From contig JADFKM010000014.1 of the NCBI GenBank assembly GCA_022564935.1, forward strand, positions 1-36,700: a stretch of 36,700 nucleotides of DNA. Reading direction: 5' to 3'. Under the pieces are notes generated by a model. It searched no databases. It saw only the letters and a program-made list of their open reading frames with translations, and was not told where the DNA came from. Source of the DNA: Candidatus Dadabacteria bacterium. GTDB lineage: Bacteria; Desulfobacterota_D; UBA1144; Nemesobacterales; JADFKM01. Position numbers and translations under genes: made by a program. Every line of letters begins with the position of its first letter. The first letter of the stretch is position 1. Below, one piece after another: positions 1 to 36,700 of the stretch.

Positions 1-168
1 GACTTCCACCCCCTCCGCGCCGATGCTCATCAACTCATCGATGGCCGTTTGTATCGCAGAAGGCTCATCTAGAGGTGTGCGGTCAGGGCCTTTTTTGGAA
101 CCGTCACCCCCGGCCGTTTTATCTGCGGCTATTTTTTTTATCTCATTTATGAAATTCGATTTATCCAA
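1..168 (-). CDS. N-terminal part of an unknown protein (cut by the window edge)
   Basis: The minus strand is open from a TTG at 168 to the window edge, giving 56 residues. A TAG stop lies directly before the TTG, so the protein cannot start further upstream in this frame. The peptide begins LDKSNFINEIKKIAADK, passes through a Gly/Lys-rich stretch and then reads like a helix (IDELMSIGAEGVEV). No clear Shine-Dalgarno is visible. I do not recognise the family. It is divergent from hflX, with about 240 bases between them. The frame looks coding (no stops, hydrophilic, plausible residue use), but the short length keeps confidence moderate. Confidence 0.4.
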   Translation of the reverse strand, partial: MDKSNFINEIKKIAADKTAGGDGSKKGPDRTPLDEPSAIQTAIDELMSIGAEGVEV

Positions 169-322
169 CTAACAACACCCGTTAAACAACTTGATGGAGC
201 GCCGGAGGGGTTATTATATCCATTACGCAACGTTTAAGTCCGATTATAATACCCTGGGAGGCCCGATATGGTAAACACGAAACGAAATCGGCCCGCAACC
301 CCCAATACCTCACAGAGCCAAA

Positions 323-350
323 TTGCATAGAGAACAAGAGGTTGTATAAT
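323..350 (+). promoter_or_regulatory. Putative sigma70-type promoter of hflX
   Basis: A perfect TATAAT at 345-350 is preceded, 16 bases upstream, by a weak -35-like TTGCAT at 323-328. Transcription would start near 357, about 50 bases before the proposed ATA start of hflX at 409. This is about 210 bases before the first canonical start codon at 568. The position therefore supports the upstream start. Confidence 0.45.
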
Positions 351-377
351 AATGAAACGGCGCCAATTTTATTTATA

Positions 378-394
378 GGCGGGTTAACCCCGCC
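378..394 (+). promoter_or_regulatory. Small GC-rich hairpin just before the hflX ribosome binding site
   Basis: GGCGGG (378-383) and CCCGCC (389-394) form a 6-bp stem around TTAAC. It ends four bases before the GGAG at 399-402. It is too short of a T-run to be a terminator on the plus strand. It could modulate translation initiation; this is inference only. Confidence 0.3.
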
Positions 395-408
395 CTGCGG
401 AGAACAAA

Positions 409-2079
409 ATAGACAGAATTTACGGTAAGACCTCCGGTCTGAAGGCCAGCGAACTCCACAACCTATCAAGACTTTACAGAAGAAGGATCCCCAGAGGGGA
501 CATAATTACCCAAGAGCTCTGCAGGACGGTTTCACAGATCTCACACGACTTAAAGCGGAACATCTGCTTGCTCATAAACCGACGGGGTAAGATCAAGGCC
601 GTATTCGTCGGGGACGCGTACGAGATACCCTTCGATGAAATATTGGAAAGGTCAAGGGAGGCTAAAGTCAGGCTCCGCGGTTACCGTCTTATCCACACAC
701 ACTTAAGAAGCCCCTCCCTTTCTCATCCCGACCTGGTTACCCTGCTCAGCGAGAGGCTCGATCTCATAGGCGTCATTGAAGTAAAGCCCGAAGGGTTTGC
801 CGGAAAGCTGCAAATTGCCCACATGCTCCCTCCGAACCCCAGGGGAGATATGTGGGACGTGCGGGAATATCAAGACATCGGGAGACTGAACACAAATTTC
901 GACGAGTTCATCGTCGACCTTGAAAACCAAATCGAGAGGTCATACCGGAAATTCGGAGGTACGACCGACAAAGAAGGCGTTTTCCTGGTCGGTTTTTCCA
1001 CTTCTTCGAGGTACGAAGCGCAAGACTCCATAGGGGAGCTGAGGGAGCTTGCGCTCTCGGCAGATAAAATCGTGCTGGGTAAAGTGGAGCAAGTAAGGAA
1101 GAAGCCCGACCCAAGATACCTCGTCGGCAAAGGGAAGCTTGAGGAGATAATCCTGCGGGCCAAGCACCTCGGAGCCAACACCCTAGTGTTCGACGTCGAG
1201 CTCACCCCCGCGCAGGTAAGAGCTATATCCGACCAAACAAACCTCGGGGTAATGGACAGGACCCAGCTTATACTCGAGATCTTCGCCTCACGAGCCAACT
1301 CGAGCGAAGGAAAGCTGCAGGTACAATTAGCCCAGCACCGGTACATGCTCCCAAGGCTTACCGGCAAGGGCATAGAGCTATCGCAGCTCGGCGGCGGCAT
1401 AGGCACGAGGGGGCCGGGGGAGAAAAAGCTCGAAGAACAGAGGCGGATGCTCAGAAAAAGGATCGAGCAATTAGAAAAACAGATCGAGAAAATAGGAAAA
1501 AGGCGGCAGAGCGGCAGGAAATACAGGAAAGAAACCGGAATCCAGACTGTAACCCTCATCGGGTATACATGCGCAGGGAAGTCCACCCTCTTCAACACAA
1601 TTACAAAGAGCGACGTGCTTGCCGAAAAAAGGCTTTTCTCAACACTTACCCCCACCACAAGAAAGATGATGCTGCCAAGCGGGAAGACAATACTGCTGAC
1701 CGATACTGTGGGTTTCATACGCGACCTTCCCGAAGAGCTCATGAAGGCCTTCAGGGCCACGCTTGAAGAGCTTGGCGAGTCTACTGTGCTCGTTCACATG
1801 GTCGATTCAAGCGACCCGCAATACGACAGCAAGATCGAATCGGTAGAAAACATCTTGGCCTCAAACGGCTATGATGAAATCCCGACAATACTGGTATTCA
1901 ATAAAATAGATAAGATCACAGAAAGCGAGAGACTGCGTCTGAAGCAGATCTATAACTCTCCCTTAGTTTCAGCCCCGGACAAAACGACGTTCGAGAATTT
2001 TCTCCTCACCCTCGACGCAAAAATAAACCACTCCTACGATGCCCCCGAACAAACCGAGACGGCAGGAATCGTCAACTGA
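409..2079 (+). CDS. hflX: GTPase HflX (ribosome-associated), probable ATA start
   Basis: HflX is a ribosome-binding GTPase that splits stalled 70S ribosomes. The G-domain is complete: G1 GYTCAGKST (about residue 385 of the long form), a G2-like TPTTR, G3 DTVGFI and G4 NKID. Before it lies the glycine-rich GGGIGTRGPGE linker typical of the family. The ORF track starts at a TTG at 568. However, the same frame is open upstream to 388 and encodes YGKTSGLKASELHNLSRLYRRR, which matches the N-terminal extension I know from deltaproteobacterial-type HflX. That stretch has no ATG, GTG or TTG. The best-placed start is ATA at 409, six bases after GGAG and about 50 bases after the promoter, giving 556 aa. 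G1 carries Cys where HflX usually has Asn (GYTNAGKS). The function call is firm; the start codon is an inference. Confidence 0.93.
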   Translation: MDRIYGKTSGLKASELHNLSRLYRRRIPRGDIITQELCRTVSQISHDLKRNICLLINRRGKIKAVFVGDAYEIPFDEILERSREAKVRLRGYRLIHTHLRSPSLSHPDLVTLLSERLDLIGVIEVKPEGFAGKLQIAHMLPPNPRGDMWDVREYQDIGRLNTNFDEFIVDLENQIERSYRKFGGTTDKEGVFLVGFSTSSRYEAQDSIGELRELALSADKIVLGKVEQVRKKPDPRYLVGKGKLEEIILRAKHLGANTLVFDVELTPAQVRAISDQTNLGVMDRTQLILEIFASRANSSEGKLQVQLAQHRYMLPRLTGKGIELSQLGGGIGTRGPGEKKLEEQRRMLRKRIEQLEKQIEKIGKRRQSGRKYRKETGIQTVTLIGYTCAGKSTLFNTITKSDVLAEKRLFSTLTPTTRKMMLPSGKTILLTDTVGFIRDLPEELMKAFRATLEELGESTVLVHMVDSSDPQYDSKIESVENILASNGYDEIPTILVFNKIDKITESERLRLKQIYNSPLVSAPDKTTFENFLLTLDAKINHSYDAPEQTETAGIVN

Positions 2080-2108
2080 TTTGGGGGGGCCACCCAAACA
2101 GAAACCGC

Positions 2109-2593
2109 TATTGTTAACCTTAGAGACGCAGCGTCTTTAGGCTTATCTTTTCCACTATATACAAAAGGAATCAACTTCAACTGCGTTAAGAGCTTATTCC
2201 CCAGGATCGGGTCACTCTCCGGCCGCATGGAAATCAACCCAACGGCCCCTATTTCCCCAGGGAAGCTACCGGTGTTATCGGGCACTTTTGCAGTGGGATT
2301 GACTTTGTTTAAAAGTTAAGCCAGCTTATTGGGCAAGCCGTTTTTTCTCAATTCCAACAGCAGCTTATCATGACATCAAACCCTAAATTGGAACCAAGTA
2401 TAAAGGAGGCAAAGCGGCTGATAAAGGGGAAAAGGCTGCACTGCGGGCACAGGGTAAGCATGGCGACAGACACACATGACGGCTTCATTATCGGCGGTCA
2501 TACAACTCCAGCTAATGAGTGCGATATTGCTCATAAATCCATCTAATCACGCTTATCCACACTTTTGCAGCGGTCTTACCAGAGTTAACAATA
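2109..2593. repeat. 10-bp inverted repeats flanking a transposase fragment
   Basis: TATTGTTAAC at 2109-2118 recurs inverted as GTTAACAATA at 2584-2593. The transposase-like fragment lies between them. They could be relics of IS ends, but the bases beyond the shared ten do not match well, so this may be chance or a shorter derived element. Confidence 0.3.
2370..2546 (+). pseudogene. Fragment of an IS5/IS1182-type DDE transposase
   Basis: A 58-codon open frame, too short for the ORF track, contains LHCGHRVSMATDTHDGFIIG followed by GHTTPANECD. This resembles the block around the second catalytic Asp in DDE_Tnp_1 transposases (GYKxHxATDTxDGFIxGGHxTPAN). The rest of the transposase is missing on both sides, so only about one eighth remains. 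The family assignment comes from memory of the motif and is moderately sure; the fragment state is clear. Confidence 0.5.
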
Positions 2594-2810
2594 ATGGTGG
2601 AGGAAAATAAGAAAGGTTGATAAAGAGGCGCTATTGAGTTCTCAGCCGCAAGATGAAAAGTAGGGTTCTTGCCTATCTCAAACTGAAAGCTGTTGGGCAG
2701 GTACTGATTGAAATGCAGATGGGTTTATGTAAGGACTCACGAGTATCCTGTGAAAGCACCCTCCTCCATGTGACCCAACCGCTCTGTTTAAGCCTTAATG
2801 CCCCGGACGC

Positions 2811-3698
2811 TCAGATATTTACCTCCGCCAAGCCGCCCTTTATAACTTTTACACCGTCGCTTTTGCGCTGCACTTCGAACCCCAGCACGGTGGTTCCGTT
2901 TTTTGATCCCATCTCCCAGCCGTCGGATATAAGCGTGTCGCCGGGATAGACGGGGCTAGAGAACCTTACGCCAAGCCTAACAAGCTTTGTGGGGTCGCCC
3001 GCGCAGTAGCTGTCTATAATTCCCTGCATCGTCATCGCCATGGTGCACAGTCCGTGGAGTATTATCCCCTTCAGACCGGCGGCCCGGGCAACTTTCTCAT
3101 CGATATGTATGGGGTTTTTATCGTTAGAGGCTTCGGCGTAGTCGTAAGTAATACCCTCTCTTATCCTTATAATGTTCCTGAAGGCAAGCTGCAGCTCACC
3201 AACGGGGTCGGCCTTGGGCTTTTTACCGGCTGGCTTCTGGGGCTTCTTTCCGCTTCCAATGCCCCTGAAAAAAAGGCTCCAGTCCGACTCCACAACCTTT
3301 TCGTCATTCTGATTGGTAGAAATCACATTAAAATTCACCACCTCGCCGCTTCCCTTGTCCTCAATATCCCGAACTTTTGCAACGGCAGTTATCGTATCTC
3401 CGGCCTTGATGGGTTTAAAAAACTGCATCTGCTGCTCGCCGTGAACGAGCATAAGCACATTACGCTTGGCTTCCTCGGGGCCCCCGTGGAGACCCTCGGC
3501 ATGCCAGGCCTTCTCAAGCATCGGCAGCTCGTATACCACTGAGAATATCGGAGGGGCCATGGTGCAGTTCTGGTACAGGTAATTATTATCCCCATACGCC
3601 TTCGCATAGTTCGATATGGCTTGCTCGGTGACCTTATATACTACAGGTTCGAACTCACGACCGACATAATCTCTGTTAAGAGCCATCTTTAGTCCCAT
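2811..3698 (-). CDS. MaoC-like double hot-dog dehydratase/hydratase
   Basis: The 295-aa protein has two hot-dog domains joined by a Lys/Pro-rich linker (GSGKKPQKPAGKKPKADP, about residues 148-165). The C-terminal domain carries the R-specific enoyl-CoA hydratase signature, DKNPIHIDEKVARAAGLKG followed by HG, with the Asp/His pair used in catalysis. The N-terminal half resembles the FAS1-like dehydratase domain. It likely hydrates or dehydrates acyl-CoA or acyl-ACP thioesters; the exact substrate cannot be read. GGGGAGAG lies four bases before the first ATG, which supports the MGLK start over the internal MALN. It stands alone between debris and an M28 peptidase. Confidence 0.85.
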   Translation of the reverse strand: MGLKMALNRDYVGREFEPVVYKVTEQAISNYAKAYGDNNYLYQNCTMAPPIFSVVYELPMLEKAWHAEGLHGGPEEAKRNVLMLVHGEQQMQFFKPIKAGDTITAVAKVRDIEDKGSGEVVNFNVISTNQNDEKVVESDWSLFFRGIGSGKKPQKPAGKKPKADPVGELQLAFRNIIRIREGITYDYAEASNDKNPIHIDEKVARAAGLKGIILHGLCTMAMTMQGIIDSYCAGDPTKLVRLGVRFSSPVYPGDTLISDGWEMGSKNGTTVLGFEVQRKSDGVKVIKGGLAEVNI

Positions 3699-4122
3699 AG
3701 TTCTCTCCCCGCAAAATTGAATTTATCCAAACATAAATGACCCGGAGCTTTGAACTTAATTTTGCAATTGCAAAAAGCCGTTACATTTCCCGCTTGTTCA
3801 AAAATTTAAGCCCAAACTCCATTTCCGGCGGCAACGCCTTAGACAAAATCTAACAGATACCGTGTGTTCCGGCAACAGCACTCGAAACACACATCAGAAC
3901 GTATCACAATTTCACAACAAAATCTATATAAAATCACTCGCATTGTCAAGACATATATTCGCACTTGCAACAACACTACGCCTCTAATTCGGAAGAATCG
4001 ACCGCATCAGCCGCATAACCTTGGACAAGACGCGCCCAATCTATATCTCCCGATTTCAGCCCGCAGACACTCTAACGGCGGCTGCGAACTGATGACCGAA
4101 AGGTGTAAAAGCATTCCATCCG
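3699..4122. other. Intergenic stretch without recognisable genes
   Basis: These 424 bases lie upstream of the MaoC-like gene and downstream of the M28 peptidase, both on the minus strand. The 95-codon plus-strand ORF here (3864-4151) overlaps the peptidase end, is rich in Thr/His/Arg and looks like chance. I see no terminator or RNA. Confidence 0.5.
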
Positions 4123-5130
4123 CTAGCCGCCAGTGCCCGCAAGCTCAATAGCTACGTGTCTGAGACCGTCCACCACCCGGGCGGTGCTCTCGAAGTTTAT
4201 CTTGTCCGGTGTGTCTTGGGGCGTATGGTAGTAATCGTATCTAAAAAGTGCCGTGTCGGTAACCATAACCGCTTTGTATCCCATCTGCCAGAACGACCGG
4301 TGGTCAGACCAGTCCACGCCTTCAATGAACGAAGGGGATGACGCGCCTTCGGAGGGAAACGAGGCGCTGCGCCTGAAAGCGGAGATGCAGCTGTGCACGA
4401 GGCTCCTGGAAGACAGGTTGCCGACAAACCCAATGAAATCGGCGGTCGTCGGGTAGAAAAAGCTTAACGGAGGCGGGTATTTCTGCGTTGCTTTCTTATC
4501 CGAGTAATACCCAATGGTTTCTATCGAGAGCATTGCGGTGATGTGTTCTGAAAGCTCCTTTGAGCGCCGGGCGTAAACGTAACTTCCCTGGTATTCGGTC
4601 TTGAAAAAAGGCGGCTCCTCATTCACAAACGCAACGAAGCGCAGTGTGCGGGCGGGCTTAAAATCCCTGAGCAGTCTCGACAGCTCAAGCACCGCCGCCG
4701 TGCCGGTAGCGTTGTCGTTTGCTCCCGGGGAGCCGGGGGCAGAGTCGTAGTGGGCACCAATCACGACGATCTCCTCAGGGCTCACCCGGCCTTTGATTTC
4801 CACCTCGATATTCCTGACCTCTTTATCCCGATAGTAGTAGGTCTGGCTTAAGGGACTGTAACCAAGCTTATGAAAAGTCTCATCAATGTAGCCTGCCGCC
4901 TTCTTAAGACTGCCGTAACGGGTTACGTTGCGCTCCCCGATTACTCCTGCAAGCATCCTCACATGCTCTTTCAGTCGGGATTTGACCTCTTTTTGCTCAT
5001 CGGTCAGCGGGGGCAGGGAGCCTCTATAAGACACCCCGGGCATCCATACCACATAGTACAGGGGCAATATCAGAACTAAGATCACGATAATCCAGAACAT
5101 AATACGAAGCACTGGAGTATGATAGAACAT
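4123..5130 (-). CDS. Membrane-anchored M28 family zinc peptidase
   Basis: This 335-aa protein starts with a hydrophobic segment (about residues 11-30), probably a signal anchor that places the catalytic domain in the periplasm. The two-zinc aminopeptidase pattern is present in order: GAHYDS (His127, Asp129), GANDNATG (Asp139), NEE (Glu171-Glu172), a SIETIGYYS segment, and YYHTPQDTPDK near the C-terminus with the last His ligand. The family cleaves N-terminal amino acids or processes glutaminyl termini; the specificity here is unknown. The start is the first ATG, with GGAG about 11 bases upstream. Neighbours give no clue to its role. Confidence 0.88.
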   Translation of the reverse strand: MFYHTPVLRIMFWIIVILVLILPLYYVVWMPGVSYRGSLPPLTDEQKEVKSRLKEHVRMLAGVIGERNVTRYGSLKKAAGYIDETFHKLGYSPLSQTYYYRDKEVRNIEVEIKGRVSPEEIVVIGAHYDSAPGSPGANDNATGTAAVLELSRLLRDFKPARTLRFVAFVNEEPPFFKTEYQGSYVYARRSKELSEHITAMLSIETIGYYSDKKATQKYPPPLSFFYPTTADFIGFVGNLSSRSLVHSCISAFRRSASFPSEGASSPSFIEGVDWSDHRSFWQMGYKAVMVTDTALFRYDYYHTPQDTPDKINFESTARVVDGLRHVAIELAGTGG

Positions 5131-5328
5131 GAACCACTAATCTCCAAATCGGAGAATGAATCGTTCACATTGTGGGCACATTTTCACTTGCAGCGCGCGC
5201 GGTCTCAAATAAAACTTCGAGGCCTCACCCACTGCAAACGGCCATCCGGCAAAACATTGAACACATCACCGCCCTCCAGTATGATTTAGGAGTTTGTATA
5301 GAGAAGCGGATTAAACTAGTGTTAATTA

Positions 5329-5957
5329 ATGACAAGCAAGTGGGTCAGGAACAGCAAACTCAGCAACAGACAGATAGGGAAACTTATTGATTGCTTTGTT
5401 CTGGTAGCGCCGTCGAGTAAGGCAGCAAAAATGCTCAAGATTAATAGGCATAGCGCAGATCGTGTCGGTAATATAATACGCACTAAACTCACTCAAGAGG
5501 TCGAGGTTGATGAATCGTACTTTGGCGGTAAGAAAAAAGGCAAAAGAGGACAGGAGCGGCAAATAAAGTACCTGTTTTCAGTATCTTAAAGCTCGGGGGG
5601 AAGGTTTATACAGGGGTAGTTGATGATGTGTCTAGAAAAACTCTCCAGGGAATAATTCGTTCAAAGGTCATACCTGAGAGCGTAATCTACTCGGATAGTT
5701 TTCGCTCATACGATGGATTGGTTCTAGATGGATTTAAACACTTTCGCATCAGTCATGATGATGAATTTAGCGATGGGAAAAACAACCACATTAACGGCAT
5801 CTAAAACTTCTGGGGTTTCGCAAAAACCAAGCTCAAAAGGTACTATGGAGTAAGCAGGACGCATTAGTATTTGTTCTTAAAAGAAATGGGGTTCAGATTT
5901 AACAAAAGAAATGAAGATTTAAGGGTGCTTATAAGGAATATTTTGAAAAGGAGTTAG
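5329..5957 (+). pseudogene. Broken IS1595-family (IS1016-like) transposase
   Basis: The first frame (5329-5589) reads through a helix-turn-helix-like start to VEVDESYFGGKKKGKRGQ, the first DDE motif of ISXO2-like/IS1595 transposases. Near 5560 the frame shifts, and the next frame continues as VFSILKLGGKVYTGVVDD, SVIYSDSFRSYDGL (second Asp) and NNHINGI. A TAA at 5802 then replaces the catalytic-Glu codon that should follow in INGIESFWGFAKT. NFWGFAKTKLKRYYG and FLKEMGFRFN follow after it, with a further in-frame stop. The linker before VEVDES is also shorter than usual. It has at least one frameshift and two stops, so it is inactive. I could not find clear terminal inverted repeats. Confidence 0.85.
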
Positions 5958-6012
5958 TGCCCTTCTATTACAAGCTCCAAAAGTTAATATTTAACGGCAC
6001 GGCAGGTTAGTG

Positions 6013-6594
6013 ATGAGCACAGGACACGAGGGCTACGTTTCAGGCGCATTCTGGTCGCTATCGCCGGTAGTGGCTATAACAAGCGTCTGGGACGGGAAAA
6101 TCAACGGTCAGATTGCAGTAACGGTTGTAAACGCCTCAATCCTGCTTTCCCATCCCCGCCTTATATTGGGAATATGGAAGGGTAATTACACCCACGACTT
6201 CATAGCCGGCAGCGGGAAGCTGGCCGTGCATCTCCTCCGAAAGGAACAGATAGCCACTGTGAGGAACTTCGGTTTCTATACCGGCAGGGAAAGGGACAAG
6301 TTCGCAGAAGCCGAATACAAAACAGGCACAACCGGCTGCCCGATACTGCTCGATTGCCATTCCTACGCAGAGTGCGAAGTCATAAACAGGATGGATGGCG
6401 GCGACATGAGCACATTCCTGCTCAATGTGGTTTACGGGGAGGTTATGAGCAACGGGGAGTGGATGACGCTCAGTCACTTTTATGCCTCCGCCCCCCCCGA
6501 GTGGATTGCGCAGTATGAAGAGCGGCTGGCAAAGTCCGTAGAGCTTTCTCTAAGTAGAATAAACGATATCGACTACTCCCCGTGGCGGCCCTGA
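6013..6594 (+). CDS. Flavin reductase-like FMN-binding protein
   Basis: The 193-aa protein looks like a flavin_reduct domain (split-barrel FMN binding) over its whole length: SPVVAITSVWDGKINGQIAV, then a conserved small-residue strand VNASILLSHPRLILGIWKGN, and HLLRKEQ. Such proteins reduce flavin or act as flavoprotein oxidoreductases; the substrate is not evident. The ORF track begins at a GTG at 6010. The adjacent ATG at 6013 is the better start, with GGCAGG about seven bases upstream. It follows the broken IS and precedes two more plus-strand genes, but the 67-base gap leaves operon membership open. Confidence 0.78.
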   Translation: MSTGHEGYVSGAFWSLSPVVAITSVWDGKINGQIAVTVVNASILLSHPRLILGIWKGNYTHDFIAGSGKLAVHLLRKEQIATVRNFGFYTGRERDKFAEAEYKTGTTGCPILLDCHSYAECEVINRMDGGDMSTFLLNVVYGEVMSNGEWMTLSHFYASAPPEWIAQYEERLAKSVELSLSRINDIDYSPWRP

Positions 6595-6661
6595 GGGGTA
6601 GCAGTACCACAACGCTTTGTGATATTATTAGCATTAGGTAAGGGGGTTATATTACAGGCAG

Positions 6662-7114
6662 ATGGAAAAAGACTCATGCCGCGTCTTAAATACCGAAATT
6701 GTATTCCCGCACTACACTAACCACATCGGCACAATATTCGGGGGTAAGCTCGTAGAGCTGATGGACTTGACCGGCGCCCTTTCGGCCATGAGGTTTGCCG
6801 TGGACAATGTGGTCACGGCTTCCATCGAGGCGCTTGACTTCAAGATACCCGTTAAGCAGGGAGACATTTTGGAGCTTGAAGCCGAGGTAATTTACACGGG
6901 GAAGACATCGATGGTTTTAAAGGTGGATGCATATAACCGTGAGAACTTCGGAGAGAAGAAACAATTTTGCTGCAGGGGATACTTTGTGTTTGTGGCCATC
7001 GACAGTAGCGGAAGGCCGAAGCGAATCCCGAAACTCAAAGTGGAAACGGAGCAGGAAAGGTCGTTCTGGGAGGAGGGAAAACTGATTAAACAAAGGTCTC
7101 TACGGAGGGAGTGA
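6662..7114 (+). CDS. Acyl-CoA thioesterase, hot-dog fold
   Basis: This 150-aa protein is a single hot-dog domain of the acyl-CoA hydrolase (YciA/BACH) type. The key segment is HIGTIFGGKLVELMDLTGAL, with the Asn/Asp active-site neighbourhood seen in the family (here His-Ile-Gly-Thr before FGG, and Asp in LMD). A central VTASIEALDFKIPVKQGD strand-turn follows. It hydrolyses acyl-CoA thioesters in the cytosol; chain length preference cannot be inferred. An AGG lies a few bases before the ATG. It is followed 44 bases later by threonine synthase on the same strand. Confidence 0.82.
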   Translation: MEKDSCRVLNTEIVFPHYTNHIGTIFGGKLVELMDLTGALSAMRFAVDNVVTASIEALDFKIPVKQGDILELEAEVIYTGKTSMVLKVDAYNRENFGEKKQFCCRGYFVFVAIDSSGRPKRIPKLKVETEQERSFWEEGKLIKQRSLRRE

Positions 7115-7158
7115 GCCGTATTGACAGTCTCGCGCCCTAGGTGTATTTTCTTAAATCA

Positions 7159-8508
7159 ATGACTGAATACCGCTCGTGGTTTCAATGCATCAATGAGGAG
7201 TGCGGGGAGACTTACTCCCTTGACCAAATTGTCTACCGCTGCACGAAGTGCGATAACCTCCTCGAAGTGGTTCATGACATCGATAGGCTCAAGAAGAGGA
7301 GCCCAGAGGAGTGGAGGAGCCTTTTTGACAGCCGGTACAGACATCGGATATGGCCTTACGGGAGCGCTGTTTGGGGCAAAAAAGAGTGGGTCTGCCCTTA
7401 CGTCGAGGACGAAAACGTAGTGTCGATGTACGAGGGCGCCACAAACTTGTTCTGGGCCGAGCGTTTCGGAAAGCAGATCGGGATTGAGGACCTGTGGATA
7501 AAGATGTGCGGAAACTCCCACACGGGCTCCTTCAAAGACTTAGGGATGACCGTACTCGTATCCGTGGTGAAGCAAATGATTGCAGACGGAAGGGACATAC
7601 CGGCTGTGGCGTGCGCTTCTACGGGAGACACTTCCGCCGCACTGGCGGCTTACTGCGCGGCCGCTGGTCTTGAATCGATCGTTTTTCTTCCAAAAGGCAA
7701 GGTCTCGGTAGCCCAGCTGCTGCAGCCCATATCAAACGGCGCAATAGTGCTCTCTCTGGATACCGATTTCGACGGCTGCATGTCAATGGTGCAAAAGATC
7801 TGCACCGAAGAGAATATATACCTCGCAAATTCCATCAACTCACTGCGCATAGAGGGGCAGAAGACTATCTCCATCGAGCTTTGCCAGCAGTTCAACTGGG
7901 AAGTGCCCGAGTGGGTCATAATTCCGGGGGGGAACCTAGGCAACGTATCGGCGCTGGGAAAGGGTTTTAAGATGATGTATGAGCTCGGTCTGATCGACAA
8001 ACTTCCTAGGATTGTTTGCGCTCAGGCTCAGAACGCAAACCCGCTGTACCTCAGTTATCAGAAGAACTTCGAAGAGTACCACCCGGTGAAGGCACAAAAA
8101 ACGCTTGCAAGCGCGATACAGATCGGAGACCCCGTAAGCATCAACAAAGCGATCAAGGTACTGAAGGAGTTCGACGGGATAGTAGAGCAGGCAAGCGAGC
8201 AAGAGCTCTCTGACGCTGCGGCCATGGTCGACAGAACCGGGACTTTTAACTGCCCGCACACTGGAGTCGCCCTTGCCGTCTTCCTAAAGCTTAAAGAGCG
8301 GGACTTCTTCAAACCCTCGGACAAGGTGATAATCATCTCCACCGCTCACGGGCTTAAATTCATTGAGTTTAAGATAGGCTACCATAACGGCTCACTTGAA
8401 AACATCGCTCCAAAATTCCCGAACATGCCCATCGAGCTACCCGCCGAGCTCGGCGCGGTGAAAAGGGCTATATTCGAGAATCTCGAGAAGAGGGCAAACC
8501 CGGTCTAG
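7159..8508 (+). CDS. thrC: Threonine synthase (PLP-dependent)
   Basis: Threonine synthase converts O-phospho-homoserine to threonine. The N-terminus carries a zinc-ribbon-like CINEECG...CTKC (Cys16, 21, 34 and 37 counted from the track start). The PLP lysine sits in [10 protein letters not shown] (Lys132). [16 protein letters not shown] and the glycine-rich phosphate-binding [16 protein letters not shown] follow as in fold-type II enzymes. The track starts at GTG 7141, right after a TAG. The ATG at 7159 ([10 protein letters not shown]) matches where the family usually begins, but neither has a clear ribosome binding site. Length (449 aa) is normal for the zinc-ribbon-bearing subgroup. Confidence 0.92.
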
Positions 8509-8660
8509 TCTGCCTCTTTCCCCCGGTATCCCCTCGCTCTGTAGATTCGGCTGCATACAGTTAAGGTGTGTAATGTGCGCTCTCGGAGCCTTGCGTTATA
8601 GCTGGCCGACGCACCCGGCCGGGACGCTGGATATGCCCCATCAATGTGTCGCGGATGGAC

Positions 8661-9578
8661 TCAATCGACAAGCTCCTTACCCGTAAGACGGAAGAACACA
8701 TCCTCGAGGTTGGCCGGGCGGTGGAGCACCTCGACATTATCCATCCCGATTAAGCGCTTGCCTATCTCCGGGCTGTTGTCCGAGTAGATGAATATGGTGT
8801 CCCCGGCTATCTCATGCGTGAAATCAAGCCCGTCAAGCATCGAGAGCACGGGCTTAACGTCAATGCGCCGCACCTGAAACACCTCCTTTCCCGCATATCG
8901 GGAAATCAGCTCCTGAGGCCTACCCTCCTCCACAATCCTTCCCGAATCCATGAGCGCAACCCTGTCGCACAGCTGCTGGGCTTCTTCCATATAGTGTGTG
9001 GTCAGTATCATCGTCACGCCCTGGGTCTTAAGCTCCCTGAGTCTCTGCCAAATGAGGTGTCTGGCCTGGGGGTCAAGACCGGTGGTAGGCTCGTCGAGTA
9101 TCAGCAGCTTGGGCTCGTTTATCAGTGCTCTTGCTATGATAAGCCTTCTCTGCATCCCGCCTGAGAGAAGCTCAACCTGCTCCTTCCGCCTTTCGTCAAT
9201 ACTTAGAAATTGCAGAAGCTGCCGCGCCCTGTGCTCCGCAACGTCCCTCGGAATGTCGAAATAACGCGAATAAACCAGAAGGTTCTCAATAACGTTGAGG
9301 TCAGGGTCGAGGTTGTTATTCTGTGGAACAACGCCCACCATGGACTTTATTTTCCTAGAATCCCTTGATACGTCGGAGCCAAACACATTGAGGCTCCCGG
9401 AGCTCAGAGGAGTATAGCAGTAAATCATCCTGATAGCAGTCGTCTTACCGGCCCCATTGGGCCCCAGAAAACCGTAACACTCCTTTTGGTGAACATCAAA
9501 GGATATGCCTTTAACGGCCTCCAGGCTTCCGAAACTCTTTGTGATATTCTGTGCCGTTACAACGGCGTGCTCAGCCAT
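8661..9578 (-). CDS. ABC transporter ATP-binding subunit (DrrA/NodI-like)
   Basis: The 305-aa ATPase has Walker A GPNGAGKTT, the Q-loop in VGVVPQNNN, signature LSGGMQRR, Walker B LLILDEPTTGLDP and the switch His in TTHYME. After the nucleotide domain a C-terminal tail of about 80 residues ends LEDVFFRLTGKELVD, which is typical of ABC-2 exporter ATPases (DrrA, NodI, CcmA class). No ABC-2 permease gene adjoins it: downstream is the convergent threonine synthase end, and upstream is a terminator and a porin. It therefore appears as an orphan subunit here. The start at the first ATG lacks a clear ribosome binding site. Confidence 0.9.
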   Translation of the reverse strand: MAEHAVVTAQNITKSFGSLEAVKGISFDVHQKECYGFLGPNGAGKTTAIRMIYCYTPLSSGSLNVFGSDVSRDSRKIKSMVGVVPQNNNLDPDLNVIENLLVYSRYFDIPRDVAEHRARQLLQFLSIDERRKEQVELLSGGMQRRLIIARALINEPKLLILDEPTTGLDPQARHLIWQRLRELKTQGVTMILTTHYMEEAQQLCDRVALMDSGRIVEEGRPQELISRYAGKEVFQVRRIDVKPVLSMLDGLDFTHEIAGDTIFIYSDNSPEIGKRLIGMDNVEVLHRPANLEDVFFRLTGKELVD

Positions 9579-9603
9579 ATTCGAATTATCAGCACTATGG
9601 CGG

Positions 9604-9654
9604 AAAATAAAAAATCGGGCTATGATACGTTAAAATCATTGACCATAGCCCGAT
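9604..9654 (-). terminator. Rho-independent terminator of the beta-barrel gene
   Basis: ATCGGGCTATG (9614-9624) pairs perfectly with CATAGCCCGAT (9644-9654) as an 11-bp stem with a 19-base loop. Read on the minus strand it is followed by TTTTTTATTTT. It lies about 60 bases after the stop of the 9713-10570 gene and before the start of the ABC ATPase, so it separates the two units. Confidence 0.85.
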
Positions 9655-9712
9655 ATATTCTAATACAATTTTGAAATTATGCGAGACCGCCGCTCGGCGT
9701 AGGGTTCATGAT

Positions 9713-10570
9713 TTAGCTTCCAAACCGCAGTATCACGTCCATAAAGTAGTTGGCGTTGGAAAAGTTATCGACCTTTTCGCCCACCGGAATCTGGACTCCA
9801 ACCCCAAGGTCAAGAATTCTTCCTCCAAGCCTGAAACCCGGGGTGATGTAGAACTCGGTGACGTCATCGTTGAACGATGTTGATGAAACGAACAGCAGCT
9901 CAAGCAGGAATGTGGTGGAAAACGGGAACTGCAGGTCCGGGGTAACGCCACCCTCTAGGCCGTATTTAAGGAGCAGCTCCGCGTCATCTCCCTCAAGCTC
10001 ATCGGCATTGGTCATAATTTCCGCTGCAAAGTTTCCCTGCAGCGACCACCAGTCGCGTCCCACGCCAATGACAGCATAAGGAATGAGCGTCAAGGCGTCG
10101 TCAACGAAGTACGGCAGGTCTCTAAAGTACGTCCTTGCCGCGGCAGCGGCGAGATCGCCGCCGCTAGTGGGAAAGATTAGCTCTAATCCGGTCGTCAGAA
10201 TGAGACTTTCTGTATTTACCAGGGCGAACTTACCACCTAATCCCAGATTTCCGAACTCATAATTGTCCTCTTCGGCAACTCCAAAATTCACAACTCCCGA
10301 GAAAGGAAACTTGGCGTACAGTCCTACGAAATTTTCATACAGGTTTATATCTACACGCACCATGTTCATTATGAGCACACCGTCGGGGGGGTCGTCGAGA
10401 TCAACAATTTCAAAATTTGCCCTCACGCCTGTAAACGAATATGGATTCTCTAAAAAGAATCCTTGCGGTATATTAGGCCCGGCGGCGTAAGCTCCTACGT
10501 AAGGGATCAGCAACAAAGCAACGACTGCAATCAGATACGCTCCTATCTTGACGGGGCTTTTAGTCTTCAT
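9713..10570 (-). CDS. Outer-membrane beta-barrel protein, unknown function
   Basis: The 285-aa protein has a signal peptide (KIGAYLIAVVALLLIPYVGAYA, cleavage near AYAAG). The mature part has alternating hydrophobic strands and Asp/Asn-rich turns, and ends in ...DVILRFGS, with an aromatic near the C-terminus. This is the pattern of an outer-membrane barrel of roughly 10-12 strands. I recognise no specific family. GAGGAGA is well placed before the ATG, and a good promoter (10632-10660) and a strong terminator enclose it, so it is a single-gene unit. Two Asp/Glu-rich loops (DLDDPPDG, DELEGDDAE) would be exposed. Confidence 0.75.
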   Translation of the reverse strand: MKTKSPVKIGAYLIAVVALLLIPYVGAYAAGPNIPQGFFLENPYSFTGVRANFEIVDLDDPPDGVLIMNMVRVDINLYENFVGLYAKFPFSGVVNFGVAEEDNYEFGNLGLGGKFALVNTESLILTTGLELIFPTSGGDLAAAAARTYFRDLPYFVDDALTLIPYAVIGVGRDWWSLQGNFAAEIMTNADELEGDDAELLLKYGLEGGVTPDLQFPFSTTFLLELLFVSSTSFNDDVTEFYITPGFRLGGRILDLGVGVQIPVGEKVDNFSNANYFMDVILRFGS

Positions 10571-10631
10571 AACTATCTCTCCTCATTATCCGAATTGGAC
10601 TTAAATAATTTATTCTCTTCTAGTCTACTCA

Positions 10632-10660
10632 ATTTTAGCAAAATATTTCATGGAATTCAA
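10632..10660 (-). promoter_or_regulatory. Promoter of the 9713-10570 beta-barrel gene
   Basis: On the minus strand TTGAAT (10655-10660), a 17-base spacer and TAAAAT (10632-10637) form a good sigma70-like promoter. The transcript would begin about 50 bases before the ATG, leaving room for the GAGGAGA site. Confidence 0.55.
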
Positions 10661-10744
10661 GACCCTTATGAAAAATAATTAAAGTTGTTTATAAAATAAC
10701 TGCAAAATTTGAAGAACTCAAGTTTATTAGTTAATTTTAAGTAA

Positions 10745-11383
10745 ATGGAAAACAAACTTAAAGGACTTTATGTAATTACAGATAACAGGCTGATTTCTCG
10801 AAAAAATTTTTCGGAAATAATTGAGAAATCACTTGAAGGCGGAGCCAAGATTGTTCAGCTAAGAGAAAAAGGCACACCAAAAGACGAGACTATTAAAGCC
10901 GGAAAGGAGCTTCTGAAATTGGCTGATAAGTGGAACATACCTCTCATAGTTAATGACTTACTTGAAGTCACAAAACAAATCGGCGCCCATGGAGTCCACC
11001 TCGGCGAAAGTGACCCCCCGATAGAGGAAGCGAGGAAACTACTGGGAGAGCGCGCCATAGTAGGGGTTTCCTGCTACGGCCTGATTCGCAGGGGCATAGA
11101 AGCCGAGTCCAAGGGGGCAAGCTACGTAACTTTCGGCACACCCTATCCCACTCCAACAAAACCCGGCAGGCGGCCCACACCCTTCGATGTGCTGAGAGAG
11201 GCAAAGACAAGGATCAGGTCAATACCGGTATTTGCAATAGGAGGCATAACCCCAAAAAACGCACGCGACGTGTTGGAAACCGGAGTGGACGGAATAGTGG
11301 TGATTACCTCCGTATTCGGCTCACCCGACCCGAAAAAAGCCGCCGAAGACCTGGTGAGGATTTTAAAAGAGTTCGGGCTATAG
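10745..11383 (+). CDS. thiE: Thiamine phosphate synthase
   Basis: ThiE joins HMP pyrophosphate and thiazole phosphate to give thiamine phosphate. The 212-aa TIM barrel shows the family motifs in order: QLREKG (about residue 39), IVNDLLEV, GVHLGESD, a phosphate-loop GTPYPTPTKPG, FAIGGI and GIVVITSVF. The usual G(P/H)IFPTxTK motif is slightly altered to GTPYPTPTK, which is common in some lineages. No other thi gene is nearby, and I saw no TPP riboswitch in the 174-base upstream gap. The ribosome binding site is weak and AT-rich. Confidence 0.92.
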   Translation: MENKLKGLYVITDNRLISRKNFSEIIEKSLEGGAKIVQLREKGTPKDETIKAGKELLKLADKWNIPLIVNDLLEVTKQIGAHGVHLGESDPPIEEARKLLGERAIVGVSCYGLIRRGIEAESKGASYVTFGTPYPTPTKPGRRPTPFDVLREAKTRIRSIPVFAIGGITPKNARDVLETGVDGIVVITSVFGSPDPKKAAEDLVRILKEFGL

Positions 11384-11624
11384 GAACGGCAAGACTTTTC
11401 TCCTTGTTTGCAAACACATCCATTGGGTGCAGCCCCCCCTGCGTTGCGGCCTGATAGAAAACGGTCAACATACTTGTTGAACATACTCAACTCCGGATGG
11501 ATTTAAATACATTTTTGTTGCAATTTATAAGCCGATTCAGCTCATTGTACGGCTTTGATTACTACAGGCTGTATATGTATATTTAATACCGTTAACGTAA
11601 TCCTCAGGCCGGATAGCCCAAAGC

Positions 11625-12257
11625 ATGCTGGACGAATACGAAAAGAGAAGGGAGCGACTTGAAAGTGCCCTTGAGATAGGAGAGAGGGAATGGGGAAACG
11701 TAAGAAAGTCCCTGGAGCTGTGCGGGGACGCCGGGGATTTCCACAGGGAAGATTTCATGGTGGGCATAATAGATGAGGACGTCATCATAAGGCAGCCCGC
11801 TCATAGCCCGACAAAAGGGGTCTCAGGCTACTCCCCGACATTTTATCCCATGTACTTCGCAGCCAACCTCCTCGCGATGGACGAGAAGATGGCGCAGAGG
11901 GGTTACAGAACTGTCGAAGCGCTTTACGTGTTTATCGAGCTTGTGACCAAGGCCTCTGAAAAGCTAGGCCTCATCGGCACCTTCAGCATGGGGTTCGCTA
12001 CGGGCTACGCCTACTGCCGCACCGGCTGGCCGGCTGAAAAAACCTTTCCCTTGGAGCGCGACCTGTTCTACGAGATGTTTTTCCCCCGGGACCTCTTCCT
12101 TTTTGGCCGCGGAGACTACAATTGGGATTTCCACTGGACCTCCGTGCAGGAGAGGCTCAACTGTATATTCAAGAAGTTCATGCAGTGGCAGAACGACCCG
12201 GAACTCTACAACACCGAGGTAAAATCGAAATCCAAAGTCATACCCATGATGGTATAA
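11625..12257 (+). CDS. Hypothetical protein, aromatic-rich, 210 aa
   Basis: I do not recognise this protein. It opens with a charged helix (YEKRRERLESALEIGEREW) and then a globular part with many aromatics, including SPTFYPMYFAANLL, a Gly-rich TFSMGFATGYAYCRTGW, and FFPRDLFLFGRGDYNWDFHW. There is no signal peptide and no convincing membrane segment, so it is probably cytosolic. Codon use and lack of strong overlap with other frames support a real gene. No clear ribosome binding site precedes the ATG. It stands alone between thiE and a broken gene. Confidence 0.65.
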   Translation: MLDEYEKRRERLESALEIGEREWGNVRKSLELCGDAGDFHREDFMVGIIDEDVIIRQPAHSPTKGVSGYSPTFYPMYFAANLLAMDEKMAQRGYRTVEALYVFIELVTKASEKLGLIGTFSMGFATGYAYCRTGWPAEKTFPLERDLFYEMFFPRDLFLFGRGDYNWDFHWTSVQERLNCIFKKFMQWQNDPELYNTEVKSKSKVIPMMV

Positions 12258-12405
12258 ACACCACTTTTTCAATTTCATCGGGGATATAATTTTGAGTGAA
12301 TAAACACATCTCTAAAATCCCGGGAGTTCGGTTTTGGACAACGAAACTCAAAAGAAGGAATGACCCCCGCAAGAGCGGCGAACTTCCGTACCGTTAAAAG
12401 CATTT

Positions 12406-12857
12406 GTGTTCGCAGCAATCACCCTATTTACCGGCGGTATTACATTCTTTTTAATGTCCGAGCCCTTTGAGCAATACAACAATTCCTATTTAAACTACGG
12501 TGAAGTAGTAGCAGACGGAAGAATAAGAGGGGGGTGGATTCCTGAATTTCTGCCTAATTCGTCTATTAATATCGAAGAAAGACTAATGTAAGCTCCAACC
12601 AAGTTTGGCTGCATTATAGGTCTGAGGAGAGGGATTGTAAGTCAATGGCTCAACCGTGCCAGGGCTTACCCGAGGCCGAGGTAAAGTTTCCAAGAGAATC
12701 CGGACCGTGGCGTCTCTTAAAGAACAGCCCGGTTTCAGGCGGTACGGATAACCATTTTGTATACTTTAAATGCGAAGAGACTGTTCGATACGGCGAAGGC
12801 AGTAAAGCGGCTCATAACGGCTACCCGGCGGTAACGACCTGGCATAATGAAGCGTAG
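12406..12857 (+). pseudogene. Frameshifted small membrane-anchored protein of the YbbD-like hypothetical type
   Basis: The first frame (12406-12591) encodes a hydrophobic anchor (VFAAITLFTGGITFFLM), then VVADGRIRGGWIPEFLPNSS and INIEER, and stops. In another frame NVSSNQVWLHYRSEERDCK continues the typical pattern and runs to 12857 (HNGYPAVTTWHNEA). The combination GWIPxFLPxSSxxIxExHN...SNxVWLxY is a recurrent signature of small proteobacterial hypothetical proteins. One indel near 12585-12592 joins the frames, so the gene is broken or the sequence has an error. The proper N-terminus is unclear: GTG 12406 is only the first canonical start. Function is unknown. Confidence 0.6.
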
Positions 12858-12897
12858 TACTGGAAGTTAGGACAATGACAAAACCTCAGTTCCCAAC

Positions 12898-14370
12898 CTA
12901 AACCCATGCGTCCCCTGAGCCTCCGCCCCCGGCGGCTCCTATTGAGCTTACCCTCAGCTCCTTGGGGTCGATATCGGTTTCAAACACCTTTCCGGGGTTT
13001 AGAATTCCCTTGGGGTCGAAAATATCCTTCACAGCCTTCATCGCCCCAAGGTCGACGTCGGTAAAGAGCCACTTCAGGAACTCCCGCTTCTCGATGCCTA
13101 CCCCGTGCTCACCGGTGATCGTTCCGCCCGCTTCCACGCAAAGCCTCAGTATCTCCTCACCCGCTTGAGTTACTTTTTCAAGCTCCCCGGGCTTCCTGGG
13201 GTCGAACATAATCAGGGGGTGGAGGTTCCCATCCCCCGCATGGGCTACGTTTGCGATCTTCAGGGAGTACTTCTCCCCGATTTTGACCACCTTGCGAAGC
13301 ACTTCGGGAAGCTTCGGCCTGGGCACGACGCCGTCCTGGGTGAACTGGTTGGGCGCAATCATCCCCACGGCGCCGAACACCCCTTTCCTCCCCTTCCACA
13401 GATACTCCCGCTCCTCCTGCGTGCTCGCAGTCCTGATCTCGCGGGCACTGTTTTTTAAGGCGATATCCTTTATCAGATTAAACGGCCTCTCCATGGCCTC
13501 TCTTACTCCCTCAAGCTCTATGAGCAGCACGGCATCGGCGTCCATGGGATAGCCGTACCGGTAAGCCTCCTCGACTGCGCGGATAGCCATATTGTCCATA
13601 AGCTCGAGGGATGAAGGCATTATCCCGCGTGCCATAATGTCTGCGACCGTTTGTGAGGCGTCCTCAAGGGAGTTGAATATCACCACCATAGTAGCAAAGG
13701 CCTCGCGCATGTGAAGAAGCCTCAGCGTTATCTTCGTCACTATGCCGAGTGTGCCCTCCGAGCCTACTACCGCCCCCACGAGGTCATACCCGGGACAGTC
13801 GAGGGTTTTGCCCCCCAGCTCGACAACCTCGCCGCTCGGAAGCACAACCTCAAGCCCAAGAACGTGATTGGTGGTGACGCCGTAAGCCACTCCGTGAATG
13901 CCGCCTGAGTTCTCCGCTATGTTCCCCCCGATGGTGCACACCATCTGGCTCGAAGGGTCGGGGGCGTAGAAGTAACCGTATGGCTTTGCGGCACGTGAGA
14001 TATCGATGTTTATCACCCCCGGCTCAACCACTGCACAGCGGTTCTTGACGTCGATCTCCAAAATACGGTTCATCTTTGAGAACGACGTCACGATACCGCC
14101 CGTGATGGGCACCGCCCCACCGCTTACTCCCGTACCGGCGCCCCTCGGGACAATGGGCACATGAGCAGCGCTTGCAAGGGCGGCTATCCGCTGCACCTGC
14201 TCGGTGGAAGTGGGAAACACCACAAAATCGGGAAGGGCCCTCATGATAAAGGCGTCCTGCTCAAACACTATCACATCTTCGATGTGGCTGAGCACGTTCT
14301 CTTTGCCGAGCACTTTGCGCAGGTCCTTTAAAATCCTTTTTTTGTTCATTTTACTCACGGCAGACAACAA
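12898..14370 (-). CDS. FAD-linked oxidase, GlcD/D-lactate dehydrogenase type
   Basis: This 490-aa protein has the PCMH-type FAD domain (FPTSTEQVQRIAALA, PRGAGTGVSGG, then DPSSQMVCTIGGNIAENSGG) and the FAD-oxidase C domain with NVAHAGDGNLHPLI and GEHGVGIEKREFL. It most resembles glycolate oxidase subunit GlcD or D-2-hydroxyacid dehydrogenases, which oxidise glycolate, D-lactate or related acids. No GlcE or GlcF gene is adjacent, so subunit or stand-alone use is open. The track begins at TTG 14370, just after GAGGGG; GTG 14361 and ATG 14349 (MNKKRIL) are alternatives. A glycerate kinase lies 2.4 kb away on the same strand, which may point to glycolate/glycerate metabolism. Confidence 0.88.
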   Translation of the reverse strand: MLSAVSKMNKKRILKDLRKVLGKENVLSHIEDVIVFEQDAFIMRALPDFVVFPTSTEQVQRIAALASAAHVPIVPRGAGTGVSGGAVPITGGIVTSFSKMNRILEIDVKNRCAVVEPGVINIDISRAAKPYGYFYAPDPSSQMVCTIGGNIAENSGGIHGVAYGVTTNHVLGLEVVLPSGEVVELGGKTLDCPGYDLVGAVVGSEGTLGIVTKITLRLLHMREAFATMVVIFNSLEDASQTVADIMARGIMPSSLELMDNMAIRAVEEAYRYGYPMDADAVLLIELEGVREAMERPFNLIKDIALKNSAREIRTASTQEEREYLWKGRKGVFGAVGMIAPNQFTQDGVVPRPKLPEVLRKVVKIGEKYSLKIANVAHAGDGNLHPLIMFDPRKPGELEKVTQAGEEILRLCVEAGGTITGEHGVGIEKREFLKWLFTDVDLGAMKAVKDIFDPKGILNPGKVFETDIDPKELRVSSIGAAGGGGSGDAWV

Positions 14371-14591
14371 CCCCTCAAAATATGTATAGCTGTAATAATA
14401 TTCAACCGTTTGAGCTGAATCAAACCGCTTGAGGATTTACCTATTTTGACGTGCCAATTTAGCGCAGAGACCTAAATAGGCTTATGGGAGGCGAATAGAT
14501 AACAGAAACGGATGAAACAGTCTTTCTAGAACTTGTAACCGATTGATTAAAACAATACGCAAAGATCCAACAAAATGCCTATACGGCAGTG

Positions 14592-15953
14592 CTATGGGAT
14601 TTCCATATCCTCATATTCCTCTGTAATAGACCTGAAGCTCGGCACACCGTGCTGATCAAGAAATAGCAGTTTCACCGTGCCGGTGGGGCCGTTTCTCTGC
14701 TTCTCGACTATTATTTCAGCGATGCCATCTCTCTGGGCTTTTTCTTCGGGCTTGGTCCTGTAGGCGTCCTGGCGGTGTATGAAGATCACCACGTCGGCGT
14801 CCTGCTCAAGGGCGCCGGACTCCCTGAGGTCGGAGAGCTGCGGGCGCCTGTCGACCCTCGCCTCGGTCTGGCGGCTAAGCTGAGAAATTGCTATTATCGG
14901 GATTTCGAGCTCTTTGGCAAGCGCTTTGAGAGAAGCGGAAATCTCGGCTATTTCCCGCTCTCTTGACTCCGTCCTCTTGCTGGAACGCATAAGCTGGAGG
15001 TAGTCCACTATTAAAAGGTCAAGGCGTTTTTCCCTTTTCTGCCTCCTGGCCTTCGCCCTGAGCTCAAGAACCGTTATAGCGGGTGTGTCATCTATGAAAA
15101 TGTTGGCCTCGGATAAGACCTGGGCTTTTTTAAATAGCTTTTTGAGGTCGGAATCACTAATAAATCCGCTCCGTATTCTCGAATAGTTGACTTCTGACAT
15201 GCCGGAAAGCATCCTGAGAATCAACTGCTCCTTGGTCATCTCAAGGGAGAATATCCCAACAGAATGTCCACCCTCAACAGCTGCATGCACTGCCACGTCA
15301 AGACTGAGTGAGGTCTTGCCCAAACCCGGCCTTGACGCAAGCACTATGAGGTCTGAGGGCTGGAACCCGGAGGTAATGTAGTCGAGCTTCTGAAACCCCG
15401 TCGCTATCCCCGTGACATGCTCTTTCCTTAAATGCATTGTCTCGACAATTTCGAGCGCCCTTGCGGTAAGCTCTTTCGAATCGTAAAAACTTGGGCGAAC
15501 CTTGTTCTGTGCCACATCGAGAATGGACTGCTCGGAGCGCTCAACAAACTCCTCTATGTCGACATCTTCGCTTTGGGCTTCTCGCGTTATAACCGAGGCG
15601 GTCTCAATCATCTTCCTAAGCATCGCTTTTTCCTTTACTATCTTGGCGTAATAACCCACATTTAGGACGGAGGGAACGACCTCGGGTAGGTAGGTGATAT
15701 AGCTGCTTCCTCCAACATCTTCAAGCAGCTGAACCTGGGATTTCAGATACTCGTAAAGTGAGAGAACATCTATGGGTTTTGAAGCGCTGTCGAGTTCTAT
15801 CATAGCGCCGAATATCTTCCGGTGAGCCTCTTTGTAGAAGTCGTCCGTGCCAAGGATCTCAAGGACCTGGTTTATAGCGCTGCTGTCAATCAGGACACTG
15901 CCCAGAACGGACTGCTCGGCCTCTAAATTCTGTGGAAGAGGTTTTGACGCCAT
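14592..15953 (-). CDS. dnaB: Replicative DNA helicase DnaB
   Basis: DnaB unwinds DNA ahead of the replication fork. The N-terminal domain opens PQNLEAEQSVLGSVLID. The RecA-like domain shows Walker A SRPGLGKTSL, Walker B LLIVDYLQLM and the late motif DLRESGALEQDADVV with IFIHR. No intein or insertion is seen, and length (453 aa) is normal. The track begins at TTG 15971; ATG 15953 (MASKPLPQNLEAE) is the conventional start and has GGGG about 12 bases upstream. It is the last gene of a close minus-strand run after the metallophosphoesterase (gap 47 bases). Confidence 0.95.
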   Translation of the reverse strand: MASKPLPQNLEAEQSVLGSVLIDSSAINQVLEILGTDDFYKEAHRKIFGAMIELDSASKPIDVLSLYEYLKSQVQLLEDVGGSSYITYLPEVVPSVLNVGYYAKIVKEKAMLRKMIETASVITREAQSEDVDIEEFVERSEQSILDVAQNKVRPSFYDSKELTARALEIVETMHLRKEHVTGIATGFQKLDYITSGFQPSDLIVLASRPGLGKTSLSLDVAVHAAVEGGHSVGIFSLEMTKEQLILRMLSGMSEVNYSRIRSGFISDSDLKKLFKKAQVLSEANIFIDDTPAITVLELRAKARRQKREKRLDLLIVDYLQLMRSSKRTESREREIAEISASLKALAKELEIPIIAISQLSRQTEARVDRRPQLSDLRESGALEQDADVVIFIHRQDAYRTKPEEKAQRDGIAEIIVEKQRNGPTGTVKLLFLDQHGVPSFRSITEEYEDMEIP

Positions 15954-16000
15954 CTCAGTTAATTTCCCCAAGCACTATTATACCCCCCCACCCCAAATAA

Positions 16001-16723
16001 TTAAATTCCGTAACCCAGCCTTGTGGCAAGCCTTTGATCCAATCCGGCGTCCAGAATCTTCCTTTGGGCATTAGGTATGTCGTAATCAAGCCTTACGAAC
16101 TTGACGTGCTTGTTTTCACCATCGAAAAAAAGAAAAGAAGCCTTGGGGTTCCTGTCGCGGGGCTGGCCTACGCTTCCGGGATTAATAAAATATTTGGCAT
16201 CCGGCTCTATATACAGCTCCAAATCGGTAAAATTATCCACCTTCTCTTCCTTGAGCACAAAGTAGCCCATAACATGGGTGTGCCCGAAGAAGCAGGTGTC
16301 TTTTTCTTCCAACAATTTAAGCTCATTGTAGGCGTCGTAAGGGGTGTGAACGTAACGGTCGGGATGTGAAATAGCCCCGTGGACGATCAGAAAATTCTCT
16401 ACCTCGCTGCTACTTGGAAGGTTCTGTAAATACTGCGTATTCTCTTCGGTAAGCATCCTTCTCGTCCATAGAACCGCGTCCCTGGCCATGGGATTAAAGC
16501 TTGTGGGCTCGGTCGTGCCGCAGGCAGCGGAGTCATGATTGCCGACTAAAGACAGCTCACACCTATCCTGAACAGTTTCAACGCATTCATTCGGATTGGC
16601 TCCATACCCGACAATATCGCCGAGACATATGATCTTATCCACCCCCGCACCATCTATTTCCTCGAGTGTCCGCGTCAGGGCTTCAAGATTTCCGTGAATA
16701 TCCGAAATGATGGCATACAGCAT
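16001..16723 (-). CDS. Metallophosphoesterase, YfcE/diadenosine-type
   Basis: The protein has the full calcineurin-like metal-binding set: SDIHGN (Asp, His), CLGDIVGYG (Asp), GNHD (Asn, His), IVHGAIS (His) and FFGHTHV (His-x-His). It is a cytosolic phosphodiesterase of unknown substrate. The track starts at GTG 16756, only eight bases after the glycerate kinase stop and preceded by AGGTGG. The family usually begins at the first strand, here ATG 16723 (MLYAIISDIHGN), so I chose that. Either start suggests translational coupling with the upstream gene. Confidence 0.85.
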   Translation of the reverse strand: MLYAIISDIHGNLEALTRTLEEIDGAGVDKIICLGDIVGYGANPNECVETVQDRCELSLVGNHDSAACGTTEPTSFNPMARDAVLWTRRMLTEENTQYLQNLPSSSEVENFLIVHGAISHPDRYVHTPYDAYNELKLLEEKDTCFFGHTHVMGYFVLKEEKVDNFTDLELYIEPDAKYFINPGSVGQPRDRNPKASFLFFDGENKHVKFVRLDYDIPNAQRKILDAGLDQRLATRLGYGI

Positions 16724-16764
16724 AGCCAACACCGTCTTCCGCCTGAACCGTAACACGCAACCAC

Positions 16765-18090
16765 CTACCGAAGTATTACAACCCCAATATCCATCACGTT
16801 TGTTCCCGTGGGCCCCGTTCTCACGAGCTGCCCCAGTTTATCGAAAAAGGTATGGGAATCGTTATTGAGGAGCGATTCCCGGGCGCTAAGCCCAAGCTTC
16901 CGTCCCCGTATCCTGGTGGTGCCGTCGCAAATAGCCCCCGCAGCGTCCGTCGGGCCATCTATTCCATCGGTGCCGCAAAAAAGCCCAAGTACGCCAACGT
17001 GTCCCATAATTTCAATTGAAAATGAAAGAGCGGTTTCCATGCACCTTCCCCCTTTTCCGTCCCCGGTTACCGTCACCGTTGTTTCCCCTCCGAACACAAG
17101 ACAAGCGGGCCTGCTAACGGGGATGTTGAACCTCTCTATATTCAGCGCAATCCCTGCCATCGCCTTAGCCACCTCCCGGGCTTCGCCCTTAATCTGGGAG
17201 GAAAGAAGCAGGGTGTTGTATCCAAGCTCGGCGGCCTTTTTCTCCGCCGCAACAAGTGATTTAAAATTGCTTCCCACTATAACGGTCTGCACCCTCTCAG
17301 GGTCAAAATCCCCAGTTTTGAGGTTAGGCTCTATCCCCCCCCTCCTGCCTTCCTCGAGATGGACAATGACCTGGGGAGGCAGTCTGTGCTCGAGCCTGAA
17401 ATCTTCGATTACCTGCCACGCCTCCTCGAAACTGGATTGGTCGGGAACCATAGGGCCGGAGGCAATCACATCAAGCCTGTCCCCAACGACATCCGATAGT
17501 ATCAAAGTAACGACTTCGGCGGGGAGGGCCTTTTTCAGGAGCCCGCCGCCTTTAATAGCAGAGATGTGCTTTCTAACGACGTTTAGGCCGTGTGTGTCCA
17601 CCCCCGACTTAAGCAGCGTCTCGGTTACCTTTCTTTTGTGCTCGAGGGTGAGGCCCTCGGCGGGAAGAGAAAGCAGTGCGCTCCCACCCCCCGAAATAAG
17701 GGCGATTACCAGGTCGCCTTCCTGCGCATTTTCAAGAATCCTCGTAACTTCAAGTGAGCAGTTTACGCTCCTTTCATCCGGCATGGGGTGGCTCGAGGGG
17801 TAAAACCTCAATTTCTTAAAAGGGCGGGGCGGAGGGGTATTCGACACTACGCATCCCTTCCTGATTCTATCCCCCAGGACTTCCTCGACCGCGCTTGCCA
17901 TAGCGGGTGCGGCTTTGCCGAATGCAATCACGTAAATAGAGCCGTAGTCCTTTAGTTCGTAGACCTTATCATCGACGGTGAGAGTCTCCCCGTCAAGAGC
18001 GAAATGCTCGAGCACACACCCGGCTGGTCTGGCAGCCTCAAGGGCGTGTTTAAAGATGCGAATTGCGTGTTCTTTGCTTTGGGTATTCAT
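16765..18090 (-). CDS. Glycerate 2-kinase (GckA/TtuD, DUF4147 type)
   Basis: This enzyme family phosphorylates D-glycerate to 2-phosphoglycerate. Recognisable blocks are IYVIAFGKAAPAMA, the long glycine loop ALISGGGSALLSLP, NVVRKHISAIKGGGLL, LILSDVVGDRLDVIASGP and a C-terminal FCGTDGIDGPTDAAGA. Length (441 aa from ATG 18090) is typical. The track's TTG at 18102 adds four residues; the ATG is more natural. It sits 46 bases after the NuoE-like gene and eight bases before the GTG start that the track gives the metallophosphoesterase. Together with the GlcD-like oxidase it could process two- and three-carbon hydroxyacids; this is inferred only from proximity. Confidence 0.88.
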   Translation of the reverse strand: MNTQSKEHAIRIFKHALEAARPAGCVLEHFALDGETLTVDDKVYELKDYGSIYVIAFGKAAPAMASAVEEVLGDRIRKGCVVSNTPPPRPFKKLRFYPSSHPMPDERSVNCSLEVTRILENAQEGDLVIALISGGGSALLSLPAEGLTLEHKRKVTETLLKSGVDTHGLNVVRKHISAIKGGGLLKKALPAEVVTLILSDVVGDRLDVIASGPMVPDQSSFEEAWQVIEDFRLEHRLPPQVIVHLEEGRRGGIEPNLKTGDFDPERVQTVIVGSNFKSLVAAEKKAAELGYNTLLLSSQIKGEAREVAKAMAGIALNIERFNIPVSRPACLVFGGETTVTVTGDGKGGRCMETALSFSIEIMGHVGVLGLFCGTDGIDGPTDAAGAICDGTTRIRGRKLGLSARESLLNNDSHTFFDKLGQLVRTGPTGTNVMDIGVVILR

Positions 18091-18136
18091 AGACTCAGGC
18101 AAAGAAATAGATCATCGGGGAAACTATAGCGGTCTT

Positions 18137-18610
18137 TCAATCCGCTTGAAGCTTCTCTATTACTTCGTCAATAATATTTCTGCTCAGACAATCGTATAAC
18201 TCGTCGCCTGCCAGCATCACGGGTGCGCTGCCGCATGAGGCGAGGCATTCAGTCTCCATAAACACGATCTTTCCATCCGAGGTCGTCTCCCCCGTGTGCA
18301 CGCCAAGTTTCTCCGACACATAGCGCTCTACCTTGTCGGCTCCCCTAAGGGCGCAGGAAAGGGTTTTGCAAAGCCAGATGACCCTTTTCCCCACTGGTTT
18401 GGTGAAGAACATGGTGTAGAACGTGGCAACGCTGCGTACACTCGAGGGATGAAGCTCTAGGATTTGCGCCACTTCAGTCATCGATTCGACCGAAAGCCAG
18501 CCGAACTCGTTCTGCACCTCGCTCAAAACCGGTATCAGGGCGGAGCGCTTCGTCTCATGCTTTGATATAACCACATTTACCCTATCAACGAGCTGCTGTG
18601 AAAAAGGCAT
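18137..18610 (-). CDS. nuoE: NuoE-like thioredoxin-fold [2Fe-2S] protein
   Basis: The 157-aa protein has the NuoE/HoxE/HndA layout: an N-terminal helical part (LIPVLSEVQNEFGWLS...VATFYTMFF) and a thioredoxin-like domain with four cysteines, Cys81 and Cys86 (CKTLSC) and Cys122 and Cys126 (CLASC), that hold a 2Fe-2S cluster. In complex I it sits beside NuoF at the NADH site; in hydrogenases and formate dehydrogenases it plays the same role. Neither nuoF nor other complex I genes are in the window, so the partner is unknown. A GGAGA lies ten bases before the ATG. It starts the run nuoE-like, glycerate kinase, phosphoesterase, dnaB. Confidence 0.85.
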   Translation of the reverse strand: MPFSQQLVDRVNVVISKHETKRSALIPVLSEVQNEFGWLSVESMTEVAQILELHPSSVRSVATFYTMFFTKPVGKRVIWLCKTLSCALRGADKVERYVSEKLGVHTGETTSDGKIVFMETECLASCGSAPVMLAGDELYDCLSRNIIDEVIEKLQAD

Positions 18611-18933
18611 ACGAAATCATTTCTCCAAACTGAATAAAACCTTAACAGGTTAAGCTAACATGGTAAAGGTCAATGCGCAATCTCAGGCATTCAACTGCCT
18701 GTTATCGTTAGTTTTAACAACTGAATACTACACAAATTCAAGCAATCCACACAAGTGTCCGGCGCACAGATATGCCACCGCACAGCCATATGGGAAAAGT
18801 ACTCTCAGAGAAGTCCGCCACCGTTTTAAGGGAATGCGGAATTAGGAATACCGGAACAGGGGATGTCCACCGCCGTAAAATGAAATGTGTGTCACAAAAG
18901 GCACAGCGCTAAGAAGTCCGCGCCGAGGGAAAC
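18611..18933. other. Intergenic stretch, nothing recognised
   Basis: These 323 bases separate the end of the multiheme cytochrome operon from the NuoE-like gene. The 61-codon plus-strand ORF at 18660 does not look like a protein. I see no clear terminator after the cytochrome operon. Confidence 0.5.
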
Positions 18934-19407
18934 TCACTCCCCTTCTTTAAGGCACGACTTGAAATCGGCAGCCTGATGAGATTCGTATTTCAGTCCTGAT
19001 AGATAACCAACTAGACAATCCATCTCATCGGCTGTGCCCTTAAATCTCTTGCGATACTTTTTCTTCGCCTTGGATTTGCATTCGTAGTCAGTCTTGAAAT
19101 AGGGCTTCGGGTTTTTGACAAACGACCTGATGCTGTCGGCATCTCGTCTTTTCCCGATGTCAGACAGGTCGACCCCTATCTTATCTTCTTCTCCCTTGGG
19201 CTTGGTCTCGACGCCTCTTTCCTTTGCAAAAGCCTCTTTCTCCTTCTGTATTGCGGCGGCTTCGGCCTTTATCGTATGGCACGAATAACACCTCTTTTCG
19301 ATAAACAGCCTCCTGCCCTCCGGCGGCGCGCCCTGCTCAGCCGACGCCACAGCCAAGGGCACAAGAAACGCGATCAATAAGAGTAAAGACGAATAAACTT
19401 GTCCCAT
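18934..19407 (-). CDS. Monoheme c-type cytochrome, last gene of the cytochrome operon
   Basis: The 157-aa protein has a signal peptide (YSSLLLLIAFLVPLAVASA) and one heme site, CYSCH at residues 40-44. This is followed by a Lys/Glu-rich insert and a class I cytochrome-like end, DEMDCLVGYLSGLK, with a Met that could be the sixth ligand. It is therefore probably a small periplasmic electron carrier. A single cysteine pair beyond the heme (C in YECKS, MDCLV) is unexplained. Its start overlaps the tetraheme gene by 34 bases, which indicates coupled translation and a shared operon. It could shuttle electrons from inner-membrane donors to the conduit; this is inferred. Confidence 0.82.
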   Translation of the reverse strand: MGQVYSSLLLLIAFLVPLAVASAEQGAPPEGRRLFIEKRCYSCHTIKAEAAAIQKEKEAFAKERGVETKPKGEEDKIGVDLSDIGKRRDADSIRSFVKNPKPYFKTDYECKSKAKKKYRKRFKGTADEMDCLVGYLSGLKYESHQAADFKSCLKEGE

Positions 19408-19958
19408 AGCACTTTCCCTCTAAAATTGGTTTTTGGAAGACTTTCATGACACCTGTTGCAAAGCTCGTTCTTAGAAACCGGATGTCGGAGCCTAACATCC
19501 TCATTCTCGCCGGAGGACACGGTTTTGCCCACGGTTTTTTCAACATCCGGCAAAACGACGAATTTTATGAACCTCTTGTTCCTCTCGTCCAATTCGGCCT
19601 TATAAACTACCCTGCCCTTCAGCACCCCCACGGGGTGTGGGTCATGACAGCTAAAGCAGGCGACCTTTCCGTTTTCGTCACCGGGAAGGGGGGAGGCCTC
19701 TTTGCCCTCGTGCTCCCTGACCCCCGGATGGGGCATCTCGGAGTGGCATCCCAGGCAGTTCTCCGAAGGGAGGTCTACTAGGAAGTAATCCGGGCTGCTC
19801 TCAGTCTCTTTAGGGACTTTGGTGTGGCATTCCAGACACACGAACTGGTCTTCGGTCATCTCCTTATGCGGGTTCTCCTCATCCCCGTCCTGTGAATAGA
19901 GAGCCGCAGGAAACACCAGAAGAAGCATAAATATAATTGCCGACAGGCTACCTCTCAT
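19374..19958 (-). CDS. Tetraheme periplasmic cytochrome c
   Basis: The 194-aa protein has a signal peptide (LSAIIFMLLLVFPAALYSQ) and four CxxCH sites: CLECH 41-45, CLGCH 68-72, CFSCH 101-105 (in the frequent CFSCHDPHPVG context of cytochrome c3/doubled-CxxCH families) and CNRCH 167-171. Additional His residues (HPGVREH, RHP) can be distal ligands. It overlaps the heptaheme gene upstream by 11 bases and the monoheme gene downstream by 34 bases. It is probably soluble in the periplasm and serves as an electron relay. No membrane segment remains after signal removal. Confidence 0.87.
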   Translation of the reverse strand: MRGSLSAIIFMLLLVFPAALYSQDGDEENPHKEMTEDQFVCLECHTKVPKETESSPDYFLVDLPSENCLGCHSEMPHPGVREHEGKEASPLPGDENGKVACFSCHDPHPVGVLKGRVVYKAELDERNKRFIKFVVLPDVEKTVGKTVSSGENEDVRLRHPVSKNELCNRCHESLPKTNFRGKVLWDKFIRLYSY

Positions 19959-20577
19959 AACCGCCCTCTATATGGCATTTTTCACAAAACGCACTCAGCT
20001 GGTGGCACGTCCCGCACGTCCTGGGATTCGCCCTCGCCTCAATCGCATGGACGAACCTGAAGTTCCTGTCATGAACCCTCCTGGTGGGGAGGTCTCTACG
20101 CTTGTGGCAGTCCTCGCAGAACCTGGGACTGTGGCAGTCCTCGCAGCTCTTTGAGTCAGCCTTCGAGAATACGGCATGCCTCGATACCCAGTCGAAATTG
20201 TGGTTGGGAGGCTGGATTTCCCTGGTGTTGAAATGGCATATGCCGCATCTGTCTGGGGCGATGTTTCCGGCCTGCGGGTTGTAATGACAAAAATGACAGG
20301 TGTCTTTTCCAGGAAAGAAGGCCTGCTCCGAAATCTTTATCATCTCCTCGGGCTCGGTGTACTCGTCTATTTCCACATCAGTCGTGTGGCAGATAAAACA
20401 CCCGAAGCCTTCCTTCTCGAGGACCTTCTTATGCACATCGTGGGAGAACGTCTCCCGTGTCATCCGGGGCCTGTCCGCCTTCCAGCCCCACTCGGGGGCC
20501 TCCTGTGTGCGGCAGCCGACAAGCGCCGCGAACACAAACCCTACAAACAAAATGTAGATAAAGCCCACTCTCTTCAT
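19948..20577 (-). CDS. Heptaheme cytochrome c lipoprotein
   Basis: The 209-aa protein has a lipoprotein signal ending in AALVGC (Cys22) and seven CxxCH sites at about residues 60, 94, 111, 145, 154, 188 and 198. With about 190 mature residues this is one heme per 27, the density of wire-like multiheme proteins. Several lone His residues (FSHDVHKK, NHNFDWVSRH, RRVHDRNF) fit bis-His ligation. In known conduits the periplasmic multiheme partner plugs into the barrel (MtrA, OmaB); this protein is the natural candidate here. The lipid anchor could place it on the inner face of the outer membrane. It starts eight bases after the barrel gene. Confidence 0.87.
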   Translation of the reverse strand: MKRVGFIYILFVGFVFAALVGCRTQEAPEWGWKADRPRMTRETFSHDVHKKVLEKEGFGCFICHTTDVEIDEYTEPEEMIKISEQAFFPGKDTCHFCHYNPQAGNIAPDRCGICHFNTREIQPPNHNFDWVSRHAVFSKADSKSCEDCHSPRFCEDCHKRRDLPTRRVHDRNFRFVHAIEARANPRTCGTCHQLSAFCEKCHIEGGYER

Positions 20578-20585
20578 AACAGGCC

Positions 20586-21875
20586 TCAGAAGTAGTAGCT
20601 CACCCCCAAATTCGTCCTGACGTCCTTCTCAAAATCGGGGTTGGTGTTAATTTCAACCTCGGCCCTGACCACAAGGCCGCGGATCACGAGGTATTGTACC
20701 CCCATAATGTAGCTGAATGCGTCCCCGTCCTTATTCGTAACCGTCTCGAAGTTGGCGTAGGCAAAGGAGAACTGGAGGTCCAAGCCCCTCAATATCTCCT
20801 CGGAAACCCCGAAGTTGAAGCCGATTGCCCTGTCGTCTTCGCGGCCGTCTACGAAGTAAAAGCCCTGAAACGTCTTGAGCCCTATCTCTGTCCAGAAATC
20901 CCATGACAACCCGAGCTTGAAGATGTGCCCGCTGGTAGACACCCCCTCCAATACTTCGTAGCGGGCAAACGAATAACTCGAAGACACTTCGAGGAAGCTC
21001 GTCGGATAGTACGTAAGCCCCACCCTCGCCTCGTGAAGCCTGCTTACCGAGAAAATATCGAATATGCGGTCCTGGAGGAATTCGTCCCTGTCGTCGTCCG
21101 GCTCGTAGGTGCTGTACTCGAAGTTGAGGTACAGCGAATTCACCGGGCTTATTCCCACTCCAACCGTGAACAGGGCGAAGCTTCCTTCCTTGAGGTCGAA
21201 CTCGGCGCGGCTGTATACGTCGGCGAAGTCCGTAAACGGCACCACCCTGTTAAAAGCGAAGTTTAGGAACTGCCGGGCCGAGGCATCTTCAGGATCGAAG
21301 GCCTCGTAGCCGAGGGAAATTATGGAGTCCAGGAACTCACGGGATTTGAGTACCACCCCATAAGAGCCAAAGCTCCTCTGAGGCTTCTCGGGGTCGGGCT
21401 GGGCGTCCTTGTCCTGGTAGCCTCCATAAGCGACGACCTCAAGACCCGCCAGCGGTGTGAACCTCAGCATACCTCCGTCAAGGAGCAGGAAATTGTTGCC
21501 CTCGGTAAGCACCTGACGGCCAATACGCAACGCAAACCCTTTGGCCGTATTGCTGTACTCTAGATAAGCGTTGTAGACGTCAAATGTCGTGTCTTCTCCG
21601 TCAAGTACCTGCCTTGAGCGCAAAAAGGTGTTCAGGGACAGGTTGTTCTCCGGGCTCACGGCGCTCAGCTCCAGATACTGGTAAAAGGGATAAAGCTTTT
21701 TGGTAGAGCCGTCCGTTCGTTTAATGGGACTATTAGCCTGGAACACGGTATAGATGTTGCCGAACACCCCCGTTGTGCGGGGAAGTATGGTCTGCTCCTG
21801 GGATAAAGCATCCCCCTCATACACGGCAGCCAACAGAAAAAACGATACAAACAGCGCGGGAAAATTGCTTTTCAT
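20586..21875 (-). CDS. Outer-membrane beta-barrel of the cytochrome operon (conduit porin candidate)
   Basis: The 429-aa protein has a signal peptide (FPALFVSFFLLAAVYEGDALSQ). The mature part consists of amphipathic strands with short Asp/Glu turns (YLELSAVSPENNLSLNTFLRS, FALRIGRQVLTEGNNFLLLDGG) and ends in a typical barrel C-terminus, ...GVSYYF. It is much shorter than MtrB (about 700 aa) and nearer the barrels of Geobacter-type conduits. It has no CxxC pair at the N-terminus, unlike MtrB. Its ATG directly follows the stop of the diheme gene (TAGATG), so translation is coupled. Context makes it the likely pore through which hemes cross the outer membrane. Confidence 0.85.
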   Translation of the reverse strand: MKSNFPALFVSFFLLAAVYEGDALSQEQTILPRTTGVFGNIYTVFQANSPIKRTDGSTKKLYPFYQYLELSAVSPENNLSLNTFLRSRQVLDGEDTTFDVYNAYLEYSNTAKGFALRIGRQVLTEGNNFLLLDGGMLRFTPLAGLEVVAYGGYQDKDAQPDPEKPQRSFGSYGVVLKSREFLDSIISLGYEAFDPEDASARQFLNFAFNRVVPFTDFADVYSRAEFDLKEGSFALFTVGVGISPVNSLYLNFEYSTYEPDDDRDEFLQDRIFDIFSVSRLHEARVGLTYYPTSFLEVSSSYSFARYEVLEGVSTSGHIFKLGLSWDFWTEIGLKTFQGFYFVDGREDDRAIGFNFGVSEEILRGLDLQFSFAYANFETVTNKDGDAFSYIMGVQYLVIRGLVVRAEVEINTNPDFEKDVRTNLGVSYYF

Positions 21876-22193
21876 CTACTCTTCCACACCGTTGTCACCG
21901 TGACACACCGGGCAGCTATCGAGCCCCTCTTCCTCCACGAACTCCTGAATATCCTCGAGAGGCAGTATCCCTTCTGTACCCGTACGGTTTTCTCTGTGTA
22001 TCTCCTCAACCGGATGGCAGGCGAAGCAATTGGTGCGACCCCAGCCATCCGGATGTTCTTCTTCGGTTAAAATAACTCCCTCGGGACTCTCGAAAATGTT
22101 TCCGAAGTCCTGCCCATCGTCATCCCCACCGACGCATCCGAGGGCCGCAGCAATAAACAGCATTATCAATACAGCTCCCATTTTAGGCATCAC
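21876..22193 (-). CDS. Small diheme cytochrome c lipoprotein
   Basis: The 105-aa protein has a lipobox AALGC (Cys20), followed by an acidic tether (GGDDDGQD). It has two heme sites, CFACH 56-60 and CPVCH 94-98, and His residues nearby (EEHPDGW, EEIHREN) to serve as distal ligands. It lies between the decaheme and the barrel genes, 14 bases after the former and touching the latter. I do not know a named family of this size in the mtr, pio or ext conduits. It may connect the decaheme protein to the barrel or to the heptaheme protein; this is a guess from position. Confidence 0.8.
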   Translation of the reverse strand: MMPKMGAVLIMLFIAAALGCVGGDDDGQDFGNIFESPEGVILTEEEHPDGWGRTNCFACHPVEEIHRENRTGTEGILPLEDIQEFVEEEGLDSCPVCHGDNGVEE

Positions 22194-22207
22194 AACTCTT
22201 CACTACT

Positions 22208-24445
22208 TCAGTTAGGCCTCCCGATGCGCAGCTCCGGCGGGAGCGGCGGAAAATGCACATTCTCCACCCCTAGCGGGTTCCCTACGCTGTGACAGGCAAC
22301 ACAAGCCCCTTCGGGCTGAGCACCGCCGGGATGGCCATCTCCGGTAAGGGCATCGCCGGCCACTGTGACTCCAAGTCCGTCATGACAGCCTGTGCACGTG
22401 GCGATTATCGGAGTCGTAAAGAACGTATCTAGAACCGTTATAGTTGAATCGTCCTTAGTGAATTCGCGCTCGGTCGTGGACAGCACTCCGGGGCCAAGGA
22501 CTCCGAAACCTAGATCCAGCACGTATGTATCCTGCAAATGGCACTCCTCGCAGTTCCTCCTGTCGCCGGGGAAAAGCACTTCGCCGAAGTCGTTGACGCT
22601 GCCACGGAAACCGAAGATGATGTACGGCTGTTCGGTCAGCTCTTCTCCCGTATGGATCTTATGGATCATGACCTTGAAGTGTATGGCTTCGCTCATTGCA
22701 GGGTCTCCGGGGAAATCAACCGGCCGCACGGCTATGTCGTCAGCGGAGGGATTATGGCAGAGCACACAGTATTCGGTGTTGTTCCTGAGGTTGCCGTGTA
22801 TGCTGAAGTCCTTGGAGAACACGCCATGACAGGCGCTGCAAAGCTCACCCTCAAACGTATTGTCTACAACCATCCGCCTGGGCACGGCCACCGGGTCGGT
22901 CACCGGGAAGTAAAACACTACGTTCTGCCCGGCCTCTTCGACCTCTTCGATCAGGATACGGTCGTCGCCGCCTACTGTTCTGGCAATCCTGCCCTCAATA
23001 CCGATAGCGTAGGTGCCCGTAGCATCTGCGGGTATCATGCCGTCAAAGGTATAGGTGAAGTTGCCCGATGCGTCAGGCCCTACAGAAGCATCTGCAGGCC
23101 TTTCGCGCAGCACATTCTCCGCGCCGGGTGTCTTGAGGCCGTCGCCGTTGTAGTCCTGTATGTCGTAGTCGTTCGTGGGTCCCGCAATAACGAGGCTTAT
23201 GGAATCCATGTCCTGTGGAGTAATGACAGCTCCGGCGTCGGTTTTTATGCTGTAAGCCACCTGAACATGCTCCCCCGGCCCAACAGTGGGAAGACTCGTC
23301 TCGGCGCTCCTAACGCTCACGATTTCAAAGTTAACACCGGGTAGAGATGCTGCGCGCAACAGAACCGTATGGGCCCCATCAACAGAGATGTCGAACTCGG
23401 TGCCCGTAGAAGGCAGGTGACAGGCGGAGCAGTTGTCGTCGTCAAGCTGCACCACGGGGTGGTTCTCCGCGGTGGCAAATACTACATCGTCGTGACAGGA
23501 GCCGCAGGCGGCCCTTGACGGGTTGGTTTTGAAATTGTCCGCCTGGGTCGCAATGCCCCCGTGGCATTTCTCGCAGTTCTTTATGTTCTGTGGGAACTCG
23601 ACCTCGGAAAAATCGTGAACACTGTCGCGGAAGCCTACAATCTGGTAAGGGGTGCCCTCTTGTACGCTCGGCAGCTCTGCCCCTCTGTGAATCTTGTGAA
23701 CCATCACCTTGAGATCAATAGAGTTGCCCGTGTCAGGGTCGATTTGTGGAGTTGTTACACCCGTTTCGGAATCCGTTATCTCAGCCGTATGGCACAGCAC
23801 ACACAGCTTTACGTCCCTTCTGAAGCCGCCGTGGACTTTCAGGGGGTCGTGGCAGGTGTTACAGCTCTCAACCCTCACCACATCTCGAACCACTCTTACG
23901 CCGCCCCCCGAGGGGACGAAGTCAAAAGTGGCGTTGGCGACAAACTGCCGGCCGAGTATTTCGACATCGGCGAATATTCCAACAGTGTGTGTGGCATTCG
24001 GATCAAAGCCTGGGGGCAAAACAGTGTTAAATGTATATTGATTCAGGCCTCCGCCCATGTTCACAAGCGTGCCGTCATCTGCGTTTTCCGAGCTTGCCTG
24101 GGTAGCGGACACGCCCGTTATCGAGCTCGTTTGAACCCTGGTGATGTAGTCTTGATATTGAGTGTCGCCGCTCTCAATCCTGGCGATAATCAAGCGAATC
24201 CTTACGATGCCGCTGTCAATCGGGTTCCCTTCGTCGTCAAAGATACGGAAGGTAATTACAGCTCTTCTATCCGAGTTGATTGAAGCGTCGAGTATCTCGA
24301 TGTTGAGTTTGTTTATAGATGGAAGGGGAGCGGGGGCTATAACGAAATCGCCGTTATCGTCACATCCCAAGGAGGTGATTAGCAATAAGCAAAATACAAA
24401 GCATGGAAGACATATGATCCTGAGCTTTTTATAATTTGCGCTCAT
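22208..24445 (-). CDS. Decaheme OmcA/MtrC-family outer-surface cytochrome lipoprotein
   Basis: The 745-aa protein has a lipobox (SLGC, Cys28) and ten CxxCH sites, arranged as two pentaheme halves: residues 195 (CNTCH), 215, 291, 314 and 339, then five more in the C-terminal half (CSACH, CVLCH, CEECH, CTGCH, CVACH). The family signatures DPLKVHGGFRRDVKLCVLCH and DLKVMVHKIHRGAELP recur in each half (SIHGNLRN..., KVMIHKIHTGEEL). Beta-rich domains (FRIFDDEGNPI, YTFNTVLPPGF) precede each heme cluster, as in MtrC/OmcA. Family members reduce metals or minerals outside the cell. GAGGAGA lies eight bases before the ATG. It is the first gene of the operon. Confidence 0.93.
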   Translation of the reverse strand: MSANYKKLRIICLPCFVFCLLLITSLGCDDNGDFVIAPAPLPSINKLNIEILDASINSDRRAVITFRIFDDEGNPIDSGIVRIRLIIARIESGDTQYQDYITRVQTSSITGVSATQASSENADDGTLVNMGGGLNQYTFNTVLPPGFDPNATHTVGIFADVEILGRQFVANATFDFVPSGGGVRVVRDVVRVESCNTCHDPLKVHGGFRRDVKLCVLCHTAEITDSETGVTTPQIDPDTGNSIDLKVMVHKIHRGAELPSVQEGTPYQIVGFRDSVHDFSEVEFPQNIKNCEKCHGGIATQADNFKTNPSRAACGSCHDDVVFATAENHPVVQLDDDNCSACHLPSTGTEFDISVDGAHTVLLRAASLPGVNFEIVSVRSAETSLPTVGPGEHVQVAYSIKTDAGAVITPQDMDSISLVIAGPTNDYDIQDYNGDGLKTPGAENVLRERPADASVGPDASGNFTYTFDGMIPADATGTYAIGIEGRIARTVGGDDRILIEEVEEAGQNVVFYFPVTDPVAVPRRMVVDNTFEGELCSACHGVFSKDFSIHGNLRNNTEYCVLCHNPSADDIAVRPVDFPGDPAMSEAIHFKVMIHKIHTGEELTEQPYIIFGFRGSVNDFGEVLFPGDRRNCEECHLQDTYVLDLGFGVLGPGVLSTTEREFTKDDSTITVLDTFFTTPIIATCTGCHDGLGVTVAGDALTGDGHPGGAQPEGACVACHSVGNPLGVENVHFPPLPPELRIGRPN

Positions 24446-24466
24446 TTCAATACTCTCCTCATTTAT

Positions 24467-24496
24467 ATGCTATTACAAATCGATTTCTTATGTCAA
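24467..24496 (-). promoter_or_regulatory. Putative promoter of the multiheme cytochrome operon
   Basis: On the minus strand a perfect TTGACA (24491-24496) is followed after 18 bases by TAGCAT (24467-24472), four of six matches to TATAAT. Transcription would begin only about 15 bases before the operon's ATG, just ahead of the GAGGAGA ribosome binding site. Confidence 0.4.
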
Positions 24497-24566
24497 GGAA
24501 TTTTTTAATAACACCATTCTTATAATATTGGAACAATCATAAGCATCCCCCCATTTGATCATTAAA

Positions 24567-24584
24567 TGTAAGCATTCACTTACA
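24567..24584. promoter_or_regulatory. 18-bp inverted repeat, possible operator of the cytochrome operon
   Basis: TGTAAG-CATTCA-CTTACA has perfect 6-bp arms with a 6-base spacer. It lies about 70 bases upstream of the putative -35 box. The geometry suits a dimeric regulator binding one helical turn apart. No regulator gene is next to it, so the factor is unknown. Confidence 0.4.
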
Positions 24585-25019
24585 AATTGTACCCAGAGTA
24601 AATATAACGTCAAATAACGAATTATTCGAGCATTCACGGCATACTCACACCTTAAACATATTTACAGCAACTCTAGATAACGACTACTAACCCAACCGTC
24701 TATTTGTAAATAACTATACTAAAAAATAAAAATCAAGATTAACTTCTTTATATTTTTTATCAACCTTTTTTACTACCTATTCAACATCCGTCCGACATTC
24801 CTTCAGTCTGAGTAGGCATAAACCAGTCGGTTAGTACGCCTCACCAACTCACCGATGTTTTGAAGTAAATCTCCCACTGCGAACGTTACTTAAACCATCA
24901 AAAACCATGCTTACTCACGCCCCCGCCTTTCGCCCCGAAAACTTCCGCAGTCAGCGGCATTGAGAGCCAACTATTAAGTTATATCGTAATGATGTTAATA
25001 TTATAGGGGGGGGATATAA

Positions 25020-25193
25020 CCACACTTTGAGCACTGCCTACCCGTATGCAAAGCGGACGAGCCCTCGGCAGAGACGGGCACGGTCATGCGCCCGGATACG
25101 CTGAGGCGTTATGCAAGGGAAGCGGGATTCAAGGACATCGAGATACTACCCATAAACAACTTCTTCTTCCGTTTCTACAGGCTGCTGCAGTGA
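25020..25193 (+). pseudogene. 3' fragment of a SAM-dependent methyltransferase gene
   Basis: After a TAA at 25017 the frame is open to a TGA at 25191. The last 36 codons read VMRPDTLRRYAREAGFKDIE and ILPINNFFFRFYRLLQ, which I recognise as the usual C-terminus of a class I methyltransferase family. The SAM-binding part is absent upstream. The ORF-track entry at 25046 is a different frame of the same DNA. Only the tail survives, so it is a decayed or rearranged gene. Confidence 0.5.
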
Positions 25194-25286
25194 CATTAGA
25201 GAAAGGAACCCCTTTTCGAAGTCGCATTGCCGAACAAATCTTGAAAGAGTTGCACCCTTGAGCGGCGTGACCCACGAGATGGATGG

Positions 25287-25362
25287 TGGTAGCCCCTACG
25301 GGAGTCGAACCCGTGTCTCTGCCTTGAGAGGGCGGTGTCCTAGGCCACTAGACGAAGGGGCC
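25287..25362 (-). tRNA. tRNA-Glu (anticodon CTC)
   Basis: Read on the minus strand the gene folds as a complete cloverleaf: acceptor GGCCCCT/AGGGGCT (with a G1-U72 wobble), D-arm GTC...GGAC, and anticodon loop CTCTCAA with CTC, decoding GAG. The T-arm is ACGGG-TTCGACT-CCCGT, the discriminator base is A and the CCA end is encoded. The anticodon stem CCGCC/GGCAG has one C28-A42 mismatch, where E. coli tRNA-Glu has a C-G pair. Length is 76 with CCA. Confidence 0.92.
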
Positions 25363-25491
25363 GCAAAGATAGCCATGTTAGCAAATATCCCATCTAATCT
25401 ATCACATTTATCCTGTTATTCAACACCGCCGCAGGAACCGCGTCCTTGAAACAGCGGGGCGACTTAGCTATTCTCATTGTGAGACTAGGAC

Positions 25492-27102
25492 ATGACCTCT
25501 GAAACTGAACTCGGTCTGATAACAAGGGGCTCGCTCGTGGAGGGGCTTGAGATGAAGCTCAGCCCCGAGCGGAGCATCGAAGAGATTAAGGTCGGGAAAT
25601 TTGTAGTTATTGAAGGTCTTCTCCACAGGTTCTTCTCCCTCATAACCAACGTCAGGCTGGATTCCTCCTCTCCCAACGCGCTCACCAACCCCCCTTCCAT
25701 GGACGACGAGGTAATGAGGAGCGTGCTCGCGGGCACGAGCACCTACGCCACCGTGGAGCTTCGGCCGATGCTTACAATTCATCAAAACTCAAATGAGCCT
25801 TCTACAGTAAAAACAGTCCCACCGCATTTTGCTCAAGTAAAAGATGCTGCAGAACCCGATGTGAGTACTATTTTCGGCAAGGAAGACAATCATACATTTT
25901 TCAACATCGGAACACCAATAGATATGACAACACCTGTGTGTCTCAACCTCGATAAGTTCGTTGAGAGGTCAAACGGCATCTTTGGTAAGACCGGATCGGG
26001 AAAAACCTTTTTAACAAGGCTTGTCCTTGCCGGAATCATAAAGAATGACAGGGCGGTGAACCTCATATTCGACATGCACAACGAATATGGTTGGAGCGCA
26101 ACAACTGAAGGTGGAGAAGGATTCGTAAAGGGACTGAAGCAGCTCTTCGGCGATAGGGTTGCAATTTTTTCACTGGACCCCGACTCTACAAGGAAGCGCG
26201 GGAGGTCCCCCGACATGAGCGTCTACATCTCGCCTGAGCAGATAGAAATTGAAGACATATTTCTTCTTCAGGAAGAACTGAACCTTTCAGCCACAGCCAT
26301 TGAGTCTGCGTTTGCCATATATAAAGAGCACAGAACTAGATGGCTCAGCGAGCTGCTGTCATGGGAGCAGGAAGATATCCCCGACATCGCAAAGGAGCTG
26401 GGCGCCCATTCCGGCTCACTCGGAGCACTGCATAGAAAACTTAGAAGGCTTAAAAATCTTCCGTTTTTAGTAGATAGCATAAAAAAAGCAGAAGATGCAA
26501 TCGGAGAGATAATAAAGAACCTTGAAAGAGGAATAAATATTGTGCTTGAGTTTGGAGCAGGGACGCAACCGATGGAATACATCCTCGTTGCAAATATGAT
26601 AACCAGAAGGATTTACGATAGATACATAGATAAAACTGAGAATTATCAATCGACCCAAAACCCGGCGGATAAGCCCAAGCACCTCATGATCACAATTGAA
26701 GAAGCTCACAAGTTCCTCAGTCCTTATGCCGCAAAACAGACCATATTCGGCACCATAGCACGGGAGCTTCGAAAGTACTCCGTTACTATGCTGGTCGTAG
26801 ACCAGCGCCCCTCTGGAATCGACGACGAGATCATATCTCAAATAGGCACACGCTTAACGACTCAGCTTAACGACGAAAAGGACATCCAGGCCGTCCTCAC
26901 GGGGGTTCACGACCCCTCCGCACTCCGTTCACTACTTTCTACCCTGGAGTCGAAGCAGCAAGTCCTCCTGTTCGGACACGCCCTGCCTATGCCGATACAG
27001 ATAAAAACCAGAACCTACGACGAAGAGTTCTATAAGGACATGGCCTCTAGCGGCCCACAGCCCGAAGAAGCCGAGAAATTCAAAAAAGAGATGTACGATT
27101 AG
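25492..27102 (+). CDS. HerA-type ATPase (DUF87 / HAS-barrel)
   Basis: The 536-aa protein begins with a HAS-barrel-like domain (LGLITRGSLVEGLEMKLSPE, GKFVVIEGLLHRFFSLITNV). The FtsK/HerA motor follows: Walker A GKTGSGKT (165-172), IFDMHNEYGWSA, Walker B-like LMITIEEAHKF and sensor VVDQRPSGID. HerA proteins pump DNA and, with the nuclease NurA, resect ends or serve in defence systems. No NurA, Sir2 or other defence partner adjoins it: it lies between a tRNA and the convergent argH. The stretch from about 25760 to 26760 is more AT-rich than the two ends of the gene. The ribosome binding site is weak (AGG). Confidence 0.85.
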   Translation: MTSETELGLITRGSLVEGLEMKLSPERSIEEIKVGKFVVIEGLLHRFFSLITNVRLDSSSPNALTNPPSMDDEVMRSVLAGTSTYATVELRPMLTIHQNSNEPSTVKTVPPHFAQVKDAAEPDVSTIFGKEDNHTFFNIGTPIDMTTPVCLNLDKFVERSNGIFGKTGSGKTFLTRLVLAGIIKNDRAVNLIFDMHNEYGWSATTEGGEGFVKGLKQLFGDRVAIFSLDPDSTRKRGRSPDMSVYISPEQIEIEDIFLLQEELNLSATAIESAFAIYKEHRTRWLSELLSWEQEDIPDIAKELGAHSGSLGALHRKLRRLKNLPFLVDSIKKAEDAIGEIIKNLERGINIVLEFGAGTQPMEYILVANMITRRIYDRYIDKTENYQSTQNPADKPKHLMITIEEAHKFLSPYAAKQTIFGTIARELRKYSVTMLVVDQRPSGIDDEIISQIGTRLTTQLNDEKDIQAVLTGVHDPSALRSLLSTLESKQQVLLFGHALPMPIQIKTRTYDEEFYKDMASSGPQPEEAEKFKKEMYD

Positions 27103-27157
27103 CCCCCTCCCGTTTCTTAGCTGAGGAAGCGAAACAAAATAGGGACACCCCCTCCCC

Positions 27158-28588
27158 TCACCACAGCTCAAGCTCCTTACTGCACTCCTCAAGCTGTTTG
27201 AGGACGCTTTGTTTTGCCGTGCCGCCATAAGAAGTACGACTCGATATGGAGCCCTCAACGGTAATACACTCAAATACGTCCTGGGCAAAAAGCTCGGAGT
27301 GCGACCTCAGCTCCTCAATGCTGAGCTGGTGAAGCTCCCTGCCGCGCTCTTCGGCCATGCTCACCACACCGCCCACAACCTCGTGGGCCTTGCGGAACGC
27401 CATCCCCTTCCTCGCCAGATAATCGGCGAGGTCGGTTGCGGTGCTGAACCCCCCGGTAAGGGCGCTCTCCATACTCTCCGGCTTAAAGCGGGCCGTTTTT
27501 ATCATCTCGGCCAATACTTCCAGGGAAGACTTTACGGTATCCACAGTGTCGAACAGCGGCTCTTTGTCTTCCTGCATATCCCTGTTATAGGAAAACGGAA
27601 GACCCTTCATGAGGGTGAGCACCGCCGTAAGGCTCCCGTACACCCTTGCGGTCTTGCCCCTAATAAGCTCCGCCACATCGGGGTTGCGCTTCTGAGGCAT
27701 AATGCTGGAGCCGGTGGTGAATTCGTCCCCAAGGTCAACGAAATCGAATTCCTTGCTCGACCACAACACGAGCTCCTCCGCAAGCCTGCTCAGGTGCATA
27801 TAGTGTATGGCGGAGGTCGCTATGAACTCTATCACGAAGTCCCTGTCGCTAACGGTATCGATGCTGTTCCGGGTAACGGTGGGGAACCCCAGCAACTCCG
27901 CAGCGTAGTGCCTGTCGATAGGAAATGTTGTCCCCGCTCCAGCGCATACGCCGAGCGGAAGGACGTTGAAGCGCTTCATACAATCCATATACCGCTCCCT
28001 GTCCCTGCGGAGCATCTCGAAATACGCCAGCAGGTAATGGGAGAGCAGCACAGGCTGAGCCCTTTGAAGATGGGTGTAAAAAGGCACCATAACCCCTACG
28101 TTGTCCTCGGCTTGGGTAAGGAAGGCCCCGGCAAGGGATTTAATAAGGGAATTGATTTCCCGTGTCTCCCGTCTCAGATACAGCCGCTCATCGAGGGCTA
28201 TCTGGTCGTTCCTGCTCCTTGCGGTGTGGAGCCTGCCTCCCGCCTCGCCTATCTTTTCGATGAGCCGGGCCTCGATGTTCAAATGGATGTCTTCATACTC
28301 CGTGCGGAAGGGGAATTCTCCGGTCTCCATCTCGGCCCTGATGTCACGAAGACCGTCGATGATGGCCTGCTCCTCTTCAGAGGACACAATTCCCTGCTTC
28401 GAGAGCATCTTCACATGGGCGATGCTCCCCTCTATGTCGTCAACAAAAAGCCTCTTGTCGAAACTCACAGACTCCGTGAACCGCTCGACAAGCTCATGCG
28501 TTGCTTTTTTGAACCTTCCGCCCCAGGGTTTTTTCGGCAAGTCTACTCTACTCCCGCTGAGAAAATCTGATTCAGACACCCTTAACAT
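27158..28588 (-). CDS. argH: Argininosuccinate lyase
   Basis: ArgH splits argininosuccinate into arginine and fumarate in the last step of arginine synthesis. The signature GSSIMPQKRNPD and the early block KKPWGGRFKKATHELVERFT, with HTARSRNDQ in between, are all present. Length (477 aa) fits. The track starts at TTG 28612; ATG 28588 (MLRVSESDF) is more conventional. The family usually begins just before KPWGGRF, so TTG 28543, preceded by GGGAG, is a third option. No other arg gene is in the window. It converges on the HerA gene with 55 bases between the stops. Confidence 0.95.
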   Translation of the reverse strand: MLRVSESDFLSGSRVDLPKKPWGGRFKKATHELVERFTESVSFDKRLFVDDIEGSIAHVKMLSKQGIVSSEEEQAIIDGLRDIRAEMETGEFPFRTEYEDIHLNIEARLIEKIGEAGGRLHTARSRNDQIALDERLYLRRETREINSLIKSLAGAFLTQAEDNVGVMVPFYTHLQRAQPVLLSHYLLAYFEMLRRDRERYMDCMKRFNVLPLGVCAGAGTTFPIDRHYAAELLGFPTVTRNSIDTVSDRDFVIEFIATSAIHYMHLSRLAEELVLWSSKEFDFVDLGDEFTTGSSIMPQKRNPDVAELIRGKTARVYGSLTAVLTLMKGLPFSYNRDMQEDKEPLFDTVDTVKSSLEVLAEMIKTARFKPESMESALTGGFSTATDLADYLARKGMAFRKAHEVVGGVVSMAEERGRELHQLSIEELRSHSELFAQDVFECITVEGSISSRTSYGGTAKQSVLKQLEECSKELELW

Positions 28589-28733
28589 ACCGCATCGGCT
28601 GTTAATTTCCAATGTTCGGGGGCCTTTGTAATCTCCTAATAGGTAACTATGTCATTGAGGAGACTCGTCACAATCCAACGGGTTTATACCACAGAACCGG
28701 TGTGAGTTATTAACATCGCGGCCCCCTGAAGCG

Positions 28734-29490
28734 CTAAATGCCGAGGCCGGAGGTAAACACGAGCATGATCACAAGGCCGGCCATTATGCCCCAGGCGCAA
28801 TCATTCCTGGAACACAGCATCAAGCTCTCGGGAATCAACTCAGCAATTACCAGAAATATCATAGCGCCTCCGGCAAGACCGAGGCTGAAGGCGAGTAGGG
28901 GCTGGAAAAACCACACCAGCAAAAACGCAGGCACCGCAGCCACAGGCTGAGGCACGCTGGAGAATACAGAGTACAGGGCGCATTTAAAGGTAGACACTCC
29001 TTTTGCACGTAGCGGAAGGGAGATGGCAATCCCCTCGGGTATGTTATGGACTGCTATGGCAATGGCCGGCAGGAGTCCGAATTTGAACTCTCCCGTGCCG
29101 TAACCCACACCAATGGCAATGCCCTCGGGTATGCTGTGAATAAACAATAAACATCGTCAAAATAATCAGTACAGACTGCCTGGAGTCATGGAGACTCATG
29201 TTCTCAAGAGTCCAGTCAGTTTTTTCGACGTACTTTCCGGTACGCCAGTAGAAATAAGCCCCCGCTAGAAACCCGATCAGCACATCCCAGACCCTACCCC
29301 TGCGAAGCCCCTGCTCGGCGAGACTGAACACCGAGGCAGAAAGCATCATCCCACCGGCGACCGCATACGCTATACCCTGCATCCTAGAAGACAGCGTCTT
29401 TACGAACGCGAAGGGCACCGCCCCGAGGCCTGTTGCAAGCGCTGTGCCGAGAGCGACCAAAAAAACGTGAAAGACCAGGTTTTCCATCAC
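28734..29490 (-). pseudogene. ZIP-family metal transporter, frame broken by a 7-bp duplication
   Basis: Two overlapping frames together encode one ZIP transporter. The first (from 29490, ATG at 29487) gives FHVFLVALGTALATGLGAVP through SVLIILTMFI. The second continues with the metal-binding helix motifs HSIPEGIAIGVGYG and HNIPEGIAISLPL to the C-terminus. At the junction GTTTATT is duplicated; removing one copy restores MFI-HSIPEGIAIG and a 249-aa reading frame. ZIP proteins import zinc, iron or manganese. The rest of the sequence is intact, so the break is recent, reversible or a sequencing error. AGGTAGAG serves as ribosome binding site. Confidence 0.85.
29139..29152. repeat. 7-bp tandem duplication (AATAAAC x2) in the ZIP gene
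   Basis: AATAAAC at 29139-29145 is followed directly by an identical copy at 29146-29152. On the coding strand this is GTTTATT twice, directly before the codons for HSIPEG. Seven bases is not a multiple of three, so the second copy shifts the frame. Confidence 0.9.
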
Positions 29491-29827
29491 AAAACTCTAC
29501 CTGACGAAAAAAAGAAATAATTTTGTGCCTTGTTGAGTCAGAAAAAAGTTTGTTCTTAACCAGTATCAGGGCTTGGGTAAGGTAACGTTGAGGAGCATCA
29601 ATAAAAACCAACGTGAAGTATATATGCTAACCATCTGATATCAAAGGCATTTTTATGGAAATTTAATCCACTGAATTCAATCAACAAGAGCCCTCCTCGC
29701 AGATAACCGCCCCCTTGTCCTTGTGATTTGTATATGAATAATAGAGTGAAGAACGCTTAGCAAATTACAAAATTCCCGTTATTTTCAACAATTTATGAAA
29801 TATTTGTGCTTTGGGAAAAAATAACCC
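29491..29827. other. Intergenic stretch, nothing recognised
   Basis: These 337 AT-rich bases lie upstream of the ZIP gene (minus) and upstream of the candidate small RNA (plus). I see no ORF of note. They must hold the ZIP promoter, but no convincing box pair stands out. Confidence 0.45.
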
Positions 29828-29856
29828 TTGTAATTTAAAGTAAAATACTTTATATT
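29828..29856 (+). promoter_or_regulatory. Promoter of the candidate small RNA
   Basis: TTGTAA (29828-29833), a 17-base spacer and TATATT (29851-29856) make a good sigma70-like promoter on the plus strand. No protein gene follows on this strand before the terminator at 29913. Confidence 0.55.
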
Positions 29857-29862
29857 ATTAGT

Positions 29863-29954
29863 AGAAATTAATATGGATACTTAATTCCATCCTCCATCCT
29901 CCTTAAAAACAGGTGGGAGCTTATCCTTCCCCGGGAAGCTCCCACACTTTTTTT
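29863..29954 (+). ncRNA. Candidate small RNA with C-rich tandem motif
   Basis: Between a good promoter and a strong terminator lies a segment of about 92 bases without a reading frame. It would begin with a small hairpin (ATGGA...TCCAT). A single-stranded tandem repeat CCATCCT-CCATCCT-CC (29887-29902) follows, and it ends in a 10-bp terminator stem whose loop is ATCCTTCCCCGGG. CCUCC and UUCCCC stretches are complementary to Shine-Dalgarno sequences, as in C-rich regulatory RNAs that block translation starts. No family is recognised, and targets and expression are unproven. Alternatively the terminator mainly serves the pnt operon from the other side. Confidence 0.4.
29913..29954 (+). terminator. 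Strong Rho-independent terminator (possibly bidirectional)
   Basis: GTGGGAGCTT (29913-29922) pairs perfectly with AAGCTCCCAC (29936-29945). TTTTTTT follows on the plus strand at 29948-29954. On the minus strand the stem is followed by CTGTTTTTAAG, a weaker tail, about 120 bases after the pntB stop. It may therefore end both the small RNA and the pnt transcript. Confidence 0.85.
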
Positions 29955-30065
29955 AACCCCCCCAAAAAAATCCTATCTTAAAGCTGCTTTTTTTGAAAAG
30001 GCATTGAATTGCAATCCGCAAGCATAGGCTGTTAACAAAACAGTGGTGCTGCGGTAGACATTGCT

Positions 30066-31454
30066 TTAAGCGCTCTTGAGGATATTGGTAATGTCCGTAA
30101 CGGTCTTTTTAGCGTCCCCAAAGACCATCATCGTTTTGTCATCATAGAACAACTCGTTGTCTTCGCCAGAAAAGCCCGGGCTCAGGCTCCTTTTACAGAT
30201 TATAACAGTCCTAGCCTGGTCTGCGTTTAGTATAGGCATGCCGTACAGGGGGCTTCCCTTTTTGTACCTGGCCGCAGGGTTAATAACGTCGTTTGCGCCT
30301 ATGACAAGGACAATGTCCGTGTCTTTGAAATCTTCGTTTATTTCAGTCATATCCAGGAGCAGGTCGTAGGGCACGTTGGCCTCGGCAAGAAGCACGTTCA
30401 TGTGTCCTGGCATTCTCCCTGCCACCGGGTGTATTGCATAGCGAACCTTTATGCCCTTGTCCATGAGTAGTTTTGCCCCCTCTTGAAGCACGTGCTGCGC
30501 CTGGGCGACGGCGAGTCCGTAACCGGGGATTATTATCACCGAATAGGCGTTTTCAAGCATAAGCGCCGCATCCATGGGGGTGTATCTGGTAACGCTTTTC
30601 TTCTCCTCCTCGGATACGACTCCCGTTCCTCCAGCCGTGCCGACAGCGCCGAAGAGCACATTTGCGAGGGAGCGGTTCATGGCCACACACATAATCTTAG
30701 TGAGTATGAGGCCGGAAGCCCCCACGAGTGCGCCGCTTATTATGAGCACGTTGTTCGATATCACAAAGCCTGTGGCCGCGGCAGCAAGGCCCGAATATGA
30801 ATTAAGAAGTGCAATGACGACCGGCATATCGGCGCCTCCAATGCGAATAACCAACGATACGCCCAGGACTGCGGCAATAATAAATACTAAAACGAGCAGA
30901 AGCCACATCGATGGGTTAAAGGCCATCATAATTCCCAAAACCGCACAGACGACAATCAAAATTACGTTGACTACGTGCTGACCCCTGTAAACAATAGGAG
31001 CGCCGGTTAGAAGCCCCTGCAGCTTCGCATAAGCCACCATGCTCCCGGTCAGCGTAACCGTTCCTATAAGCACACTCAGGACAATTGTCACAACCAAATA
31101 CAGCTCAGGGTTTGTTTCCAGGCGCAGAACCCTCGGCCCCACCTCGGCAAACGCCACTAACATAGAAGCCCCTCCGCCAAGCCCGTTGAACACCGCAACC
31201 ATCTGGGGCATCTCGGTAAGCGCCACCCTTTGCGCGGCGATATACCCGACGGCGGAGCCGATTATGATTCCCACCATGATGTACGGCCAGCTGATTATCT
31301 GTCTGTCCAGCAGGGTTATGACTATAGCTATTAACATCCCAAGCATAGCCAGCATATTTCCCCGCCTGGCCGTCCTGGGGGAGCTGAGCATTTTCAAGCC
31401 GAATATAAACAGCACTGCGGCGACTAGGTAGATTAAATTAGTCTGCGCACTCAT
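30066..31454 (-). CDS. pntB: NAD(P) transhydrogenase subunit beta
   Basis: PntB carries part of the proton channel and the NADP(H)-binding domain III. The N-terminal two thirds hold about eight or nine membrane helices (LIYLVAAVLFIFGLKML, then LAMLGMLIAIVITLLD, and so on). Domain III shows VIIIPGYGLAVAQAQHVLQE and VIGANDVINPAA. At 462 aa it is full length. It is the last gene of the pntAA-pntAB-pntB operon, 51 bases after pntAB. The enzyme uses the proton gradient to drive NADPH formation from NADH. Confidence 0.95.
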   Translation of the reverse strand: MSAQTNLIYLVAAVLFIFGLKMLSSPRTARRGNMLAMLGMLIAIVITLLDRQIISWPYIMVGIIIGSAVGYIAAQRVALTEMPQMVAVFNGLGGGASMLVAFAEVGPRVLRLETNPELYLVVTIVLSVLIGTVTLTGSMVAYAKLQGLLTGAPIVYRGQHVVNVILIVVCAVLGIMMAFNPSMWLLLVLVFIIAAVLGVSLVIRIGGADMPVVIALLNSYSGLAAAATGFVISNNVLIISGALVGASGLILTKIMCVAMNRSLANVLFGAVGTAGGTGVVSEEEKKSVTRYTPMDAALMLENAYSVIIIPGYGLAVAQAQHVLQEGAKLLMDKGIKVRYAIHPVAGRMPGHMNVLLAEANVPYDLLLDMTEINEDFKDTDIVLVIGANDVINPAARYKKGSPLYGMPILNADQARTVIICKRSLSPGFSGEDNELFYDDKTMMVFGDAKKTVTDITNILKSA

Positions 31455-31505
31455 AGTATTACTCCCTGGGTATTATTCCCCGGCAATCATGTTCCTCTAA
31501 AAACT

Positions 31506-31790
31506 TTATTTTTGCTTCTTAAACATCCCCAGCATCCTGTCGGTTACCTTAAAACCGCCTACGACGTTGACTGTCGCCATTATAACGGCAAACATGCCCA
31601 GTATCGAGCTGACAACCCCGTGGCCTGAGCCTGCGCTTATGAGCGCTCCGACGATGGTAATGCCGGAGATGGCGTTTGAGCCCGACATGAGAGGAGTGTG
31701 GAGAAGAGTAGGCACCTTGGCTATAACTTCAAATCCGACAAGCATAGAAAGAACAAACACATAAAGTGAAAATACGATGATCACCTCCAT
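31506..31790 (-). CDS. pntAB: NAD(P) transhydrogenase subunit alpha 2 (membrane part)
   Basis: This 94-aa protein has three hydrophobic helices: VIIVFSLYVFVLSMLVGFEVI, then SNAISGITIVGALISAGSG and ILGMFAVIMATVNVVGGF. It is the piece that E. coli PntA carries at its C-terminus and that is separate in three-subunit transhydrogenases. The motif TPLMSGSNAISGI is characteristic. GGAGGTGA in the 3' end of pntAA serves as its ribosome binding site; the gap is three bases. Confidence 0.93.
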   Translation of the reverse strand: MEVIIVFSLYVFVLSMLVGFEVIAKVPTLLHTPLMSGSNAISGITIVGALISAGSGHGVVSSILGMFAVIMATVNVVGGFKVTDRMLGMFKKQK

Positions 31791-31793
31791 AAC

Positions 31794-32948
31794 CTACTCA
31801 CCTCCGTTATTTATGAATTGATCCACCATTTCATTTACGATTTTACCATCCCTGGTCATACAAGCGCCTCCGATGATCTCATCCTCGAAATCAAGCTCAA
31901 AATCCGCCTTCGGGTACAGATGGTTCAGAAGGTTCAACATGTTGCCCGAATACATCTGGCTTGCATGTACGGGCAGGGCGGAGGCGAGATTGGTCTCGCC
32001 AAAAATGCTTACTCCGTGCTTCTCCACCACTTTGTCCGGCTTCGTCAGCTCGCAGTTCCCGCCCGTGCCGGCTGCAATGTCCACTATGACCGAGCCGCTG
32101 GGCATGAGCTTCACCATCTGCTCGGTGATAAGAACCGGAGCGCGCTTCCCAAACACCGCGGCAGTAGTAATTATGGCATCCACCCTCGGCAGTCTCGAAG
32201 CAATGGCCTCCTGCTCTTTTTTGAGGAACTCTTCGGTCATCTCTTTTGCATAACCTTCCTGCGTTTCGACATCTCCTTCGGGAAGCTCCATGGGCACGAA
32301 CTGCGCTCCGAGGCTCTCGATCTGCTCCTTCACCGCCGGGCGCGGGTCAAACGCTTCGACCCTGGCGCCAAGCCGCTTTGCCGTGGCAATGGCCTGAAGC
32401 CCGGCGACGCCGGCGCCTAGAACCAGCACGTTAGCCGGATGAATTGTGCCGGCGGCCGTCATAAGCAGGGGGAAAAATTTGCCCATATTGTCTGCCGCCA
32501 TAAGCACAGCCTTATAACCCACAACGGTCGCCATAGAGCTCAAAGCGTCCATGCTCTGGGCCCGGGCGATACGGGGGATGAATTCCATCGCAAAGCCGGT
32601 TACCTTCTTAGTCGCAAGGATCTTTATCAAGCTGGGGTTCTCGAAAGGGGAAAGAAAGCAAATTAGAACCAAACCATCTTTGAGAAAATCAACTTCTTTA
32701 ATCTTCCCTTTTGTTTGAGGAGGCTGTACCTTAACGACCACTTCACTGTCTAGGTACAACCCCGAGGGGTCTTTAATCACCTTTGCGCCCTGTTCTTTGT
32801 AGTCGTTATCGGAAAACGACGCCCCTTCGCCCGCTCCGCTCTCAACAAACACAACGTGTTCGTTATCTATCAGCCTCGAGACCATAGCGGGCACCAGCGC
32901 AACCCGTCTCTCGCCGTCAACAGTCTCTTTCGCAATACCTATCTTCAA
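31794..32948 (-). CDS. pntAA: NAD(P) transhydrogenase subunit alpha 1 (NAD-binding)
   Basis: The 384-aa soluble subunit binds NAD(H). It opens MKIGIAKETVDGERRVALVP, as alanine dehydrogenase/PntA proteins do. The Rossmann core is VLGAGVAGLQAIATAKRLGA with an acidic end FDPRP. The mobile-loop region follows (KRAPVLITEQMVKLM, IVDIAAGTGGNCELT). The start is TTG at 32948, seven bases after AAGGAG; no ATG nearby would do. It leads the operon pntAA-pntAB-pntB. Confidence 0.95.
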   Translation of the reverse strand: MKIGIAKETVDGERRVALVPAMVSRLIDNEHVVFVESGAGEGASFSDNDYKEQGAKVIKDPSGLYLDSEVVVKVQPPQTKGKIKEVDFLKDGLVLICFLSPFENPSLIKILATKKVTGFAMEFIPRIARAQSMDALSSMATVVGYKAVLMAADNMGKFFPLLMTAAGTIHPANVLVLGAGVAGLQAIATAKRLGARVEAFDPRPAVKEQIESLGAQFVPMELPEGDVETQEGYAKEMTEEFLKKEQEAIASRLPRVDAIITTAAVFGKRAPVLITEQMVKLMPSGSVIVDIAAGTGGNCELTKPDKVVEKHGVSIFGETNLASALPVHASQMYSGNMLNLLNHLYPKADFELDFEDEIIGGACMTRDGKIVNEMVDQFINNGGE

Positions 32949-33460
32949 TGCACTTCTCCTTGTAAATCGTAGAGTTGGAACTCTCCCTCATCCCTCCTGC
33001 TCGTAAGATAGAGTAATTAAAACGCATATGTATTATAACGCAAACCGGATTTAACAGTTCACAGGATTGAAAAAAACGGCGCAAATCCCCTTTTGATTAC
33101 AACGAAATCATACCCCCGAGGCTGCCGCTTTTCTTAACTGCCCCATTTTTTTACCCCGAGGATGTGCATGAATTTATGAAACATAGACAGTAACCAAATC
33201 CGCATAGATTTACAAGACTTGCATAACCATAATTTCCCCCGCTTTGTCAAACAAACAAGACCTCATCTGGCCATACCCGTTAAATAATTTATCCTGATGT
33301 CTTTCACATAGGGTGCCGCTTTCCTCACGCTTCCCGGATGTGTATCAAACCGAAGCTTTAATGTGGCGGGTACACAATCACGATAAATCTTTTGCAATTG
33401 TGCTCCTTTGCGTTGATAATAGTTGGGGGTGGATGAATTTACTTGAGGGAGGTAGAGGGA
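32949..33460. other. Intergenic region between divergent pnt operon and GNAT gene
   Basis: These 512 bases lie between divergent genes and should hold both promoters. On the minus strand a perfect TATAAT (33032-33037) could be the pnt -10 box, about 85 bases before the TTG start, but its -35 partner is poor. I see no repeats or RNA genes. The minus-strand ORF at 33263-33616 overlaps the GNAT gene and looks like a shadow. Confidence 0.4.
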
Positions 33461-34039
33461 ATGTTGGATATAGTACTTGAGGAGAGGTACCCAAAAGAGG
33501 AAACGCTTGACGACGGCTCGAAAATCGTGATAAGGCCTATGTTGAGTGACGACAAAGAGGGACTGATAAGGCTTTTCAAAAGCGTTCCGGAAGGAGAGCG
33601 CGTATTTCTTCAACACGATGTAATGGACCCTAAAGTTATCGAGGCATGGTGCAGGGAGCTTGACTATTTTCGCGTCCTGCCTCTGCTGGCAATCGATGGG
33701 GACAAAGTGGTCGGAAACGCATCATTAAAACAGCAGAGACGGGGATGGATGTCCCACATCGGGAACGTCAGGGTAGTTGTAGGAAACAATTACAGAAGAA
33801 AGGGTGTGGCGAGAAGGCTTATCGAAGAGCTAATTCATATCGCTCTGAATATCGGTCTCGTAAAGCTCGACGCCGAGTTCATGCTCGACCAGACTAAACC
33901 TATAGAGACGTTCGAGAAGCTCGGCTTCGTAAAGGCGGCCGTCCTTCCCGGGCACGTATGGGACCAGAACGGAGAGCCCCACGACTACGTGCTCATGGTT
34001 CACGACCTGCGTGACAAGGAGTATTTCGCCGTGGATTAG
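33461..34039 (+). CDS. GNAT-family N-acetyltransferase
   Basis: The 192-aa protein has an acyl-CoA-binding motif A, NNYRRKGVARRLIEELIHIA, preceded by the strand VRVVVG, and a C-terminal FEKLGFVKAAVLPGHVWDQN typical of GNAT enzymes. A preceding domain of about 45 residues (SKIVIRPMLSDDKEGLIRLF) is the standard start of the fold. Substrate is unknown: such enzymes acetylate small amines, ribosomal proteins or antibiotics. The track uses TTG 33443. ATG 33461 is better, with GGGAGG eight bases upstream. It stands alone. Confidence 0.85.
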   Translation: MLDIVLEERYPKEETLDDGSKIVIRPMLSDDKEGLIRLFKSVPEGERVFLQHDVMDPKVIEAWCRELDYFRVLPLLAIDGDKVVGNASLKQQRRGWMSHIGNVRVVVGNNYRRKGVARRLIEELIHIALNIGLVKLDAEFMLDQTKPIETFEKLGFVKAAVLPGHVWDQNGEPHDYVLMVHDLRDKEYFAVD

Positions 34040-34100
34040 CACAGTTTCACCACATTTTGGCACTCAAAAATAGTTATGACAAAATGGAGGGTGAAGTTCA

Positions 34101-34145
34101 TTGAAGGCAAGCGACATTATGACAAAAAACGCCGGAAATCTCTAA
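34101..34145 (+). pseudogene. Truncated start of a CBS-domain gene
   Basis: GGAGG, nine bases upstream, precedes TTG at 34101. The frame reads LKASDIMTKNAGNL and then stops. KxxDIMTKN is the usual opening of CBS-domain proteins. Only 14 codons remain, so this could be chance, but motif and ribosome binding site together suggest the remains of a gene. Confidence 0.3.
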
Positions 34146-34221
34146 TTTTCGCGGTACAGCTTTTGGGTGAGGCTCCAATGTACTATCTTAAATTATTAAA
34201 ACTCAATTTTGCAAAAAAACG

Positions 34222-34250
34222 TTAACAAACCACAATGACTTTGCTATAAT
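34222..34250 (+). promoter_or_regulatory. Strong promoter upstream of the DPSL-Rieske genes
   Basis: TTAACA (34222-34227), a 17-base spacer and a perfect TATAAT (34245-34250) form one of the best promoters in the window. It is about 300 bases upstream of the ferritin-like gene's ATG. No terminator of quality is seen between, so it may drive that gene with a long leader. Confidence 0.55.
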
Positions 34251-34557
34251 CAATTACCATACGATCTATTTAGTTATCTGAAATGTAATCATTAAAATAT
34301 GACAGTACTGAATTTAGTAATTAATAGTGGCTCTTAAAGATCGAATCATTTCCTATTTCGAAGAAAGAATGAAATAATGTTGTTTATTTAAGTTAGCTCA
34401 AACCTGAGGCGGCTTTCGAAGTTTAGACGCTAAAGGAGAGGTAGTATTGCCAGTAGGTGACTGAGTGAGAGCTTATGAAAATGGTTAGCTAATCTTAAAG
34501 AGAATGTATGTGTTATAGTAAATGCCAGTGCCAAATAAAGAATAGGAGGAGATAACC

Positions 34558-35121
34558 ATGGGTAAACAAGCCAGAGAGGTTGTGGAACAAGCAGGGATCA
34601 ACGTCGAGGAACTGCTAGAGAAGTTGGTCCGGGCAGCGGCTGCGGAGTTTACAACCTATTACTATTACACTATCCTACGGGTGAATTCGATCGGTTTCGA
34701 GGGCGAGGGCATAAAGGAGATCATCGAGGATGCACGCTTGGAAGATCGCAATCACTTCGAAGCGCTGATTCCGAGGATCTATGAGCTAGGTGGGGAGCTT
34801 CCCCGGGACATTAGAAAGTTTGCCGAAGACTCAGCTTGCCCGGATGCTTATCTCCCGGACGATCCTCGAGACATGAAACAGCTTCTGACGGTCTTGGTCG
34901 AGGCGGAGCGCTGTGCTATTCGTGTCTATAGCGAGCTCTGTAACATGACTACCGGTAAGGATCATAGAACTTACGCCCTTTGCCTGGCGGTACTGCATGA
35001 GGAAGTCGAACACGAAGCATGGTTCTCCGAGTTCTTGGAAGAAGGCCCATCTGGACATTTCCGCAGACGGACACCGGGTCAATCCCCGTACGTGTCGGGC
35101 TTTTTGACCGCGAGATTCTAG
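34558..35121 (+). CDS. Ferritin-like DPSL (thioferritin-type) protein
   Basis: The 187-aa four-helix protein has iron-ligand-like residues Glu30 ([11 protein letters not shown]), Glu62/His66 ([10 protein letters not shown]), Glu117 (VEAERCAI) and Glu149/His152 ([10 protein letters not shown]). The typical Dps-like sequence [14 protein letters not shown] is present. Cys94 (DSACPDAY) and Cys119 (ERCA) are 25 apart. This matches the cysteine pair that marks the Dps-like thioferritin group known from archaea and some bacteria. These cage proteins oxidise and store iron using peroxide and protect DNA. A strong GGAGGAG precedes the ATG. It is followed by a Rieske gene 66 bases later. The subgroup assignment is from motif memory. 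Confidence 0.82.
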
Positions 35122-35187
35122 CAGCAACAACAAAGTGGGCTCACACGAGCCCCCTGAACGGGTCAGCCAGCTGGGGGGTGAGGATAG

Positions 35188-35553
35188 ATGTATGCGTCTG
35201 AATTAGTAAGTGTAGCTACAAGGGGCGAAATTATGCCGGGGCAGATGAAGGTTGCCGAGATCAACGGAGTTGCTGTTGTTGTAGTCAACCTGGAGGGAGA
35301 CTACTGTGCCTTCGAAGCAACATGCCCTCATCGTCACGGCCCCCTCCATCAAGGCTATATCGGGAAAGATTTCCTCGGGAAAGATTTCATAGAGTGCCCA
35401 TGGCATCACTTCCGGTATGATATCCGAACCGGTGAGAATATCTTTCCGAAGAACGTCTATCCTAATATCGGGAGACTCCAACGAGACCTGCGGTCACTAC
35501 GCACATGGCGAGTTGAAGTTGAAGAGCAGGACATCAAGCTGAGACCGTTCTAG
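35188..35553 (+). CDS. Rieske-type [2Fe-2S] ferredoxin
   Basis: The 121-aa protein is a single Rieske domain with both cluster motifs, CPHRHG (about residues 46-51) and CPWHHF. It lacks any transmembrane helix or catalytic domain, so it is probably a soluble electron carrier of the NirD/BphF type. Between the motifs GKDFLGKDF is an internal repeat that lengthens the loop slightly. GAGG lies a few bases before the ATG. It follows the ferritin-like gene on the same strand; a joint role in iron or peroxide handling is an inference. Confidence 0.88.
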   Translation: MYASELVSVATRGEIMPGQMKVAEINGVAVVVVNLEGDYCAFEATCPHRHGPLHQGYIGKDFLGKDFIECPWHHFRYDIRTGENIFPKNVYPNIGRLQRDLRSLRTWRVEVEEQDIKLRPF

Positions 35554-35607
35554 CCACTTATCGGGTCTTGTCGGGCTAAGCAATTGCCCGCGCTGAGCTA
35601 AAGCGCT

Positions 35608-35754
35608 ATGGTTACTGCCGGGTTCAAATGGCCGCCGGAAGTGCTCATCGTCACCGATACCATCACCGCAACGGCGGCCGATACAGTTATGATGCTCATC
35701 CCGCTTCTAGGCATAGGGCTGCGCTCAATACTGCGGAGAAGGGAAGAAGACTAG
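35608..35754 (+). CDS. Short ORF with possible membrane segment
   Basis: This 48-codon frame encodes TATAADTVMMLIPLLGIGLR and ends RRREED. It has one hydrophobic stretch followed by basic residues, as in a small membrane protein or the tail of one. There is no ribosome binding site of note and no family that I recognise. It lies between the Rieske gene and a strong terminator. It may be a remnant. Confidence 0.25.
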   Translation: MVTAGFKWPPEVLIVTDTITATAADTVMMLIPLLGIGLRSILRRREED

Positions 35755-36122
35755 CGCTGTATAATAAGATATAGGGCGGGAGCGACCCTTCCCCCTTCGA
35801 CATGAAAATAAGGCCGGGGCGTCCCACAACAGGCGCTCCGGTTTTTTTGTTTTTGCAGGGTGCCGCGTCGCGTGTGCGGCACAAACTTAGGACTTGACGC
35901 AGGATTTGTATTGTGATTGAATTGTTGAGAGTGTGGTTTCTTAGAGGCGCGTGTTTTTAAGGGGTAGCATATACAGGTTTTTAAGGGCATTAATCGGGTT
36001 ATTGCAGCCCTAGACGGACAGGACATGAGTAAGGTGGGTTTAATGGAGACCCGACGCTGCTTTTCCCAAATGAATTCGGTTACAAATCCCGGAAATACAA
36101 TCAATTAAGGAGGATACTTCCT
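35755..36122. other. Intergenic region with terminator
   Basis: Apart from the terminator at 35814-35848, I see nothing definite in these 368 bases. AAGGAGG at about 36107 is the ribosome binding site of the next gene. Minus-strand ORFs at 35696-36104 look like chance. Confidence 0.45.
35814..35848 (+). terminator. Rho-independent terminator after the DPSL-Rieske unit
   Basis: CCGGGGCG (35814-35821) pairs with CGCTCCGG (35834-35841) as an 8-bp stem with one G-U pair and a 12-base loop. TTTTTTT then GTTTTT follow directly. It ends transcription of the plus-strand genes from 34558 onward. Confidence 0.85.
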
Positions 36123-36700
36123 ATGAGGAGTAAATATTTCAGTAGATTTTTTGGAGCTATGGCGGTAGCTCTTCTCTTGGGACTGACGTTAGTCCCGATA
36201 ATATCCCAGGCCGCAAACCACATCGTGCCTACGGGAAAGACCACGCAGCAGGCGAGCCAGCTTGTGTTCTGGTACGACCAAGACCAGGATGACGAGGATT
36301 TTCAATCGTTCATACAGGTCACTAATGCCAGCGTGGACACCCCCGTGTGGGTGCATGTGCAGGTATTTGCCAGCAGCAACCCAAGCCCGGGAGACCCCGC
36401 AACGGCCGTGTTTTGCCAGGAGACCAACTTCAATGACTTCTACACCCCCCAGGATACCCACATCTATGATATGGATGATGTTGTTACTAACGACCCTCTG
36501 AACAGTTTCGATGTAGGCGACTTTTCCAGCCCCTGACTCAAAGGGGTTTGTGATCGTTACACCTATTGACGGCCCCGGCACCAGGAACGCCATCGCACAC
36601 CAGCACATGTTCGGCACCACCTATGCCCTTAATAATGAAAAGGAAACATCGTATTTTGTAAGCGCTATGGGCAGGGACGCGGTCAGTTTTTCCACGGGCA
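36123..36700 (+). CDS. Secreted protein of unknown function with +1 frame break at CCC-TGA-C (3' end beyond window)
   Basis: The protein begins with a signal peptide (FFGAMAVALLLGLTLVPIISQA) after a strong AAGGAGG. The mature part starts ANHIVPTGKTTQQASQLVFW and looks like an all-beta surface domain (FIQVTNASVDTPVWVHVQVF). At 36534 a TGA ends this frame. In the +1 frame the sequence goes on smoothly, DSKGFVIVTPIDGPGTRNAI and so on, to the window edge. The joint reads AGC-CCC-TGA-C. It may be a one-base insertion or a real +1 frameshift site. I do not recognise the family. If the break is a true mutation this is a pseudogene. Confidence 0.7.

Follow-up and report, generated by a model that had tools for sequence, protein, structure and literature searches.

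The hflX gene of the genome studied here appears, from sequence comparison, to join infC among the genes whose near-cognate start codon is ancient and selected. In the window, i.e. the whole 36,700-nucleotide stretch of DNA that was analysed, the AUA at 409 is well supported as the predicted start of hflX, and the aligned 5' ends of homologues indicate that a weak hflX start (AUA, AUU or AUC) is kept across two bacterial phyla. Such conservation of the rare start was unsuspected in the original prediction, and no published link of HflX to a near-cognate start was found among open-licence papers.

The 5' end of hflX in the window

The window belongs to a 2.0-Mb metagenome-assembled genome of a Candidatus Dadabacteria bacterium. 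A profile search assigned the encoded protein to HflX (TIGR03156, 415.7 bits against a curated cut-off of 216.75). The gene and the elements at its 5' end are located as follows.

345..350, + strand: TATAAT hexamer, a possible -10 element, about 60 nt upstream of the ATA
385..387, + strand: TAA stop in frame with hflX, which closes the frame 8 codons before the ATA
399..402, + strand: Shine-Dalgarno (SD) GGAG, six bases before the predicted start, with an anti-SD duplex energy of -6.6 kcal/mol
409..411, + strand: predicted AUA start codon, in frame with hflX; ATA is conserved throughout the phylum
412..567, + strand: 52 codons following the ATA, up to the first canonical start; they encode the conserved N-terminal segment of HflX and are under purifying selection
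568..570, + strand: TTG, the first canonical start codon of hflX (codon 54); an unlikely start, as the conserved segment would be lost
409..2079, + strand: hflX, 556 codons plus stop; an N-terminal extension of ~190 residues, followed by the HflX/GTPase core

The original prediction had described an hflX frame that is open ahead of TTG 568, with 53 codons free of ATG, GTG and TTG, and an ATA at 409 lying six bases after GGAG. Inspection of the window's hflX frame between the TAA at 385-387 and TTG 568 revealed none of the three canonical codons, and the GGAG sits exactly where it was placed. The ATA had also been said to lie just behind a TATAAT promoter. The hexamer is indeed present at 345-350, but it sits some 60 nt away, and the search upstream of hflX revealed neither an acceptable -35 partner nor a sigma-70 promoter with a -35 element, leaving a promoter at this hexamer unproven. 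No occluding mRNA structure was found at the hflX start, the folding of this 5' region being no stronger than that of shuffled sequences (z -0.43).

The 53-codon stretch had been taken for the conserved N-terminal segment of HflX, an assignment borne out by its presence in relatives and by the coding constraint on it. Comparison of the window with relatives gave dN/dS values of mostly 0.05-0.18 for hflX codons 2-53. Between the ATA and TTG 568, differences at third codon positions are 2-4 times those at second positions against most relatives, with a lowest ratio of about 1.4. Judged by these substitution patterns, the 52 codons before TTG 568 evolve as coding sequence.

The N-terminal extension contains a motif H-T-H-x6-S-x2-D (residues 96-108; window 694-732) that resembles the JAMM motif of RadC/MPN proteins. 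Alignment of the extension against the RadC/JAMM profile by hhalign is in register with the RadC motif at an E-value of 0.25, which is not significant, and both histidines of the H-T-H motif are lost in one family. No Pfam or PDB match to the extension was found. A two-sequence AlphaFold (AF2) model of the N-terminal domain was poor (pLDDT 56) and yielded no significant Foldseek match. Elsewhere in the window, positions 22208-24445 of the - strand encode a large protein with MtrC/MtrF outer-membrane decaheme cytochrome domains, which suggests extracellular electron transfer.

Start codons of hflX homologues in two phyla

The phylum of the window is small and was represented by 58 genomes in two orders. 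HflX homologues of both orders were read at their 5' ends, sharing 40-69% identity with the HflX of the window in its own order and less in the other; most genomes compared are metagenome assemblies. In each of the 47 genomes of this phylum with the 5' end of hflX on a contig, ATA is the first hflX codon, 44 at the exact codon, two shifted by an indel (L065 and L066) and one in a frameshifted contig (L063, genome G042), the last being counted from a reading of the raw sequence. The frameshift in L063 follows soon after the ATA and is probably an assembly error. In the other order (12 genomes), a stop usually lies a few codons upstream and no canonical start precedes the ATA. HflX was undetected in five genomes of the same phylum with 90-98% completeness (G025, G018, G031, G045 and G052), possibly a real loss.

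A second and large phylum was reached via locus L031, in which 183 of 247 sampled genomes possess the same N-terminal extension. The same codon is AUH (ATA, ATT or ATC at the start codon) in 84 of 110 5' ends, being ATT in 35, ATC in 34 and ATA in 15. A nearby ATG, GTG or TTG is found in most of the non-AUH genes of this phylum (19 across the full set). With canonical starts in about 19 of the 110 second-phylum genomes, the weak start is, on this reading of the 5' ends, not indispensable to hflX. Three long hflX genes (L089, L095 and L105) have an apparent ACG start; their usual codon is not AUH, and the ACG lies four codons before the conserved glycine.

Altogether, AUH occupies the exactly homologous hflX codon in 128 of 156 genomes over the two phyla, and a conservation of this extent excludes a chance ATA at 409. 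It also bears on the two alternatives of the original prediction, that a rare start codon is used, or that an ATG was mutated and the protein shortened. In the latter case, an ancestral ATG would have been mutated or misread in this genome, and translation would now start at TTG 568, the first canonical start and the choice of gene callers, to give a shorter protein. We consider this reading virtually untenable: the 52 codons ahead of TTG 568 are under purifying selection, and it is implausible that over 120 independent assemblies share one error. The ATG looked for at the aligned 5' end of hflX was found in no relative of the window's phylum. Hence a mutation of ATG or a sequencing error at 409 was rejected on the ground that the relatives share ATA or AUH, whereas the use of a rare start, found as ATA throughout one phylum and as AUH in a second, stood.

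The frame is closed upstream in 97 of the 128 AUH loci, with no ATG, GTG or TTG between the stop and the first invariant glycine (Gly6). In the remaining 31, a canonical codon is present at another in-frame position ahead of the conserved glycine, or the sequence piece ends before a stop. These 31 loci would leave room for a longer protein, made from an upstream frameshift or a distant canonical start, in which the ATA is an ordinary isoleucine codon. That is most improbable, as the window frame is closed 8 codons upstream and the 97 loci have no canonical start; moreover, an internal isoleucine codon would be neither fixed as ATA throughout a phylum nor preceded by a strong SD. Initiation at another nearby near-cognate codon, such as ATT 418 (codon 4), which is in frame, is likewise very unlikely. 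Codon 4 varies among relatives (ATA, ATT, ATC, GTA, CTC and TTA), whereas codon 1 is fixed, and the spacing from GGAG to ATT 418 would become 15 nt.

Nearly all AUH starts of hflX are preceded by an SD at normal spacing, with the last G of GGAGG mostly 6-10 nt ahead. The mean SD duplex energy at these starts is -9.1 kcal/mol, compared to -4.2 for shuffled sequences and -2.9 at 40-60 nt upstream.

Third-base changes and comparison with other weak starts

A tree of the HflX N-terminal region, built on 80-200 residues, was used to count the changes at the start codon, the counts being minimum numbers. At the third base, at least 30 changes occurred among A, T and C, whereas G was gained or lost only 3 times. 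As A-to-G mutations are normally among the most frequent, this scarcity of changes involving G indicates that AUG has been avoided as the hflX start. As a control of the method, obg, which encodes another ribosome GTPase of the same phylum, was found to start with ATG in 30 of 30 genomes. A phylum-wide tolerance of AUA starts was rejected on the same count, infC being the expected exception.

The start codon of infC is AUU in E. coli and AUA in S. aureus (PMC13009471). The infC gene of the window's genome reads GGAGGGAAGTGTA-ATA-GCT, with the ATA at L196:1456-1458, and an AUH start of infC is found in nearly all of the 59 genomes examined from both phyla. The infC ATA of the window's genome overlaps the stop of the preceding gene, apparently thrS. 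hflX resembles infC in an AUH start kept across phyla and present in the same genomes, in a strong SD, and in a product that acts in ribosome subunit splitting or anti-association. They differ in that infC is autoregulated by its own product, whereas HflX is not known to read start codons, which would make hflX a target rather than an autoregulator.

Two genes of S. aureus, ccpN with AUA and cvfC1 with AUU, share with hflX a conserved near-cognate start; theirs has an extended SD, and its output is about 10% of that of AUG, rising in rich medium to as much as 30% in the case of ccpN, which gives the ccpN AUA a range of about 10-30% (PMC13009471). However, cvfC1 is conserved among staphylococci and ccpN between S. 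aureus and B. subtilis, and neither product is a translation factor, the pair consisting of a small protein and a metabolic repressor (PMC13009471). Similarly, the GTC start of Streptomyces sigR is conserved, non-canonical, repressed by IF3 and preceded by a strong SD, but it is a GTC within one genus that balances a sigma against an anti-sigma factor (PMC5472188).

Other hflX genes also show weak starts: TTG is used in E. coli and in 23 of 30 genomes of Bacteroidota, so that starting weakly may be more widespread among hflX genes. The E. coli gene likewise encodes an HflX GTPase, but it lacks the N-terminal extension of ~190 residues, its TTG is an ordinary start, and it is regulated by heat-shock promoters (PMC9067457). 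Canonical starts are usual in hflX genes without the extension. A plasmid search for distant long HflX proteins gave a sole match, in Fusobacterium animalis, with an ATG start. Two short hflX genes (L256 and L257) have no ATG, GTG or TTG before the conserved core, with a possible ACG start at about position 1483 of L256.

A proposed coupling of HflX to IF3

Taken together, these comparisons make it very probable that hflX is translated from the weak AUA at 409, which most likely keeps HflX low and sensitive to IF3 in the way of infC. We propose that the initiator tRNA puts fMet at AUA 409, aided by the GGAG Shine-Dalgarno. Initiation at a near-cognate codon such as AUA is weak, so that the level of HflX would be low. 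In the simplest reading, a weak start restrains hflX, and a shortage of IF3 relative to 30S subunits relieves it; the first part follows from the sequence evidence and from reporter measurements on AUA starts of other genes. That initiation is weak in this organism, that it depends on IF3 and what physiological purpose it has are what we infer.

On the 30S subunit, IF3 disfavours near-cognate starts, and it represses infC and the GTC start of Streptomyces sigR (PMC5472188). As near-cognate codons are rejected in this way, the output of hflX would track a shortage of IF3, with more translation at a low ratio of free IF3 to 30S subunits and less when IF3 is plentiful. We infer that hflX would then be relieved together with infC. 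Vacant or stalled 70S ribosomes are split by HflX, and the rejoining of subunits is prevented by IF3 (PMC9067457). Since one factor splits the ribosome and the other keeps its subunits apart, a single signal would set the levels of both.

The weak start might instead serve only to hold HflX at a low constitutive level without regulation by IF3, being kept because an excess of a ribosome-splitting factor is harmful. This is a possible explanation, to which we give somewhat over one chance in three. It fits the use of TTG, weak but tolerated by IF3, in the Bacteroidota and E. coli genes, and the apparent interchangeability of the third bases A, T and C in the hflX start. By contrast, IF3 rejects the AUH class of codons but not UUG, and infC starts with AUH in these genomes as well; moreover, a UUG or a poor SD would suffice for a low output, yet the SD is strong. 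As for the IF3-sensitive reading in its broadest form, the chances seem to us about even that hflX and infC make up an ancient regulon read by IF3, in which AUH, kept against AUG, couples ribosome splitting to anti-association via start-codon fidelity.

The true hflX start, if it is read correctly here, must escape any gene caller restricted to ATG, GTG and TTG, which will then trim the HflX N terminus in both phyla. Long-term evolutionary retention of a non-canonical start is known from few genes, namely infC and, on a narrower scale, ccpN, cvfC1 and sigR. If true, the presence of such a start in another translation factor across two phyla would suggest that discrimination by IF3 governs a small regulon beyond infC.
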